Shown here in pieces: positions 1 to 64,000 of a stretch of DNA of 64,000 nt (its first letter is position 1; each line of letters opens with the position of its first letter). The notes under the pieces were generated by a model, which worked only from the letters and a program-made list of their open reading frames with translations, made no database searches and was not told where the DNA came from. This DNA comes from Anaerosolibacter sp. GTDB lineage: Bacteria; Bacillota; Clostridia; Peptostreptococcales; Thermotaleaceae. The position numbers and the translations under genes are program-made. The DNA is taken from the NCBI RefSeq assembly GCF_029240175.1, contig NZ_JARBTM010000010.1:1-64000 (forward strand), read 5' to 3'.

Positions 1-96
1 GTTGCTTAATCCTAGTTCACCAGCGATTTCAAGTTTCATAGAATCTAATGCAGCTTTAGCTTCTGGAACTACCTTTTGATTTGTGTTTCTTGACAT
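1..96 (-). CDS. alpha/beta-type small acid-soluble spore protein (partial, runs off window)
   Basis: The first 32 codons of a minus-strand gene are present, starting with ATG at 96 behind a strong GGAGGTG ribosome site. The protein begins MSRNTNQKVVPEAKAALDSM and continues with KLEIAGELGLSN. This is the typical N-terminal helix of alpha/beta SASPs, which coat and protect spore DNA and are degraded by the GPR protease at germination. The family is usually 60-70 residues, so about half is missing. Expression would be expected from SigG in the forespore, but I did not find a convincing SigG promoter in the 100 bases upstream. The identification rests on a short but distinctive segment. Confidence 0.88.
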   Translation of the reverse strand, partial: MSRNTNQKVVPEAKAALDSMKLEIAGELGLSN

Positions 97-195
97 CTCT
101 TTTCACCTCCCATTAAATTCTAATAATAATTTAACCAATTGGAGGGAAATTATTTCTAGTAGATTTTAGCACTTTAGTCATAGCATGGAAATATA

Positions 196-2259
196 TTAAA
201 GACTTATTTCTCCTAGTCTATCAATAAATTTTTCAACGAGCTTGTTTTTTAGCACCTTGTTTTTTTCTAAACAAAGGGTTGTATCCTCTTCCAAAAGAAT
301 AGCAGCTTCCTTTTGCGCATGTTTCAAGACGTGAACGTGCTTAAACAAATTGGCGATCCTCAATTCTGGGATTCCATGCTGTCTTGTGCCAAAAAAGTCA
401 CCAGGTCCCCTAAGCTCTAAGTCTTTTTCAGCAATAACAAACCCATTTTCTGATTGTTCCATCACTTGCATTCTTTCTTTTGTTCGGTTATTTTTACCAC
501 TACTGATTAGCAAACAATAGGATTGATGTACGCCTCTGCCCACTCGTCCCCGCAGCTGATGCAGCTGTGCCAAGCCAAATCTCTCACTATTTTCAATGAT
601 CATGACCGATGCATTCGGTACATTTACACCTACCTCGATGACCGTTGTAGAAACCAACACATCAAGTTGTCCAGATTTAAATTCTGCCATTACAGATTCC
701 TTTTCTTGCCCTTTCATTTTTCCATGCAGCAAACCAATTCGAAAATCCTTTAAGTAAAGATTGCTTACCTCCTCAAAAATATCTAAGGCAGATTTGGCTT
801 CAATACTTTCTGATTCTTCAATCAGCGGACAAACAATATAGACCTGTCGACCATCCAAAATTTGTCCTTTTGCAAAATCATAAGCTGCTTGGCGTCTTTC
901 TTGTTGCATACATATCGTTTTAATTTTTTTTCTGCCTGGAGGTAATTCGTCAATTGTAGATATATCTAAGTCGCCATATAAAATCAAAGCCAATGTTCTT
1001 GGTATAGGCGTTGCTGTCATCACTAGAATATCCGGGTTTAATCCCTTGCTGGAAAGTACCGCCCGTTGCCGCACACCGAATCTATGTTGCTCATCTGTGA
1101 TCGCAATTCCCAGCTTATGAAAGGTGACGGTTTCTTGAATAATTGCATGGGTACCGATGATCAGATTTATTTCTCCTGATTCAATTTTCCTTAAAATTTC
1201 TTTTTTCTTTTTTTTAGGTATGCTCCCTGATAAAAGTGCTGTGTTCACGCCTAAGGGCTCTAGTAATTCCTTAGCCGAATGCAAATGCTGTTCTGCCAGT
1301 ATTTCAGTAGGCGCCATCAGTGCACCTTGATAACCGTTTAATATTGCTTTATATAGGGCAATCAGAGCGACCACTGTTTTTCCCGAGCCTACGTCGCCCT
1401 GTACCAAACGATTCATTGTTTTACTTTGTTCCATATCAATTTCAATTTCTTTTAACACTTTTTTCTGCGCATTTGTCAATCTATACGGCAGTGCCTCAAT
1501 AAGTCTATATAATTCAGGTTTTCTGTCAAACTTAATTCCCTCTTGTTCTACCATAAGCTTATTCTTAGTTAAAGATAATCCCAACTGCAAGATGAGTAAT
1601 TCTTCAAAAACAAGCCTGTATTTTGCTACTTTTAAATGCTGAGGCGATTGTGGAAAATGAATATTTCTAATAGCATAATGAATGTCACACAAACGATTTC
1701 TTTGAATAGTATCCTGTGGCAGATATTCATCCATGAAATCTACATAGCTATGAAGGACTTGGCTTTGGATCCCTATGAAATCATTTTGGGTTAAACCTTC
1801 CGTAAGACTGTAAACGGGAAGAATCCTCTCAAACAGCTTTCTTTCCTTATTGCTGACAAATTCATATTCTGGATGAAGAATCTGTATTTCTCCAAAAGCG
1901 ATTTTCACCTTACCATTGATGTATATTTGCTGCCCAATAGAGAAAGTATTCTGAACAAATGGTGTATTATAGAAAATTCCGTAGGCAGTACCCGTTGTAT
2001 CTCGGAAAGGCACTTTATAAATATTAAAGTTTCTTTTTACAGTTACTTTTTCAACGTCTCCACACACAGTGACCTTTAGAGAAACCTTGTCCTCATTTTT
2101 CAAGCCCTTAATATTGTCAATATGTCGTCGGTCCTCATATTCTCGAGGAAAAGCGTACAGAATGTCCTCAATAGTATGAATCCTCATTTTTTGAAATCGC
2201 TTATACTTGGTAGGCCCTATGCCCTTTAAAAACTGAAGGGTTTTCTTTAGTTCATTCAA
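196..2259 (-). CDS. recG: ATP-dependent DNA helicase RecG
   Basis: The 687-residue protein matches the normal RecG length and layout. An N-terminal wedge/OB region (to about residue 170) binds branched DNA. It is followed by two helicase lobes with Walker A GDVGSGKT near residue 288, the DEQHRFG box, and the ATPIPRT and QLRGRVGRG motifs. RecG remodels replication forks and Holliday junctions. The start is TTG, chosen because GGAGG lies 8 bases upstream and the N-terminal sequence fits the family. It follows fakA on the same strand, but a terminator-like hairpin sits between them. The yloU-fakA-recG order is the usual Firmicutes arrangement. Confidence 0.96.
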   Translation of the reverse strand: MNELKKTLQFLKGIGPTKYKRFQKMRIHTIEDILYAFPREYEDRRHIDNIKGLKNEDKVSLKVTVCGDVEKVTVKRNFNIYKVPFRDTTGTAYGIFYNTPFVQNTFSIGQQIYINGKVKIAFGEIQILHPEYEFVSNKERKLFERILPVYSLTEGLTQNDFIGIQSQVLHSYVDFMDEYLPQDTIQRNRLCDIHYAIRNIHFPQSPQHLKVAKYRLVFEELLILQLGLSLTKNKLMVEQEGIKFDRKPELYRLIEALPYRLTNAQKKVLKEIEIDMEQSKTMNRLVQGDVGSGKTVVALIALYKAILNGYQGALMAPTEILAEQHLHSAKELLEPLGVNTALLSGSIPKKKKKEILRKIESGEINLIIGTHAIIQETVTFHKLGIAITDEQHRFGVRQRAVLSSKGLNPDILVMTATPIPRTLALILYGDLDISTIDELPPGRKKIKTICMQQERRQAAYDFAKGQILDGRQVYIVCPLIEESESIEAKSALDIFEEVSNLYLKDFRIGLLHGKMKGQEKESVMAEFKSGQLDVLVSTTVIEVGVNVPNASVMIIENSERFGLAQLHQLRGRVGRGVHQSYCLLISSGKNNRTKERMQVMEQSENGFVIAEKDLELRGPGDFFGTRQHGIPELRIANLFKHVHVLKHAQKEAAILLEEDTTLCLEKNKVLKNKLVEKFIDRLGEISL

Positions 2260-2281
2260 AATTAACGCCTCCTAACAAAAC

Positions 2282-2305
2282 AGGAAACGGTATAGACCAT
2301 TTCCT
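2282..2305 (-). terminator. terminator-like hairpin between fakA and recG
   Basis: On the minus strand AGGAAATGG and CCGTTTCCT form a 9-bp stem (one G-U pair) around a 6-base loop, followed by GTTTTGTT. The stem overlaps the fakA stop codon. It would terminate or attenuate transcription before recG. Confidence 0.6.
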
Positions 2306-3920
2306 ATTCTATAGAGAAAATATAGTAATATAGCGGTTGACCACCGAAATAAACCTCAATATCAATATCGTTCCTTAGCTCAGCTATTTTGTCTGCCAGT
2401 ACTTGTGCTTTTTCGATTGATATATCCTCACCATAGAAAATAGTAATCATTTCAGTATCTTCGCTAATCATATTTTTTAGAAGTAAGTAGGACACTTCAT
2501 CTACATCTACGCCGACTTGTTTGATATCTCCATCTTGCATGCCGAGAATATCATCTTTCTTAATTTCAATGTCGTTAAATTGTGTATCTCTTACAGAATA
2601 CGTTACTTGCCCAGTTGTTACATTTTTTATGGCTCTCAGCATCAGTTCTGCATTTGATTCACTGCTTTCATCAGCGTTAAAAGCCAAAACTGCTGCAATT
2701 CCTTGTGGTACTGTTTTGGTAGGGATCACTATTATATTTTTATCAGATAATTCCTTTGCTTGATTTGCAGCCATGATAATATTGCTGTTATTCGGGAACA
2801 CAAAAATATTCTTAGCATCGATTCGATCAATGGCATTCTTAATGTCCTCAGTACTTGGATTCATCGTTTGACCGCCGGTTATGATCTCATCAACATTCAA
2901 ATCTTTAAATATGTCTGTTAGCCCTTTTCCCATAGTTACAGCAATCATTCCATACTCTTTTAAGTCTTTTGGTTCCTGAGACGCTTCTGATTCGAATATT
3001 CGATTTTGATGTTGATGTCTCATATTATCTATTTTGATATTGATCAGTTCCCCAAGTTTCAATCCTTTTTCTATAACTACTCCAGGATTATTTGTATGTA
3101 TATGTACCTTTGCAATGTTTTCATCTCCCACAACCAACATACAGTCGCCATAATCGCCAATAGATGCTTTAAACTGATCAATATGAATATTTTTTCCTTT
3201 GATAATAAACTCTGTACAATACCCAAAGGTTATTTCTTCGTTTTCCATGTTTGTATCATGTAAAATAGATTGAACCACTTCTACTGATTCCACTACAGTT
3301 TCTCTGTCCGTAAGGGCCTCATAAAAACCCTTTATGATAAATATAAGTCCTTTTCCGCCAGCATCAACTACACCAGCCTGTTTTAACACCTTTAACATAT
3401 CAGGCGTCTTATCTAAAACCCTTTCAGCATGGACAATAATAGTTTCTAGAAAGCTTTCGATGCTTTCCTCCCGCTTTGAAATTTCAACTGCCTTTTCTCC
3501 AATTTCTCGTGCAACGGTAAGAATTGTTCCTTCGATCGGCTTCATTACAGCCTTATACGCCGTATCTGATGCACCTTTAAATGCCATAGCCAAGTCAGTT
3601 ATACTCAATTTTTCTTTTCCCTTACAACCTTTTGCAAATCCTCTAAACAATTGGGACAAGATTACGCCCGAGTTACCCCTAGCCCCCATTAAAGATCCAT
3701 TGGCTGCTGCTTCTGCGATATCTTCTACAGACTCTCCCTTAGCGCTCTGTACTTCCCTTGCAGCTGCAGCCATCGTTAAAGACATGTTTGTTCCCGTATC
3801 GCCATCAGGGACAGGAAAAACATTTAAAGAGTCTACTGTACTTTTATTAGCCTCAAGTGAGTTTTTTCCCTGTATAATCATTTTTCTTAGTTGTACACCA
3901 TCAATATATTTAGCTTTCAA
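2304..3920 (-). CDS. fakA: fatty acid kinase ATP-binding subunit FakA (DAK2/DhaL domain, YloV)
   Basis: The 538-residue protein has an N-terminal DhaL/DAK2 kinase domain with the nucleotide/metal motif DGDTGTNM near residues 39-46 and GARGNSG near 78-84. A central region and a C-terminal DegV-like FakA domain follow. FakA phosphorylates fatty acids presented by FakB, feeding exogenous or recycled acyl chains to phospholipid synthesis through acyl-phosphate. The start is TTG behind AAGGAGG. It sits directly downstream of yloU (Asp23 family), the near-universal pairing in Firmicutes. No fakB is in the window. Confidence 0.92.
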   Translation of the reverse strand: MKAKYIDGVQLRKMIIQGKNSLEANKSTVDSLNVFPVPDGDTGTNMSLTMAAAAREVQSAKGESVEDIAEAAANGSLMGARGNSGVILSQLFRGFAKGCKGKEKLSITDLAMAFKGASDTAYKAVMKPIEGTILTVAREIGEKAVEISKREESIESFLETIIVHAERVLDKTPDMLKVLKQAGVVDAGGKGLIFIIKGFYEALTDRETVVESVEVVQSILHDTNMENEEITFGYCTEFIIKGKNIHIDQFKASIGDYGDCMLVVGDENIAKVHIHTNNPGVVIEKGLKLGELINIKIDNMRHQHQNRIFESEASQEPKDLKEYGMIAVTMGKGLTDIFKDLNVDEIITGGQTMNPSTEDIKNAIDRIDAKNIFVFPNNSNIIMAANQAKELSDKNIIVIPTKTVPQGIAAVLAFNADESSESNAELMLRAIKNVTTGQVTYSVRDTQFNDIEIKKDDILGMQDGDIKQVGVDVDEVSYLLLKNMISEDTEMITIFYGEDISIEKAQVLADKIAELRNDIDIEVYFGGQPLYYYIFSIE

Positions 3921-3938
3921 AGCAAGTTCCTCCTTAAA

Positions 3939-4295
3939 TTACTTTTCTACTCTAACACCTTGAACATTTACATTCACCTTTTTTACAGTCATACCTGTCA
4001 TATTTTCTATATTGTACTTTACTTTATCAATGATGTTATTGGCTACAGCAGAAATATTTGTCCCGAACTCAACGATGATAAATAAATCTATCAATATTTC
4101 ATCATTATCTGTTGATATCTTTACTCCCTTTGTCATATTCTCTCTTTTTAGGAGCTCTACCAAACCGCTGGCTGTAGACTTTGCAGACATTCCCACAAGT
4201 CCGTAGCACTCCATGGCAGATGCCCCTGCTATAGATGCAATTACAGCATTATCAATAAAAATGCTTCCGATTTCATTATCTAGCCTCGCCGCCAT
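3939..4295 (-). CDS. yloU: Asp23/Gls24 family envelope stress protein (YloU)
   Basis: This is a 118-residue Asp23-family protein with no signal peptide. The family forms membrane-associated scaffolds, and some members are linked to envelope stress. A small segment (SIAGASAMECYGLVGMS) and the alternating hydrophobic C-terminal half are typical. ATG at 4295 follows GGGAGGT. It is 18 bases upstream of fakA and divergent from rpmB, exactly as in Bacillus. The precise function is unknown, but the context links it to fatty-acid kinase expression. Confidence 0.9.
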   Translation of the reverse strand: MAARLDNEIGSIFIDNAVIASIAGASAMECYGLVGMSAKSTASGLVELLKRENMTKGVKISTDNDEILIDLFIIVEFGTNISAVANNIIDKVKYNIENMTGMTVKKVNVNVQGVRVEK

Positions 4296-4340
4296 CTTTT
4301 TACCTCCCTAAGTTTTATATCATTAAGCGATGTCCCACAC

Positions 4341-4388
4341 ATTATAAAATATATTATATATTTTATATTAATTATTTCACATATTCAA
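4341..4388 (-). promoter_or_regulatory. candidate SigA promoter(s) for yloU-fakA
   Basis: On the minus strand TTGAAT (4388-4383) is followed after 17 bases by TAAAAT (4365-4360). A further TATAAT lies at 4346-4341. The surrounding DNA is extremely AT-rich, so chance matches are likely. Confidence 0.35.
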
Positions 4389-4449
4389 CTTAAATCATTC
4401 ATCATTCACCAATTGGACGCTTTCTTTATGGAATATTTCATCACAACCC

Positions 4450-4505
4450 TTGCGCATGATACCTTGTATGTGTTAAAATGAATATGTTTTTATAAATGGT
4501 ATAAT
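4450..4505 (+). promoter_or_regulatory. candidate promoters for rpmB
   Basis: TTGCGC at 4450-4455 is followed after 17 bases by TTAAAA. Further downstream there is an extended -10, TGGTATAAT, at 4497-4505, but it would give a leader of only about 15 bases. One of these probably drives rpmB, divergently from yloU. Confidence 0.35.
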
Positions 4506-4526
4506 CACTCGAAGGAGGTGTAATAT

Positions 4527-4718
4527 ATGTCAAGATCATGCGATGTATGTGGAAAAGGAAATATTTCTGGAAACAATGTGAGTCACTCTAATCGTCATAC
4601 AAGAAGATCATGGAGTGCCAACATAAAGAAAGTAAAAGCAGTTGTAAATGGTTCTCCAAAAAGAATCAGCGTATGTACTAGATGTTTACGTTCAAACAAA
4701 GTTGAAAGAGCAATCTAG
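4527..4718 (+). CDS. rpmB: 50S ribosomal protein L28
   Basis: The 63-residue basic protein begins with the CDVCGKG zinc-knuckle half and ends with VCTRCLRSNKVERAI, giving the four-cysteine form of L28. It is a structural component of the large ribosomal subunit. ATG at 4527 follows GAAGGAGGTG. It is monocistronic: an intrinsic terminator follows within 10 bases, and the neighbours are on the other strand. Its position between thiN and yloU is conserved in Firmicutes. Confidence 0.97.
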   Translation: MSRSCDVCGKGNISGNNVSHSNRHTRRSWSANIKKVKAVVNGSPKRISVCTRCLRSNKVERAI

Positions 4719-4724
4719 TTTAGA

Positions 4725-4749
4725 AAAGCCTACCTTTATGGTAGGCTTT
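4725..4749 (+). terminator. intrinsic terminator of rpmB
   Basis: AAAGCCTACC and GGTAGGCTTT form a perfect 10-bp stem with a TTTAT loop, followed by an AT-rich tail. It lies 7 bases past the rpmB stop codon. Confidence 0.85.
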
Positions 4750-4798
4750 ATTTAATATGAAAATACATTACAAATAGTTATTACTTATCATTTATATA

Positions 4799-4978
4799 TT
4801 AACAGATAAATAATTTGTACCCAGCGTAAATCAACCCTAAGCCGCATAATACCATCCAAACTGTAAAAGGCAAAAAGGTAACGGCGATGATGGCGAAGCC
4901 GATTGTGAGGAGGACGATTCCAGCCATCTTCTTATCAATTCTTCGCCAAAAATATTGGGGGTATCTTCTTCTACCCAT
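4799..4978 (-). CDS. small two-helix membrane protein, 59 aa, unknown function
   Basis: An ATG at 4978 follows AAGGAGGG at good spacing and opens a 59-residue frame. The protein has a very basic N-terminus (MGRRRYPQYFWRRIDKKMAG), then two hydrophobic segments at about residues 19-34 and 38-57 separated by a short TFLPF turn. That predicts a small integral membrane protein with a positive cytoplasmic tail. It lies 16 bases after a second tiny membrane ORF, between thiN and rpmB, where bacilli carry spoVM. It does not resemble SpoVM. I do not recognise the family. The strong ribosome site and coherent topology support a real gene. Confidence 0.6.
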   Translation of the reverse strand: MGRRRYPQYFWRRIDKKMAGIVLLTIGFAIIAVTFLPFTVWMVLCGLGLIYAGYKLFIC

Positions 4979-4994
4979 AACGTATACCCTCCTT

Positions 4995-5150
4995 TTAGAT
5001 TATTTTGAAAAACACAACAATAAAACAAATGATTAAGAGAAGTAAAATTCCGTACCATAGCCAAAGGGGAATCATTTCGACGATAATAATTGAGCCGATG
5101 AGTGCTAATGATATTCCAAAAATCTTTCTGAGCAAAAATGGTCTCCTCAA
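4995..5150 (-). CDS. small two-helix membrane protein, 51 aa, unknown function
   Basis: A TTG start at 5150 follows AAGGGG. The 51-residue product has an arginine-rich start (RRPFLLRK), a hydrophobic segment at about 10-28, a short WLWYG turn, and a second hydrophobic segment to residue 48. It is probably a hairpin membrane protein. Its stop is 16 bases before the next small membrane ORF, so the two look co-transcribed after thiN. The non-ATG start lowers certainty, and I recognise no family. The alternative 75-residue frame through the same DNA has a shifted reading and an implausible composition. Confidence 0.5.
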   Translation of the reverse strand: MRRPFLLRKIFGISLALIGSIIIVEMIPLWLWYGILLLLIICFIVVFFKII

Positions 5151-5293
5151 AATATCACCCCTTCTATTATATATTTGATAATCGGTGTTCTTATTTTTAA
5201 AGACTTCCCTTTTCGCTTCAATTCTCTTATAACGGTCACCGTTAGAACGTCAAATGTTATTATATTGTATTCCACAGTCTCAAAATTTGACAC

Positions 5294-5316
5294 AAAAAAA
5301 GCACACATCGTGTGCT
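5294..5316 (-). terminator. intrinsic terminator of thiN
   Basis: On the minus strand AGCACAC, GAT loop, GTGTGCT, then seven T. The stem begins inside the thiN stop codon. Transcription of the small membrane ORFs beyond it would need read-through or their own promoter. Confidence 0.85.
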
Positions 5317-5950
5317 AGTCTTTTGCCAAAATAACCAATAGGTTTCCTCTTTTAATATTTATATGTCCATGTCGACCTTTCAGCTTGTTGCTGATCCCTA
5401 ACGTAGAGCCCATTTTAATGGTGGCATTGTCCAAAGGGTATTCAAATCCTGACAGGGTTATCCCTTCAACAGCTGCACTTAAAGGTATCAGTGAAACGAA
5501 TCCTCCGGGCTGCCCCTCCACTTCGCCATAATCATTGATTACAAAGATCTCATTATGCTCATCTATCATTCTAGCCTTAACACCTTGCTCTAACAATGGC
5601 AACAATAGGGTGATATTGCCCAGGGTATGGTCCATTCTACTGCCTATGCAGCCTAACAGGTTTATTTCTGTACATCCTCTTTCCAATGCATAACGTATTG
5701 CTAAGTCAGAATCTGTAAAATCCTTACGAACTGGAAACTTATAAAATTCAATATCTTTCCCATGAAAATACGCTATGTCATCTTGCCCCATAGAATCTAA
5801 ATCCCCAATAATTACATTGGGCAGAATTCCCATGGTCCGCAGATGTCGTGCACCGCCATCTACACAAATAACAAATTCACACTGATCAATAACTGGCCTA
5901 TGGATTTCATAGTTCTTGATATCACCATTGCTAATGATTGCACATTTCAT
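5315..5950 (-). CDS. thiN: thiamine pyrophosphokinase
   Basis: The 211-residue protein contains DGGARHL near residue 31 and the nucleotide/metal motif GDLDS near 49-53, followed by the DFTDSDLA segment. These are hallmarks of the TPK catalytic domain, and a C-terminal thiamine-binding beta domain follows. The enzyme transfers pyrophosphate from ATP to thiamine to give the cofactor TPP in the cytosol. It lies 12 bases after rpe in the prpC-prkC-rsgA-rpe-thiN run, as in Bacillus, and ends at a strong terminator. Confidence 0.94.
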   Translation of the reverse strand: MKCAIISNGDIKNYEIHRPVIDQCEFVICVDGGARHLRTMGILPNVIIGDLDSMGQDDIAYFHGKDIEFYKFPVRKDFTDSDLAIRYALERGCTEINLLGCIGSRMDHTLGNITLLLPLLEQGVKARMIDEHNEIFVINDYGEVEGQPGGFVSLIPLSAAVEGITLSGFEYPLDNATIKMGSTLGISNKLKGRHGHINIKRGNLLVILAKD

Positions 5951-5962
5951 ATTCTGCCTCCA

Positions 5963-6622
5963 TTAGAATTCACTCAGTCTATTTCTGAACATTTTCACAG
6001 TGTCTTCAATAGAAACAGTATTAAAAATTGCTGAACCTGCAACAAGAACATTGGCTCCTGCTTGCACCACTTCCGCAGCATTGTCCAACTTTATACCGCC
6101 ATCCACTTGTATATCCATTACTAAGTTTCTTTCTGCCAACATCTTCTTCAATGCTTTAATTTTTTCTAATGCCGAAGGGATAAAATGCTGTCCTCCAAAC
6201 CCTGGATTCACTGACATAATCAATACCATATCCAGTTCTTCAAGTACATACTCTAATGAATTCAGAGGTGTACCAGGATTTAGCGCCACCGCCGCCTTTG
6301 CCCCCTGGGATTTTATATTCTGAATTGTCCTATGGATATGTGTACATGCCTCTGCATGTACAGTAATAATGTCAGCGCCAGCTTTTATAAAACTACCAAT
6401 ATATTGATCCGGATTCTCAATCATAAGATGCACATCAAAAGGCAAGTTTGTTCTTCCTTTGATACTTTCAATAACCAATGGGCCTATAGTAATGTTAGGA
6501 ACAAAATGTCCATCCATCACATCAATATGAAGTAAATCTACCCCAGCACTTTCTACCTTTTTTATATCCTCTAACAAATGTGCAAAGTTCGCTGATAATA
6601 TTGAGGGCGCTAATTTAATCAT
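5963..6622 (-). CDS. rpe: ribulose-phosphate 3-epimerase
   Basis: This 219-residue TIM barrel has the family signatures [12 protein letters not shown] (residues 33-44, metal-binding His and Asp) and SVNPGFGGQ, plus the phosphate-binding DGG region near the C-terminus. It interconverts ribulose 5-phosphate and xylulose 5-phosphate in the pentose phosphate pathway. ATG at 6622 lies 2 bases after the rsgA stop, so translation is probably coupled. Confidence 0.97.
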
Positions 6623-6624
6623 GA

Positions 6625-7500
6625 CTAATACCTCCTGGTCTGTAAAATCTCATCTATCAGCTGCGTGTAACTCTCATATCTGGACTGATCAATTTGTTTT
6701 TCTTTTAAAGCAGTTTTGATTGCACAATCTGGCTCACTCAAATGTCTACAGCCATTAAACCTGCACGCACCAATAAATCTATTGAACTCCTTAAAGAAAT
6801 ATTGCAATTCCTCCTCATTGATAAAATCAAGGCTTAAAGAGCTAAAGCCCGGTGTATCTAAAACCCAGCCTCCGAAATCTAGCTGCAACAATTCTACATG
6901 CCTTGTTGTGTGTTTACCTCTATCAATTTTACTGCTCACCTCGCCCGTTTGAAGTCTTAAATTGGGTTGAATAGCATTCAATAGAGACGATTTTCCTACA
7001 CCTGAAGGTCCAGCGAAAACTGTAATTTTATCCATGAGCTTTTCCGATAAATCTTTTAAGCCAATACTTTGCTTCGTACTTGTTCCTATCACTTGATATC
7101 CAATATTCTCATAAACATCTACTAACGTTGATAATTCTTGATTCTGAATCAAATCCACCTTATTAAAGCAAATCGTGATATCTATTTCTTGTGTTTCTGC
7201 TAGTATCAAGAATCTATTCAGCAAAGAAATATTGGGTTCTGGCTTCTGCGCTGCAAATACTATCACTGCATGGTTTACATTTGCCACAGGAGGACGGATT
7301 AATTCCGTCTCCCGCTCTTCAATTTCTTCAATAACGCCTTGCCCTTTTGCCCCTTGGATCGTAATCTTCACACGGTCTCCCACAAGAGGGGTAACTTTCT
7401 CCTTACGAAATTTTCCTCTTGCTCTACACTCAAAGATTTTGTCACCTGTATCTACATAATAGAAGCCACCAATACCTTTCACGATGATTCCGCTATTCAT
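6625..7500 (-). CDS. rsgA: ribosome small subunit-dependent GTPase A
   Basis: RsgA (YloQ/CpgA) is a circularly permuted GTPase that checks 30S subunit maturation. The 291-residue product has an N-terminal OB fold ([15 protein letters not shown]), then [15 protein letters not shown] and DTPGFSS in permuted order. A C-terminal zinc finger has Cys/His ligands in CRFNGCRH and EPDC. I chose ATG at 7500 over an in-frame TTG at 7518 because the protein then starts at the conserved OB fold. The start overlaps the prkC stop by 8 bases, indicating coupling. Confidence 0.95.
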
Positions 7501-9436
7501 ACAAAGACCCCGTTTCAAAATCTATGTTCCTTTCTGCGACTTTTTCATCATCAAAGTACACTTCAATCGTAGCTTTCCCTCTACCTTCAATAATAATTTT
7601 TTCACCTTCTTTAGACTTATAGTGAGTTGCTCTATATATTTCAGTAGTGATACCGTTTTGCTTTTTCATTATTCTTAATATGAATTCTTCCTGCTTTGCT
7701 CGATTATAATTAATCCCTAGGGAAACGGCCTTCATTTGAAGTTCATTTTCTTCTGAAGGCTGTGTGGCTCCTTCAGGCCCTTTACTTACAATCAAATCGA
7801 CTACTTTGTTCTCTTCGGTCTCTGTGCCAGCCGCTAGACTTTGCTCAATCACCGTATCCTTCTCTATCTTTTCATCGGTTTTGTACTCAATCTTACCAAC
7901 AATCAGATTTGAAGTCTCAATGATCCTTTTTGCACTTTCAATTTTCTCGCCTACTAGATTGGGCATTAAAATAAGTTTTGTTTCAGGTCCTTGACTTACC
8001 AGAATATTTACACCGGAACCTTCTGGTGCATTTTTTCCTGCTTCAGGACTTTGACTAATGATTATTCCAATGGGCAGGCTATTGAACTCGTACTTTACAG
8101 TTCCCTCTTTAAGTTTGGCATTTTCTAATATAAAGCCAATCTCATCAATATTTTTATTAATCAGGTTAGGCACCTCTGTTAACTTTGCACCCTTACTAAC
8201 AATCAGTCGAATAGGATATCCCGACTTCACATTTTCTCCAGCTTTTGGGTCTTGAAACATCACTTGTCCTTCATCATATTCCGAACTATATTGCTCTTGA
8301 GGTTCTTCAACCGTTAGCCCTAAGTTCTCAAGGTTTTGCTTTGCTTCCTCGTAGGATTTTCCAATCACAGCAGGAACTTCCTTTTCTTGAGAGATAAATA
8401 TATCTTTAAAGAAGAAAATACTTCCAATGAAAACTAGTGCTAATACAAAGGCAGTCGCTACTGCTCCCCACACAATCAATCTATTACTTTTTATCTTTTC
8501 TGGTCTTGGTTTGGGATTTCCAAGCTTACCCTTTGGCATATCATTATCTTTTATTACAGGTATTACTTGAGTAGGACTATCATCATCCTCCTCAAACCTC
8601 ACAAAATCTCCTGTAGGCTGCTTTAAAGCTTGGTTAAGATCCTCAAGGATTTCTTTTGTGCTACCATAACGCTTTACCTGATCCTTTTGTATAGATTTCA
8701 TGATAATATCCTCTAGGGCTTTAGGAATGCCTTCATTTACCTTGGTAGGAGGCATCACATCCTCATGAATATGCTTAAGAGCAATTGATATTGGACTTTC
8801 TCCATCAAAAGGAAGCCGTCCTGTAGACATTTCATACATGACAATCCCTAAAGAATATATATCAGATTTTTCATCAGTATATCCCCCTCGTGCTTGCTCA
8901 GGAGAAAAATAGTGAACTGACCCTATGACATTTCCTGTATTCGTTACCGTTGAAGAAGTAACAGCTCTAGCTATACCAAAGTCCGTTACCTTTACGCGTC
9001 CATCGTCAGTAATCAAAATATTATGAGGTTTTATGTCTCTATGAACAATATGATTGCTATGAGCATGGTGTAGTGCTAAGGAAATTTGCTTCGCTATATT
9101 AATCGTCTCCTCGGGATTCAAGGGCCCATGCTCTTTAATAATTTGCTTAAGCGTCTTTCCTTTTACATATTCCATTACGATATAATAAATATCTTGATCA
9201 TCCATTCCTACATCGTATATATTCACGATGTTAGGATGCGATAAACTTGCAGCCGCCTGAGATTCTCGCTTGAATTTCGTAATAAATTCTTCATCACTGG
9301 TAAACTCAGGTCTCAGTATTTTTACTGCTACATATCTATTTAACAGCTGGCATTTCGCTTTATAGACTAATGCCATTCCTCCTCCGCCAATCTTCTCCAT
9401 GATCTCATATCGATTACCTAATATTCTACCTATCAT
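7493..9436 (-). CDS. prkC: PASTA-domain serine/threonine protein kinase PrkC (Stk)
   Basis: This 647-residue membrane kinase has a Hanks-type domain at about 8-270, with a glycine-rich loop IGGGGMA (16-22), Lys39, HRDIKPHN (Asp134) and DFG (152-154). A single transmembrane helix lies near 325-350. Outside the membrane are three PASTA repeats, starting around EVPAVIGKSYEEA, TEVPNLINKN and ILMPNLVGEK, and a C-terminal beta domain. Such kinases sense peptidoglycan fragments and control growth, division or spore germination. It follows its phosphatase prpC by 20 bases and overlaps rsgA, a conserved operon. Confidence 0.96.
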   Translation of the reverse strand: MIGRILGNRYEIMEKIGGGGMALVYKAKCQLLNRYVAVKILRPEFTSDEEFITKFKRESQAAASLSHPNIVNIYDVGMDDQDIYYIVMEYVKGKTLKQIIKEHGPLNPEETINIAKQISLALHHAHSNHIVHRDIKPHNILITDDGRVKVTDFGIARAVTSSTVTNTGNVIGSVHYFSPEQARGGYTDEKSDIYSLGIVMYEMSTGRLPFDGESPISIALKHIHEDVMPPTKVNEGIPKALEDIIMKSIQKDQVKRYGSTKEILEDLNQALKQPTGDFVRFEEDDDSPTQVIPVIKDNDMPKGKLGNPKPRPEKIKSNRLIVWGAVATAFVLALVFIGSIFFFKDIFISQEKEVPAVIGKSYEEAKQNLENLGLTVEEPQEQYSSEYDEGQVMFQDPKAGENVKSGYPIRLIVSKGAKLTEVPNLINKNIDEIGFILENAKLKEGTVKYEFNSLPIGIIISQSPEAGKNAPEGSGVNILVSQGPETKLILMPNLVGEKIESAKRIIETSNLIVGKIEYKTDEKIEKDTVIEQSLAAGTETEENKVVDLIVSKGPEGATQPSEENELQMKAVSLGINYNRAKQEEFILRIMKKQNGITTEIYRATHYKSKEGEKIIIEGRGKATIEVYFDDEKVAERNIDFETGSLYE

Positions 9437-9456
9437 TTTCTCACCTCCATTCCTAT

Positions 9457-10191
9457 CTATTGATTGTTTTTAATTCCGATTATAGTAATGTTATCATATC
9501 CGCCTCTCTCATTCGCCAAATCTACTAGATGTTCACACCCGGACTGCATACTATTAGAATTTGTGAGACATTCCTTGATTTCCATCTGTTCTACTAAGTT
9601 TGATAATCCATCGGAACATAGTACTATAATATCTTCGGCCAATAATTCTATTGTATATATATCTATTTGAATATTCTCTTCTGTGCCAAGGGCCCTCGTA
9701 ATGATATTCTTTTGGGGATGCGTCTTGGCTTCTTTTTCCGTAATGGTTCCATTTCTTAATAACTCAGCCACCAAAGAGTGATCCTGGGTTATTTGTTTGA
9801 TTTCATTATTTCTTATGAGATAAGCTCGACTATCGCCAATGTGACCAATAAATAATTTTGATTGTATAAACGCCATGGTAAGGGTAGTGCCCATTCCTTG
9901 GTATTTCTCTTCTTCCATGGATTTATTAAATATTTTTGTATTGGCATCTACAATTGCCTCTTCTATAATCCTTGAAACAGCTTCATCATATTCCCCATTT
10001 TTTTTGGAAATATGCTCCTCAATATATTTTTTAACCGAGTCAATTGCAATGCTGCTAGCTACTTCTCCAGCTTTATGTCCACCCATACCATCTGCTACAA
10101 TAAACAAATTCATTTTATCTTCTGATACGAAATAAGAATCTTGATTAATATCTCGAATCAAACCTGTATGTGAAATTGCCCCTATATCCAT
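9457..10191 (-). CDS. prpC: PP2C-family serine/threonine phosphatase (PrpC/Stp)
   Basis: This 244-residue PPM/PP2C phosphatase has the metal-coordinating motifs NQDSY (Asp18), ADGMGGHKAGE (Asp34), GHIGDSRAYL, CSDGLSN and YDNIT. It removes phosphate from targets of the adjacent kinase PrkC and from PrkC itself. It precedes prkC by 20 bases. An extended -10 promoter lies about 60 bases upstream, so it may start its own transcript within the larger ylo cluster. Confidence 0.96.
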   Translation of the reverse strand: MDIGAISHTGLIRDINQDSYFVSEDKMNLFIVADGMGGHKAGEVASSIAIDSVKKYIEEHISKKNGEYDEAVSRIIEEAIVDANTKIFNKSMEEEKYQGMGTTLTMAFIQSKLFIGHIGDSRAYLIRNNEIKQITQDHSLVAELLRNGTITEKEAKTHPQKNIITRALGTEENIQIDIYTIELLAEDIIVLCSDGLSNLVEQMEIKECLTNSNSMQSGCEHLVDLANERGGYDNITIIGIKNNQ

Positions 10192-10246
10192 TCAAACACC
10201 TCACAAATCTACATGCTTAGTAATATTATTTTTATATCCAACCCAT

Positions 10247-10255
10247 ATTATACCA
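10247..10255 (-). promoter_or_regulatory. candidate extended -10 promoter for prpC-prkC
   Basis: TGGTATAAT reads on the minus strand at 10255-10247, in the gap between rsmB and prpC. There is no good -35 box at the expected distance. Confidence 0.35.
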
Positions 10256-10277
10256 TAAGTTCCCCCCTAGGGAATAG

Positions 10278-11615
10278 TCATGGTCTTATCTGTTTTTGCA
10301 GCTTACAAATAAAAAAACCATCAACATCATCTACATGGGGGTACAGCTGTAAATATTTCTCCGTTTGTCTAATTGCTTTTGGAAGCAGTGGATTGATATC
10401 CACCATGATAAAGCCCTTATTTTTTGAAAGAAAACGTTGAATCACACCAATGTTTTCTTCACGGGTAATAGTGCATGTGCTGTAAACTAAATAACCATTA
10501 TCTGTAACATATTTACTAGCATTTTCTAATATTTCTAATTGTAAGTCCACAATTTTCAGCAAATCATCAGGATTTTTATTATATTTTATTTCTGGTTTTC
10601 TTCTAATAATTCCTAACCCTGAGCAAGGGGCATCTACCAAGACTCTATTGGCTTTACCTATCATCGTCTGATCGATATCCTTCGCATTATAGCATTGGGT
10701 CTTTATGATTGTAATTCCCAATCGCTTTGCCGTTCGATCAATAAGCTTCAACTTATGGTCATGAATATCCCTTGCAATAATCATTCCCTCATTCTTCATA
10801 AGCTGTGCCATATGAGTTGTCTTCCCTCCAGGTGCAGCACATACATCAATAACAGTGTCATGGGGCTTCGGGTCTAAAACATGAGCCACCAGCATAGAAC
10901 TCTCATCTTGTATTTGAAAATATCCTTTTTGAAATGATTCTACCTCTTCCAAGCTGTACATATTTTCAAACCTGATTGCCTCCTCCACATATTTTCCATC
11001 AGTTACCTCAATATTATTTTTCTTTAAATGGTCTATCAATTCATTTTTATTAATTTTTAAAGTGTTTACTCTGGCTGTTAAAGCAGGCTTTGCATTATTC
11101 CCCTTTAATAGCTTTTCAGTAAAGGCTAGCCCAAATTCATCTAGCCATTTTTCGACTAGCCATTGAGGGTGAGAGTATGTAATAGATAGGAATACAGCAG
11201 GATTCTCTTGATGGGTCGGAACTTTTAAATTATCTCTGTTCCTTAAATAGTTTCTTAATAGTCCATTAACAAAACCAGCTGCTCTCATTTGTACTTTTTT
11301 TGTGAGATTTACACTCTCGTTTACAGCTGCTGAAGATGGCACTTTGTCAAGATAAATTATTTGGTAAAGTCCCAATCGAAGAATGTTCATTACAGCTGGA
11401 TGTATTTTATCAATTTTGGTTTTTGAAAGTTGTCCAGTAATATAATCTAGATAAATTTTATTCTCAATGACACCATATACCAGTTCTGTAATAAATCTCT
11501 GATCTCGGCCATCAAGCTCCTTCCCTCTAAGATGCTTATTCAATGCAATATTTGAATAGGCATTATTCCTGTCTATATCTATTAAAACATCTAAAGCAAT
11601 CTTCCTTGCGTTCAT
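10278..11615 (-). CDS. rsmB: 16S rRNA (cytosine-967-C5)-methyltransferase
   Basis: The 445-residue protein has an N-terminal NusB-like helical domain (to about 140) and a C-terminal SAM methyltransferase domain. SAM binding is at DVCAAPGGKTTH, and two active cysteines lie in DAPCSGLG and STCTI. It makes m5C967 in the small-subunit rRNA. I place the start at ATG 11615 (MNARKIALDVL), where homology should begin. An in-frame GTG at 11654 would start inside an intergenic hairpin. It follows yugP and precedes prpC, whereas bacilli have fmt-rsmB directly adjacent. Confidence 0.93.
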   Translation of the reverse strand: MNARKIALDVLIDIDRNNAYSNIALNKHLRGKELDGRDQRFITELVYGVIENKIYLDYITGQLSKTKIDKIHPAVMNILRLGLYQIIYLDKVPSSAAVNESVNLTKKVQMRAAGFVNGLLRNYLRNRDNLKVPTHQENPAVFLSITYSHPQWLVEKWLDEFGLAFTEKLLKGNNAKPALTARVNTLKINKNELIDHLKKNNIEVTDGKYVEEAIRFENMYSLEEVESFQKGYFQIQDESSMLVAHVLDPKPHDTVIDVCAAPGGKTTHMAQLMKNEGMIIARDIHDHKLKLIDRTAKRLGITIIKTQCYNAKDIDQTMIGKANRVLVDAPCSGLGIIRRKPEIKYNKNPDDLLKIVDLQLEILENASKYVTDNGYLVYSTCTITREENIGVIQRFLSKNKGFIMVDINPLLPKAIRQTEKYLQLYPHVDDVDGFFICKLQKQIRP

Positions 11616-11647
11616 TCTGTCACAAGCTCCCTTCCTTACATATAACG

Positions 11648-11669
11648 AATGCACCCAATAGGGTGCATT
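11648..11669. other. perfect 9-bp intergenic hairpin between yugP and rsmB
   Basis: AATGCACCC and GGGTGCATT are exact complements around a 4-base loop, one base past the yugP stop codon. No T-run follows on either strand, so this is not a standard terminator. It could stabilise or process the mRNA. Confidence 0.5.
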
Positions 11670-11670
11670 T

Positions 11671-12360
11671 CTAATCTCTTCTACCTCTTAGAAGAACAAG
11701 TCGAATCAGTTGTGCTACAGATACAGCCATGGCAGCTACATAGGTTAATGCAGCAGCATTTAATACGCTTCTTGCTGGACTGACCTCATTGGCAGTTATA
11801 AATCCATTTATTTCAAGCTGTTCCAAAGCTCTGCTGCTTGCGTTAAATTCTACTGGCAATGTTATAATTTGAAATATTACAGCTGCTGCGTATAAGACGA
11901 TTCCAACATCAATTAAAGCAAGCATCTGTAATGCAAACCCAGCAAACACGAGGAACCATACTGCCTGTGCGCCAAAACTGGCAATTGGTGCAAGTGTATT
12001 TCTCAAATTTAAGGGAACGTAACCTACGCCATGCTGAATAGCATGACCAGCCTCATGGGCTGCTACACTAATGGATGCAATGGAATTCCCATTATATACT
12101 TGTGGTGAAAGCCTTAATACATGAGACCTAGGATCATAGTGGTCTGATAAGTAGCCTCCAACAGTTTCAATACGAACATCCCTTAATCCATTACGGTCTA
12201 AAATATCTCTTGCAACCTGCGCACCTGTATAACCCCTTGTATTCGGCACCTTTAAATATTTATTAAACGTTCCTTTTACTCGGGTTTGTGCAATCAGTGT
12301 AAAAATAATTGCAGGAATTACCAACAAATAACCTATGTTATAATTGAACATATTCTTCAT
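11671..12360 (-). CDS. yugP: YugP-type zinc-dependent membrane neutral metallopeptidase
   Basis: This 229-residue protein has an N-terminal hydrophobic segment, the zinc motif HEAGHAIQH near residue 101, and two or three further membrane segments in its C-terminal half. The preceding LSPQVYNGNSIASISVAA stretch and the SSRALEQLE segment are typical of the YugP (peptidase family with HEXXH) group. It is probably an integral-membrane peptidase, but its substrate is unknown. ATG at 12360 overlaps the stop codon of the DUF116 gene (ATGA), so the two are translationally coupled. Confidence 0.88.
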   Translation of the reverse strand: MKNMFNYNIGYLLVIPAIIFTLIAQTRVKGTFNKYLKVPNTRGYTGAQVARDILDRNGLRDVRIETVGGYLSDHYDPRSHVLRLSPQVYNGNSIASISVAAHEAGHAIQHGVGYVPLNLRNTLAPIASFGAQAVWFLVFAGFALQMLALIDVGIVLYAAAVIFQIITLPVEFNASSRALEQLEINGFITANEVSPARSVLNAAALTYVAAMAVSVAQLIRLVLLRGRRD

Positions 12361-13127
12361 TCCCCCTCGCCTATAAAATATTTTATCGTTTCCTCGATTT
12401 TATCGACCTTAACCCTAGTATTAACACACGGCCCTTCCGGTCTATCATTCAATAATCCTATGACTGGAATATTTTTTATGTCTAAGATACCGCTGCTTAA
12501 ATCTCGTTCACAGGCTACTGCAATAATGGCTTTCGGTTTCTGCTCCACAATAATTTTTCTAGCAAGGGTGCCCCCTGTAGCCACAAAGATATTTACACCA
12601 TACTTATCCCTGAGTCCAATTAAAAAATCTATATCGCAGGCACCGCATCTTCTACAGTTATATATATCGTTGGTAATCTTATGTTTACAATGAGATTTTT
12701 GAAGACAGTGTGGTAAAAGTATCAAAATCTCCTCTGGCTTCACCCGGATTTCTCGTGATAAAATTAGTCGATTATTAATCTCTGAAAAGATCTTCTGTAC
12801 ATTATCTCTATCTAACCCAAATAATTGCGTAATATAGAGCATCCTTGGATACAAAACACCTATAGAATGCTTCACTAGTTCTATTCCGAGTCTGTTTAAT
12901 TGTCGATCATTTAAAAGCATAAGTACGTATATCCCATTTAACAGAACAAAAAGACTAGCGATGGACGTCCCTATCAATATTATTTTCAATACAAGTTTAT
13001 AAAATACGATACTGCTGGTACTGGCCAGATAGAAAGACAACAAAGCAATACCTAAAAGCATTACAACGAGTATCGAAATAATCATAATAAATGATGTATT
13101 TTTCTGTTTATGATTATTGATTAACAT
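12357..13127 (-). CDS. DUF116 domain-containing membrane protein
   Basis: The 256-residue protein has two N-terminal hydrophobic segments (about 10-35 and 45-70). A soluble domain follows with cysteines in LLPHCLQKSHCKHKI, CRRCGACD and VACERDLSSG. Such clustered cysteines suggest metal or Fe-S binding. This matches the DUF116 family, whose function is unknown. ATG at 13127 (spaced after AGGTGA) is preferred to GTG at 13136. It overlaps the fmt stop region on one side and yugP (4-base overlap) on the other, inside the def-fmt-rsmB operon. Confidence 0.85.
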   Translation of the reverse strand: MLINNHKQKNTSFIMIISILVVMLLGIALLSFYLASTSSIVFYKLVLKIILIGTSIASLFVLLNGIYVLMLLNDRQLNRLGIELVKHSIGVLYPRMLYITQLFGLDRDNVQKIFSEINNRLILSREIRVKPEEILILLPHCLQKSHCKHKITNDIYNCRRCGACDIDFLIGLRDKYGVNIFVATGGTLARKIIVEQKPKAIIAVACERDLSSGILDIKNIPVIGLLNDRPEGPCVNTRVKVDKIEETIKYFIGEGE

Positions 13128-13128
13128 T

Positions 13129-14058
13129 CTATTCACCTAATACTATATTTTTATTCATTGTATGCCCTCTGAGATATTCGGCTATACCCATGCGTTTACT
13201 GTTCGGAAACTGAACCTCCTGAATCTTCAAAAGCTGGTTTCCTGTACATACTAGAATTCCTGATTCATCAATTTCTATAATTTTGCCTGGCTCGCTGTTA
13301 CATTCTTTATCAACAACCACAGCGCTCCAAATCTTAAAAATTTCACCACTATATGTAGTATGAGCTGTAGGCCAAGGATTTACACCTCGGATCAAGTTAT
13401 AAATATCATGTGCAGGTTTTGACCAATTAATTCTTCCTAACCCTTTATCCATCAAAGGAGCATAAGAACTTTTTTCATGACATTGTTTTTCCCTAGGTGC
13501 TTTTCCTAAATCAATAAGTTCCAATGTCTGTCCTAAAAGCAGAGCACCTTCCTTAGCCATCTCGTCATGAAGTTCTCCAGCATTCATATTATGAATATTA
13601 ATTTCTTTCTTTATTATCATATCTCCTGTATCTAATCCCTCATCCATATACATGGTTGTAATACCGGTTACAGCCTCACCATTAATGATTGCCCAGTTGA
13701 TAGGAGCCGCGCCTCTATACTGTGGAAGCAGTGAAGCATGTACATTGATACAGCCAAAAACGGGAATGTCTAAAATCGCTTTAGGCAATATCTGACCAAA
13801 AGCTACCACGACAATACAATCAGGGGCATAAGCCTTTATAATATCAACAAAATTTGAATCTTTTATTTTTTCAGGTTGATAAATTGGTAGATCATATTGA
13901 AGTGCCTTTTCTTTTACAGGCGGTGGTGTTAGCTTCTTTCCTCTACCCTTTGGTCGATCAGGCTGGGTTATTACAGCCTGTACAATATGCTCGCGTCGTA
14001 TAATTTCTTCTAGACAGGGAACTGCAAAATCTGGTGTTCCCATAAAGATAATTTTCAT
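13129..14058 (-). CDS. fmt: methionyl-tRNA formyltransferase
   Basis: The 309-residue enzyme has the formyltransferase core with GTPDFAVP near the start, the folate/catalytic segment NVHASLLPQYRGAAPINWA, and MDEGLDTGD. A C-terminal tRNA-binding beta barrel follows. It formylates Met-tRNAi for translation initiation. It sits 9 bases after def, the deformylase that reverses the modification on proteins. This pair is conserved downstream of priA. Confidence 0.97.
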   Translation of the reverse strand: MKIIFMGTPDFAVPCLEEIIRREHIVQAVITQPDRPKGRGKKLTPPPVKEKALQYDLPIYQPEKIKDSNFVDIIKAYAPDCIVVVAFGQILPKAILDIPVFGCINVHASLLPQYRGAAPINWAIINGEAVTGITTMYMDEGLDTGDMIIKKEINIHNMNAGELHDEMAKEGALLLGQTLELIDLGKAPREKQCHEKSSYAPLMDKGLGRINWSKPAHDIYNLIRGVNPWPTAHTTYSGEIFKIWSAVVVDKECNSEPGKIIEIDESGILVCTGNQLLKIQEVQFPNSKRMGIAEYLRGHTMNKNIVLGE

Positions 14059-14067
14059 ACAAACCTC

Positions 14068-14508
14068 CTATTTTGTCACCTTATCAGTAAAAAGTATTCC
14101 ATCTAGGTGGTCGATTTCATGACATAAGGCTCTGGCTAGTAATTCTTCACCAATAATTTCTATGGTTTTCCCGCTGCGATTTAAGCCTCTCACAACCACA
14201 CGAGCAGGTCTCTTTACTTCACCTGTGATGCCGGGAATGCTTAGACAACCCTCTACATCAATTTGTTCTCCAGCGCTTTCAACTATTACCGGGTTAATTA
14301 ATTCAATAATACCCTCCCCAACGTCAATAACAATTATTCGCTTTAATACACCTACTTGTGGTGCAGCAAGACCAACACCATCGGCTTCATACATTGTATC
14401 AATCATATCATCTAACAAGGTGATAACTCTCTGATCTATCTTTTCGATTTCCCTTGATTTTTTCCTTAAGGTAGGATCCTCATCTTTCAAAATATTTCTA
14501 ATCGCCAT
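14068..14508 (-). CDS. def: peptide deformylase
   Basis: The 146-residue enzyme carries all three deformylase motifs: [18 protein letters not shown] (Cys metal ligand) and HEIDHLDG (two His ligands and catalytic Glu). It removes the formyl group from nascent proteins. It lies between priA and fmt with gaps of 14 and 9 bases, as in many Firmicutes. Confidence 0.97.
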
Positions 14509-14522
14509 TTTCTTCCTCCTCG

Positions 14523-17003
14523 CTAAAGCATATTGAATGGATTTATATCTATATTGATATTGACATCATTTCCACTGTTTTTCTTCAATACATTTATTCT
14601 TACAGTATTTATTATACCCCTTATAACATTTTGGTCAATCATTTTGCTTTTAATAATAATCTGCCATCTATATTTTTGATTTATTCGTGCTAAAGCTGCA
14701 GGGCCAGGTCCAAAGATTATTTCCTCCGTTATATCGACATTCTTTAGCGCATATTTCAGCTCCGCTGCATATTCATTAGACAGTCCTATGACATCCGTCT
14801 CTTTTTCCCCTGTAATCATTATATTAATCAACTGTGAAAATGGAGGATAGTTAAAGGATTCTCTCACGGCAATTTCTTGATGATAAAATGAAACAAAGTC
14901 ATGATTTTGCGAAGCCTGAATTGCAAAATGCTCTGGTTCGTAGGTTTGAACGATAACCCGACCTAAACGTTCTCCTCTACCTGCCCTTCCAGCAACCTGG
15001 GTAATCAATTGAAATGTCCTTTCAGCGGCACGAAACTCTGGTAGGTTTAAGCTCATGTCTGCAGCAATTACACCAACCAAGGTTACATTCGGAAAATCTA
15101 AACCCTTGGCAATCATTTGAGTTCCTATAACGATGTCCACCTTACCTTGTCTTATTTCCCGTATGATTTTCTCCATTGAACCTTTACGCGACGTGGTATC
15201 CAGGTCTAGTCTTGAAATTTTAGCAGCGGGAAACAATTCTTGCGTCATTTTTTCAATTTTTTCTGTACCTGTCCCAAAGTACTTTATATACTTGCTATTA
15301 CATTTAGGACATAATTGGGGTGGGTTTTGTTTATAGCCACAATAATGGCAGGATAAAAAATGACTATTTTTATGATAGGTTAAGGATATTTCACAGTGAG
15401 GACATTTCACAACATAGCCGCAGCTTCTACAGGAAATAAACGTAGAATATCCTCTTCTATTTAAAAATAAAATTGTCTGTTCTCCCATTTCTAGGTTTTT
15501 ATGAATCTCTCTGTATAGACGTTCACTAAATACACTTTTATTCCCATTCTGTAATTCTGCCCTCATGTCGATGATATGAACATCTGGCAGCTTATTTTGA
15601 TTATACCGATTCTCCATACTTAGCATTCTGTATATTCCCTTTTCAGACTTATGATAGCTCTCGAGGGAAGGCGTAGCTGATCCTAATAGTAGTATGGCAT
15701 TACGTTGTTTACATCTGAACTCAGCTACTTCTACAGCATGATATTTGGGACTCTGTTCTGATTTATATGTATGTTCGTGTTCCTCGTCAACAATGATAAT
15801 TCCTAGATTGTCAAATGGTGCAAATACTGCCGATCTGGCACCGATGGCAATTTTTACTTCTCCCCTTTTGATGCGGTTCCATTCGTCATACCGTTCTCCT
15901 AATGAAAGCTTACTATGAAGCACTGCAATCTGATTCCCAAATCGGCTCCTAAACCGCTCAATCATCTGGGGGGTTAGAGAAATCTCCGGAACAAGTACAA
16001 TGGCCTCTCGGGATTGTTCAATCGCCTTTCTGATCAGCTGCATATAAACTTCTGTTTTCCCACTACCGGTTATACCATGTATCAAGAAAGGCTGATATTT
16101 GAAATTCATCATAGAAGGTATAACTTGCTGGATTACCTGATTCTGTTCATCCGTTAGCTCAATTTTTTTCTCTGCAACGATCTCTGTTTGTCCAAATGGA
16201 TCTCTCTTTTTTTCGATAACTTCAATTTTTACTAATCCTTTTTCTCTCAGAGAATCTATTAAGCTCCCATTAACACCTAGGTCTTTTCTTAACGCTGACC
16301 ATTTGGCAGGGCCATTTTCCATAAGATAATTAAGTATTTGCTTCTGCTTTATAGCATTCTTCTTAAGCTTTCCTAATGCTTCAATAATATTCAATCCTTC
16401 TGTAAGTCCAACAATCTTCTCTGTCAGGGTATTCACTTCATTTTTAAAATGATTTTCTAAAACAATCATACCTTTATCTACCAAGCTCTTCACTGTACTA
16501 GTCGGTTCAAAAGAAAGAATCTGCTTCAGGGATGATTCAGTAATATTTCTGTGAGTTCGTATCGCTTCAACCACAGCCTTCTGCTTATCTGACAACCTTA
16601 TATCCACTGTTTGTCCATTATTATAGCTATCATTCAGACGTATTTTTCTATCTAGCTTATAGGATAAGCCTGTAGGGATCATACACTGTACTGCATCAAT
16701 ATATGTACATAAATATTTCTCTCTCATCCACTTGCATAATTCAATAAGATTCTCTGAAATTAACTTTTCCTCATCAACGATGTCTTGTATGTATTTCACT
16801 TTAAAGGCAGGTATTTCTATATCTACGTTATCATCTACCACATACCCTTCAATGAGCTTGTTTCCTTTGCCAAAAGGAACCATCACCCTTGTGCCAATAG
16901 AAATTCGGTCCATCAAGTCATCAGGTATACCATAGGTATAGGTAGTATTCGTATGACTACTTTTATTATTGATTACAATTTCTACATATCTAGCGTTTTT
17001 CAT
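14523..17003 (-). CDS. priA: primosomal protein N' (replication restart helicase PriA)
   Basis: The 826-residue protein has an N-terminal DNA-binding domain, then helicase lobes with [11 protein letters not shown] near residue 310, DEEHEHTYK, and [10 protein letters not shown] zinc-binding insertion has eight cysteines ([24 protein letters not shown]), and QVAGRAGRG follows. PriA reloads the replisome at stalled forks. An extended -10 box (TGTTATAAT) lies about 40 bases upstream. The gene is separated from coaBC by 288 bases that hold an unusual GC-rich element. Confidence 0.96.
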
Positions 17004-17038
17004 GGATCTTCTCCCCCAACTGCCACTTGCTTAATGCT

Positions 17039-17047
17039 ATTATAACA
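17039..17047 (-). promoter_or_regulatory. candidate extended -10 promoter for priA-def-fmt
   Basis: TGTTATAAT reads on the minus strand at 17047-17039, giving a predicted start about 30 bases before the priA ATG. No clear -35 box is visible. Confidence 0.4.
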
Positions 17048-17087
17048 GAATCATGTCATCCAGCACCATAGAAAATGCATCTAACGA

Positions 17088-17190
17088 TGCCTTCGCTAGG
17101 GGAACCTAGTTCCCCTTCGACGGCTGCAAAGCAGCCTGAGCACCCCTCTGACTACGGCAGGGGAATACTTCCCCTGCACCCCTGTTTTTT
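17088..17190. repeat. GC-rich triple-hairpin intergenic element
   Basis: This roughly 100-base island is far more GC-rich than its surroundings. It holds three perfect hairpins: AGGGGAAC/GTTCCCCT (17098-17116), GGCTGC/GCAGCC (17122-17136) and GCAGGGGAA/TTCCCCTGC (17157-17177). GCACCCCT occurs twice (17140 and 17177), and six T follow at 17185-17190. CAGGGG at 17158 can instead pair with CCCCTG at 17179-17184, immediately before the T-run, so two mutually exclusive folds exist on the plus strand. It may be a copy of a dispersed palindromic repeat or a structured RNA. No ORF of note is present. Confidence 0.6.
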
Positions 17191-17271
17191 ATTGTAAAAT
17201 ATTTCAACATACTTATACTGCTTGTTCTTACTATGGTTGATACGAATCGAAATCTATACTTTCTTACTCAA

Positions 17272-17300
17272 TAAAAAAGGAGTAGATGTCCCTACTCCTT
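17272..17300 (-). terminator. intrinsic terminator of coaBC
   Basis: On the minus strand AAGGAGTAG and CTACTCCTT form a 9-bp stem followed by TTTTTAT. The stem contains the coaBC stop codon. Confidence 0.85.
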
Positions 17301-18494
17301 ATGCCATAATTTTTTAACTTTACTAAGAATTGCATCTGCTAGATCTTTTTTGGCCATCAAGTCATAATGCTCCTGATTACCTTCTCGATCAATGATTGTA
17401 ACAATATTGGTGTCAGATTTAAACCCGGCTCCCTCTCTTGTCAGATCATTGGCAACAATAAAATCCAAATTTTTCTTCTCTACCTTACTTTTAGCATTGG
17501 TAATCAGATCTTGGGTTTCTGCGGCAAATCCTACCAGGATTTGTTCAGCTTGTTTTCTTTGGCCTAGCTCTTTTAATATGTCTGGATTTCTTGTGAGCTC
17601 AACAACCCAGTCTCCCTCGCCTTTTTTGATCTTATTCTCAGCAACTGCTTTCGGTCTATAGTCAGCCACCGCAGCAGATTTAATAAACACATCCGCCCAG
17701 TTTAACTGACCCATTACAGCATCATACATCTCATGGGTCGTGTTGATATCTATTCGCTTTACGCCAGCTGGCGTTAAAAGATTTGTTGGTCCAGATATTA
17801 AAATCACCTCAGCACCCCGCTGAGCAGCCCTCTCCGCAATGGCATACCCCATTTTTCCAGAAGAATGATTGGTGATATACCGGACAGGATCTATTGACTC
17901 CCTTGTAGGACCAGCAGTTACCACGAGTTTCATACCATTCAAGTCGTTGGGGATATTTAGCATCTTTAGCACTTCTTCCACAATAACCTCAGGATCAGCT
18001 AATTTGCCTTTCCCATAATCCCCGCAAGCCAATCGTCCTGCTGCTGGCTCAATAAACGTATATCCCCTTGCTTCCAATTTTCGAATATTGTCCTGAACTA
18101 TAGGGTTTTCATACATATTCGTGTTCATAGCAGGTGCTACTAACACAGGTGCTTTTGTGGCCATGACAGTTGTTGTTAACATATCATCTGCTATGCCATA
18201 GGCAATTTTGCCTATTACATTTGCTGTTGCCGGCGCAATTAGAAACAAATCCGCCTTCTGAGCAAGGGAAATATGTTCTACATCCCAGGTTCTAGGTTCA
18301 TCGAACATATCTGTTACTACATAGTTTTGTGATAAGGATTGGAAGGTCAATGGCTGAACGAACTCCTGGGCAGATTTTGTCATAATCACATGTACATTTA
18401 TGCCCAGCTTTCGTAACCGACTAACCACATCTGCTGCCTTGTATACAGCAATGCCCCCTGTTACACCTAATACTACATTTTTATTTGTAAGCAT
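17292..18494 (-). CDS. coaBC: bifunctional phosphopantothenoylcysteine decarboxylase / phosphopantothenate-cysteine ligase
   Basis: The 400-residue fusion has an N-terminal flavin decarboxylase domain (CoaC) with GGIAVYKA, the flavin-site segment LIAPATANVIGKIA, PAMNTNMYENP, and the substrate-loop cysteine in RLACGDYGKGKL. A C-terminal ligase domain (CoaB) follows with TAGPTRESIDPVR and SAAVADYRP. It performs two consecutive steps of coenzyme A synthesis. It is 11 bases downstream of rpoZ in the yloC-remA-gmk-rpoZ-coaBC operon and ends at a terminator. Confidence 0.97.
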   Translation of the reverse strand: MLTNKNVVLGVTGGIAVYKAADVVSRLRKLGINVHVIMTKSAQEFVQPLTFQSLSQNYVVTDMFDEPRTWDVEHISLAQKADLFLIAPATANVIGKIAYGIADDMLTTTVMATKAPVLVAPAMNTNMYENPIVQDNIRKLEARGYTFIEPAAGRLACGDYGKGKLADPEVIVEEVLKMLNIPNDLNGMKLVVTAGPTRESIDPVRYITNHSSGKMGYAIAERAAQRGAEVILISGPTNLLTPAGVKRIDINTTHEMYDAVMGQLNWADVFIKSAAVADYRPKAVAENKIKKGEGDWVVELTRNPDILKELGQRKQAEQILVGFAAETQDLITNAKSKVEKKNLDFIVANDLTREGAGFKSDTNIVTIIDREGNQEHYDLMAKKDLADAILSKVKKLWHKE

Positions 18495-18505
18495 TTGACA
18501 CCTCT

Positions 18506-18709
18506 TTATTTTTCTGACTCAAGTCTTCTATACTGAATCTTATCATCAGCAATTTCATGGGTTGCAATGGTAACTGGTTTTGGTGACTGTACCTTTATTA
18601 GTTTTTCACTGCCGTCAATAATTTCCCTCGCCCTTTTTGCTGCTGCCACAACTAAGGTATATCGACTATCTACCTTTTCTAATAAATGATTGATTGATGG
18701 ATATAACAT
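18506..18709 (-). CDS. rpoZ: DNA-directed RNA polymerase omega subunit
   Basis: The 67-residue protein starts MLYPSINHLLEKVDSRYTLV and contains AAKRAREI, the conserved omega core that latches the beta-prime subunit and aids RNA polymerase assembly. Its ATG overlaps the gmk stop codon by one base (TAATG), indicating translational coupling. The gmk-rpoZ-coaBC order is standard. Confidence 0.95.
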   Translation of the reverse strand: MLYPSINHLLEKVDSRYTLVVAAAKRAREIIDGSEKLIKVQSPKPVTIATHEIADDKIQYRRLESEK

Positions 18710-19320
18710 TATATCTCCTCCTTAAATCTTGATATGATTGAATCAATGTCTTCCGTTATTCTACATCGTTCTGCTTTAATGATGGCTTTCACCTTATCAA
18801 CAGCTGCATCCACATCATCATTAACGACACAATAATCGTATTTCTTTACATAATTTATCTCATCGAATGCACTCTTAAATCTTTGTTCAATGGCAGCTTC
18901 TGTTTCTGTGCCCCTGTTTATAATTCTATGTTTTAACTCCTTGGCAGATGGAGGCAAAATGAATATAAAGACACCATGAGGATACTTCTCTTTAATTTGC
19001 AGTGCCCCTTGTATATCAATTTCTAATAAAACATTTTTCCCTTCTAGATTTTTCTCTTCCACATATTTTTTAGGCGTTCCATAGTAGTTGCCATAAACAT
19101 TGGCATACTCTAAAAATTCATCCTTTTCGATTAGGCTTTCGAATTCATTCTTGCTGAGAAAATAATAGTTCTTTCCTTCAATCTCACCTGTTCTAGGCGC
19201 CCTAGTAGTAGCAGATACAGAAAGCATTACATCTGGTTCCAGCTTCAATAACTGTTTACATATGGTACCCTTTCCAGCCCCAGATGGACCTGAAACAACA
19301 ATCAGTAATCCTTTGTTCAT
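18709..19320 (-). CDS. gmk: guanylate kinase
   Basis: The 203-residue kinase has P-loop SGPSGAGKGTI (residues 10-20), the GMP-binding TTRAPRTGEIEGKNYYF segment, and the lid region around HRIINRGTETE. It converts GMP to GDP with ATP. It is encoded between remA (17-base gap) and rpoZ (1-base overlap). Confidence 0.97.
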   Translation of the reverse strand: MNKGLLIVVSGPSGAGKGTICKQLLKLEPDVMLSVSATTRAPRTGEIEGKNYYFLSKNEFESLIEKDEFLEYANVYGNYYGTPKKYVEEKNLEGKNVLLEIDIQGALQIKEKYPHGVFIFILPPSAKELKHRIINRGTETEAAIEQRFKSAFDEINYVKKYDYCVVNDDVDAAVDKVKAIIKAERCRITEDIDSIISRFKEEI

Positions 19321-19337
19321 TATAAATTCTCCTTTTG

Positions 19338-19625
19338 CTACTCATTCTTCAAACAGTTTTCTGCAGCTTCTTTTCCAGCCTCATCTTTTGCTGTCAATCG
19401 GTGGGCAACGGTTTCTGGCTGTACCGCCGATAGAATAATATGATCACTGTCAGTGATGATTACTGCACGGGTTCTTCTGCCATAGGTTGCATCAATTAGC
19501 ATGCCTCTATCCCTTGCCTCTTGTATAATTCTTTTTATCGGTGCAGATTCCGGACTGACGATTGCTACCAAACGATTGGCAGACACAATGTTTCCAAATC
19601 CTATGTTAATTAGTTTTATACCCAT
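19338..19625 (-). CDS. remA: extracellular matrix/regulatory protein RemA (DUF370)
   Basis: The 95-residue protein starts [20 protein letters not shown] and contains [18 protein letters not shown], both typical of the DUF370/RemA family. In Bacillus subtilis RemA is a DNA-binding activator of biofilm-matrix genes and assembles into ring-like oligomers. In clostridia its targets are less defined. The yloC-remA-gmk order is conserved. Confidence 0.93.
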
Positions 19626-19635
19626 TTTTTACCTC

Positions 19636-20517
19636 CTATTCGATATTTTGAACCTGTTCCCTTATCTTTTCAAGTTCGCTCTTTACATCAACCACATGGT
19701 TAACAATCTCTAAATCGCTCGATTTAGAACCGATGGTATTGATTTCCCTATTCATTTCCTGGATTAGGAAATCTAGTTTACGCCCTATGGGCTGATGCTC
19801 TTCAAGGGATTTTTTAAGCTGACCAATATGACTATTGAGGCGAACAACTTCTTCTGTGATACTGCTTTTATCTGCGAATATAGCAACCTCCATACTCAGC
19901 CGACTATCATCAATCTGTATAGTATCCTCTAACATTTCAGTAATCCGCTCTCTTAGTTTATTTTTGTAATCCTGAACAATCTCTGGACTTTTCTTTTCTA
20001 TAGTTTTTATAATGCTTCCTATGTACTCACATCTACCGACGATATCTTCAGCCAGTTTTTCTCCCTCGGCCTGTCTCATCTTCATCAGCATCTCTATCGC
20101 TTTGACAACGGCGCCTTTTAAACACTGCCAGATTTCATCCTCATCCTCTTCCCTTGATTCAATGATAAACACATCTGGAAATTTTGACAATGTAGAAACA
20201 GATATATCATCTTTCACTTCAAAGCTTGCTTTGATTTCTTGAAGGCACTGATAATACTGACTAACTAGAGAACGATTCAACGATATTTTAGTATCACCCT
20301 CCCCAGTATTCTCCAAAGAAATGTAGACCTCAACTCTACCTCTTTTTACTTCATTTTTAATTAAATCCTTAATTTTTTCTTCCAGATAAGTTAATCTTTT
20401 TGGCATTCGTACAACAATATCATTATATCGATGATTTACGGATTTAATCTCAACAGTGAATTGCCTTTGGGCATCCTGTGCTTCACCTCTTCCAAATCCG
20501 GTCATACTCTTAATCAT
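19636..20517 (-). CDS. yloC: YicC/YloC-family endoribonuclease
   Basis: The 293-residue protein begins MIKSMTGFGRGEA and ends with a helical domain containing GRKLDFLIQEMNREINTIGSK, the two conserved blocks of the YicC/YloC family. Members are endoribonucleases implicated in RNA turnover. It is the first gene of the yloC-remA-gmk-rpoZ-coaBC cluster and divergent from rqcH, with a 262-base AT-rich gap that must hold both promoters. Confidence 0.92.
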   Translation of the reverse strand: MIKSMTGFGRGEAQDAQRQFTVEIKSVNHRYNDIVVRMPKRLTYLEEKIKDLIKNEVKRGRVEVYISLENTGEGDTKISLNRSLVSQYYQCLQEIKASFEVKDDISVSTLSKFPDVFIIESREEDEDEIWQCLKGAVVKAIEMLMKMRQAEGEKLAEDIVGRCEYIGSIIKTIEKKSPEIVQDYKNKLRERITEMLEDTIQIDDSRLSMEVAIFADKSSITEEVVRLNSHIGQLKKSLEEHQPIGRKLDFLIQEMNREINTIGSKSSDLEIVNHVVDVKSELEKIREQVQNIE

Positions 20518-20779
20518 ACCAATTCATCCTTCCGTTATATATTTAAACTTAATCGCCATTTTAAGCATTTTGAAATCTTTTCCTAAAAATAGTATATCAT
20601 AGCTTATAATTATATCATTTTTATTAACAAAAAATAAGCTATATAAACTATTTTTACAATTAATATTTTTATCAATACATCTCTTGTACAATTTTCACTG
20701 AATTTATGCGGCACTTTTAATTATCTATAAATAGTGTTATACTCTACAAATGAAAGTACAATAGTTTGGAGGAATCTTT

Positions 20780-22561
20780 ATGCCATTAGATGGATTGGTT
20801 GTTTCAGCAATCGTTGATGAATTACATTCATCAATTTACCATGGAAAAATCGAAAAGGTTTATCAACCCGAGAATGACGAAATAAGCCTACTTATTCGGT
20901 GCATGGGAAAGAACTATCGATTGGTTGCTTCTGCAAGCAGTCATAATCCAAGAGTCCACATCACTACCAGTAACAAGCAAAATCCCGTTTCCCCTCCTAT
21001 GTTTTGCATGCTTATGCGAAAGCATCTGCAAGGTGGTAAAATCACTGCTATCCACCAAAAAGACTTTGAAAGAATTATAATCATTGATATAGAAAACTAT
21101 GATGAGCTTGGGTCTTTATCCATTAAGCAATTAATCATTGAGATCATGGGGAAACACAGCAACATTATCTTGGTTGATAAAGCACAGAATAAAATTTTAG
21201 ATAGTATCAAACGTATATCAGGGGATCTTAATCGATATCGAGAAATTCTTCCTGGCAAAACATACATTAACCCCCCTGATCAAGGGAAAGCAAACCCTCT
21301 TTTACTTAACAAGGAAAATTTCAGCGATCTCCTTCAAGGACTAACCCAGGGTACGGTTCTATACAAAGCTCTATATACATCGTTACAAGGTATCAGTCCT
21401 ATAACAGCTATGGAAATCTGCAAAAGGGCAAAACTTGATGATGATATTGCCTTGGTCAATTTAACTTCTAATACTTATAATGACCTGTGGTATGCTTTTC
21501 ACCATATGATGCAATCCATAAAACACAAAACCTATATACCAAACCTGATCAGGGACAAAGTTGACCATCACGTGATAGATTTTGCTTCAATTTTGCTGGA
21601 GCATTATCAAGGAGTTTATGATACCCTAACTTTTGACTCCATCAGTGAAGTTCTTGAAGACTACTACTATCACAGAGACCTACAAGAAAGATTAAAGCAA
21701 AAATCTGTGGATTTACGGAAATTTGTACAACAATCCCTCGATAAGCTATATAAGAAATTGCAGAACTTAGGAGAAGATTTACGCGCTGCTGAAAAATCAG
21801 AAGATTATAGAGTCTATGGTGAATTGCTCACGGCAAATCTCCATCTCATTAAAAAAGGAAATACTGAGGTAGAGGTCGTTAACTATTATGATGAAACTGG
21901 GGGTACAGTCCTTATACCTTTAGATGCCCATCTATCTCCCGCTCAGAATGCCCAACGTTATTTTAAACGATACGGAAAATCCAAAACTGCAGTAAAGGAA
22001 ATCGATCATCAGTTACAAGAGGCACAACAGGAAATAAAATACTTCGAGAACATATTGGTATTTATAGAGAATGCCACAGAAATTCAGGATCTTGATGATG
22101 TGAGAAGTGAACTTATTGATGAAGGCTATTTAAAAAAGCGTCGGGATAAGACAGACAAAAACAAAGGAAGAGCTAAGCCTTTATGCTTTATTTCATCGGA
22201 TGGTTTTGAAATTCTTGTAGGTAAAAACAACAAACAGAACGACGAACTGACATTAAGAGTAGCTTCGAAAAAAGACTTATGGTTCCATACCAAAGATATA
22301 CCTGGTTCCCATGTAATCGTATTAAGTAAAAGCCTTGAAGTACCTGAAAAAACGATTCTAGAAGCTGCTGCTTTAGCCGCTTTCCACAGCAAGGGTAAGG
22401 TTTCCGAGAATGTACCCGTTGACTATACCGAGGTTAAAAATGTTAGAAAGCCTAACGGCGCCAAGCCTGGGATGGTCATTTATGAAAGTCACCGAACGAT
22501 CTATGTAACACCTTCAAATGATATCATTAACCAATTAACAAATAAGACCGAGTCCAAATAG
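20780..22561 (+). CDS. rqcH: ribosome-associated quality control protein RqcH (NFACT family)
   Basis: The 593-residue NFACT protein has an NFACT-N domain (to about 200, MPLDGLVVSAIVDEL start), a helix-hairpin-helix and long coiled coil (about 270-440), and a C-terminal NFACT-R domain with LWFHTKDIPGSHVIV. RqcH binds stalled 50S subunits and adds alanine tails to nascent chains. Older annotation calls this fibronectin-binding protein. ATG at 20780 follows TTGGAGGAA. It is one of only two well-supported plus-strand genes, and a strong terminator follows directly. Confidence 0.95.
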   Translation: MPLDGLVVSAIVDELHSSIYHGKIEKVYQPENDEISLLIRCMGKNYRLVASASSHNPRVHITTSNKQNPVSPPMFCMLMRKHLQGGKITAIHQKDFERIIIIDIENYDELGSLSIKQLIIEIMGKHSNIILVDKAQNKILDSIKRISGDLNRYREILPGKTYINPPDQGKANPLLLNKENFSDLLQGLTQGTVLYKALYTSLQGISPITAMEICKRAKLDDDIALVNLTSNTYNDLWYAFHHMMQSIKHKTYIPNLIRDKVDHHVIDFASILLEHYQGVYDTLTFDSISEVLEDYYYHRDLQERLKQKSVDLRKFVQQSLDKLYKKLQNLGEDLRAAEKSEDYRVYGELLTANLHLIKKGNTEVEVVNYYDETGGTVLIPLDAHLSPAQNAQRYFKRYGKSKTAVKEIDHQLQEAQQEIKYFENILVFIENATEIQDLDDVRSELIDEGYLKKRRDKTDKNKGRAKPLCFISSDGFEILVGKNNKQNDELTLRVASKKDLWFHTKDIPGSHVIVLSKSLEVPEKTILEAAALAAFHSKGKVSENVPVDYTEVKNVRKPNGAKPGMVIYESHRTIYVTPSNDIINQLTNKTESK

Positions 22562-22577
22562 ACTCGGTCAATTTTTT
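22546..22577 (+). terminator. intrinsic terminator of rqcH
   Basis: GACCGAGTC, 6-base loop, GACTCGGTC, then AATTTTTT. The perfect 9-bp stem begins inside the end of rqcH. No separate terminator is evident for the converging uraA gene, so part of this stem might serve both strands. Confidence 0.85.
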
Positions 22578-22632
22578 ACCTTATTTAAAAAGCTGTATCC
22601 TATTCCAATCGATTAACCGCACAATGGCAACC

Positions 22633-23880
22633 TTACTTTTGAACTGGCAGTAATTTATTAGATACAATCCCAACAATTGCTGCTAAGCTGAGACCAGTTA
22701 GTTTAGCGTTTTCGGTAATCGTAATCCCAACAGGAACATCTGTAACTACCGTAGTACCAATACCTAATACCAAAATCAGTGATGCTATGATTAGGTTTCG
22801 ATTATCTGTAAAATCAATATTTCCTTCCGCTACAGTTCTCATCCCAATGCTTGCAATCATACCAAATAAAATCAAGCTGATACCGCCCATAACTGCAGTA
22901 GGTATTGTTTGAATCATTGCCCCGAACTTTCCGATAAAGCTCAATCCAATCGCTATGCAAGCAGCAATCCTTAGTATGGATGGATCATAAACTTTTGTTA
23001 CTGCCAATACGCCTGTGTTTTCACCATAAGTCGTGTTAGCAGGTCCGCCGATCATTCCAGCCAACAGTGTGGCTAAACCATCCCCAAGCAATGTTCTGTG
23101 TAAGCCTGGATCTTTAAAAAAGTCCTTTCCAACGACTGCACCATTCGTCGTAATATCCCCCACATGCTCCATAAACACTACTGCTACAATAGGAGCGATA
23201 AGTGCGATTGCTCCTAAATTAAACTTAGGAAAAGTGAACTGTGGCATTTGAATCACTGAAGCTTGCTGTATCGCACTGACATCTACCAAGCCTAAGAAGC
23301 TGGCAGCAATATATCCTACAACTACACCTGAAAGTATTGGCAGAAGCTTAAAGAATCCTTTTGCAAAGATTGACACCGCCATTACTGTTAATACTACAAT
23401 CACAGCTACTCCCCAATGGCTTGCAGCCATCCTAATAGCTACAGGGCTTAGATTTAAACCGATGACGATAATCATAGGCCCAGTTACTACTGGGGGTAAG
23501 AAGCTTTTAATTGTATCAGCACCAAATATTTTTACGATTGCAGAAAGTATAACATAGAGTAAACCTGCAACAACGATACCGCCTTGGGCATATTCGAGAC
23601 CTCCATAGGCCTTATCAACCATCTGAATAACAGGAATAAATGCAAAGCTTGAACCCAAGAACACAGGCACCTTATTTTTTGTTACAAAGTGGAAAAGCAG
23701 CGTACCACACCCTGCAGCAAAGAGCGCTACCGCTGGGTTTAAGCCAGTTAAAAGTGGAACCAGTACTGTGGCGCCAAACATTGCTAACACATGTTGAATA
23801 CCTAAAACTAATTTCTTTTCAAGACGCACGCCTTCAAATTCATTGCTCTTTGAATTAATTTTTACCGCTGTTTCTGCCAT
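22633..23880 (-). CDS. uraA: uracil permease (NCS2 / UraA-PyrP family)
   Basis: The 415-residue protein has many hydrophobic helices and NCS2 signatures such as GIQHVLAMFGATVLVP, GSSFAFIPVI, the MEHVGDITTNGAVVG loop and GGPANTTYGEN. It probably imports uracil by proton symport. It follows pyrR and has its own PyrR-box leader, so pyrimidine control is expected. ATG at 23880 lies 7 bases after AAGGAGG, which can be sequestered by the leader. Confidence 0.95.
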   Translation of the reverse strand: MAETAVKINSKSNEFEGVRLEKKLVLGIQHVLAMFGATVLVPLLTGLNPAVALFAAGCGTLLFHFVTKNKVPVFLGSSFAFIPVIQMVDKAYGGLEYAQGGIVVAGLLYVILSAIVKIFGADTIKSFLPPVVTGPMIIVIGLNLSPVAIRMAASHWGVAVIVVLTVMAVSIFAKGFFKLLPILSGVVVGYIAASFLGLVDVSAIQQASVIQMPQFTFPKFNLGAIALIAPIVAVVFMEHVGDITTNGAVVGKDFFKDPGLHRTLLGDGLATLLAGMIGGPANTTYGENTGVLAVTKVYDPSILRIAACIAIGLSFIGKFGAMIQTIPTAVMGGISLILFGMIASIGMRTVAEGNIDFTDNRNLIIASLILVLGIGTTVVTDVPVGITITENAKLTGLSLAAIVGIVSNKLLPVQK

Positions 23881-23888
23881 AAAAAATA

Positions 23889-23967
23889 CCTCCTTGAATT
23901 TAGATTTAAGGAGGGAGATATACTTCCATTATCTCCCTTATCAGCCTCGCAGGACTGATTTAAAAGG
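23889..23967 (-). promoter_or_regulatory. PyrR-binding leader of uraA with possible Shine-Dalgarno sequestration
   Basis: The minus strand carries a PyrR-type hairpin (23967-23936) with the loop TCCTGCGAGGCT between CCTT and AAGG arms. Its end overlaps a second hairpin, GGGAGATA/TATCTCCC (23937-23913). That hairpin in turn overlaps CCTCCTT (23914-23908), an exact complement of the uraA ribosome site AAGGAGG (23895-23889). No T-run follows, so control by translation rather than termination is inferred. Confidence 0.7.
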
Positions 23968-23991
23968 TTAAAGGGTCTTAAAATTCACTTT

Positions 23992-24537
<546 letters not shown>

Positions 24538-24564
24538 TCATATAAAAATTTGACAGTATAAAAA

Positions 24565-24590
24565 AACTTCTTACCCAAGGGCAAGAAGTT
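24565..24590 (-). terminator. PyrR-controlled leader terminator upstream of pyrR
   Basis: On the minus strand AACTTCTTGCCC and GGGTAAGAAGTT pair (one mismatch), followed by a run of T. It lies 40-60 bases before the pyrR start and downstream of a PyrR hairpin, so it is the regulated terminator. Confidence 0.85.
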
Positions 24591-24631
24591 ATCTACATGA
24601 ATAAAATGCTAGAAAAATTTCATTGTAGAGT

Positions 24632-24661
24632 CCTTACTGCCTCACGGGGCAAATTTAAAGG
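24632..24661 (-). promoter_or_regulatory. PyrR-binding hairpin in pyrR leader
   Basis: CCTTTAAATTTGCC, loop CCGTGA, GGCAGTAAGG on the minus strand is the anti-antiterminator with the CCNNNGAGGC-type loop recognised by PyrR. A possible antiterminator stem (CTACAATGAA/TTCATGTAG) lies between it and the terminator at 24565-24590. Confidence 0.8.
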
Positions 24662-24693
24662 TGTTTGTTTCTATATTAGATTAGCATAATTTC

Positions 24694-25623
24694 TCACCTT
24701 TGTCTATATAGATTTTCAATTGTTTTAATAATTTTGCTAAAATGGTCTGGGATATCTGCATGAAATTCCATATATTCGCCCTTCGTAGGATGAATAAATC
24801 CTATAGTCTGAGCATGTAACATTTGTCCATTCGTATGAAACTTTTCCTTCTTTTGACCATAGATAGGATCACCCACAAGGGGATGATGTATATATGTCAT
24901 ATGTACACGAATTTGATGGGTCCTGCCGGTTTCTAGTTTTGCTTCAATCAAAGAATACTCTCCATATCTTTCTAAAACACGAAAGTGGGTAACAGCATTT
25001 TTTCCGTTTCTATCTACAACCGCCATCTTCATACGATCTACAGGATGTCTCCCAATAGGCGCATTGATCGTTCCCCGTTCTTCCTTAATATTGCCGTGAA
25101 CCATGGCAATATATATCCTGTTAATGGAGTGCTCCTTTAGCTGTTCAGCTAGACTTCGATGGGCTTTGTCATTCTTGGCTACCATGAGAAGTCCGCTCGT
25201 ATCCTTATCAATCCGATGAACAATACCAGGTCGAATGACACCATTAATAGACGATAGATTTTTACAATGATAAAGCAATGCATTTACCAAAGTTCCTTTG
25301 TAATTGCCTGGAGCTGGATGTACCACCATTCCTTGGGGTTTGTTAACAACGACTACATCCTCATCCTCATATATAATATCAATCGGAATATTTTCAGCGT
25401 CAACCTTAAGCAGTTCAGGATCTGGAATCTCAACTTCGATTTCATCATTTTCAATAACTTTATACTTTTTAACGATGTCCCTATTACCATTAATCTGAAT
25501 ATTTCCTTGCTCAATCAATTTCTGTATAAAACTTCGTGATAGATGATCTAACTGATTGGCAATGTATACATCCAGACGTTGTCCCTCATCCATATCATCA
25601 ACAATAAATTTTTGTATTTCCAA
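24694..25623 (-). CDS. 23S rRNA pseudouridine synthase, RluD/YlyB family
   Basis: The 309-residue protein has an N-terminal S4 RNA-binding domain (SRSFIQKLIEQGNIQING) and a pseudouridine synthase domain with the catalytic Asp in HRIDKDTSGLLMVAK. The RluD/YlyB subfamily modifies 23S rRNA. The start is TTG at 25623, behind AAGGAAG. It lies 15 bases after lspA, the conserved lspA-ylyB pair preceding pyrR. Confidence 0.93.
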   Translation of the reverse strand: MEIQKFIVDDMDEGQRLDVYIANQLDHLSRSFIQKLIEQGNIQINGNRDIVKKYKVIENDEIEVEIPDPELLKVDAENIPIDIIYEDEDVVVVNKPQGMVVHPAPGNYKGTLVNALLYHCKNLSSINGVIRPGIVHRIDKDTSGLLMVAKNDKAHRSLAEQLKEHSINRIYIAMVHGNIKEERGTINAPIGRHPVDRMKMAVVDRNGKNAVTHFRVLERYGEYSLIEAKLETGRTHQIRVHMTYIHHPLVGDPIYGQKKEKFHTNGQMLHAQTIGFIHPTKGEYMEFHADIPDHFSKIIKTIENLYRQR

Positions 25624-25638
25624 AAGCTTTCTTCCTTT

Positions 25639-26082
25639 CTAACTCTTTTGGGGCCTATCAATAATTATCATATAATAACTTAAAAGAATAGCACCACAAA
25701 CAATGGCCATATCTGCAATATTGAACACAGGCCAGACCCTAAAATCAAAAAAATCTCTTACATATCCAAATTGAATTCTATCAATCAAGTTTCCAATAGC
25801 TCCCGCAATTATTAGGGTTAGACTGAACTTCATCGCAGGGTGAACTTTTTCCTGAGTTCTTAAAAAAAAGAACGTCCCTATAACAACCGCCAGCGTCATA
25901 ATGATAAAAAATAGTTTTTGATTTCTTAAAATCCCAAAAGCTGCGCCATAATTATGTACATAGGTGATATGAAAAATATTGTGAATGATAGGAATTGATT
26001 CATTCTCTAATAAATTTCCTTGGACATACTGCTTTGAAATTTGATCTAATGCAATAATTAAAACGATTAATATATAATTCAT
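25639..26082 (-). CDS. lspA: lipoprotein signal peptidase (signal peptidase II)
   Basis: The 147-residue protein has four predicted transmembrane helices and the catalytic aspartates in NLIDRIQFGYVRDF and VFNIADMAI. It cleaves lipoprotein signal peptides after diacylglyceryl attachment. A candidate substrate encoded here is PstS. It precedes rluD by 15 bases and comes after the yteA/52-aa ORF transcript, which ends at a hairpin. Confidence 0.96.
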   Translation of the reverse strand: MNYILIVLIIALDQISKQYVQGNLLENESIPIIHNIFHITYVHNYGAAFGILRNQKLFFIIMTLAVVIGTFFFLRTQEKVHPAMKFSLTLIIAGAIGNLIDRIQFGYVRDFFDFRVWPVFNIADMAIVCGAILLSYYMIIIDRPQKS

Positions 26083-26150
26083 CCTATACCCCCTTTAATT
26101 TATCCATTAGATTATATCATAATTTGCAAGTGATGATATAAGTAAGTTAT

Positions 26151-26177
26151 AACAAAAGTGAAGCAATGCTCCACTTT
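26151..26177 (-). terminator. terminator after the 52-aa ORF
   Basis: On the minus strand AAGTGGAGC, ATT loop, GCTTCACTT (one G-U pair), then TTGTT. The stem starts two bases after the stop codon of the 52-residue ORF. Confidence 0.7.
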
Positions 26178-26336
26178 CTAAAGTTCTCCATCATATAGTT
26201 GAATTATTTTTTTACAGGTATCTTCATCCTCACGTTCAGCCGCTACAGAGACAAGAATATTTGCATCAGCGACTTCACTAAAACCGCCCATACCGCTTAC
26301 GTTTGGATCAGCTGCATATAAGGATCTTAGCTCCAT
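26178..26336 (-). CDS. small acidic conserved-looking protein, 52 aa, unknown
   Basis: The frame from ATG 26336 encodes 52 residues with a soluble, acidic composition: MELRSLYAADPNVSGMGG, then SEVADANILVSVAAERE and a lysine-containing tail ending LYDGEL. It begins 29 bases after the yteA-like gene and its stop abuts a terminator, so it is the natural last gene of that transcript. No strong ribosome site precedes the ATG. A better one (AGGTGATGG) serves a nine-codon frame just upstream, so reinitiation or an alternative start is possible. I recognise no family. Confidence 0.5.
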   Translation of the reverse strand: MELRSLYAADPNVSGMGGFSEVADANILVSVAAEREDEDTCKKIIQLYDGEL

Positions 26337-26364
26337 GGATATCTCACTGACGTCATACCATCAC

Positions 26365-27060
26365 CTATTTCTTTTTTCTTTGATCATATGGTATATCTTT
26401 TCTTTCTTCATCCTCAAGCTGCCCTACATAATAATCCTCAGAAATCTGCTCTACTTCCTGCACAATTCCTGGTTCTTCCTCTATGTATCCAGGCTCGTCA
26501 TCATCGAAGTAACCCTGCTGATCTCCTCCATTGAATGAAGGATCTTGTCGTATCTCGTTAAATCGTTCTACAGCCTGCCATGCATCTTCTCCATCGAATC
26601 CGTTATAACTATCGTCATGGTCTTTAAAGCTTCTTCCAAATGGCGGGTAAAGTACTTCTTCCTCTACAGGTCGGGTATCTACTTCCGTGTGGATGGATAA
26701 ACCACCCTTTTCACAATCCATGCATTGAACGGCTGTAGGTAAGATTTCAAGCCTATCTTCATCGATATCTTTACCACAGGTTATACAGTTGCCATAAGAG
26801 CCGTCTTCAACTTTACTCAATGCATTATCCACTTCTTGCAGGTGCAATTCTTCATTGTTTTTAAGGTTGAAATTCATTTCCATTTCAAACAGCTCTGTGC
26901 CAATATCCGCCGGATGATTATCATATACTGACAGCTCATCAAAATAATCTTTGAAATTTTCATTGGGTTCATTCTCGTTCATCAGCTCAAGGGTACGCTG
27001 GACATCTTCTCTCTCTTGCAGCAATAATCCCCTAAAGTATTCCATCCTCTGCTTATTCAA
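26365..27060 (-). CDS. DksA/TraR-type zinc-finger protein, YteA/YlyA family
   Basis: The 231-residue acidic protein has an N-terminal helical region, then a C4 zinc finger CITCGKDID...CMDC (residues about 107-130), and a long Glu/Asp-rich tail. This is the YteA-type sporulation-associated branch of the TraR/DksA family. It occupies the place of Bacillus ylyA (before lspA). YlyA binds RNA polymerase and influences SigG genes, so a similar transcriptional role is plausible but inferred. The start is TTG at 27060 after GGGAGGT. Confidence 0.85.
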   Translation of the reverse strand: MNKQRMEYFRGLLLQEREDVQRTLELMNENEPNENFKDYFDELSVYDNHPADIGTELFEMEMNFNLKNNEELHLQEVDNALSKVEDGSYGNCITCGKDIDEDRLEILPTAVQCMDCEKGGLSIHTEVDTRPVEEEVLYPPFGRSFKDHDDSYNGFDGEDAWQAVERFNEIRQDPSFNGGDQQGYFDDDEPGYIEEEPGIVQEVEQISEDYYVGQLEDEERKDIPYDQRKKK

Positions 27061-27072
27061 ATTTAAACCTCC

Positions 27073-27351
27073 CTATCTGTAGTTTTCAATAATATCAAGT
27101 AAGTCTGCAATATACTGACCGATCAATGGAAGATTTACAGTCTGCTTTAGTATGTAGAATAAAATCGCAGCCAATACAGTCAATCCAATGGCTGTTCCCA
27201 ATCCTCTGGCTAAACCACTGATAAAATTAGTATACAATAATTTCTTAGGATTATTCATGATCTCTACGTATTCAGCCAATTTTACTTTTTCCAAGTCAAG
27301 GGCTATTTTCTCAAGTCGTGCTTCTATCTGTGACATCTTTTTCTCGTCCAT
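27073..27351 (-). CDS. DUF5665 domain-containing small membrane protein
   Basis: The 92-residue protein has a charged, probably coiled N-terminal half (MSQIEARLEKIALDLEKVKL). A glycine-rich hydrophobic segment (FISGLARGLGTAIGLTVLAA) and a second short helix to the C-terminus follow. This matches the DUF5665 family of unknown function that often precedes lspA/yteA in clostridia. It is 12 bases upstream of the DksA-like gene. Confidence 0.75.
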   Translation of the reverse strand: MDEKKMSQIEARLEKIALDLEKVKLAEYVEIMNNPKKLLYTNFISGLARGLGTAIGLTVLAAILFYILKQTVNLPLIGQYIADLLDIIENYR

Positions 27352-27490
27352 AAATACACCCCCATTTTTAAAAACAACATTAAAAATCAGTATCTTAAAA
27401 TACCTCTATTCATAGTCTTTTCCAATCATCTTGTTAATATAAATATATCCTAGCAAGATTCAAATAAGCACTTAATTTATCACCAAAAGA

Positions 27491-27516
27491 AAAAGAGCTA
27501 TAAAAATAGCTCTTTT
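27491..27516 (-). terminator. intrinsic terminator of aroF
   Basis: AAAAGAGCTA and TAGCTCTTTT form a 10-bp stem around TAAAAA, with T-rich tails on the minus strand. Confidence 0.8.
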
Positions 27517-27534
27517 ATTCTACTCTAGTTACGC

Positions 27535-28344
27535 TTATAGCCCATTTACACAGTTGTGAATTTCTAAAAGCTCCTTGCTCAGTTTTTCGAACATATGGAA
27601 GTCTAAGGACTGTATTCCATCGGACAGCGCATCACACGGGCTAGGATGTACTTCCACCATAAGCCCATGGGCACCAATAGCTACCGCTGCCCTGGATGCT
27701 GATGCAACCAACTCTACTCTGCCCGTCCCATGACTCGGATCGACGATGATAGGAAAATGACTCAATTCTTTGATAATGGGTACTGCCATAAGGTCAAGAG
27801 TATTCCTCGTATAGTTTTCAAAGGTTCTAATGCCTCTTTCGCATAAAATAACATTCTTATTCCCTTCCAAAACAATATACTCAGCAGCAGACAGCCATTC
27901 TTTGATACTAGCAGCCATACCTCTTTTTAGCATCACTGGCTTGCTGCCTTTCCCAACTTCCCGGAGCAAACTATAGTTTTGCATATTTCTTGACCCAATT
28001 TGAAAAATATCCACATATTTATCTAGCATATCAATATCTCGGGCATCCATAATCTCAGAAATAACTGGCATATTGTTCTCTTGCCCAGCTTGGTAAAGAT
28101 ACTTTAGACCTTCTTCCCCTAACCCCTGAAAGGAATAGGGAGATGTTCGTGGTTTAAAAGCGCCACCACGAAGTACCTGAGCACCTGCTTCTTTGACGAG
28201 TCTGGCAGTTTCAAACAATTGATCTTCACTTTCAATGGCACAGGGTCCAGCAATGAGCACAAGCTCATCTCCCCCGATGTGAACGTCCCCTACACTGACA
28301 ATAGTCTGGTTCTTATGCTCTTTTCCAGCTAACTTTAGTTTCAT
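27535..28344 (-). CDS. aroF: 3-deoxy-7-phosphoheptulonate synthase (AroF, type I-beta)
   Basis: The 269-residue enzyme lacks a fused chorismate mutase or ACT domain. It has the core DAHP synthase motifs GPCAIES, the substrate loop [21 protein letters not shown], and VDPSHGTGR. It condenses PEP and erythrose 4-phosphate in the first step of aromatic biosynthesis. It stands alone here, 15 bases after mtnN and without other aro genes, an unusual place within the divIVA-lspA interval. Feedback control, if any, must come from elsewhere. Confidence 0.94.
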
Positions 28345-28359
28345 AGCATCATTCCTTAA

Positions 28360-29058
28360 TTATAAGTGTTTTAACATCCCCGCCACAATCTCACTGGAGT
28401 TTTTTGCTGCCTCATGAACAAATTCATTAAAATTATGATGGGCTGTACCGTCAGCTTTATCGGACATTGCCCTTATAATAACAAAAGGAATTTTATTCAG
28501 ATAGCAGGCATGTCCAATAGCAGCGCCTTCCATCTCTGTACAATATCCTTGAAACTCTCTAAGGAGTAAATCCTTCCGTTCAGGACATGCAACAAATACA
28601 TCTCCTGAGAGAATACGACCAGTTAAAATTTTGTGTGTTCTTTGTTCATTTTTGCTAATCTTCTCTGCCACTTCTATTAGTTTTGAATCAGACTTAAAAA
28701 TATATTCGTCCATTCTTGGAATCTGCCCTAGTTTATAGCCGAATCCAGTTACATCAAAATCATGTTCTAGTACATCTGTGGAAATAACTAGATCTCCAAC
28801 CTCAAGTTCATCCTTTAACGCACCCGCTACACCTGTATTTATAATGCTAGATACATCAAAATTACTAATTAGCACCTGCGTGCAAACCGCTGCATTTACC
28901 TTTCCTATACCACATCTTACGATGACAACATCCTTATTTTCCAGGCGCCCGCTATAGAAAGTCATTCCTGCAATATCTATAGTCTCCTCAAGATTCATTT
29001 TTTCCTTTAATAAATGTACTTCCTCATCCATCGCACCTATTATACCTATTCTGTTCAT
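28360..29058 (-). CDS. mtnN: 5'-methylthioadenosine/S-adenosylhomocysteine nucleosidase
   Basis: The 232-residue protein carries the nucleosidase motifs GIIGAMDEEVHLL at the start, SSIINTGVAGAL, and the purine-binding CTEMEGAAIGH with catalytic Asp in RAMSDKADG. It cleaves MTA and SAH, removing inhibitors of methylation and supplying methylthioribose/S-ribosylhomocysteine. It is followed by aroF at 15 bases. It lies downstream of divIVA, from which a terminator separates it. Confidence 0.95.
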   Translation of the reverse strand: MNRIGIIGAMDEEVHLLKEKMNLEETIDIAGMTFYSGRLENKDVVIVRCGIGKVNAAVCTQVLISNFDVSSIINTGVAGALKDELEVGDLVISTDVLEHDFDVTGFGYKLGQIPRMDEYIFKSDSKLIEVAEKISKNEQRTHKILTGRILSGDVFVACPERKDLLLREFQGYCTEMEGAAIGHACYLNKIPFVIIRAMSDKADGTAHHNFNEFVHEAAKNSSEIVAGMLKHL

Positions 29059-29151
29059 ATACCCATGCCTCCTAACCTGTTTCTTTATCCATTATACCCT
29101 TATCCCAAATTGTGTCAAGGTAATTATAATATTCGCAAATATAAACTTTAA

Positions 29152-29180
29152 AATCCCCATCCATTGATAGGACGAGGATT
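29152..29180 (-). terminator. terminator after divIVA
   Basis: On the minus strand AATCCTCGTCC and GGATGGGGATT form an 11-bp stem (two G-U pairs), followed by TTTAAAG. It separates the yggS-divIVA cluster from mtnN-aroF. Confidence 0.65.
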
Positions 29181-29226
29181 ATAATTTATCATATGTTTTA
29201 TGTATACTTTGAACTTTCACTAGGAC

Positions 29227-29694
29227 TTATTCTTCAGCATCCTCAACAATTTCTTTACAACTGGTGTTTACTGCCTCTAGCTGGGATTCAAGCAAAGTTT
29301 TGAATCTTGTCTTAAATATATGCATCTGCTTCTTTACTTCTTCATATTCCCGTTTGATCTTGACTACATCTTTGTTCGCTTCTTCAATAATAGACATCCC
29401 TTTCCCTTCTGCTTCACGGATGATTAATTCAGCCTTTTTATGGGCATTGGATGAAACCTCCTCTGCTGTAGTCTGTGCCACGATTAATGTATTATTCAGT
29501 GTCTTTTCAAGATTGGCGTACTTGTCTATTTGTTCTTGTAGAAGTGTAATCTTGTCCTTTAACTCAATATTATCCTTATACAGCTTCTCATAATCAATCA
29601 TTATCTTGTCCAAGAACTCGTCTACTTCATTTTCCTTATAACCTCTCATTACCTTCTTGAATTCCTTGTTTTGGATTTCCAATGGTGTAATCAT
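29227..29694 (-). CDS. divIVA: DivIVA-domain cell division/polarity protein
   Basis: The 155-residue protein starts MITPLEIQNKEFKKVMRGYK and continues with ENEVDEFLDKI, the DivIVA lipid-binding N-terminal domain. A long coiled coil (about 35-145) follows. DivIVA binds negatively curved membrane at septa and poles and recruits division, cell-wall or sporulation factors. It ends the conserved sepF-yggT-ylmH-divIVA cluster. Confidence 0.95.
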   Translation of the reverse strand: MITPLEIQNKEFKKVMRGYKENEVDEFLDKIMIDYEKLYKDNIELKDKITLLQEQIDKYANLEKTLNNTLIVAQTTAEEVSSNAHKKAELIIREAEGKGMSIIEEANKDVVKIKREYEEVKKQMHIFKTRFKTLLESQLEAVNTSCKEIVEDAEE

Positions 29695-29707
29695 CTAATT
29701 CCCTCCC

Positions 29708-30496
29708 CTAAATCATCCGTTGTATAGTCACTTTAAGTCGATCTTTCTTGGTTTTATTCCCTACTTCTAACAACACAATCCGCCCTTTCCCCTTAAAAGA
29801 AATTACATCACCTTTGTGGACGAGATGGGCAGGATTATTGATAGGCTTCCAATTCACCTTGACCTTGTCATTCCCTATCATCTTTGATAGCGAATTCCTT
29901 GATTCACCAAAACCTACCCCTACCATCACATCTAATCTTAGTGAGGGGACTGTTGTTTCGATCAATTTATACTTTTCTTGTGGAATCTGAATATCCTCTA
30001 AGGTTACAATTTTTGTTTCGACTTTATAGCGGGATATTTTTTCTAGATTGCCATCAATAAAATCACATATATCCTTGAATGAGACAATATAGCAACAATT
30101 CTTAGAAATGAAAATATCACCAATTTTCTCTCTCTTGATGCCCAACCCTAGGACAGACCCTAAGACATCTCTATGACTTATACTATCGTGTTCAAAATTG
30201 CCATCAATTCGAAGGAATCTTAATGGACTGTCTATTTCGTCTGATTCCATGTAATCTGGAAACATGACAATGATTTGTCTTTCAGCCTGTCCAAATCCAC
30301 CTGAGACGAAATGTTTCAGCTCTCTAATCTTACTGAGTATCGGTCTACACAATGAAATTTGGTAAGGATCACAAAAATCCGTATTTCGGGGACTATAATT
30401 CTTTAATACACCTTCAGCTCGATCCAACACTCTAGAAATAAAAATTTTATCTTCAATATTATTGATATGTCGCGTTAATCCTTCTTTATCAATCAA
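29708..30496 (-). CDS. ylmH: YlmH-family S4-domain RNA-binding protein
   Basis: The 262-residue protein has a central YlmH domain and a C-terminal S4 RNA-binding motif (about 182-245, LRLDVMVGVGFGESRNSLSK followed by GKGRIVLLEVG). YlmH binds the ribosome/tRNA and takes part in rescue of peptidyl-tRNA-blocked 50S subunits. It is encoded between yggT and divIVA, as in most Firmicutes. The start is TTG at 30496 after AGGTGAGGG. Confidence 0.92.
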   Translation of the reverse strand: MIDKEGLTRHINNIEDKIFISRVLDRAEGVLKNYSPRNTDFCDPYQISLCRPILSKIRELKHFVSGGFGQAERQIIVMFPDYMESDEIDSPLRFLRIDGNFEHDSISHRDVLGSVLGLGIKREKIGDIFISKNCCYIVSFKDICDFIDGNLEKISRYKVETKIVTLEDIQIPQEKYKLIETTVPSLRLDVMVGVGFGESRNSLSKMIGNDKVKVNWKPINNPAHLVHKGDVISFKGKGRIVLLEVGNKTKKDRLKVTIQRMI

Positions 30497-30509
30497 GCCC
30501 TCACCTTTT

Positions 30510-30773
30510 CTATATCAAACTTAATAGTATACTCTTGATAAACATGAGTCCCCATAAGGCAGCAAGGGGTGAAAAATCAATATGACTTCCACCTAAACCT
30601 ATTCTAGATAACAAGCTTCTAAAGGGTGCTATAATTGGTTCGGTTAACTGATATAATATTCTCGAAATATTATTGTATGGATTTGTAAAAATCCAGGTCG
30701 ATATTGCTCTAGCCACAATTAAGTAAGTTAAAACATTAAAAAAATAATCAATTGAAGCCCTTATTGTCCACAT
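30510..30773 (-). CDS. YggT-family membrane protein (YlmG)
   Basis: The 87-residue protein has two transmembrane helices flanking the family signature in the loop (LYQLTEPIIAPFRSLL) and FSPLAALWGLMFIKSILL at the end. YggT/YlmG proteins sit next to sepF and are linked to division and osmotic or nucleoid phenotypes, without an established biochemical role. I chose ATG at 30773 over an in-frame TTG at 30788. Confidence 0.9.
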   Translation of the reverse strand: MWTIRASIDYFFNVLTYLIVARAISTWIFTNPYNNISRILYQLTEPIIAPFRSLLSRIGLGGSHIDFSPLAALWGLMFIKSILLSLI

Positions 30774-30791
30774 TTTCGCACCATCCAAAAT

Positions 30792-31232
30792 TTATTTTTG
30801 CCACGGAAAAATCCCTTTATTTTTCAACTCTTCTCGTATATTCCCTGCTATATCTACATTGTTAGGCGCAAGGATAAATATTCCCTTCGATACCTTTTGT
30901 ATGTTTCCATCTAGTGCATACACAGCACCGTTTAGAAAATCAAAAATTTTCTTTGCGATGTCCTGATCTAAATTTTCCAAATTGATTACTACAGGTTTTC
31001 TATTTTTCAGGTTATCAATTATACCTGGCGCCTCTTCAAACTCTGTGGGTTCACATATTATAACCTTCATTTGAGTCGTCGTATGAATGTTTACAACCCT
31101 GCTTTTTTTGCTTGTAATAGGGATTACATCCTCATCTTCTTGAGACTGACCTTCATCATGCTCTTCTAAATCTTCCTCATAATCGTCCAAGCCCATAAAA
31201 TACTTTACTTTATCAATAAACTTTGCTGACAT
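30792..31232 (-). CDS. sepF: cell division protein SepF
   Basis: The 146-residue protein has an N-terminal amphipathic membrane-binding helix (MSAKFIDKVKYFMGL), an acidic linker, and the SepF dimer domain from about residue 50 (VINLENLDQDIAKKIFDFLNG; GAVYALDGNIQKV). SepF polymerises on the membrane and bundles or tethers FtsZ. Because no ftsA gene lies beside ftsZ here, SepF may be the main anchor. It lies between yggS and yggT. Confidence 0.95.
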   Translation of the reverse strand: MSAKFIDKVKYFMGLDDYEEDLEEHDEGQSQEDEDVIPITSKKSRVVNIHTTTQMKVIICEPTEFEEAPGIIDNLKNRKPVVINLENLDQDIAKKIFDFLNGAVYALDGNIQKVSKGIFILAPNNVDIAGNIREELKNKGIFPWQK

Positions 31233-31249
31233 TATATGTCCCCCTTATT

Positions 31250-31948
31250 TTATTTTTCCGTGTAGTTTCGTTCGCCAAAAATACCAGTTCCAATACGTAT
31301 CATATTCGCCCCTTCTTCAATGGCAACCTTGAAATCATTCGTCATACCCATAGACAAATAATGCATTTCTACGCCTTTGATATTCTTATTGTTGATCTCA
31401 TCAAAGAGCTGTTTCATTCTTTTAAAGTGAATTCTTACCCTATCTGGAACATCATCATAGGGCGCAATCGTCATCAATCCTTTCACACGAATATGCTGTA
31501 GCCCTTCTAACTGCTCAATAAAATCATATATATCCTTTTCATCTATACCAAATTTTGTTTCCTCTTGTGCAATATTTACTTGAATCAAAATATCTATACA
31601 TCGATTTATTTGTTTGGCTCTTTTATTAATTTCTTCTGCCAAATGGATACGATCCACTGAATGAATCATTTGCACTTTGTCCACGATGTATTTAACTTTA
31701 TTGGTTTGTAAATGTCCTATCATATGCCAGTTTACATTATCAACCTGTTCAAATTTATTCATGATTTCTTGAACCTTGTTTTCCCCAATGTTGACAATCC
31801 CATTGTCAATGGCTTCATTGATTTTGTCAGCATCTACAGTTTTTGTAACAGCTATAAGCTGAATCTCCCTAGGGTCTTTTCCAATACGTTTACACAACCC
31901 CTCAATTTCTTGCTGTATATGTAAAATATTTTCCTTGATATGGGACAT
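31250..31948 (-). CDS. YggS-family pyridoxal phosphate homeostasis protein (YlmE)
   Basis: The 232-residue alanine-racemase-fold protein has the PLP lysine in LIAVTKTVD and signatures such as IGHLQTNKVKYI and LSMGMTNDFKVAIEEGANMIRIG. It buffers pyridoxal phosphate levels and is not a racemase in practice. I place the start at ATG 31948 directly after AGGAGGT. It begins the yggS-sepF-yggT-ylmH-divIVA block. Confidence 0.94.
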   Translation of the reverse strand: MSHIKENILHIQQEIEGLCKRIGKDPREIQLIAVTKTVDADKINEAIDNGIVNIGENKVQEIMNKFEQVDNVNWHMIGHLQTNKVKYIVDKVQMIHSVDRIHLAEEINKRAKQINRCIDILIQVNIAQEETKFGIDEKDIYDFIEQLEGLQHIRVKGLMTIAPYDDVPDRVRIHFKRMKQLFDEINNKNIKGVEMHYLSMGMTNDFKVAIEEGANMIRIGTGIFGERNYTEK

Positions 31949-31974
31949 TTTATACCTCCTTAAAGGGTTATTCA

Positions 31975-33243
31975 TTATTCATACACCAGCTGTCCTTCTT
32001 TTATTCTCGTGCCATGTCGCACAATCTCGTCATACAGTTTTATCGTTTCGACAGTCTTGACATCTTCACCATGTTTTTCATAGAAAACATTACTTTGCAC
32101 AATGGCAAATTCTTCTTGCTGTCCAACAATCTTTATTGGTTTGAACCGGGCAAACCTACTGACATCGAGCACATAAACTCCCTTTATGCCGTCTTTCTCT
32201 ACAATACAATCATTATAGATCTTCAACCCCTCATGGTTTACAGCGGTTACTTCAATGTCGATATTGCGAATTTTATGATAGTCTTCCACGTATTCATCTA
32301 TTTTAAAAATAATCATTCCATTTTCATCATTCTCAATGATTTTATAGATTTGCCCGTTGATGGTTCCCTGGGGAAACTTAAGACCTACGTTCTTACCTGC
32401 CTTAAAATCGCTGAGATTTTCTTTGTCAATCCAAGCGATTAAGTACCACTGGCTATTGTCAACGATTTTGTAAATTGGTTGACCTAGAATCGTTTTTTCA
32501 GCCCTTAAGTCTGTCGTCTGTGATTTTTGCTTTTTTAATTCTTGATAGTCAACAGCACCCATGTTTAGCGGATTTAGAATCATTTCATACCCATCAATAA
32601 AATAACTTATTACACCGGTTTCTGTACTGGTCATCGTAGTGATTGCACTAGTAATCTTCGATTCCAACATCTGCTGTTCCTGCTTCAGTGCATCTAGATT
32701 TTTTCCAGCAAAGCTCTTATCTCCGTGGATAATTCTTTTTTTCTCTACCTTACTGTTCAATTCTTTCTTTAACTCTTCAATTTTCAGCAACTCGCCTTTT
32801 TCTCTATATGCTTTCATTTCTTCAATAATTATATGAATCTCTTGATCAAGCTTATTTACGTCCCGATCAAATAAGTTTTCTTTGTTTTCATTCAGACTTT
32901 CTATTCTCTGGTTGATCACTTCCAGCTTTTTTCTGGTAGCGGAGTCAATGGTATCTCTATATATTTCGGCTACCTTATATCCCTTCTCAACCTTCTCTCC
33001 ATCTTGAACAAAATATTTAATATTGCCTTCACTCTCTGACTTGATCAATTTTTCGTTCCTTACGATGTATCCATTTATTGGATAATTTACTTGGATGCTT
33101 CCATACTTAGCAATCTCTGTTTCAATGGTGGTAGACAATGCAACGGGCGCCAGTTTCACTAGAAAATATAAAATAACAATTCCAAAGAAAAAATAATATA
33201 ATTTGTTCTGTCTTTTTCTCTTTTTACCCTGCTTCTTTTTCAA
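31975..33243 (-). CDS. HlyD-like membrane-fusion/adaptor protein
   Basis: The 422-residue protein has a basic N-terminus (KKKQGKKRKRQNK), one transmembrane helix at about 16-36, an extracellular beta/lipoyl-like segment with GYIVRNE, a coiled coil at about 110-210, and a C-terminal beta-barrel region. This is the layout of HlyD-family adaptors. Yet the cluster holds no ABC transporter or outer-membrane partner, and the organism looks monoderm. It lies 26 bases before yggS-sepF, a pairing I associate with clostridia. A cell-envelope scaffolding role is possible. TTG start at 33243. Confidence 0.75.
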   Translation of the reverse strand: MKKKQGKKRKRQNKLYYFFFGIVILYFLVKLAPVALSTTIETEIAKYGSIQVNYPINGYIVRNEKLIKSESEGNIKYFVQDGEKVEKGYKVAEIYRDTIDSATRKKLEVINQRIESLNENKENLFDRDVNKLDQEIHIIIEEMKAYREKGELLKIEELKKELNSKVEKKRIIHGDKSFAGKNLDALKQEQQMLESKITSAITTMTSTETGVISYFIDGYEMILNPLNMGAVDYQELKKQKSQTTDLRAEKTILGQPIYKIVDNSQWYLIAWIDKENLSDFKAGKNVGLKFPQGTINGQIYKIIENDENGMIIFKIDEYVEDYHKIRNIDIEVTAVNHEGLKIYNDCIVEKDGIKGVYVLDVSRFARFKPIKIVGQQEEFAIVQSNVFYEKHGEDVKTVETIKLYDEIVRHGTRIKEGQLVYE

Positions 33244-33411
33244 ATTATTTCACCTACTAGGTTATTTTAATCATAACTTATCCTATTAATAATTCTTCAC
33301 GAGTACTTTATTTCCTTCCAGAAAATCTGATTAATTTTATTTAGTATGAAAGTCCTACAGCCTTTTTTCCATCTAGGACATAAGTGCTTAACAAGTTCAT
33401 GATTATAGACA

Positions 33412-33437
33412 AAAAATAAAAGACTACCGAAGTAGCC
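33412..33437 (-). terminator. UUCG-type terminator of the 127-aa gene
   Basis: On the minus strand GGCTAC, loop TTCG, GTAGTC, then TTTTATTTTTT, directly after the stop codon of the 33438-33821 gene. Confidence 0.85.
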
Positions 33438-33821
33438 CTAAAACCAATTAAACAACTTACCGTATTTATTGATAATTTTAAAAGATCTAATGTTTTTCAG
33501 TTCTATCCGCTCTACTGTATCATTTTCTGTGATAATCATCAAACTATTTTCACGAATTTTGGCTCCTAAAATAATTCCTCTGACTATGCTTTTATTATTG
33601 AAATAAATTTTGACCTCGTCCCCTGCCATAATCTCATTCTTTCCTACCCTAAAATAATTGGTATCTATTTCATTAATATGCTCCTCAGTAATTCCTTTGC
33701 CATCCAATACAATTCTATTGTTTTTCAGATAGTATTTTTCCTTTAAAACACACAGAAAGTATCCTAGCATAGAAACGATAAACAACATTCCTAAAACATG
33801 TAGAAGATATTTTATATACAT
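33438..33821 (-). CDS. membrane-anchored hypothetical protein, 127 aa
   Basis: The protein has one N-terminal transmembrane helix (about 6-26) followed by a soluble domain of about 95 residues rich in beta-prone sequence (DEVKIYFNNKSIVRGIILGA; SLMIITENDTVERIEL). The soluble part might be a small barrel. I recognise no family. ATG at 33821 is preceded by AAAGGAG. The gene lies alone between the tRNA-Pro terminator and its own UUCG terminator, next to the HlyD-like gene. Confidence 0.7.
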   Translation of the reverse strand: MYIKYLLHVLGMLFIVSMLGYFLCVLKEKYYLKNNRIVLDGKGITEEHINEIDTNYFRVGKNEIMAGDEVKIYFNNKSIVRGIILGAKIRENSLMIITENDTVERIELKNIRSFKIINKYGKLFNWF

Positions 33822-33861
33822 CGTAAATCACTCCTTTTCCCGTAAAACATACTCCATAATT

Positions 33862-33909
33862 ATTAAAAACATTAAAGCTATGACTCGTCATAGCTTTAAT
33901 GTTTTTAAT
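33862..33909. terminator. long perfect palindrome: tRNA-Pro terminator
   Basis: A 23-bp arm (33862-33884) and its exact complement (33887-33909) are separated by only 2 bases. The minus-strand end is ATGTTTTTAAT-like and AT-rich. It begins 2 bases after the encoded CCA of the tRNA, so it ends the tRNA transcript and isolates the downstream gene. Confidence 0.8.
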
Positions 33910-33911
33910 AC

Positions 33912-33988
33912 TGGTCTGAGTGGGGAGACTTGAACTCCCGGCCTCTAGAACCCCATTCTAGCGCGCTACCAAACTGCGCCACACCCAG
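33912..33988 (-). tRNA. tRNA-Pro (anticodon GGG)
   Basis: The 77-base gene folds as a cloverleaf. The acceptor stem is CTGGGTG/CACTCAG, the D arm is GCGC...GCGC, and the anticodon stem is CTAGA/TCTAG with loop ATGGGGT, giving anticodon GGG with G37. The T arm is GGGAG-TTCAAGT-CTCCC. The discriminator A and CCA are encoded. A matching promoter lies about 60 bases upstream and a palindromic terminator directly follows. Confidence 0.95.
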
Positions 33989-34054
33989 ATGAATAAGCAT
34001 AAAAATGTCTTGGCTGCATCCTTATCCAAAGGATTTATTCTTCAGATACATTGT

Positions 34055-34083
34055 ATTATAAATGAATCTATGCAGATTTTCAA
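34055..34083 (-). promoter_or_regulatory. SigA promoter of tRNA-Pro
   Basis: TTGAAA (34083-34078), a 17-base spacer, then TATAAT (34060-34055) on the minus strand. It is close to the consensus and correctly placed for the tRNA. The remaining DNA between 33989 and 34254 shows no gene. Confidence 0.8.
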
Positions 34084-34218
34084 GTAGTTTCCTCAAATTT
34101 AAATAGGATATTATGTTTTATCAGCTCTTACCTTACTATATTATGTATGGTTTTATATAATTATTCAAATAATCCAATTTTTACATAGTTTTTCTGTTTC
34201 TCTGTCTATTACAACTAG

Positions 34219-34253
34219 AAAAAGCATAGGCTCTTATTGAACCTATGCTTTTT
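34219..34253 (-). terminator. intrinsic terminator of spoIVA
   Basis: AAAAAGCATAGG and CCTATGCTTTTT form a 12-bp stem around an 11-base loop, ending in a T-run just after the spoIVA stop. Confidence 0.85.
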
Positions 34254-34254
34254 G

Positions 34255-35733
34255 CTATAGAATGATGCAGATTAGCCCACCGCTGCCCTCATTGACAATT
34301 TTTTGCAATGTTCTCTGCATCTTATGCCTTGCATCTTCAGGCATCATAAATAGTTTATTCTGCAATTGCTCTTTCACGAGATCATGCAGAGATTTGCCAA
34401 ACATATTTGTCTGCCAGATTTTTGTTGGATCTGCCTCAAATTCTGCTAACAGATATTTTAGCATTTCTTCACTTTGTTTCTCAGTACCTACCAATGGTGA
34501 TACCTCTGTGGCAATATCTGCTCGAATCAAATGCAAAGAAGGAGCATTTGCCTTTAATTTAACACCGAATCTATTTCCATGTCTAAAAATCTCCGGTTCT
34601 TCTAGCTCTAGTTCCTGCAAGCTAGGAGGAACGAGACCATATCCAGTTTCTTTTACATCGATAAGCGCTTTTTCCACCTTGTCAAACTCTCGTTTTGCTC
34701 TAGAAAATTCTTTAATCAACCCTAATAATTGATGATCTCCCTCAATGTGATGGCCTGTTACTTCTTCTAATATATTGTAAAATAATCCTTCCTTTGTCTT
34801 CATCTTAATATGGGCAACACCTTCACCCAGTTCTATATCGCTCAATAGTGCTTCCGTAATGACTTCCTCATCAGTAAATGAACTAAGGGCATCACGGACA
34901 TCATTTATTTTTTTTACGTCTTTAGACCACTGCTTTACAGAATTTAGTATCTTACTCTTGAGCCAGTGATTTCCTTCTAAGCCATCCACCCAACCAGGTA
35001 ATGTAATGTTGATTTCTTTGATTGGGAATTCAAAAAGAACATTTTCAAGAATTTCATTTACATTTTCAATACTCATCCTGGCACAATCCGCAGCCACTAC
35101 GGGAACAGCATACTTCTCTTCCAATTGCCCTCTAAGCATTAATGCCTCTTCAGAGGAAGGATTTGTTGAATTCAAGATCATTATAAAAGGTTTGCTCAGT
35201 TCCCTTAATTCCCTTACAACTCTTTCTTCAGCTTCCCGGTAATCTTCCCTGTCGATTTCAGTTATGCTTCCATCGGTTGTAACCACAAGTCCTATGGTTG
35301 AGTGATCAGTTATTACCTTTCTTGTTCCGATTTCAGCTGCCTCTTCGAATGGAATTTCCTTTTCAAACCATGGCGTAGTAACCATTCTTGCTTTGCCATT
35401 TTCTTGATGGCCAAGGGCTCCGTTCACAAGGTAGCCTACACAATCAACCAGACGAACCTTAAATTTCGCATTATCCTTTAATGCCAGCTCAACGGCTTCA
35501 TTTGGGATAAATTTTGGTTCTGTTGTCATGATCGTTTTACCGGCTCCACTTTGTGGCAACTCATCTTTCGCCCTTTCTTTTCTATATGAGTTCTCCATGT
35601 TTGGTAATACCAATAAATCCATAAATCTCTTAATAAATGTTGATTTCCCAGTTCTTACCGGCCCAACGACCCCTATGTAAATATCACCTTGGGTTCGATC
35701 TGCGATATCCTTATATATATCAAATCGCTCCAC
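34255..35733 (-). CDS. spoIVA: stage IV sporulation protein A (spore coat ATPase)
   Basis: The 492-residue protein has an N-terminal TRAFAC-type ATPase domain with Walker A GPVRTGKST (24-32), a DCVGYLVNGALGH switch region and LNSTNPSS. A middle domain and the conserved C-terminus ending GGLICIIL follow. SpoIVA polymerises with ATP hydrolysis on the forespore outer membrane to form the coat basement layer. The start is GTG at 35733 after GGGAGGGG. A SigE-like promoter lies about 115 bases upstream. Its usual membrane anchor SpoVM was not found. Confidence 0.97.
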   Translation of the reverse strand: MERFDIYKDIADRTQGDIYIGVVGPVRTGKSTFIKRFMDLLVLPNMENSYRKERAKDELPQSGAGKTIMTTEPKFIPNEAVELALKDNAKFKVRLVDCVGYLVNGALGHQENGKARMVTTPWFEKEIPFEEAAEIGTRKVITDHSTIGLVVTTDGSITEIDREDYREAEERVVRELRELSKPFIMILNSTNPSSEEALMLRGQLEEKYAVPVVAADCARMSIENVNEILENVLFEFPIKEINITLPGWVDGLEGNHWLKSKILNSVKQWSKDVKKINDVRDALSSFTDEEVITEALLSDIELGEGVAHIKMKTKEGLFYNILEEVTGHHIEGDHQLLGLIKEFSRAKREFDKVEKALIDVKETGYGLVPPSLQELELEEPEIFRHGNRFGVKLKANAPSLHLIRADIATEVSPLVGTEKQSEEMLKYLLAEFEADPTKIWQTNMFGKSLHDLVKEQLQNKLFMMPEDARHKMQRTLQKIVNEGSGGLICIIL

Positions 35734-35851
35734 TACTTTTCCCCTCCCTTAATATTGAAATTATATATTTATTGATAAAATTAACGCATAAAATACTGTC
35801 CATCCCTCCTACAATGATCTGCTCAACAACATAGGACTATATTAACAATAT

Positions 35852-35880
35852 ATATATATGACTAGCTAAATCATAATATG
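35852..35880 (-). promoter_or_regulatory. candidate SigE promoter of spoIVA
   Basis: On the minus strand CATATT (35880-35875), 14 bases, then CATATATAT (35860-35852). This approximates the SigE pattern (ATATT, 14-15 bp, CATACAnT) and fits the known SigE dependence of spoIVA in Bacillus. Confidence 0.5.
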
Positions 35881-35949
35881 ACATCCTAGATAAAGAAGGA
35901 ATGGATTTTATACTTTATATAAGCTTACACAATCATGTCAATAAAAATA

Positions 35950-35976
35950 AAAGAGATACCCCTAAGATATCTCTTT
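35950..35976 (-). terminator. intrinsic terminator of gpsA
   Basis: On the minus strand AAAGAGATA, 9-base loop, TATCTCTTT, then TATTTTTATT. It ends the der-plsY-gpsA unit before spoIVA. Confidence 0.8.
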
Positions 35977-36005
35977 GTCCTATGTTATAATTTATTTGTG
36001 ACTGT

Positions 36006-37034
36006 TTACCATTGGATTTGCTGATTTGCTACAATTTCTTCCATTTCGTGGGTACGGCTTCTGATCATTAGGTTTACAACAGCCTCTTTTACATCCTTAT
36101 CCTCATAAAGAATATTGTAAATTTCAGATGTTATAGGCATTTCAACATCATATTTTCTTGATAATTCATAGGCGACCCTCGTTGTAACAACACCTTCAAC
36201 AACCATGCCAATTGAAGCAGTGGCTTCACTCAATTTTTTCCCCTGTCCGATTAAGATACCGCATCTTCTATTCCTACTATGCATACTGGTACATGTAACA
36301 ATGAGATCACCTATACCTGATAAGCCTGCAAAAGTTCCAAGATCAGCACCCATGATTTGACCAAGACGAGCAATTTCTCTAATCCCTCTGGTCATAAGGG
36401 CTGCCTTTGCATTGTCTCCAAATCCTAAACCATCAGAAATTCCTGCCCCTAAGGCGATAACATTCTTCAGAGCTCCGCCTAGCTCGACACCTGTTACATC
36501 AGGATTCGTGTAAATTCTTAATTTAGGAGAAATGAATATATCTTGCACGTATTCGGCGATACCTCGCTTATTTGCAGCAACCACGAGGGTTGTAGGCATA
36601 TCCCTGCAAACTTCCTCTGCATGAGATGGCCCAGATAGAACAGCAAAAGAGTTACTAGGCAGTTCTTGGGCGATCACTTCTGATATAGTCATTAAAGAAG
36701 ATCCTTCAAGGCCCTTCGCTGCATTTACAATTATTTGTTGATCACAGATCGAAGCTTTAAAGCTTTTTACGGTTTCCCGCACAGCTTGAGATGCTACAGT
36801 TAATAAAATAACCTCTGCATTCTTAACAGCACCGTGAATATCATGATAAAGTGTAATATTATTAGGCAATAACACGCCAGGAAGATATTTAATATTCTCC
36901 TTTGCTTGGTTCATCATATTAAATTGTTCTTTATTCCGCATCCACAAATTCACATTATGACCCTTTTTAGCGAGAGAAATTGCGAGGGCTGTTCCCCAAC
37001 TTCCTGCTCCAACAACACAAATACTTGACTTCAT
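36006..37034 (-). CDS. gpsA: NAD(P)-dependent glycerol-3-phosphate dehydrogenase
   Basis: The 342-residue enzyme starts with Rossmann motif VVGAGSWGTALA. It has SGPSHAEEV, the catalytic Lys in GVELGGALKNVIALGAG, and LSGIGDLIVTCTS. It makes sn-glycerol 3-phosphate from dihydroxyacetone phosphate for phospholipid synthesis, supplying PlsY encoded next to it. I prefer ATG at 37034 over the adjoining TTG at 37037. Confidence 0.97.
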   Translation of the reverse strand: MKSSICVVGAGSWGTALAISLAKKGHNVNLWMRNKEQFNMMNQAKENIKYLPGVLLPNNITLYHDIHGAVKNAEVILLTVASQAVRETVKSFKASICDQQIIVNAAKGLEGSSLMTISEVIAQELPSNSFAVLSGPSHAEEVCRDMPTTLVVAANKRGIAEYVQDIFISPKLRIYTNPDVTGVELGGALKNVIALGAGISDGLGFGDNAKAALMTRGIREIARLGQIMGADLGTFAGLSGIGDLIVTCTSMHSRNRRCGILIGQGKKLSEATASIGMVVEGVVTTRVAYELSRKYDVEMPITSEIYNILYEDKDVKEAVVNLMIRSRTHEMEEIVANQQIQW

Positions 37035-37052
37035 CAAAAGGCCCCCCCTAGA

Positions 37053-37646
37053 TTACTTAGTTCTAGACTTCTGTCCCAGTTTCGATTCTGTTCCCTTCAA
37101 AAGTCTGCTTATATTTTCCTTATGTCTATAGATTGCCATCAATGCCAAGACCAATCCAAATAAAAAGAACTTAAAGCCGGAAAACAATAAAAGGACTGGT
37201 AACAAACTAATAGCTACAACGGACCCTAAAGATACATATTTTGTCTTTGCAACAATCAAAACACCTACGATAATACAAATAATTGCAACAATTGGATTGA
37301 CAAATAGACCCACTCCGATGGAAGAAGCGATTCCTTTGCCACCTTTGAACCCTAAGAATATTGGCCAATTATGACCAATAACTACGGCAATTCCACAAAT
37401 CAAAGCTGTACCTTCACCCCCAAGTCGACTGCCGATCCAAACAGCCAATATGGCCTTCAAAGCATCCCCTATAAAGGTCACTAGCCCAGCCTTCATGCCC
37501 AGTGTTCTTAGTACATTGGTTGCCCCAGCATTGCCACTCCCATACTTCCGAATATCAATGCCTGCCCATAGTTTAGAAACAATGATTGAAGTCGAAAAAT
37601 TTCCGATGGTGTAGCTTAGTAAAATCGCCAATACCTTTAAAACCAT
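37053..37646 (-). CDS. plsY: acyl-phosphate:glycerol-3-phosphate acyltransferase PlsY
   Basis: The 197-residue integral membrane enzyme has the three PlsY motifs: SGNAGATNVLR, GHNWPIFLGFKGGKGIASS, and RHKENISRLLKG. It transfers acyl groups from acyl-phosphate to glycerol 3-phosphate. Acyl-phosphate can come from FakA, also encoded in this window. Its start overlaps the der stop by one base (TAATG), and gpsA follows after 18 bases. Confidence 0.97.
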   Translation of the reverse strand: MVLKVLAILLSYTIGNFSTSIIVSKLWAGIDIRKYGSGNAGATNVLRTLGMKAGLVTFIGDALKAILAVWIGSRLGGEGTALICGIAVVIGHNWPIFLGFKGGKGIASSIGVGLFVNPIVAIICIIVGVLIVAKTKYVSLGSVVAISLLPVLLLFSGFKFFLFGLVLALMAIYRHKENISRLLKGTESKLGQKSRTK

Positions 37647-38968
37647 TATTCATCCCCACCCTTTTCTCTATACTGAATCCAAATTGGCGTACCTTCAAAT
37701 CCAAAAGCTTCCCTAATTTTGTTTTCCAGATATCTCGTATAGGAAAAGTGTGTTAATTCACGGTCATTGATAAAAATAATGAATGTAGGCGGGCGTACAG
37801 ATACCTGGGTTGCATAATAAATTTTCAATCGTTTTCCCTTATCTGAAGGCGGTTGATTCAACAGCGTTGCCTCTCCAATAATGTCATTTAGCATACCTGT
37901 TTGAATCCGCATGGCGTGTTGATTGGAAACGAATTTTATATTTTCAAGGATCTGATGCATCCTTTGTTTGGTTTTAGCAGATACAAATATAATCGGCGCA
38001 TAGAGCATGAAGGAAAGCTTATCTTTGATATCCTTAATATACTGATTCATGGTATGGGTATCTTTTTCTACAATATCCCATTTATTTACAACAATTACAG
38101 TAGCTTTCCCTTGCTCATGGGCGTATCCTGCAATTTTTGTGTCTTGCTCTGTAACACCCTCATTGGCATCAATCACCAATAAACATACATCTGCCCGATC
38201 AACGGCAGTAAATGATCTTATAACACTATATTTCTCAATATTTTCATGTATTCTGCTTTTTCTTCGAATTCCAGCCGTATCAATAAAAACATATTTATCC
38301 TCTCCATGGGTAAATGGTGTATCAATAGCATCTCTGGTTGTACCAGCAATATCACTGACAATAACCCGTTCTTCTCCTAGAATGGAATTTATAATTGAAG
38401 ATTTGCCTACATTCGGCTTTCCAATAACAGCTACCTTTATGGTATCATCTTCATAAATTTCATCTCTATCTTCAGGAAACTTCGCTACAACTTCATCTAG
38501 CAAGTCTCCCAGTCCTAAGCTATTCACAGAAGAAATGGGAATTGGTTCACCCAGTCCTAATTGATAAAAATCGTAAAATGAGCTTGGTACATCCTTTGTA
38601 TCCACCTTGTTTACTACTAATAATACAGGTTTCTTCGTTCTCCTAAGCATGTTAGCAACATCTTCATCTGAAGCTGTCAATCCCTCTCGCCCATCTACCA
38701 TGAAGATGATTACATCTGCAGTTTCAATGGCGATTTCTGCCTGTCTTCTCATTTGTGACAAAATAATGTCTTGGGTATCTGGCTCTATCCCTCCAGTATC
38801 AATCATTATAAAGTTCGTATTTAGCCATTCAGCCTCTGTATATATCCTATCTCTCGTTACGCCAGGCTTATCTTCAACAATTGAAATCCTTTTCCCTGCA
38901 ATACGATTAAAAAAGGTAGATTTCCCCACATTGGGCCTACCCACAATAGCCACTATCGGCTTTGCCAT
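37646..38968 (-). CDS. der: ribosome biogenesis GTPase Der (EngA)
   Basis: The 440-residue protein has two tandem GTPase domains. The first has [13 protein letters not shown] and NKVD. The second has [17 protein letters not shown] and NKWD. A C-terminal KH-like domain (from about 350) follows. Der acts in 50S subunit assembly. It forms der-plsY-gpsA with overlaps, a common clostridial operon. Confidence 0.97.
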
Positions 38969-38990
38969 GACAATCCCTCCAATATCTCAA

Positions 38991-40310
38991 TCATTCTAAT
39001 ATTTTCCTTAAAAAATCTTTCCCATTTACAGCCGACACAACGACTCTCACACCCAGTTTTTCTTGCAACTCATCTACCGTCACATCATCAAGAAAAATTT
39101 GTTCACCTGTTTTTAACATAGATTCAGGGATGATTAATCGTTCACCTACATTTTTATGCTCTAACTGTTTGAAAATATCTTGGCCTGTAACCAAACCAGC
39201 AACAGTAATCGTTCTACCGAAAAATTCATTTTCTATGGTATGAACATCCAGCACAAGCCCTAGATATCTACGCTCTATTTCTCTGCAAAGTTTTGTAAGA
39301 AATGCTTCTGCTGATACACCCGTAACAATGCTGATTTTCTTGGGCCCAATCCTTTCAGTTTGAGCTTTTCGTAGTTGATCCATCAGTTCATACTCAAACA
39401 TGGCCATTAGTCCTACACCATTCTCGATTTGCAAAAATTCCTCATATTCCTCGTAGGATGGAATACTTCGATTTGCGAGAACATAAAACTCATCCGATAA
39501 AAATACAAATCTTGTTCCCAACTTCTTATACAACTGTATCTGCCAATTATTAATCTGTTCAATAACCTCATTTGCCCTATCTTTATCATAAATACTCAAT
39601 GGAAATAGGCTTTCTCTAAAGTTCGTTACGCCTACCGGAACGATAGCAACGCTCTCTAACGCAGGATATAACAGGGATAAATCCAAAATGGTCTTATCAA
39701 GGTTTTCACCATCATTTATTTGTGGGCAGAGTACAATCTGACCATTTATTCTTATACCCACATCAGTAAGTCTCTTTAATCGCTCATAGATATTACCAGC
39801 TGATTTATTGTTTAGCATTTTTATCCTAAGGACCGGATCTGTGGTATGTATAGATACATTGATAGGACTGATTCGGTATCGAATAATTTTATCAATGTCT
39901 TGGTCAGACATATTGGTCAAGGTAACAAAGTTGCCTTGTAAAAAAGATAATCTAGAATCGTCGTCCTTAAAATACAATGTTTCTCTCATTTTAGATGGCA
40001 ATTGATCTATAAAACAAAAGATACATTTGTTTCTACAACTTTTTGCTTTATCGATGATAGGATTTTCAAACACGATACCCAAATCCTCATCGTACTCTTT
40101 TGTTATATGATAGTGTCTAATTTCTTCATTTTGTTTTTTAATCAGTACATCCAATCGTTCATCAGCAATAAAAAACATGTATTCTATAATATCTTCAATT
40201 TTCTGTCCATTAATCGAAAGGAGAATATCCCCTTTCTCAAGGCCTATTCTCTCTCCAATGCTGTCTGGAACAACTTCAGAAATAACATTTTCGTATGATT
40301 TTTCTAGCAT
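38991..40310 (-). CDS. DUF512 family protein: PDZ plus radical-SAM-like Fe-S domain
   Basis: The 439-residue protein begins with a PDZ-like domain (about 5-60, VPDSIGERIGLEKGDILLSING). A Cys-rich radical-SAM-type segment CRNKCIFCFIDQLP and a TIM-barrel-like region with the NVSIHTTDP strand follow. The C-terminal DUF512 domain has VTGVSAEAFL and a terminal hydrophobic/beta part. The family is widespread in clostridia and cyanobacteria, with unknown reaction. ATG at 40310 is preferred to GTG at 40316. It precedes der by 22 bases. Confidence 0.88.
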   Translation of the reverse strand: MLEKSYENVISEVVPDSIGERIGLEKGDILLSINGQKIEDIIEYMFFIADERLDVLIKKQNEEIRHYHITKEYDEDLGIVFENPIIDKAKSCRNKCIFCFIDQLPSKMRETLYFKDDDSRLSFLQGNFVTLTNMSDQDIDKIIRYRISPINVSIHTTDPVLRIKMLNNKSAGNIYERLKRLTDVGIRINGQIVLCPQINDGENLDKTILDLSLLYPALESVAIVPVGVTNFRESLFPLSIYDKDRANEVIEQINNWQIQLYKKLGTRFVFLSDEFYVLANRSIPSYEEYEEFLQIENGVGLMAMFEYELMDQLRKAQTERIGPKKISIVTGVSAEAFLTKLCREIERRYLGLVLDVHTIENEFFGRTITVAGLVTGQDIFKQLEHKNVGERLIIPESMLKTGEQIFLDDVTVDELQEKLGVRVVVSAVNGKDFLRKILE

Positions 40311-40441
40311 TAACACACCTACTTAAAATCTAGTTTTAGTACCTGCTACTAATATTATTATATCATAAATATTTACGTTATGTACTACGTTTAGTAATAT
40401 TATCACGTTATTTAATTTTAAGTCAAGGAGTATATTTCCTC

Positions 40442-40636
40442 CTAGTGGCGGACAACCACGTATGTCCCGTTTTCTAAGTCGTGGACCATCCCCATGGTAA
40501 CTTTGGCAATCAAAAGAGCCAATCGCTCTTGATGCTCTTCTGAACTGGCATAAAACACGGGGGTTGAATTCGAAGAGACAACGTTTTTATCAGCAGTTAT
40601 TATGGCAACGATACTATCTTTAATTCCGAAATCCAT
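40442..40636 (-). CDS. small YIEGIA-partner (capping complex subunit) protein, 64 aa
   Basis: The 64-residue protein starts MDFGIKDSIVAIITADKNVV and ends with a short beta-rich tail (MVHDLENGTYVVVRH). I associate it with the small partner annotated as the capping-complex subunit for YIEGIA proteins, based on family recall and on its position 17 bases after the YIEGIA gene. Function is not established. ATG at 40636 follows GAGAGGGA. Confidence 0.7.
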   Translation of the reverse strand: MDFGIKDSIVAIITADKNVVSSNSTPVFYASSEEHQERLALLIAKVTMGMVHDLENGTYVVVRH

Positions 40637-40653
40637 ATTCCCTCTCCTCTCAA

Positions 40654-41571
40654 TTAGCTTCTGTTCATCTGGGTTCCTTTTGCTTTAAAAGGCTTTCGTT
40701 TCGCGGTCTCTAACACTGGCGTTCCTTCCACAGCTGCAACCAATAATTCACGATCCACCTCGGTAGGGACAATTACCATGATGATCGTACCATCTTGTGC
40801 ATTTCTCCTTGCTATAGGTGTAAATTCAGGCTCATCTACATCCTTTTGTATACCAAGATGAACTGCTACATTATGCTGAATTGCCTGCCTTTGTCCGGTA
40901 TTGGCTAAAGTTGCTTTTGCATCTACATTCTTTGGTACGATTTCTACAGCAACACCCTTTTCTTCATAAATCTTTTTCGTGCTTTTTAAACCGATATTCA
41001 TAATGACAATGCCATTTACCATTAATAAAGGTCCCTCAAAATATATTTTTCCTATTCTCACCTCTGCGATTTCGGCAACGCTTTGCCTTTTGAGCATACC
41101 TTTTAGAAAGACTATTACAAGCAGACCGACCACTATACCTACCATGATCTGTACAAACCTGGGCTGTTTCATCCAATGAGCAAAATAAATAGCAATGCTG
41201 GTCATTAAAGCTGTGATGATTACCATATAATTACGGGCTTCAAAGGCCTTCGCAATATCTTCTATGTAAGCCGTACCTCTCGGAACCAGTTCAGTGGGCT
41301 CAATATTATCCAAGCTTTGTCTTTCCATGCTTCTCACATCTCTAAACTGTTGCGCTGCCAAAGCCAAGAATGTAACAGCACTATACTCTTTGCTCAGCAA
41401 GGCTGGCAATGCTACAGAACCTAAACCGGCAGCAATAACCCCTAATGTCAGATGAGATAGCAAACCTTGTGGATAGCTTGGATACTGCCTATGATCTATT
41501 CGTATCATGTATAACCTAGCAAGCAGGCCCATCAACAAGGATGGCAGAATAACCACACCATAGTTTTCCAT
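40654..41571 (-). CDS. YIEGIA family membrane protein
   Basis: The 305-residue protein has several N-terminal hydrophobic helices (LLMGLLARLYM, GLLSHLTLGVIAAGLGSVALPALL), then GTAYIEDIAKAFEARNY, a variant (YIEDIA) of the family name motif. Two further transmembrane helices near 125-165 and a soluble C-terminal domain follow. The family occurs in spore-formers and is uncharacterised. ATG at 41571 follows GAGGAGG. The small partner gene follows closely. Confidence 0.8.
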   Translation of the reverse strand: MENYGVVILPSLLMGLLARLYMIRIDHRQYPSYPQGLLSHLTLGVIAAGLGSVALPALLSKEYSAVTFLALAAQQFRDVRSMERQSLDNIEPTELVPRGTAYIEDIAKAFEARNYMVIITALMTSIAIYFAHWMKQPRFVQIMVGIVVGLLVIVFLKGMLKRQSVAEIAEVRIGKIYFEGPLLMVNGIVIMNIGLKSTKKIYEEKGVAVEIVPKNVDAKATLANTGQRQAIQHNVAVHLGIQKDVDEPEFTPIARRNAQDGTIIMVIVPTEVDRELLVAAVEGTPVLETAKRKPFKAKGTQMNRS

Positions 41572-41744
41572 AATTCTCCTCCTCGTATTTTTTATCTGAA
41601 CCATTCGATTTTCCTATCTTTATTATGTGTGATAAAAAAGAATTTATAGGCTCCCCATCATAAAAGTAAGTATTTCCCTTCCTCATTTTTTTATTTCAGC
41701 TGTACTATCCATAGATTATTTCTGTTTTGCCTTTAAAAAAGTAA

Positions 41745-41773
41745 AAACAACCTCGTATTCACCAAGGTTGTTT
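41745..41773 (-). terminator. intrinsic terminator of the pst-phoU operon
   Basis: AAACAACCT and AGGTTGTTT pair around an 11-base loop, followed by TTAC on the minus strand. It lies 18 bases after the phoU stop codon. Confidence 0.75.
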
Positions 41774-41790
41774 CTATATGCATTAAAATC

Positions 41791-42441
41791 CTATGCCATC
41801 CAATAGTCTCCAGTTTGAATATATACCACCTTTTCGCAAACATTTTTTGCATAATCAGCAATTCTTTCAATATGCTTACAAATGAAAAGAAAGTATGTGG
41901 ACTGAGTAATTTTGTCTTGGTCCTCAATCATAATAACAATTAATTCGCTGTATACATCTTTATACAGAGCATCAATTTCGTCATCCAAATGCCATGTTTT
42001 TTTCGCTAAATCCACATCTTTTTTCACAAATGCATCCAATGAGTGTTTTACCATTTCCGCTGCTAGATCCGCCATTCTAGGAATACGTACCAGGGGTTTC
42101 ACATACTTTTCATTTGCCAATCGTATAGTGGTCTTTGCAATATCCGATGCATGGTCTGCCATTCTTTCTAGGTCCACTATTAATCTTAAAATAGAACATA
42201 TTTCTCGTAGATCAATAGCCATGGGTTGTTGTGTTGCAATAAGTTTTATACATTTATCTTCGATATCCTCTTCTAACCCGTTGATTACCTTATCTCCATC
42301 TATAACTTTCTGAGCCAGTGCAATATCTTGATTTTTTAATGATTTGATTGCATCTAAAATAGCTTCCTCTACCATGCTTCCCATTTTTAACAAATCATTA
42401 TGAAGTTTCTCCAATTCACTTATTAGATGTATTCTCGCCAT
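41791..42441 (-). CDS. phoU: phosphate signalling complex protein PhoU
   Basis: The 216-residue protein consists of two three-helix bundles with PhoU metal-cluster motifs EDIEDKCIKLIA and RMADHASDIAK, then ERIADYAKNVCE in the second half. PhoU couples the Pst transporter to the PhoR kinase, keeping the Pho regulon off in high phosphate. It ends the pstC-pstA-pstB-phoU operon. Confidence 0.96.
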   Translation of the reverse strand: MARIHLISELEKLHNDLLKMGSMVEEAILDAIKSLKNQDIALAQKVIDGDKVINGLEEDIEDKCIKLIATQQPMAIDLREICSILRLIVDLERMADHASDIAKTTIRLANEKYVKPLVRIPRMADLAAEMVKHSLDAFVKKDVDLAKKTWHLDDEIDALYKDVYSELIVIMIEDQDKITQSTYFLFICKHIERIADYAKNVCEKVVYIQTGDYWMA

Positions 42442-42460
42442 GTTTTCCCCTCCTTATTTT

Positions 42461-43222
42461 TTAACCAAATCTCCCTGTAATATAGTCTTCTGTTCTTTTA
42501 TCCCTTGGCTTTGAAAAGATATTATCCGTTAAATCAGTTTCTATGATCTCACCATTCAAAAAGAAGGATGTAAAGTCAGAGACCCTTCCCGCCTGCTGCA
42601 TATTATGGGTTACAATGACAATGGTATATTTCTTTTTTAATTCCTCCAGTAAATCTTCAATTTTTAATGTGGAGATTGGGTCAAGAGCAGATGTTGGCTC
42701 ATCCATTAACAATACATCTGGTTCAACAGCCAAGCATCTTGCAATACATAGTCTTTGCTGCTGACCACCAGAGAGGCCAAGGGCTGGCTTATCCAATCGA
42801 TCCTTTACCTCGTCCCATAATGCAGCGCCTCTCAAACTTTTTTCCACAATCTCATCAAGTGCTGTCTTACTCTTTACCCCATGAATTTTGGGGCCATAGG
42901 CTACATTTTCATATACCGTCTTAGGAAAAGGATTTGGTTTTTGAAAAACCATTCCAACACTCTTTCTAAGCTGAATTAAATCACATTTGTCATCGTAAAT
43001 ATCTGCACCATCCAGAAGAATTTCGCCTTTAATTTTCACATTATCTATCAAATCATTCATTCGATTCAGTGTTCTGATAAAGGTAGACTTACCGCAGCCG
43101 GAAGGCCCTATCAAAGCAGTTACTTTATTTTCCATAATATCTAGATTAATGTCTATTAAAGCTTGAAAATCACCATAAAAAAGATTCAAGTCATTCACTT
43201 TAATCTTCGTTCGATTCATCAT
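42461..43222 (-). CDS. pstB: phosphate ABC transporter ATP-binding protein PstB
   Basis: The 253-residue ATPase has Walker [10 protein letters not shown], the LSGGQQQR signature and Walker [13 protein letters not shown]. The [13 protein letters not shown] start and FNRMND-type segments are typical of PstB. It powers high-affinity phosphate import with PstSCA. It lies 15 bases after pstA and 19 before phoU. Confidence 0.97.
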
Positions 43223-43237
43223 CTTACTTTCCCCCTT

Positions 43238-44122
43238 CTATGCTTCAATCTTTGTTCTTTTCATGTACTTATTGGCTAGGATATTGGCACTGAAATTTAT
43301 CAGAACAACAAAAATGATTAAGACCGTTGCCGTTGCAAATGTCTTTTCTTTTGACAACCCTTCCGATGCCAATATATATAAATGTACAGACATGGTTCTC
43401 GTTGGGTCCATGATAGACATCGGCAGTCCTAAAGAACTTCCTGCTGTTAACATAACCGCCGCAGTTTCTCCTACTGCACGACCAATTCCTAGGATTAATC
43501 CTGTTAATATGCCCGATATACTACTAGGTAAAACAACCTTTATGATTGTCTGCCACTTTGTAGCACCAAGGGCTAAGCTGCCTTCACGGAATGACTGAGG
43601 TACAGTCTTTAATGACTCTTCGGTGGTACGAATGAGTGTCGGTAGGATCATGATCGCTAAGGTTAAACCGCCCGATAGAATAGACCATCGAAATCCCAAT
43701 AATATAACAAAGAATACAAACCCAAATAGACCAAATATGATGGATGGAATGCCTGCCAATGTTTCCGTCCCGAACCGAATGATCTTTACTAATTTCGTTT
43801 CTTTGGCATACTCTGTCAGATAAATTGCAGCTGCAACTCCTATTGGCGTTGCAATGGCAATTGATACCAAAGTTAAATAAATTGTTCCTACAATGATTGA
43901 AAAAATACCGCCTTTTCTACCCATGCTGCTAGGCTCCTGAATAAAAAAATTGAAATCAATATGCTTTACACCATTCATTAAAACGTAGCCTATAATCGAT
44001 ATCAAAGCTACAAGCGTCAATATAGCCGCAAGGTAGATAGCAAAATAAGATACTTTTTCCTTTATATTAAGATTTATCTTCTTATTTGATATCATGATTT
44101 TACTAGCCTGCATCTCCATCAT
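43238..44122 (-). CDS. pstA: phosphate ABC transporter permease PstA
   Basis: The 294-residue membrane protein has six predicted helices and the ABC permease EAA-like loop EGSLALGATKWQTIIKVVLP, plus GIPSIIFGLFG. PstA and PstC form the phosphate channel. It is separated from pstC by one base and from pstB by 15, so translation is likely coupled. Confidence 0.96.
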   Translation of the reverse strand: MMEMQASKIMISNKKINLNIKEKVSYFAIYLAAILTLVALISIIGYVLMNGVKHIDFNFFIQEPSSMGRKGGIFSIIVGTIYLTLVSIAIATPIGVAAAIYLTEYAKETKLVKIIRFGTETLAGIPSIIFGLFGFVFFVILLGFRWSILSGGLTLAIMILPTLIRTTEESLKTVPQSFREGSLALGATKWQTIIKVVLPSSISGILTGLILGIGRAVGETAAVMLTAGSSLGLPMSIMDPTRTMSVHLYILASEGLSKEKTFATATVLIIFVVLINFSANILANKYMKRTKIEA

Positions 44123-44123
44123 T

Positions 44124-45008
44124 CTATCCCCTCCCTAGCTTTCTCGTTGTAAAGGTAGCTGTTACGTTCAACAGCATGATAAACACGAACAATATGATTC
44201 CAGTAGCAAAAAGTGCTCTTTGATGCATCGGTGATGCATAGCCCATTTCCATGGCAATGGTTCCCGTCATGGTTGCAACCGAATCCAAAGGACTTCCTGG
44301 TATCTTTGGCATATTTCCTGTAATGAGAATTACTGCCATGGTTTCCCCCACTGCTCTACCCATACCAAGAACAACGGAAGTAATGATACCGGATTTTGCA
44401 GCAGGCACAATAACCTTTGAAATTGTATCGAACTGGGAAGCTCCTAAAGCCAAAGAACCTTGCTTATATTCATTCGGTACAGCTCTGATAGAGTTTTCAG
44501 AGATATTAATAATCGTAGGTAAAATCATGACTGCAAGAATAATTGCTCCACCAAGTATACTATATCCCGTTGTAAATGCATCTGAATTAAACTTCTGTGC
44601 AATTGGTAGGATGTATGTTCGAATCATTGGTACAATCACAGATAACCCAAAGAATCCATATACAACAGAAGGTATCCCTGCCAACAATTCTACAGCTGGT
44701 TTAAACAATTTTACCAAGGGCGTTGGTGCGATCTCTGCTAAAAAGATGGCACATGCAATTCCCATTGGCACCCCTATAATAAGTGCTCCCACTGTAACAG
44801 ACACTGAACCGATGATCATCGGTAAAGCGCCATAGCTACCGTTAGTCGGAGCCCAATTCGCTCCAAATACAAAGTTGAGAATACCATATTCAAGTAATAT
44901 AGGTAACCCTTCCTTAAAAATGAAGAATGTAATTAGAAAAACGGATAAAGTTGCTATTGTGGCACTAATAAAGAGTATCATTTCTATTGCTTTTTCATAC
45001 TTCTTCAT
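44124..45008 (-). CDS. pstC: phosphate ABC transporter permease PstC
   Basis: The 294-residue membrane protein has six helices, the conserved GIPSVVYGFFGL segment and the EAA loop QGSLALGASQFDTISKVIVP. It pairs with PstA. It begins a transcriptional subunit of the pst operon: a large terminator hairpin separates it from pstS, and a Pho-box triplet with a -10 box lies just upstream. Confidence 0.96.
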   Translation of the reverse strand: MKKYEKAIEMILFISATIATLSVFLITFFIFKEGLPILLEYGILNFVFGANWAPTNGSYGALPMIIGSVSVTVGALIIGVPMGIACAIFLAEIAPTPLVKLFKPAVELLAGIPSVVYGFFGLSVIVPMIRTYILPIAQKFNSDAFTTGYSILGGAIILAVMILPTIINISENSIRAVPNEYKQGSLALGASQFDTISKVIVPAAKSGIITSVVLGMGRAVGETMAVILITGNMPKIPGSPLDSVATMTGTIAMEMGYASPMHQRALFATGIILFVFIMLLNVTATFTTRKLGRG

Positions 45009-45049
45009 GGTTCGTCTCCTTCCAAATATCGTTCATTCCCATTATTCAT

Positions 45050-45101
45050 TTTATAAGCATTTCGTTAGTGAAAGATTAAGGCCACGTTAAATCCATGTTA
45101 A
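45050..45101 (-). promoter_or_regulatory. PhoP-box triplet and promoter upstream of pstC
   Basis: On the minus strand TTAACA, TTAACG and TTAATC occur at 45101-45096, 45090-45085 and 45079-45074, spaced exactly 11 bp. TATAAA (45055-45050) lies 18 bases downstream of the last repeat. This matches the direct-repeat PhoP box pattern. Confidence 0.65.
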
Positions 45102-45134
45102 ATATCTCATAATATCTATCCCTGTAATAAAAAT

Positions 45135-45171
45135 AAAAAGATAAAGACGGTTAAACCATCTTTATCTTTTT
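45135..45171 (-). terminator. pstS/pstC intercistronic terminator hairpin
   Basis: A continuous inverted repeat, AAAAAGATAAAGA...TCTTTATCTTTTT, pairs through nearly its whole length and is followed by ATTTTTATTA. It would let pstS be made in excess over the permease genes. Confidence 0.8.
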
Positions 45172-45215
45172 ATGAGAAACTGGGAGGATTCTCTCAATCT
45201 TTGAATGACTCGGGT

Positions 45216-46088
45216 TTATTTTACTGAAATAAATTCTTGAGCAACAATTTCTTGTCCTTCTGCACTCATGATGAATTCAATGAACGCTTTTACTGTTTCA
45301 CTCTCTTCACCATTTGTTAGGAATAAGAACGGTCTTGAAATTTTGAATGAACCATCCTTTGCATTTTCTTCTGTAGCTTCTACGCCTTCAACTTTTACAG
45401 TCTTCACAGCATCATCCAACGCGCCCATTGAAACGTACCCAATAGAATCTGGTGTATTGGCTACCGTCTGCTTAACAGCGCCAGTAGATGGCTGAACCAA
45501 GGCATTTTTAGTTGTTAAATCCGCTTTGTTTCCAGAAGCATCTTTGCCTTCTACTCCCGTGATTTCAATAAATGCACCTCTTGTACCAGAACCTTCTTCT
45601 CTTGAAACGACTGTGATTGCTTTATCTTCTCCACCGACTTCTTTCCAGTTTGTGATTTCACCAGTAAATATTTTTTTGATTTGTTCTATTGTTAAATCTT
45701 CAACTTTACTTGTTGGATTAACAACCACTGCAATACCATCTTTCGCGATGACATATTCCGTTAATCCTGAAGATTTTTCTTCTTCTTTAAGATCTCTTGA
45801 AGACATACCAATATCAACAATTTTGTCGATAGCCGATTTAACACCTACGCTGGAACCTCCGCCTTGAACCTCTATTTGAACATCTGGATTCTTTTCTGTA
45901 AACGCTGCAGCCAATTCATCTGATAATGGTTGTACTGATGTAGAACCTGCAATAACGACCTTACCAGTTAAAGCTGCATCACCTTGTGTTTCTTCCTGCT
46001 GTGGCTGTTCAGTTGTCTTTTGACCGCATCCTGCCAGTAATCCTACAGCTAACATAACTATTAGTGCTAATGATAAAATCTTTTTCAT
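45216..46088 (-). CDS. pstS: phosphate-binding lipoprotein PstS
   Basis: The 290-residue protein has a lipoprotein signal with lipobox LLAGC (Cys21), cleaved by LspA. Phosphate-contact motifs follow: GSTSVQPLSD, the SREEGSGTRGAF loop and IGYVSMGAL. It captures phosphate outside the cell for PstCAB. Upstream is a three-repeat Pho box with a -10 element, so it should be induced by phosphate starvation. ATG at 46088. Confidence 0.96.
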   Translation of the reverse strand: MKKILSLALIVMLAVGLLAGCGQKTTEQPQQEETQGDAALTGKVVIAGSTSVQPLSDELAAAFTEKNPDVQIEVQGGGSSVGVKSAIDKIVDIGMSSRDLKEEEKSSGLTEYVIAKDGIAVVVNPTSKVEDLTIEQIKKIFTGEITNWKEVGGEDKAITVVSREEGSGTRGAFIEITGVEGKDASGNKADLTTKNALVQPSTGAVKQTVANTPDSIGYVSMGALDDAVKTVKVEGVEATEENAKDGSFKISRPFLFLTNGEESETVKAFIEFIMSAEGQEIVAQEFISVK

Positions 46089-46183
46089 TTTTTATTTCCC
46101 CCATTCATTTTAGTTAATTTTAACTTCCAAAGGTTCCTTCCTCCCTGTCCTTGAGAACCTTTTATCATCTTGACTACAAATAC

Positions 46184-46226
46184 ATTATAATAGGGCTATG
46201 TTAAGACAGCATAAAAGAAATGTTAA
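46184..46226 (-). promoter_or_regulatory. PhoP-box triplet and -10 box of pstS
   Basis: On the minus strand TTAACA (46226-46221), TTTATG (46215-46210) and TTAACA (46204-46199) repeat every 11 bp. TATAAT follows at 46189-46184. The repeats occupy the -35 region, as in PhoP-activated promoters. Confidence 0.75.
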
Positions 46227-46273
46227 ATCCCCGTAAATTTGTAGGGAAAAATCGAATATTCATTCCATACAAA

Positions 46274-46297
46274 AAAAGCTAGGATATCCTAGCCTTT
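46274..46297 (-). terminator. intrinsic terminator of phoR
   Basis: AAAAGGCTAGGAT and ATCCTAGCTTTT pair on the minus strand, followed by more T. The stem overlaps the phoR stop codon. Confidence 0.85.
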
Positions 46298-48076
46298 TTG
46301 CTCAATAATAGGTATTCGAACGGTGAATTCGGTTCCTTTTTCAACTTCACTTTGTACCTTTATATCTCCATTGAACGACATCACGATATGTTTTACAATG
46401 GCTAAGCCTAGGCCTGTTCCGCCTACCTTTCTTGATCTTGCCTTATCTACTCTATAAAATCTCTCAAACAATCTTGGTATATCCTGCTTAGGAATACCCA
46501 TACCCGTATCTTTTATAACCAAGAAAATATTATCATATTTTTTATAAGCCAAAACTTTTACAACACCATGATCTGGTGTATACTTCATGGCATTCTCAAT
46601 GAGATTCAGCATCATTTGTTTGAACCAATCTCTATTGCCAATAATAGAAGGTAAACTAGCATCAATCTCTGTGGTATAGTGGATACTCTTTTGTAAGACA
46701 AGTCCTTCCACCATATCATTGATTTCTGCAAGTACTACATGAACACTGATTTCCTCTCTGATAGGAGGAAATCTATTATTCTCGATGGCTGACAAGCTGA
46801 GCAAGTCATCAATTAATCTTCTCAGTCTCTCCGTTTCTATTTCAATAATATCTAGAAATCTATTCCTAACCTTTTCATTATCTATAGCTCCCCCTTTTAA
46901 CGTCTCAATAAATCCAGTTATAGAGGTTAAGGGGGTCTTCAATTCATGGGATACATTCGCAACAAATTCAGATCGCATGTTTTCTAGCTTTCTCATTTCT
47001 GTCACATCTTGTATCAAAGCCATGATGCCAATAATTCGGTTTGGATCAACATCAAGTCGAATAAAGTTTGTGTATACCTTTAAGATTTTCATTTCCGGGT
47101 AGTCAATGGTTATTTCTTTTTGTCCAATACTCTGGGTATCAAGCATATTCTTTAGGACATCGTGGAGCTTATTACTCCGAATGACTTCAAGAATATGTTT
47201 TCCAATCACATCTTCTTCATCAATTTTAAAGAGGGATTTAGCTACAGCATTCATAAGTATTATTTTATAACTATTATCCACTGCAAATAGCGCTTCGTTC
47301 ATGCTGCTCAAAGTAGACTGCAGCTTCGTATTTTTATCCCAGAGTTCTGAAATTGTTTCATTTAGCTTTACGGCCATGATATTAAATGTATCTGCCAAAA
47401 TTCCTATTTCATCACTGCTATTTACGTATACCCTGTTTTTAAAATCTCCATTTGCAATTTTTTGAGCAGTCTGGGTAATCTCTTTAATCGGCTTGGTTAC
47501 GCTATTCACATAACGATACCCTAAAATTGTTGCCACGATTGCACCACAAAATGCCGCTATCAAAGTGTTTTGTAGCAACCTTGTATTTAATCTGTCAATT
47601 TCGACTAAAGGAAACGCCAGCCTAGTCACGCCATAGATTCGATCTTCAATGACGATGGGTATAGCCACATACAAATAATTGTTTTCTGTGGTTGTACTGT
47701 AGCGATTGCTCTTACCAACTCCCCCTCTTAAGGCATCTTGGACTTCGGGTCGATATAAATGACTCTCAATATTGGGAAGTTGTTCAGGTCGAATCTCAGA
47801 ATCTCCAATCACAAAACCATTGTTATTGATAAAGGTTACCCTTGCGTTTATTTGCTTTGCATAACGGTGAGCTAATTCAGAAAACTCAAGATCATAGAAA
47901 GAACCCTCTTTGACCCTATCTTCTACAAACTGATTCACCAAATTTCCATTGCTCATCAAGGTACGTTCTATCGTATCTATATAACTGCCTTTCATAAAGC
48001 CTAAAGTAAGGACCCCGGATATAATGATACCCACCAATAAAAGTATTGTATATGTTATAAATATCTTCCGCTGCAT
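46289..48076 (-). CDS. phoR: PhoR-type sensor histidine kinase
   Basis: The 595-residue kinase has two transmembrane helices (about 7-29 and 168-190) around a 140-residue extracellular sensor. A HAMP domain (190-240), a PAS domain (255-350), a HisKA box with FVANVSHELKTPLTS (His377) and an ATPase domain follow. It senses phosphate status with PhoU and PstSCAB and phosphorylates PhoP. It directly abuts phoP. The PnpS/PhoR family assignment rests on this order and on the pst genes beside it. Confidence 0.93.
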   Translation of the reverse strand: MQRKIFITYTILLLVGIIISGVLTLGFMKGSYIDTIERTLMSNGNLVNQFVEDRVKEGSFYDLEFSELAHRYAKQINARVTFINNNGFVIGDSEIRPEQLPNIESHLYRPEVQDALRGGVGKSNRYSTTTENNYLYVAIPIVIEDRIYGVTRLAFPLVEIDRLNTRLLQNTLIAAFCGAIVATILGYRYVNSVTKPIKEITQTAQKIANGDFKNRVYVNSSDEIGILADTFNIMAVKLNETISELWDKNTKLQSTLSSMNEALFAVDNSYKIILMNAVAKSLFKIDEEDVIGKHILEVIRSNKLHDVLKNMLDTQSIGQKEITIDYPEMKILKVYTNFIRLDVDPNRIIGIMALIQDVTEMRKLENMRSEFVANVSHELKTPLTSITGFIETLKGGAIDNEKVRNRFLDIIEIETERLRRLIDDLLSLSAIENNRFPPIREEISVHVVLAEINDMVEGLVLQKSIHYTTEIDASLPSIIGNRDWFKQMMLNLIENAMKYTPDHGVVKVLAYKKYDNIFLVIKDTGMGIPKQDIPRLFERFYRVDKARSRKVGGTGLGLAIVKHIVMSFNGDIKVQSEVEKGTEFTVRIPIIEQKG

Positions 48077-48778
48077 CTATTTCACCTGTTTCATCTTATA
48101 ACCTATGCCTCTTATTGTTTCAATATATACAGGGTGTCGATCATTATCCTCAATTTTCTTTCTCAGGTGTCTTATATGAACATCTACAGTTCTTGTTTCT
48201 CCAAAGTAATCATATCCCCATACTTCATCAAGCAGCAAATTCCTTGATAATACCTTGCCCCGATTTTCAGCAAGTATCTTTAGCAGTTCAAATTCCTTTA
48301 AAGTGAGTTCTAGAACTTTCGAACCTTTCAGTACTTCGTGTTTTTCCGTATCAATAACAATATCATGCACCTTGATGATTTTCCCAGCTTCTTTAGGTAT
48401 TTCTTCAAATCTCCTTAAAACTGCTTTTATTCTTGCTGTCAACTCCCGCACGCTAAAAGGTTTTGTTAGATAATCATCCGCTCCTAGCTCTAGACCTAAA
48501 ACCTTATCTGTTTCTTCACTTTTCGCTGTAAGCATGATAATAGGAACTTTGCTAGTCTTCTCATAGTTTCTGATTTTTTTACAAGCTTCGAACCCATCTA
48601 TTCCAGGCAGCATCAAATCCAAAATGATAACATCAGGCACTTCGTCTATCGCCAGCCTGATGGCATCCTCTCCATTATCACTGGTAATAACATCAAACCC
48701 ATTGCTTTCTAAATTAAACTGAATCAATTCTACAATATGCTGCTCATCATCCACTACGAGGATCTTTCTTCTACTCAT
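48077..48778 (-). CDS. phoP: PhoP-type response regulator (OmpR family)
   Basis: The 233-residue regulator has a receiver domain with VVDDEQH, phospho-acceptor Asp in VIILDLMLPGIDG, and a C-terminal winged helix with RTVDVHIRHLRKKIE. It should bind the TTAACA-type direct repeats found before pstS and pstC. I place the start at ATG 48778, after AAGGAGAG, because the longer frame adds an unlikely leader. It is 22 bases after pgeF. Confidence 0.94.
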   Translation of the reverse strand: MSRRKILVVDDEQHIVELIQFNLESNGFDVITSDNGEDAIRLAIDEVPDVIILDLMLPGIDGFEACKKIRNYEKTSKVPIIMLTAKSEETDKVLGLELGADDYLTKPFSVRELTARIKAVLRRFEEIPKEAGKIIKVHDIVIDTEKHEVLKGSKVLELTLKEFELLKILAENRGKVLSRNLLLDEVWGYDYFGETRTVDVHIRHLRKKIEDNDRHPVYIETIRGIGYKMKQVK

Positions 48779-48800
48779 ACACACTCTCCTTTCAGCTTCG

Positions 48801-49619
48801 TCATCTAAGCTGTAAAATTCCTGCCATTCTACCAGTCTTGCCTTTATCAGCACGATGAGAAAATAATATATCATGATTGCATTGTGTACAGATATTGCTT
48901 ACTGTTATATTTCTTGCTAAAACACCTATTTCCTCCAAGGCCAATTTGTTAGCCTTCCATAAATCAAGCATATACTTATTATCTCCCTTGGAAATTACAA
49001 ATTTGCTGAGGTTTGTAAAATATTTGTTAAATTCGTCAATAACGATTTGATCAACCTCATAGCAACAATTCCCTATGGAAGGTCCAATGGCAACAATACA
49101 GTCTTTCGGGTCAGTAGAAAATTCTTCCTTCATCCTATTGATTACCTTTGCACCTATTTTAAGCACTGTTCCTTTCCATCCCGCATGGGCCAGCGCAATA
49201 ACATTCCGTTTTGGATCTAAAATAAATATAGGTACACAATCAGCATATAAGGTTACCAATGCAACATTTTTTTCATTTGTAATCAGGGCATCTATTTCAT
49301 ATATATCACTATTCATCAGAATACCTTTTCCACGGTCTTCACTGCTTACAATTTTAATTCGGTCACCATGAACTTGATCTGACAAGACCAAGTTTTCCAT
49401 AGGAATATTTAAAGCATTACAGACTCTTTCATAATTTTCTCTGACTTTTTCTGCCGTATCGCCCGTCTTAAAACTAAGATTCAGTGAAGTATTATCTCCA
49501 TCACTTACGCCACCTATTCTACTGGTAAAGCAGTGGGTAACGGATATATATTCTTCAAAAGATGGTATTGTAAAATAGCACAAATGATTATAATCATTCA
49601 TTTTTAAATTTTTAAGCAT
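48801..49619 (-). CDS. pgeF: PgeF/YlmD laccase-domain protein (purine nucleoside phosphorylase-like)
   Basis: The 272-residue protein has the LACC1/YfiH family metal and catalytic residues: DQVHGDRIK, YADCVPIFI, AHAGWKGT and GPSIGNCCYEVD. Related enzymes phosphorylate or hydrolyse adenosine and deaminate it, and the E. coli member edits cell-wall precursors. It is YlmD by position, between nrdR and (here) phoP rather than ylmE. ATG at 49619. Confidence 0.93.
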   Translation of the reverse strand: MLKNLKMNDYNHLCYFTIPSFEEYISVTHCFTSRIGGVSDGDNTSLNLSFKTGDTAEKVRENYERVCNALNIPMENLVLSDQVHGDRIKIVSSEDRGKGILMNSDIYEIDALITNEKNVALVTLYADCVPIFILDPKRNVIALAHAGWKGTVLKIGAKVINRMKEEFSTDPKDCIVAIGPSIGNCCYEVDQIVIDEFNKYFTNLSKFVISKGDNKYMLDLWKANKLALEEIGVLARNITVSNICTQCNHDILFSHRADKGKTGRMAGILQLR

Positions 49620-49669
49620 TTAATCATCCCCTCTAAATAATATTATTATCGTTTATGAAATAAAGAATA

Positions 49670-49690
49670 GCAAGTTGTATCACAACTTGC
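49670..49690 (-). terminator. hairpin between nrdR and pgeF
   Basis: GCAAGTTGT and ACAACTTGC form a perfect 9-bp stem with a 3-base loop. The tail is TATTCTTTATTT, a weak terminator signal on the minus strand. Confidence 0.55.
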
Positions 49691-49713
49691 TCCCTCTTTA
49701 TCAACTATTTACT

Positions 49714-50169
49714 TTATTTTTCGTTCAGCAGTTTTTTTACTTCTTCCATAAATGTATTAATATCTTTAAACTGTCTATAGACTGAAGCAAATCGTACATA
49801 GGCTACTTCATCCAAATCCTTCAAGCAATTCATGACTAGCTCACCAATATATGTACTGGTAATCTCCTTTTCCATGGTATTGTGCATTTCTCTTTCAACA
49901 TCGTCAATGATAGCTTCAATATGCTTCATGGAAACAGGTCGTTTCTCACAGGCTCTGATAATACCGTTCAGAACTTTATTTCGATTATAGGCCTCTCTCG
50001 TTCCATCCTTCTTCACAACCATTAGTGGTATTTCCTCCACTTTTTCGTAGGTTGTAAACCGCTTTCTACATTTCCCGCATTCTCTTCTACGCCGAATCGC
50101 ATGTCCTTCTTCTGTTGGTCTCGAATCTACAACCTTCGTTTCAAAAAATTCACAAAATGGACAATTCAT
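49714..50169 (-). CDS. nrdR: transcriptional repressor NrdR
   Basis: The 151-residue protein starts [17 protein letters not shown] and has a second zinc half [16 protein letters not shown]. An ATP-cone domain (about 48-138) follows. NrdR senses dATP/ATP and represses ribonucleotide reductase genes. I prefer ATG at 50169 over the adjoining GTG. It lies between the sporulation sigma genes and pgeF. Confidence 0.96.
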
Positions 50170-50288
50170 CACCTAATCCTCCCGCAACTTGATGTATTGG
50201 TCAATCTCACCAACATCTGGTGCTAATTAGATTATATTATACGAAATATGGTATGTCCACTTTGATTTTGGAATTCATCAATTCTTTG

Positions 50289-50570
50289 TTAAATCTCATC
50301 CTGAAAAGCATCTTGCTCTTCTTTCGTTACAATGACATCGTTGATTTCAACCAATATGACATCCATTCCTATTTTGCGAATTTCATTCCAAGTAATATAG
50401 TAATCATGGTCTTTTCCAAAGAAGCCAAGAAATTTTCCCGGCCCTGGCACAATCAAAGCATCTATACGACCTTTTTCTAAGTTTACTTCAATGTCAGATA
50501 TAAAGCCTAATCTTCGTCCATCCACCATATTAATGATTTCCTTTTGACGCAAATCCGTTGTACTAACCAT
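50289..50570 (-). CDS. ylmC: YlmC/YmxH family PRC-barrel sporulation protein
   Basis: The 93-residue protein has a PRC-barrel domain (LRQKEIINMVDGRRLGFISD at the start, then VNLEKGRIDALIVPG). The YlmC/YmxH group is tied to sporulation in several spore-formers. It follows sigG, and a weak SigE-like pair of boxes lies just upstream. The biochemical role is unknown. Confidence 0.85.
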   Translation of the reverse strand: MVSTTDLRQKEIINMVDGRRLGFISDIEVNLEKGRIDALIVPGPGKFLGFFGKDHDYYITWNEIRKIGMDVILVEINDVIVTKEEQDAFQDEI

Positions 50571-50603
50571 AAGCTCACCTACTTTCGTTTACTCATATAC
50601 TTA

Positions 50604-50632
50604 TATATATAGGCTTGGCTTATGTTATATGA
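50604..50632 (-). promoter_or_regulatory. weak SigE-like promoter of ylmC
   Basis: TCATAT (50632-50627), 14 bases, then CTATATATA (50612-50604) on the minus strand, similar in layout to the spoIVA site. The AT-rich context makes chance a real possibility. Confidence 0.25.
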
Positions 50633-50648
50633 ATAAATCTCAAAAAAC

Positions 50649-50671
50649 AAAAGCAACTTTTCGTTGCTTTT
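50649..50671 (-). terminator. intrinsic terminator of sigG
   Basis: AAAAGCAAC, loop GAAAA, GTTGCTTTT, then GTTTTTTG on the minus strand, directly after the sigG stop codon. Confidence 0.85.
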
Positions 50672-50674
50672 GCT

Positions 50675-51448
50675 CTATATGTATTTTCTCATATGTTTTA
50701 AAGCTGTTTTTTCTAACCTTGATACTTGCGCTTGTGATATGCCTATTTCATCAGCCACTTCCATTTGGGTACGACCTTCAAAAAAACGTAATGTTAGTAT
50801 CAATTTTTCACGATCACTCAGTTTTCTTAAAGCCTCTCGCAGCGCAATGCCCTCCAGCCATACTTCATCTTCGCTTTTTTCATCACTTACTTGATCCATC
50901 ACAAAAATGGCATCTCCGCTGTCATGGTAAATAGGCTCAAACAACGATATGGGATCTTGAATGGCGTCTAGCGCAAATACCACTTCTTCTCGGGGAATAT
51001 TTAACTCTTTTGCAATCTCTGACACTGTGGGTTCTTTAGAATTCTTATTGATTAACTGATCCCTTATCTGGAGCGCTTTATAGGCTGTATCCCGCAGGGA
51101 TCTACTTACGCGTATGGCATTGTTATCTCTTAGGTATCTCCTAATTTCTCCAATAATCATAGGCACAGCATAGGTTGAGAACTTTACATTTTGTGTTAGG
51201 TCAAAATTGTCTATGGCTTTTATTAACCCGATACATCCTACTTGAAATAAGTCATCTACATGTTCCCCACGGTTGTTAAATCTTTGAATAACACTCAGAA
51301 CGAGTCTAAGGTTGCCCTGAATGAACTTTTCCCTAGCAGACATATCTCCTTCATGGATTTTTTTAAACAGCTGTCGCATTTCTACATTGGTCAGTACAGG
51401 GAGTTTTGACGTATTCACACCGCAAATTTCAACTTTATTTATATGCAT
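50675..51448 (-). CDS. sigG: RNA polymerase sporulation sigma factor SigG
   Basis: The 257-residue sigma-70 family factor begins MHINKVEICGVNTSKLPVLT, the SigG N-terminus. It has sigma-2 FQVGCIGLIKAIDNFDL with KFSTYAVPMIIGEIRRYL, and sigma-4 ending in MEVADEIGISQAQVSRLEK. SigG drives late forespore genes, including the SASP at the other end of this window. I chose ATG at 51448, right after GGAGGAA. sigE lies directly upstream. Confidence 0.97.
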   Translation of the reverse strand: MHINKVEICGVNTSKLPVLTNVEMRQLFKKIHEGDMSAREKFIQGNLRLVLSVIQRFNNRGEHVDDLFQVGCIGLIKAIDNFDLTQNVKFSTYAVPMIIGEIRRYLRDNNAIRVSRSLRDTAYKALQIRDQLINKNSKEPTVSEIAKELNIPREEVVFALDAIQDPISLFEPIYHDSGDAIFVMDQVSDEKSEDEVWLEGIALREALRKLSDREKLILTLRFFEGRTQMEVADEIGISQAQVSRLEKTALKHMRKYI

Positions 51449-51494
51449 GACAATTCCTCCATCTCTATGGATTATTGCCCCCCTACATTTTAAA

Positions 51495-51523
51495 ATTATT
51501 GCCTCCAACCTTTTTGTTTATAC
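51495..51523 (-). promoter_or_regulatory. candidate forespore (SigF/SigG) promoter of sigG
   Basis: GTATAA (51523-51518), 16 bases, then CAATAAT (51501-51495) on the minus strand. It resembles forespore sigma promoters and is in the right place for sigG autoregulation. Confidence 0.4.
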
Positions 51524-51540
51524 CTATATCTTCATCCAAA

Positions 51541-51567
51541 AACTTTAAAAGCAGCCCTTAAGCTGCT
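51541..51567 (-). terminator. terminator between sigE and sigG
   Basis: AGCAGC, short loop, GCTGCT, then TTTAAAGTTTTT on the minus strand. The stem overlaps the sigE stop codon and separates sigE from sigG. Confidence 0.7.
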
Positions 51568-52300
51568 ATGTCATCCGATTGATTTCTTTTTTTAATCTAT
51601 AAATAATCCTTTTCTCTAATCGTGAAATATAAGATTGCGATATGCCCAGCATATCAGCCACTTCCTTTTGAGTTTTTTCTTCTCCATTGTTCAACCCGAA
51701 TCGAAGTTCCATAATTTTTTTTTCTCTTTTAGATAACTTTTTCAAAGCGATTTCCAGCAATTCTTTGTCTACCTCTTCTTCTAGAAATTTATAAATCAGA
51801 TCATTATCTGTTCCCAATATATCCGATAGCAGCAGCTCATTTCCATCCCAATCAATATTTAATGGTTCGTCAAAAGAGATTTCTGCTTTGGCCTTACTAT
51901 TCCTCCTCAAATACATGAGAATTTCATTTTCAATACATCTTGACGCATAGGTGGCTAGCTTAATTTTTTTTTCTGGATCAAAGGTATTTACTGCCTTTAT
52001 GAGTCCGATTGTTCCAATGGATATTAAGTCTTCAACACCTACGCCTGTATTCTCAAACTTCCTCGCAATATAAACAACCAACCTTAGATTTCTTTCAATA
52101 AGTACAGTTCTTACAGCACCATCGTCATGACTTAATCGATCCACCAAAAACAATTCTTCATCAGGACTCAGGGGTGGTGGCAATGCTTCACTTCCACCTA
52201 TATAGAAAATCGTTTCTGGTTCTGAGATGCCTATAGCCTTCATAATTTTTAGGAAATATATTCTAAAACATAGTTTGACTCGGTTTAGCATGTTCATCAT
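51566..52300 (-). CDS. sigE: RNA polymerase sporulation sigma factor SigE (pro-sigE)
   Basis: The 244-residue sigma factor has an N-terminal pro-sequence (hydrophobic [12 protein letters not shown]) ending near the conserved [14 protein letters not shown], where SpoIIGA cleaves. Core sigma-2 ([19 protein letters not shown]) and sigma-4 ([19 protein letters not shown]) follow. SigE controls early mother-cell genes such as spoIVA. It follows spoIIGA by 26 bases, the standard spoIIG operon. Confidence 0.98.
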
Positions 52301-52326
52301 GATAACGCCTCCATTCGAGAAATATT

Positions 52327-53238
52327 TTATGCTAGTAAATCAGGATGTAATAGTGCATGATAGTCTCCATCGACTGATAGCTTTTTTGTATAAACCCCAA
52401 TAACAATTTCCCTTATGTATTTCGAATGGTTATTGTCCTGCAGTTTAACGCAATCTGGTTTAAATCCAATCAGCATACCATTGTCTATACCTAGGGATTT
52501 AAATGGGATCATCCTGAATCGGTTCATCCACTGTGAGGATTGAATGATTGCTGAGACTAGATCTAAATTAATATCTTGTGGGCAATCATTAAACATACCT
52601 TGAATATCTAAGGGCAGTAAGTCTTTAATTGCTTCGTATTCTACAATAATCACTGGATATTTTGATAAGGGATCATGAAGTGAATTGCCTGTATCAATCA
52701 ATGCGTTCACTTCACTACTATGATTTTCTATTTCAATAGAAATTGGTATATATACTTTATCCCTAGATATTTTCACTTGAATATATTCCCAACAATATTT
52801 AATTAAAATATAAGCAATGATTCCTGCATAAATGAGGAGTTTAGGACTAAATTTATCAAAAACATTGCCTATATAAAAGACCCCATTGCTTAATAAACCC
52901 TGAAAAACAGTAAGATAAAACAAGGCAAAAGCTGCTCCCCCAAACATGAAAGATATAAGATAAAAGATACCTACCAATTTAAAAAAGTGTTTGAATTGGT
53001 AAGGCATAAATGTGATAACAATAATTAACATGGATGCTACAATTTTCATAATCATGGAATACAAAAAAGTAAGAGAAGGAAAAAAAACAACAAAGGCATA
53101 AATAGCACCTACCGTTGCCCCAACCCATACTTTATATTTAGGCACCTTCGTTTTACTGAAATACGCAGTGAGATAGAGTATCAACCAGTTCATCAAAAGA
53201 TTTTCAATAAACAGATACTCTCCATATACCTCTATCAT
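52327..53238 (-). CDS. spoIIGA: sporulation sigma-E processing protease SpoIIGA
   Basis: The 303-residue protein has five N-terminal transmembrane helices (to about 150) and a C-terminal aspartic protease domain with [11 protein letters not shown] (Asp182). It cleaves pro-SigE after a forespore signal. I chose ATG at 53238 ([10 protein letters not shown]) because GGGGG lies 7 bases before it. The longer frame puts the ribosome site too close to the first ATG. A long-spacer promoter precedes it. Confidence 0.96.
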
Positions 53239-53309
53239 ATCCATTCCCCCGATTATGGAGATTCTTCTACTCGCTATACTTCTATTCAATTGTCCTATAC
53301 TTTATGTCT

Positions 53310-53395
53310 ATTATATAGTACGATTCTCTATTTTTTTGTCAATGTTTGAAGTCGAATGTACAAAAATCATTTCTATAAACTATCATAATACGACA
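53310..53395 (-). promoter_or_regulatory. spoIIG-type SigA promoter with long spacer and Spo0A-like boxes
   Basis: TTGACA (53342-53337), a 21-base spacer, then TATAAT (53315-53310) on the minus strand. The Bacillus spoIIG promoter famously has a 22-base spacer and needs Spo0A. Six-of-seven matches to the 0A box TGTCGAA lie upstream: AGTCGAA at 53350-53356 and TACGACA at 53389-53395 (plus strand). Confidence 0.7.
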
Positions 53396-53425
53396 AAAGG
53401 TCGTTTAGTGAACTAAACGACCTTT
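53396..53425 (-). terminator. intrinsic terminator of ftsZ
   Basis: AAAGGTCGTTTAGT and ACTAAACGACCTTT form a perfect 14-bp stem around 2 bases, followed by TGTCG. It lies 12 bases past the ftsZ stop and near the 0A-like boxes. Confidence 0.75.
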
Positions 53426-53437
53426 AAGTTTCTCTAT

Positions 53438-54514
53438 TTATCTCTTTTTTCTCAAAAACGTTGGAATATCAAGATCATCGTTTGGTTGGACAATCTCTTC
53501 TTCTTTCATATGACCTTGACGAATTTCTCTCGCAGTCATAACATTTTTTGAAGATGCCACTCTATGTTCGAAACCCGTAGCAATCACAGTGATTCTGATC
53601 TCATCTTTTAAGTCCTCATCAATCACTGCACCAAAAATGATATTTGCATCTGGATCCGCTGCTTGAGCAACCAACTCAGCTGCTTCATTCACTTCAAATA
53701 ACCCCAAGTTGGAGCCACCTGTAATATTCAAGAGGACACCCTTTGCCCCTTCTATAGAAGTTTCTAACAATGGACTATGTATTGCTTGTTTTGCAGCTTC
53801 AGTGGCTCTATGTTCACCACTAGCCCTTCCAATACCCATATGGGCTAACCCTTGTTCAAACATAATTGTCTTCACATCAGCAAAGTCAAGGTTTACTAAC
53901 CCTGGCACAGCAATTAAATCAGATATCCCTTGTACACCTTGTCTTAAAATATCATCAGCCATTCTAAATGCATCTACAATAGATGTTTTCTTTTCTACTA
54001 CTTGAAGAAGTCTATCATTTGGAATTGTAACCAAAGTATCTACCCTTGATTTTAACTCCTCGATTCCTTGTTCAGCATGCTGCATTCTTCTTTTTCCTTC
54101 AAATGTAAAAGGTTTTGTCACAACACCTACGGTCAAAATTCCCATTTCTTTTGCAATCTCAGCTACGATTGGTGCTGCACCCGTTCCTGTGCCGCCACCC
54201 ATACCAGCAGTTACAAATACCATATCTGCACCTTGTAAGGCTTGGTAGATATCATCTCTACTTTCTTCTGCTGCTTTTTTTCCAATCTCAGGGTTAGCGC
54301 CAGCGCCTAATCCTTTTGATAGTTTCTCTCCAATTTGAATTCTATATTCTGCTTTTGAAGTGAAAAGTGCCTGCTTGTCTGTATTTACAGCTATAAATTG
54401 AACACCTTTTAATTGTGATTCAATCATTCTATTGACAGCGTTATTTCCACCGCCACCTACACCAATAACTTTAATCTGGGCGAATTGCTCCATATCAACA
54501 TCAAATTCTAACAC
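53438..54514 (-). CDS. ftsZ: cell division protein FtsZ
   Basis: The 358-residue tubulin homologue has [13 protein letters not shown] near the start, the GTP-binding [10 protein letters not shown], and GTP-contact NLDFADV. A short C-terminal tail ends [10 protein letters not shown], the peptide that binds FtsA/SepF. It polymerises at midcell or the sporulation septum. The start is GTG at 54514 after GGGGGT. No ftsA lies upstream, where 227 bases separate it from sbp. Confidence 0.98.
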
Positions 54515-54741
54515 AAAATTACCCCCTTCATCCGGCTATGAAAATATTTAATATTTTTACTTAGTTATTGTAGTTATATCATTTAAATTTAAACACCCTT
54601 ATGATGTTACTACAGAAATCTTTAGGTTGATACATAAACACAAATATTTATGTTAAATTTATACAAATATAATACAAGTTATTTAACACTATTACTAATT
54701 TCAACATACTATGCAAATATCCTTTTTTCAGAATAAAAAAA

Positions 54742-55101
54742 TTATTTTTTACCAATTCTCTCAATCGAGTATCTTCTTATGATTGCGAAGTTTTGGAACA
54801 ATCTTCCTCCAAATGCAAATATTGCAGCATAGTAAAGAGGCACACCCAATCGATCACCAATATAAGCTAGAATACCTGCTAATATGGCATTTCCAAAAAA
54901 TCCTGTAACAAAAATAGTTGAGTTGAATTTATTCTCCATGTGGGAACGAATGGCTCCGAAGACAGAGTCTAGGGCCGCCAAAATGGCCACAGACATATAA
55001 AGAGAATATGATGTGGGATAAGTAATAGGTAGATACAAACCTAAAATAACACCAATAATAAGACCAATAATTGCAATAGTCAATCTGCTCACCTTCTTCA
55101 T
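54742..55101 (-). CDS. sbp: small basic protein Sbp (DUF1290 family)
   Basis: The 119-residue protein has four hydrophobic segments, with GLIIGVILGLYLP near the start and AALDSVFGAIRSHMENKFN. This matches the Sbp/DUF1290 membrane family found in the ftsQ-ftsZ region of sporulating Firmicutes. Function is unknown. It is 45 bases after the DUF881 gene. Its last residues (RRYSIERIGKK) are basic. Confidence 0.9.
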   Translation of the reverse strand: MKKVSRLTIAIIGLIIGVILGLYLPITYPTSYSLYMSVAILAALDSVFGAIRSHMENKFNSTIFVTGFFGNAILAGILAYIGDRLGVPLYYAAIFAFGGRLFQNFAIIRRYSIERIGKK

Positions 55102-55146
55102 AAAAAATAAATAGCCTTATAATAGAATAATATTGCCCTTATCCCA

Positions 55147-55884
55147 TTATTGTGGTTTTTGCTCCTCTAAAGTTGTTGCATATACGAATTTTGTTATCTT
55201 ATCGTACCGAGGAATAACAACTTCATCCTGCTGTTTAATTGATACTTGAAGATTATAGTTATCTTTCATCTGCCAAATGATACCAAACCGAATATTCAAT
55301 GCTGATTCAAGGGTATTTGGATTTCCAATAGCCTTGACGATGAATGGCGGTGCTGTAGGGACAGAATTTATATTCACATTATTCCCTGCCAAATGAATCT
55401 CAGTATTTGATACAATCCGCTGATCATTAATAGAAATTGCCTCAGCGCCTGCATCATTCAACTTATTGATTAAACTTAGCAGCAAATCATAGTTTATCAT
55501 AATAATACTAAGATCAGAAGGATAATCAGGCCCCATAGGCGGGTCATCTACTACGACAATAACCCCTTTTCCCTTTACCGCTTTCACCCCAGAAATCATT
55601 TTATACTTTTCCAGTTCAGCACTCAGGTTCTTTAACAAACCGTCTTCCTTGGATTCTACATCTTCGATCTCTTTCATTCTTCTCTGAAGTAAATCTACGC
55701 TACCTAGTAATTGCTGTTTCTCTTCCTTTTCGATCTTTAAGTCCCTGGATATCCGTTGTGACTTCTGTGTTGATCCACCCCAGTCTATATCACTTTCTTG
55801 TACACTTTTAAACTGTATAGACAATACTAATCCAAGAACCAAACAGACAATTGCTACAGCCACCTGTCCTTTTATTCCTTTCAT
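55147..55884 (-). CDS. DUF881 family protein
   Basis: The 245-residue protein has an N-terminal transmembrane helix (about 5-25), a coiled-coil segment (about 42-95), and a DUF881 domain with VVVDDPPMGPDYPSDLSI and GNPNTLESALNIRFGI. The family sits beside sbp and ftsZ in many clostridia and bacilli (YlxW/YlxX). Its role is unknown. It is 11 bases after ftsQ. Confidence 0.92.
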   Translation of the reverse strand: MKGIKGQVAVAIVCLVLGLVLSIQFKSVQESDIDWGGSTQKSQRISRDLKIEKEEKQQLLGSVDLLQRRMKEIEDVESKEDGLLKNLSAELEKYKMISGVKAVKGKGVIVVVDDPPMGPDYPSDLSIIMINYDLLLSLINKLNDAGAEAISINDQRIVSNTEIHLAGNNVNINSVPTAPPFIVKAIGNPNTLESALNIRFGIIWQMKDNYNLQVSIKQQDEVVIPRYDKITKFVYATTLEEQKPQ

Positions 55885-55895
55885 ACGGTTTCCTC

Positions 55896-56645
55896 CTATT
55901 CTATAGGACTATAACTTGGATTCCCATCATGACTAATGTCAATTACACCCCTTGTAATTCCTTTCGAAGCTAAATCAGCTAAAATCCCCCTCAGAAGCTG
56001 CAGTTTATAGTCTATATTATTCGCTTCTCCAATTCTGCAAGACAATCCGTTTGAGAACCGTATGATCATATTCATTTTATTTGTTACATCAATCTCTCGA
56101 ATATCCTCATTTATATTCTTCATAGATTTTGCAAGAAGGAGAGCTTTTGTCAATTGCTCTTGATCAGAAACATGAAGTGCTTCACCCTCCATGAAGTTGC
56201 TAAATTCTAAGCCGTTGATCGTTTGTAAGCCTGGTGCCTGAATATCCGACTTCAAGACTACTCCTTCTTCGTCTATAATCAAGAAAGTTCCCATAAAAGG
56301 CACGACTGCAGCTTCTTTTCTCTCGCTGATTCGAATCATCAGCTTATTGGGCAGTTTTCTCTTTACCGATGCAGTCTTAATATAGGGATTTGCTAATAGA
56401 TTTGCTGATATACTATCCATTTTTACCTTGAATATATTAAAACCTATTGTACTTTCGACGCTAGGCATAATGTCCTCTTTTGTAAGATGTTCATTTCCGT
56501 AGATTTCTACTCCGCGAATCATTAGAATATCCGTCTTGAAGATAATAATAAACGTTACCACACAAAGTAGTATCATAATCAGTAAAATGATTTTCGACTT
56601 ATTCTTTTTAATACGGATGTCAGTTTTCTGCCTTTCGATATACAT
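55896..56645 (-). CDS. ftsQ: cell division protein FtsQ/DivIB
   Basis: The 249-residue protein has a short basic cytoplasmic tail (RIKKNKSK), one transmembrane helix (about 18-38), and an extracytoplasmic POTRA domain (RGVEIYGNEHLTKEDIM, then IKTASVKRKLPNKLMIRISER). It links the divisome to septal wall synthesis. I place the start at ATG 56645, after AGGGTGG. It lies between murA and DUF881. Confidence 0.93.
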   Translation of the reverse strand: MYIERQKTDIRIKKNKSKIILLIMILLCVVTFIIIFKTDILMIRGVEIYGNEHLTKEDIMPSVESTIGFNIFKVKMDSISANLLANPYIKTASVKRKLPNKLMIRISERKEAAVVPFMGTFLIIDEEGVVLKSDIQAPGLQTINGLEFSNFMEGEALHVSDQEQLTKALLLAKSMKNINEDIREIDVTNKMNMIIRFSNGLSCRIGEANNIDYKLQLLRGILADLASKGITRGVIDISHDGNPSYSPIE

Positions 56646-56707
56646 ATATACCACCCTAATAGTTTGTCCATTCATTTTATTAAAGTAAGAGCAGCTTATG
56701 CTGCCTC

Positions 56708-57961
56708 TTATTTTATCTTATATATATTTGCTCCTAGTTGCTCCAGCATCTTATCAAATTGTTCATACCCTCTCTCAATATGAACAATATCCTCAACAGT
56801 TGTTATTCCTTCGGCTACAAGTCCAGCAATTACTAGCGCAGCACCGCCCCTTAGATCTTTCGCAAAAACTCTAGCACCCGTTAGCTTTTTCACACCTTTA
56901 ATGACAGCCACCCTACCATCAATTTTAATCTTTGCACCCATCCTTGTTAATTCGTCCACATGTTTATAGCGATTTTCGAATATGGTTTCAGTAAAAAAAC
57001 TTGTTCCCCTTGCGATAGTCATCAAAGCCATAAACTGGGCCTGCATATCTGTTGGGAAACCAGGATAAGGTAGAGTCTTCACCATATCCACTGCTCTTAC
57101 CCTTTCTGGGGCTTTTAATTTTAGGGTATCACCCTTTTCTAAAATAAGGCACCCGCACTCTTTCAACTTGGAGATTATAGGCTGAACATGATTGGCAATA
57201 GCATTTGTGACGAAAATGTCCCCTCCTGTAGCTGCACCTGCTGCTAAAATTGTACCTGTAACAATGCGATCAGGCATAATCTTATGCTCTACATCATGTA
57301 ATTCTTTTACCCCTTCTATAATGATTTCACTCGTTCCTGCACCACAAATTTTCGCGCCCATCTTTTGAAGAAAATCTTGTAAATCAACGATTTCTGGCTC
57401 TTTTGCCGCATTAATAATCCGAGTGATTCCTTCAGCAAAAATAGCGGCAAGCATTGCATTTTCTGTTGCTCCAACGCTTGGATAATCTAAATGAATTTCA
57501 CAACCTCTTAACTTTAGAACCTCACATTCTAAAAATCCATGGGCTTCTGTGATTTTAACACCTAATGCTTCCAACGCTTTAATATGAAGATCAATGGGTC
57601 TTGGACCGATTTCACATCCACCAGGGTAACTTATCTTAATTTTACCACATCTCCCCAATATTGGTCCCATTAAAAATATGGAAGATCTCATTTCACGAAC
57701 CAAGCCCTCGGGGATCTCATGGGATGACAATGTACTCGTATCAATAGTTATTACGGAATCTTCAAAGCGAATCTGACATCCAATAGATCTTAATATTTCA
57801 ATCATCGTATGAACATCTTTTAAGTTAGGACAGTCTGTCAGCACACTTACTTTTCCACTCAATACCGTGGCCGCAAGTATAGGTAGCACTGCATTTTTTG
57901 CGCCACCAATGCGTATTTCTCCTTGTAATCTATTACCACCATGTATCACAAATTTACTCAC
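56708..57961 (-). CDS. murA: UDP-N-acetylglucosamine 1-carboxyvinyltransferase MurA
   Basis: The 417-residue enzyme has an inside-out alpha/beta barrel with GGAKNAVLPILAA near the start, the catalytic Cys in PGGCEIGPRPID, and GFPTDMQAQFMAL. It transfers enolpyruvate from PEP to UDP-GlcNAc, the first committed step of peptidoglycan synthesis. I choose GTG at 57961 (MSKFVIHGGNRL), preceded by GGAGGTG, over the longer frame. It occupies the position held by murB in bacilli, between murG and ftsQ. Confidence 0.95.
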   Translation of the reverse strand: MSKFVIHGGNRLQGEIRIGGAKNAVLPILAATVLSGKVSVLTDCPNLKDVHTMIEILRSIGCQIRFEDSVITIDTSTLSSHEIPEGLVREMRSSIFLMGPILGRCGKIKISYPGGCEIGPRPIDLHIKALEALGVKITEAHGFLECEVLKLRGCEIHLDYPSVGATENAMLAAIFAEGITRIINAAKEPEIVDLQDFLQKMGAKICGAGTSEIIIEGVKELHDVEHKIMPDRIVTGTILAAGAATGGDIFVTNAIANHVQPIISKLKECGCLILEKGDTLKLKAPERVRAVDMVKTLPYPGFPTDMQAQFMALMTIARGTSFFTETIFENRYKHVDELTRMGAKIKIDGRVAVIKGVKKLTGARVFAKDLRGGAALVIAGLVAEGITTVEDIVHIERGYEQFDKMLEQLGANIYKIK

Positions 57962-58123
57962 ATATTTCACCTCCGAGAAGTCCTTAACATTTATGCAAAT
58001 TACCTGTATTGTAGCATTCATTTGACTTAAAGAACAAAACACAATATATTACTCATAATATGCATAATTCTAGGAGGTGTTACATTAACTTATTTACCTT
58101 TCGTTGTATCAATCATTTACCAA

Positions 58124-59230
58124 TTACTCATTTATAAGCTTAAGAATATCCGCATAGATTAAATCTGTAGCATTGGCCTTTGATAACGCCTTGCTTCTCC
58201 CTGACATTTTTGTTAACCTTTGTGGATCTCTTATAAATAAGTGTAATAAGTCAACTATATTCTTATCATTTAAATCTTTTTCAAGCAATAATACTGCAGC
58301 ACCATTTTTCTCGAGCACCCTTGCATTATATTCTTGATGATTGTTTGTCACATGGGGAGAAGGTATCAAAATAGAGGGTAAGCCCATGGCAGTAATTTCT
58401 GCTAGTGTTATGGCTCCCGACCGACTTATGATTAGATCTGACGCCCCCATCAACTTCGGCATATCATGAACATAAGGTAGTATTTTAAGATTTATACCGT
58501 GAGATAGGTTTGCATCTTTAAACTGTGCCATCATTTGATCATAATGTCTCTCTCCCGTAATATGATAAAAGACTATTTCTTTTCGGTCACTAAATCGTTT
58601 CATTACCTGAAGCATTACTTCGTTGATTTTTTCTGCACCCCGGCTACCACCAAAAGATGTGACAACAATCTCATCATTTTTAATTCCCAATTCATTTCGG
58701 AATACATCTCTATCAAAATGAATAAATTCCTTTCGTACTGGATTTCCTGTAATAACAAGCTTGCTGCTATTTGCAAAGTATGTACTGGATTCTTCAAAAC
58801 TAATCAATATCTTATTTACAAACTTACTGAGTATTTTATTCGTTACTCCAGGTATTACATTTTGTTCGTGAATTACAGTTTTAATATTCATCAACGATGC
58901 TACGAAAACCACAGGACCGCATACGTATCCGCCTGTTCCTATGACAATGTCTGGCTTAAAGTTTTTAATGACGGTTGCCGCCTCCTGAAGACCCTTAAAA
59001 AGGTCCTTGACTGACTTCACTGTATCTATAGATAATTTTCTCTGAAAACCACTGACAGTAATGGTTTTTAGCTCATATCCTGCTTTAGGTACCAAATCGC
59101 TTTCTAAGCCTTTTTTTGTACCAACAAACAAGATATCACTGTCTTTCATGCTGCTCTTAATTTTATTAGCAATTGCAATTGCAGGATAGATATGCCCACC
59201 TGTTCCTCCACCTGTAATAAGTACCTTCAT
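58124..59230 (-). CDS. murG: UDP-GlcNAc:lipid I N-acetylglucosaminyltransferase MurG
   Basis: The 368-residue glycosyltransferase starts with the membrane-binding GGGTGGHIYPAIAIA loop. It has VIGTGGYVCGPVV, TSFGGSRGAEKINE and ISRSGAITLAEITAMGLPSILIP near the sugar site. It turns lipid I into lipid II at the inner membrane face. It is 4 bases after ftsW, with its stop 163 bases before murA. Confidence 0.97.
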   Translation of the reverse strand: MKVLITGGGTGGHIYPAIAIANKIKSSMKDSDILFVGTKKGLESDLVPKAGYELKTITVSGFQRKLSIDTVKSVKDLFKGLQEAATVIKNFKPDIVIGTGGYVCGPVVFVASLMNIKTVIHEQNVIPGVTNKILSKFVNKILISFEESSTYFANSSKLVITGNPVRKEFIHFDRDVFRNELGIKNDEIVVTSFGGSRGAEKINEVMLQVMKRFSDRKEIVFYHITGERHYDQMMAQFKDANLSHGINLKILPYVHDMPKLMGASDLIISRSGAITLAEITAMGLPSILIPSPHVTNNHQEYNARVLEKNGAAVLLLEKDLNDKNIVDLLHLFIRDPQRLTKMSGRSKALSKANATDLIYADILKLINE

Positions 59231-59234
59231 TTCT

Positions 59235-60338
59235 TCAGCTCCTATCTAAATTTGCATATCTCGAGATATTTAACATTACTCCTATGGCGGTCATAAAAAT
59301 CGCCAATGAAGTTCCACCCCAGCTGATAAAAGGAAGGGGTATACCTGTTACAGGCATAGAGGATGTTGCAACAGCAATATTAATGATTACCTGTACAGCT
59401 ATCATAGCTGTAATGCCAGTAGCTACGAGACAACTAAAAAGGTCAGGTGCATTAATAGCAATGCGGACGCCTCTCCAAATTAAGAGTAAGTACAAAATAA
59501 TTACTGCCACACAACCAATAAAGCCTAATTCTTCTCCAATAATGGCAAAGATAAAATCATTTTGGGGTTCAGGAATGTATAAGTATTTTTGAATGCTTTT
59601 TCCAAGACCTACCCCAAACAAACCTCCTGATCCAAGGGCAAGAAGGGATTGAATTACCTGATACCCTGTATCCCTGGCATCAGCAAAGGGATCCAAGAAA
59701 CCAGTCAATCTTCGCATTCTATAAGGCTCTGCCAAAATCATTACAGCCAAAAGACCTATGCCCCCTGCACCCATAAAAGTTAAATGACCCCATCTCATCC
59801 CTGTCACAAACATCATTGCAACAATTATTGCTGAGATTGTAACTGCGGTACTTAAGTTTGGCTGGAGAATAATTAATCCAAAATAAAGTCCTATAATCCC
59901 TAAATAAGGCACTACACCCTTAAGAAAATTTTTTATCTTCTCAGGATTTTTAGATAGGGATGCTGCAACAAAGAAAATGGAGCAAATTTTCGCTATTTCA
60001 GAAGGCATTACTGTAAATCCGCCAATGCCTAACCATCTTTTTGCACCATTATATTCTATTCCAAGGGGCGTTAAGACCAAAATCAACAAGACAAGGCTTA
60101 GAATAAACCCTAATGGTGCAAGCTTTTTATATCTCCAATAATCAAAATTCATCGTGAACAGCATTCCACAAAGACCAACTACAGCCCAAAGCAAATCTCT
60201 TTTTAGAAAATGATATCCATCTCCTAGTCTGAAATATGCATAGGCATAGCTTGCACTGAATACCATGATGATCCCTATGACAACAAGAATAAGCACTGTG
60301 ATCATTAGGGTAAAATCGCTGGATTTCCGTTTGGTCAT
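59235..60338 (-). CDS. SEDS glycosyltransferase FtsW/SpoVE
   Basis: The 367-residue polytopic protein has about ten transmembrane helices and SEDS motifs including GAKRWLGIGGFTVMPSEIAKI, the RRLTGFLDPFADARDTGYQ loop, and GVGLGKSIQKYLYIPEPQNDFIFA. FtsW-type SEDS proteins polymerise lipid II. Placement between murD and murG matches Bacillus spoVE/ftsW. I cannot tell division from sporulation specialisation by sequence. ATG at 60338 overlaps the murD stop (TAATG). Confidence 0.94.
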   Translation of the reverse strand: MTKRKSSDFTLMITVLILVVIGIIMVFSASYAYAYFRLGDGYHFLKRDLLWAVVGLCGMLFTMNFDYWRYKKLAPLGFILSLVLLILVLTPLGIEYNGAKRWLGIGGFTVMPSEIAKICSIFFVAASLSKNPEKIKNFLKGVVPYLGIIGLYFGLIILQPNLSTAVTISAIIVAMMFVTGMRWGHLTFMGAGGIGLLAVMILAEPYRMRRLTGFLDPFADARDTGYQVIQSLLALGSGGLFGVGLGKSIQKYLYIPEPQNDFIFAIIGEELGFIGCVAVIILYLLLIWRGVRIAINAPDLFSCLVATGITAMIAVQVIINIAVATSSMPVTGIPLPFISWGGTSLAIFMTAIGVMLNISRYANLDRS

Positions 60339-61702
60339 TATAGCGACCTCCTCAAACTTTCTACACAATCTTTAAAATGTCTTCCTCGATGTTCATAGCT
60401 CTCATACATATCCCAGCTTGCACAGGCTGGAGATAAAAGCACCGTATCTCCCTTGATAGATTGTTTATAGGCCTGCTTAACTGCTTCCTCCATACTGCCT
60501 ACCATTGTGCATGAAACAAAGCCAAGTTGTTCCGCTGTTTCTTTAATTTTATTAGCGGTTTCACCTAATAAAATCATATGCTTAACCTTACCTTCAAAGG
60601 CCTCAATGAGTTCATCAAATTCACTTCCCTTATCCATTCCACCGGCAATTAAAATAATTGGTGTTTCCATCCCTTTTATTGCAGCTATTGATGCATCAGG
60701 ATTGGTACCCTTTGAGTCATTGATGAAGCAAACACCCTGGATTTCAGCTATAATCTCAGTTCGATGTTCAACACCTTTGAAAGACTTGAGTGTATTGGCA
60801 ATACTTTGAATATCAATACCACCCCAATACGCTAGTGCAGTAGCCGCTAGTGCATTTTCCAAATTGTGGTTTCCCGGGATATTTAATTCCTTCGTACTAC
60901 AAACAACCATTGGTTCTTTTCCTTTTTCCTTTACAACAATATCTCCATTTACCACGAAAACACCTTGATCAAAACTAGACTTACGACTAAAAGGAATGAC
61001 TTGAGAAGTTGTTTTACTTGCCAATGCGTATGTTTCCTCATTATCAGCGTTCAATACAACAAAATCACATGCCTCTTGATTTTTGAAAATATTTGCTTTC
61101 GCGGCTATATAATTCTCCATCGTCTTATGTCTATTCAAATGATCTGGTGTGATATTTAATATTGCAGCAATATGAGGTTTGAAATCTATGATGCTTTCCA
61201 ACTGAAAGCTGCTTACTTCTGTTACCATAACTGCCTCTTTACTTGCTTCTAATGCCTTAGATATGGCGGCTACCCCTATGTTTCCTACCACATAGGTTTC
61301 TTTTTCTGCATTATGAAAGATCTCACCAGTCAATGCAGTTGTCGTAGTTTTGCCATTTGTACCTGTGATGGCGATAAATTTCCCCTTACACAATCGATAA
61401 GCGAGCTCTAACTCCCCAACGATAAGAATTCCGTTTTCTTTTGCTTTATGTATAAATGGTAAATCAGTGGGTACACCAGGGCTTAGTACAAGAATATCAT
61501 ATTGAGTTACATCTTCCGGGTGACCTCCGAGGATATATCTTACATCATACATGCTTAAAGCACTTATGATTTCACGTAACTGTTCTTCATTTTTAACATC
61601 ATTTACTGTGACCTTTGCACCCTGTCGGATGAGCGTATTTACCGTTGGTATGCCAGAAGTAGCTAATCCCACAACCAAGACTCGTTTATCTTTTAATATC
61701 AT
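60338..61702 (-). CDS. murD: UDP-N-acetylmuramoyl-L-alanine--D-glutamate ligase MurD
   Basis: The 454-residue Mur ligase has an N-terminal Rossmann domain (VLVVGLATSGIPTVNTL), the ATP-binding ITGTNGKTTTTAL, and the central LNITPDHLNRHKTMENYIAAK motif. A C-terminal ligase domain with NDSKGTNPDASIAAI follows. It adds D-Glu to UDP-MurNAc-L-Ala. I prefer ATG at 61702 to GTG at 61711. It overlaps ftsW by one base and follows mraY by 35. Confidence 0.96.
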   Translation of the reverse strand: MILKDKRVLVVGLATSGIPTVNTLIRQGAKVTVNDVKNEEQLREIISALSMYDVRYILGGHPEDVTQYDILVLSPGVPTDLPFIHKAKENGILIVGELELAYRLCKGKFIAITGTNGKTTTTALTGEIFHNAEKETYVVGNIGVAAISKALEASKEAVMVTEVSSFQLESIIDFKPHIAAILNITPDHLNRHKTMENYIAAKANIFKNQEACDFVVLNADNEETYALASKTTSQVIPFSRKSSFDQGVFVVNGDIVVKEKGKEPMVVCSTKELNIPGNHNLENALAATALAYWGGIDIQSIANTLKSFKGVEHRTEIIAEIQGVCFINDSKGTNPDASIAAIKGMETPIILIAGGMDKGSEFDELIEAFEGKVKHMILLGETANKIKETAEQLGFVSCTMVGSMEEAVKQAYKQSIKGDTVLLSPACASWDMYESYEHRGRHFKDCVESLRRSL

Positions 61703-61737
61703 CAGATGCACCTGCTTTCATCTATATTATGTTTATT

Positions 61738-62709
61738 CTAATTTAGCCCAAAAAGTCCTACAATACATAGTAAAAGCGTAACAGACCAAAAAACAACAAC
61801 GACCTTTGTTTCCTTCCAACCGGATAATTCAAAGTGATGATGTAATGGACTCATTTTAAATATTCTCTTCCCTGTTAGCTTAAAGGAAGCGACCTGCATC
61901 ATCACGGATAGCGCTTCAGCAAAATAAATTCCACCTACAATTGGAATAAATAAAGTTAAGTTCATTAAAATAGCTATGGTAGCAATAGCGCCTCCCAAGG
62001 CCATTGATCCCGTATCTCCCATAAAGACTTTAGCTGGATGGGCATTAAACCTAAGAAATCCTAGACATGCACCGGTCAATGCACCACAAAAAACAGCTAT
62101 GCTTGGAAATCCCCAATTCATGGCAACAAGGCTAAAAAATGAAGAGATGATAAGGGTAACACCCGCCGCTAGTCCGTCCAGTCCATCTGTTAGATTTACA
62201 CCATTTGCTGTAGCCACGACAACAAAGGCAATAAAAGGAACATAAAGTAATCCTAGATCTAAATATTTACCTGCACCCTCCACAAAAGGTATTAATATCT
62301 TCGTACCTGAAATCGAAGCATCGGCTTGATATAATGCAATCAGTACTGCAACTACAATTTGGCCCAATAATTTCTGATAGGCTCTCAATCCCAAATTCCT
62401 TTTCAAAACGACTTTAATAAAATCATCTATAAATCCAATAAGGCCAAAACCAATCGTTGCAAATAAAACCATATATAAATCTTTGTTTAGTGTTCCTGAG
62501 GTCAGGGCTGTAATCGTAATTGCAGCAATCATGATCAATCCACCCATGGTTGGTGTACCGGATTTGGCCATATGCGACTTTGGACCTTCATCCCGTATGC
62601 TTTGCCCAACCTTTAGTCTATGTAACAATGGTATTGCAATTGGTCCTAAAATCAACGTGATAAGAAATGCAATAACAATTGTTACCACAAGCTGTGAGTA
62701 CTGTATCAT
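61738..62709 (-). CDS. mraY: phospho-N-acetylmuramoyl-pentapeptide-transferase MraY
   Basis: The 323-residue membrane enzyme has ten predicted helices and MraY motifs KSGTPTMGGL, the catalytic aspartates in GFIDDFIKV, NLTDGLDGLAAG and FMGDTGSMALGG, and the HHHFE loop. It makes lipid I by transferring phospho-MurNAc-pentapeptide to undecaprenyl phosphate. It is 4 bases after murF and 35 before murD. Confidence 0.97.
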   Translation of the reverse strand: MIQYSQLVVTIVIAFLITLILGPIAIPLLHRLKVGQSIRDEGPKSHMAKSGTPTMGGLIMIAAITITALTSGTLNKDLYMVLFATIGFGLIGFIDDFIKVVLKRNLGLRAYQKLLGQIVVAVLIALYQADASISGTKILIPFVEGAGKYLDLGLLYVPFIAFVVVATANGVNLTDGLDGLAAGVTLIISSFFSLVAMNWGFPSIAVFCGALTGACLGFLRFNAHPAKVFMGDTGSMALGGAIATIAILMNLTLFIPIVGGIYFAEALSVMMQVASFKLTGKRIFKMSPLHHHFELSGWKETKVVVVFWSVTLLLCIVGLFGLN

Positions 62710-62713
62710 TTAC

Positions 62714-64000
62714 TTAGCTCCTCTCTTGTATATACTCAACAATCTCTTCCATTTTCATCCCCCGAGATCCTTTGACAAGGACTGCATCTCCGCATTTTAA
62801 AATCTCTTTCAGTATTTCTATAGCTCCATGATTGTCTTTGCATATGAATATATATTTCTGATCAAAGCCATGTTCTTTAGCACCTGCAGCAATATATCGG
62901 GCACTATTACCTACAGCTATGAGCATGTCAAGCTTGTGTCCATTCATAATTTCCGCACCTACTTGATAATGCCCTCTTTCAGTATATTCACCCATTTCCA
63001 GCATATCACCAAGACAAGCAATTTTTCTATTTGCAATCATTTTATCTAATACTGAAATAGCAGACATCATTGAGTCAGGACTAGCATTATAAGCATCATT
63101 GATTATTTTAATCCCTTCACTTGTTGAAAGGATATTTAATCGCATCTTGCTTCCGCCAAATTCTTCGAGCGCCCCTTGTATCAAGGGTATATCCACATTC
63201 ATTTCTATGCCGATGGCAATAGCGATCAAGGCATTATAAATATTATGTTTCCCTGGTACCTTGAGTTTAAAAGTGTACTTATGGGAACCTATGGAAAGAT
63301 CAAATTGGCTTCCATATTCGCCTAAGTCCTGAATGTTTTCAGCAATATAATTATACCTCCCATGGACACCAATGTAAATTATTTCAAAATGAAATTCTTT
63401 GTGTTGTAGTGTTCCCAAGTGTACATCATCACCATTAACGATCAGTCGACTACCTTTATGAAAATAGTTCGTAATCTCCATCTTCGCCTTCATAATGTTT
63501 TCTTGAGACCCTAAATGCTCAATATGAGATAATCCAATATTGGTAATTGCTGCTATGGTAGGCCTTACTAGCTCTGCTAATAAGCTTATTTCTCCCAAAC
63601 CACTCATGCCCATTTCCAAAACTGCGAGTTCATGATGATTTTCAAGATCAAATATTGTTAAAGGAAGACCAATGTGATTATTGAAATTGCCTTGATTTCT
63701 TAGCACTTTATACCTTTGAGACAGTACAGCATAGATCATATCTTTAGTCGACGTCTTTCCCGTGCTTCCAGTTACACCAATCACAGGAATTTCAAATTTA
63801 CTCAGATAGTATTTTGCCAATGATTGCATAGCTTTCAACGTATCGTCCACAAGAACAACACATTGATTTTCGTCCATTGCTACTGATTCATATTTTGATC
63901 TAGCACATAGGACTCCTCCTGCCCCGTGACGGAGCACATCTCCTATAAAGCTGTGACCATCAAAATGCTCACCAATCAAAGGAACAAACAGCTCTCCTTT
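62714..64000 (-). CDS. murF: UDP-N-acetylmuramoyl-tripeptide--D-alanyl-D-alanine ligase MurF (partial 5' end)
   Basis: The frame is open to the window edge. The last 428 codons encode GELFVPLIGEHFDGHSFIG (N-terminal substrate-binding domain), the ATP loop GVTGSTGKTSTKDM, LEMGMSGLGEI, and a C-terminal domain with INDAYNASPDSM. MurF adds D-Ala-D-Ala to UDP-MurNAc-tripeptide. Full-length family members are about 450 residues, so roughly 25 N-terminal codons lie beyond the edge. Confidence 0.95.
   Translation of the reverse strand, partial: KGELFVPLIGEHFDGHSFIGDVLRHGAGGVLCARSKYESVAMDENQCVVLVDDTLKAMQSLAKYYLSKFEIPVIGVTGSTGKTSTKDMIYAVLSQRYKVLRNQGNFNNHIGLPLTIFDLENHHELAVLEMGMSGLGEISLLAELVRPTIAAITNIGLSHIEHLGSQENIMKAKMEITNYFHKGSRLIVNGDDVHLGTLQHKEFHFEIIYIGVHGRYNYIAENIQDLGEYGSQFDLSIGSHKYTFKLKVPGKHNIYNALIAIAIGIEMNVDIPLIQGALEEFGGSKMRLNILSTSEGIKIINDAYNASPDSMMSAISVLDKMIANRKIACLGDMLEMGEYTERGHYQVGAEIMNGHKLDMLIAVGNSARYIAAGAKEHGFDQKYIFICKDNHGAIEILKEILKCGDAVLVKGSRGMKMEEIVEYIQERS

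Follow-up and report, generated by a model that had tools for sequence, protein, structure and literature searches.

The window, that is, the whole stretch of 64,000 nucleotides analysed here, contains between coaBC (17292–18494, minus strand; Pfam DFP and Flavoprotein), the upstream neighbour, and priA (14523–17003, minus strand; Pfam PriA domains), the downstream one, a small island with a GC content of 62% (17088–17184) as compared with 37% window-wide. In this island a first-pass annotation, made from the letters alone, had recorded three perfect stems of 8 bp (17098–17105/17109–17116), 6 bp (17122–17127/17131–17136) and 9 bp (17157–17165/17169–17177), a duplicated GCACCCCT (17140–17147 and 17176–17183) and a T-run (17185–17190), all of which are indeed present, and had left the choice between a mobile palindromic repeat and a switchable structured RNA. 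What kind of element this is, and how it came to lie at the end of coaBC, is the question addressed here. The explanation that we favour, with a probability of about 0.82, is a miniature, non-coding and non-autonomous mobile element, with the Rfam family RF02937 as its core, which inserts in one orientation into the T-tracts of intrinsic terminators. Mobility and terminator targeting are well supported: the copies are dispersed, they have entered pre-existing terminators and have a T-tract on both sides, they carry an A-tract that pairs with it, and their stems form on one strand.

The copy between coaBC and priA

In the Rfam scan of the window, positions 17110–17191 of the minus strand match RF02937 (Clostridiales-2), the only Rfam family that the element hits, with 86.6 bits against a gathering threshold of 58.6, over the full length of the model (positions 1–82 of 82). 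The same scan finds a PyrR binding site (RF00515, 23881–23970, minus strand) and a tRNA gene (33915–33988, minus strand) elsewhere in the window. The full unit is longer than the Rfam match and extends on the minus strand over approximately 17072–17278, from the T-tract of the coaBC terminator (17278) to about 28 nt ahead of a likely –10 box of priA, TGTTATAAT (17039–17044, minus strand; motif by inspection), which is found just downstream of the element and also in G015, a genome in which the site is empty. The boundaries first proposed, 17088–17190, were too short, as a 94-nt 5′ arm and a 3′ terminator hairpin had been overlooked, and the element does not lie beyond the coaBC terminator, as had been thought, but starts inside its T-tract.

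Read along the minus strand, the locus begins with the target, the intrinsic terminator of coaBC (17277–17300; terminator scan), formed by AAGGAGTAG/CTACTCCTT and a T-tract and overlapping the coaBC stop codon. The tract TTTTTT (17273–17278) is common to the host terminator and to the left edge of the element, as indicated by an inverted repeat (17185–17194/17269–17278) and by the empty sites found at other copies. It is followed by the 5′ arm in its long form (94 nt, 17185–17278), the ends of which make up the pair TTTTTTATTG/CAATAAAAAA; six copies of this form are present in the host genome, every one of them joined to the element. The 16-mer TTGATACGAATCGAAA of the long arm (17237–17252) recurs upstream of copy L029, at the end of an apparent coding region, where it seems to be either a chance match or a scrap of another repeat. 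The arm ends in an A-tract (17185–17190), the partner of the target T-tract. Then come the three core stems, each seen in the sequence and backed by covariation, namely H2 (9 bp, 17157–17177), H3 (6 bp, 17122–17136), which is flanked by the conserved GGTGCTCAG and CGTCGAAGG, and H4 (8 bp, 17098–17116), and finally the element's own 3′ terminator-like hairpin GCATCGTTAGATGC-A-TTTT (17072–17090; terminator scan), which has equivalents in other copies. The hairpins exceed chance expectation: the minus strand of 17066–17278 folds at –66.5 kcal/mol, shuffled sequences at –49.4 ± 3.9 kcal/mol (z –4.4), and none of 200 shuffles is as low.

Copies, layout and distribution

The host genome (G000; 3.87 Mb, 50 contigs) contains 43 RF02937 matches at E ≤ 0.001, 38 of them over the gathering cut-off, and none of 14 control genomes has any. 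The blastn search with 17080–17195 that the annotation had suggested gives 40 matches in the host genome, a draft in which contigs are perhaps missing; most are 90–99% identical, with a divergent minor group at 77–81%, and all are element copies at places of RF02937 matches, with no autonomous partner sharing the same ends among them. The sequence is thus multi-copy. When the 43 host copies are read on the folding strand, the Rfam model turns out to be only the middle of a unit of about 150–210 bp without an ORF, in which the order is host terminator hairpin, T-tract, 5′ arm, A-tract, CAGGGGTGC, H2, H3, H4, last hairpin and T5–T7. The commonest 5′ arm is the palindrome ATTTAATAGGAAAG-TTCTA-CTTTCCTATTAAAT, with the T-tract at one end and the A-tract at the other; in the window copy the long arm takes its place. 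The last hairpin varies in sequence (GCATCGTTAGATGC, GCAGCTTTGCTGC, GCGTCGGAGACGC or GCACACGGAGTGTGC); a terminator-like 3′ hairpin with a T-run is found in 85 of 104 anchored copies of the major type, so that an insertion in most cases regenerates the type of target it has used, and the minor subfamily mostly has no 3′ T-tract. By inspection there are no terminal inverted repeats of the kind that define MITEs, since the 5′ end is T6-A-T... and the 3′ end hairpin-T6, and the one inverted repeat is confined to the 5′ end of the element and does not join its two ends.

Two irregularities were noticed at the edges of copies. In L079, L100, L106, L125 and L170 a piece of the element's own 5′ arm (about 10–25 nt, ending near the loop) is repeated after the 3′ T-tract, which looks like the start, or the remnant after excision, of a second copy. 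A dispersed sequence, TTTATTGTCTTAGSGTGGGATTTGTSGGAAATGTTGGC, adjoins L014 upstream and L024 downstream in opposite orientations; its start resembles the long arm, and it may be a further arm type or a repeat in its own right.

Outside the host the distribution is patchy. At E ≤ 1e-12, 7 of 16 genomes of the family are positive, with 38, 60, 71, 28, 32, 2 and 1 matches, and nine have none; the same-genus genome G001 has 77 matches. For comparison, 99 copies were fetched from relatives, taking best scores first among the matches listed: 40 of 77 in G001, 19 of 28 in G010, 20 of 32 in G011 and 20 of 71 in G002. A pattern scan of species genomes returned 92 stretches, and among those listed are Geosporobacter, Anaerosolibacter, Anaerovirgula, Alkaliphilus, Natronincola, Ruminiclostridium and several clostridial MAGs. 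One pattern match, L201, is labelled as a Planctomycetota MAG and lies on a contig of 5.4 kb, which seems likely to be a mis-binned clostridial contig. Spread via plasmids or phages received no backing, as blastn gave no match in either the plasmid or the phage collection.

Conserved structure of the core

The core alignment comprises 121 of the 142 copies, from five genomes; the 21 omitted are duplicates, contain N or have no anchor. Of the 2171 cells in the three core stems, 2133 are paired; 500 partner shuffles average 1887 and reach 1921 at most. The shuffles preserve the make-up of the columns and not the relatedness of the copies, so that the excess is not to be read as a probability. 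G-U cells outnumber C-A cells by 197 to 19, which assigns the fold to the minus, or element sense, strand. The 5′ palindrome likewise survives many pair changes in the 52 short major-type arms (at one position, for example, A-T 26, T-A 23, C-G 2 and G-C 1, with zero mismatch), although these arms were found by a palindrome search, which itself favours pairing.

These results support the structured RNA of the first-pass annotation, through both the covariation and the Rfam family, and revise its geometry. The fold had been placed on the plus strand, whereas the Rfam match and the G-U excess in the family alignment put it on the minus strand; the six T noted there are consequently the A-tract of the folding strand. 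CAGGGG can pair with either CCCCTG copy, as had been pointed out, but the alternative pairing is not seen conserved, and the term "switchable" is not sustained, as 98% of the core-stem cells retain their pairing, with compensatory change. Because the Rfam match and the G-U bias point to the minus strand, a plus-strand terminator, CAGGGG...CCCCTG-T6, was rejected as the main reading. Neutral sequence, the fallback that the annotation had reserved for a single copy without conservation, covariation or transcript, was rejected on the 43 genome matches and the covariation.

Insertion into the T-tracts of terminators

The clearest evidence for mobility comes from orthologous sites. A query lying between two host copies located the corresponding region of G001, in which both sites are empty. 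The first site reads GGCTACAAG-TTTTTT-GACACTTACAAACAAAT when empty and GGCTACAAG-TTTTTT-(element)-TTTTT-GACATTTATAGACAAAT when occupied, with GACACTT (G001) versus GACATTT (host) in the downstream flank. The second, a ZTP riboswitch terminator, reads CCCAGGCGG-TTTTTT-GCGTTAGTTAAGA when empty and CCCAGGTGG-TTTTTTTGT-(element)-TTTTT-GTATTGATTAAGA when occupied, the downstream flanks being GCGTTAG (G001) and GTATTGA (host). Set against each other, empty and occupied sites indicate that the element split the T-tract of a pre-existing terminator, with T-tract remaining on either side. At the coaBC site, inspection shows a GGAGTAG/CTCC hairpin at the stop codon in 13 of the family's 16 genomes, whether or not the element is present, and since it is kept in so many of them this terminator is, by sequence comparison, old. 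The site is occupied in 2 of the 16 genomes, by the major subfamily in the host and by the minor one in G001, each directly after the hairpin, and it is empty, with the hairpin present, in the sister genome G015. Empty orthologous sites, by which a mobile element is recognised, thus exist at two places in G001 and at coaBC in G015, and together with the 43 dispersed matches and the presence in only 7 of 16 relatives they bear out the proposal of a mobile palindromic repeat.

At two further terminators (L083/L127 and L125/L147) the copies found in two genomes differ in subfamily or core type, and in the nested copy L081 the minor type sits inside the 3′ terminator of the major type. With flanks matched on both sides, only one of the 43 host copies occupies the same site as any of the 99 copies fetched from relatives, in addition to the window site. 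Whether the duplication goes beyond the T-tract was judged in 51 of the 61 copies described below: the shared prefix after both T-tracts sums to 100 versus 90.6 on permutation (p 0.03; p 0.054 with one base more), which is only suggestive, and a duplication this weak means that part of the 3′ T-tract could be borne by the element.

As for the generality of the target, 59 of the 142 copies have no 5′ hairpin of score at least 11 (long arms, G002 and degenerate copies) and 22 more have no parsable pair of T-run and A-run, which leaves 61 parsed copies. In 44 of these 61 the T-run is immediately preceded by a stem of –8 kcal/mol or lower, compared with 70 of 488 shuffles of the upstream DNA and 26 of 397 runs of five or more T in the window, so that insertion after an intrinsic terminator, in the sense used for group IIC introns, is found in these 44. 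With the limit at –6 kcal/mol the figures are 49 of 61, 123 of 488 and 39 of 397; one of the 12 copies then left without a stem, L021, has one by another parse. Among the long-arm copies of the host, five of six follow a hairpin (by eye). Simple ORF calls show 30 of 43 host copies with both flanking ORFs running in the direction of the element, and 35 of 42 with a co-directional upstream ORF; some of the exceptions are explained by an RNA in the upstream position. The flanks of the 43 host copies and of the 40 fetched from G001 (83 in all) were scanned with Rfam, which places the element behind riboswitches and T-boxes (see below) and behind other RNA genes, namely the large SRP RNA (L035), a tRNA (L040) and tRNA-Sec (L104). 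Since the terminators of all these RNAs are occupied, the target of the element is the terminator and not the gene end. A minor-type copy in an unusual location for a repeat, L133 (G010, 501–583, minus strand), sits upstream of a 16S rRNA gene, about 40 nt from its 5′ end.

Copies in riboswitch and T-box leaders

A regulatory leader on the same strand stands directly upstream of the element in 8 of the 83 copies: T-box leaders at L010 and L037, a ZTP riboswitch at L026, a purine riboswitch at L082, SAM riboswitches at L088 and L095, a lysine riboswitch at L091 and a cobalamin riboswitch at L096 (all Rfam). In these cases it is the terminator of the leader that is occupied, and the element comes to stand before the regulated gene. 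Behind six of the eight there is a plausible client ORF, in four of the six only partial as it runs off the locus, encoding ilvH (acetolactate synthase small subunit), fhs (formate-tetrahydrofolate ligase), an XdhB-like protein (similar to the xanthine dehydrogenase FAD subunit), metQ, cbiX and lysA; the ORF behind L010 has no family match and that behind L095 a weak match only. The 3′ hairpin and T-run are retained in 4 of 8 leader copies and in 50 of 83 copies overall, and no loss of the 3′ terminator in leaders is claimed from this difference. In L037 (T-box, ilvH) the 3′ hairpin is weakened by mismatches to –1.7 kcal/mol, and in L010, which has a second T-box on the opposite strand, it is intact. 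Copies of this kind are natural experiments on how an expression platform withstands the arrival of a second structured RNA and sometimes of a second terminator.

Fit between arm and target

The A-tract fits its own target better than arms swapped within the genome do, with 6.39 versus 5.68 consecutive outward pairs (p 0.0002). By genome, the values are 6.50 versus 5.48 in the host (p 0.0002), and p is 0.14 in G001, 0.008 in G010 and 0.06 in G011. Eight copies have a base other than A after the T-tract, and each of them has the complementary base ahead of the A-tract. In G010 and G011, however, T-tracts of different lengths mostly face the same default A-tract, from which it follows that the A-tract belongs to the element; an arm rewritten from the target upon insertion was rejected for this reason. 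Palindrome correction or selection at a later stage is the most likely source of the closer fit in the host.

This bears on a single step of the favoured explanation. That the near-perfect fit was made after insertion, by quasi-palindrome correction during replication and not by pairing at transposition, has in our estimate an even chance: the default A-tract of G010 and G011 agrees with it, as does the fit in the host, which is above chance and extends into the host base preceding the T-tract, but selection on the RNA hairpin predicts the same pattern, and in all short-arm forms the A-tract was there from the start.

Possible mechanism and alternative explanations

For the element that homes to terminators we infer both an enzyme and a pairing step. 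A trans-acting enzyme would recognise the core as a folded single strand of RNA or ssDNA, the A-tract arm would align with the T-tract of an open or cruciform terminator, and cleavage within the T-tract would duplicate it. Insertion should be cheap for the host, which retains the old terminator and usually gains a new one, except in the expression platforms of riboswitches or T-boxes. A wider proposal, which we put forward tentatively and at less than even odds, is that there exists a class of miniature elements that home to terminators by pairing of A-tract arm and T-tract, independently of group II introns, whose own terminator regenerates the target so that copies can stack, and whose use of riboswitch and T-box targets rewires leaders. 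As to the enzyme, no mobilising one emerged from the family-level tests of group II reverse transcriptase (RT) and Y1/RAYT genes, neither of which discriminates as a driver.

Among the other explanations, a REP/RAYT-type system, in which a Y1 (HUH) transposase from another locus of the genome uses the hairpins as ssDNA substrates, would account for the lack of terminal inverted repeats, for the subterminal hairpins and for a single-strand fold with strand bias, and the element-rich genomes do encode Y1 proteins of about 255–315 aa. We nevertheless consider it rather unlikely, since such proteins occur equally in element-free genomes (15 of 16 family genomes have them), none of the seven Y1 genes of the host has an element within about 1.5 kb, and the T-tract is present on both sides of the element, whereas Y1 transposition is not known to duplicate its target.

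The T-tract on both sides, together with sense-strand folding, would suit a SINE-like retroelement that borrows the RT of a group IIC intron, its RNA ending in U6 at its own terminator and priming at nicked A-strands of terminators; bacterial-C introns occupy the same target niche (PMC8919778, in the part cited here). In addition, the 5′ hairpin of L034 (end of contig C37 of the host, 1606–1691, minus strand) contains, at the contig end, a group II intron 3′ end (RF00029, 51.8 bits), as if this arm itself had served as an intron target. The genomes argue otherwise and make this origin improbable: G010, whose 28 matches are near-identical copies, and G002, with 71 matches, have no group II RT at E ≤ 1e-20, and G003, G005 and G012 have several and yet no element. 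Copies truncated at the 3′ end (L013, L021, L031, L040, L076, L129 and L134) moreover outnumber, by inspection, those truncated at the 5′ end (L024), the opposite of what target-primed copying predicts, and target-primed retroposition was rejected on this pattern. Slightly less probable still is a conserved small RNA gene or cis-regulatory RNA (the Rfam type is "Gene; sRNA") with many copies as functional paralogues, which would be consistent with the strong, G-U-biased covariation, the own terminator and the positions in riboswitch-controlled leaders; against it stand copy numbers and sites that vary between relatives and a simple scan of the window copy in which no promoter-like sequence was found on the sense strand.

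Comparison with known systems

Within open-licence PMC papers, no description of the element, its terminator rule, its empty sites or its leader copies was found. The nearest entry is RF02937 itself, whose whole model the window copy matches; in Rfam it is an 82-nt sRNA gene, and here the repeated unit has 150–210 bp, starts with a 5′ arm inside a host terminator and includes a 3′ terminator that the model does not cover. What the database types as an sRNA gene is thereby recast as a mobile element that targets terminators, for which there are empty sites and a clear rule of target choice. The intrinsic terminator as a safe harbour was already known from group IIC introns, and an ORF-less element of 150–210 nt suggests a second, testable route to it.

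Palindromic repeats of other bacteria share some of these traits. The GTAG/CGTC REPs are non-coding palindromes, often downstream of genes, and the element is likewise palindromic and non-coding, with a conserved CGTC beside a stem, but REPs are shorter (20–40 bp), and the cited part of their description names neither Firmicutes nor "terminator" (PMC3733652). In the Bacillus cereus group, bcr1–bcr3 are MITE-like intergenic repeats, often transcribed in UTRs, to which the element may be likened as a Firmicute repeat of this form; terminator targeting is not stated in the part of that source used here (PMC3446304). In Streptococcus pneumoniae, SPRITE, BOX and RUP are short structured repeats dispersed near genes and nested in one another (PMC3049150, sections cited), as the element is, with a different sequence and structure. 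According to the same sections, SPRITE is terminator-like and enriched at gene 3′ ends, with AAAA/TTTT ends and an 18-bp stem followed by a U-rich tract, is not placed inside host terminators and has no comparable empty site reported, and RUP and BOX carry terminal inverted repeats, none of which were seen in the element (PMC3049150). Bacterial-C (group IIC) introns insert directly after Rho-independent terminators (PMC8919778, part cited) and thus use the same insertion niche, but they are ribozymes with an RT, whereas the element has no ORF, the Rfam scan of the window gives no RF00029 match, and its presence does not track that of RT genes. On the partial accounts considered here, and as analogy with no claim of membership, the closest analogues are group IIC introns by behaviour (PMC8919778) and SPRITE and BOX by form (PMC3049150).
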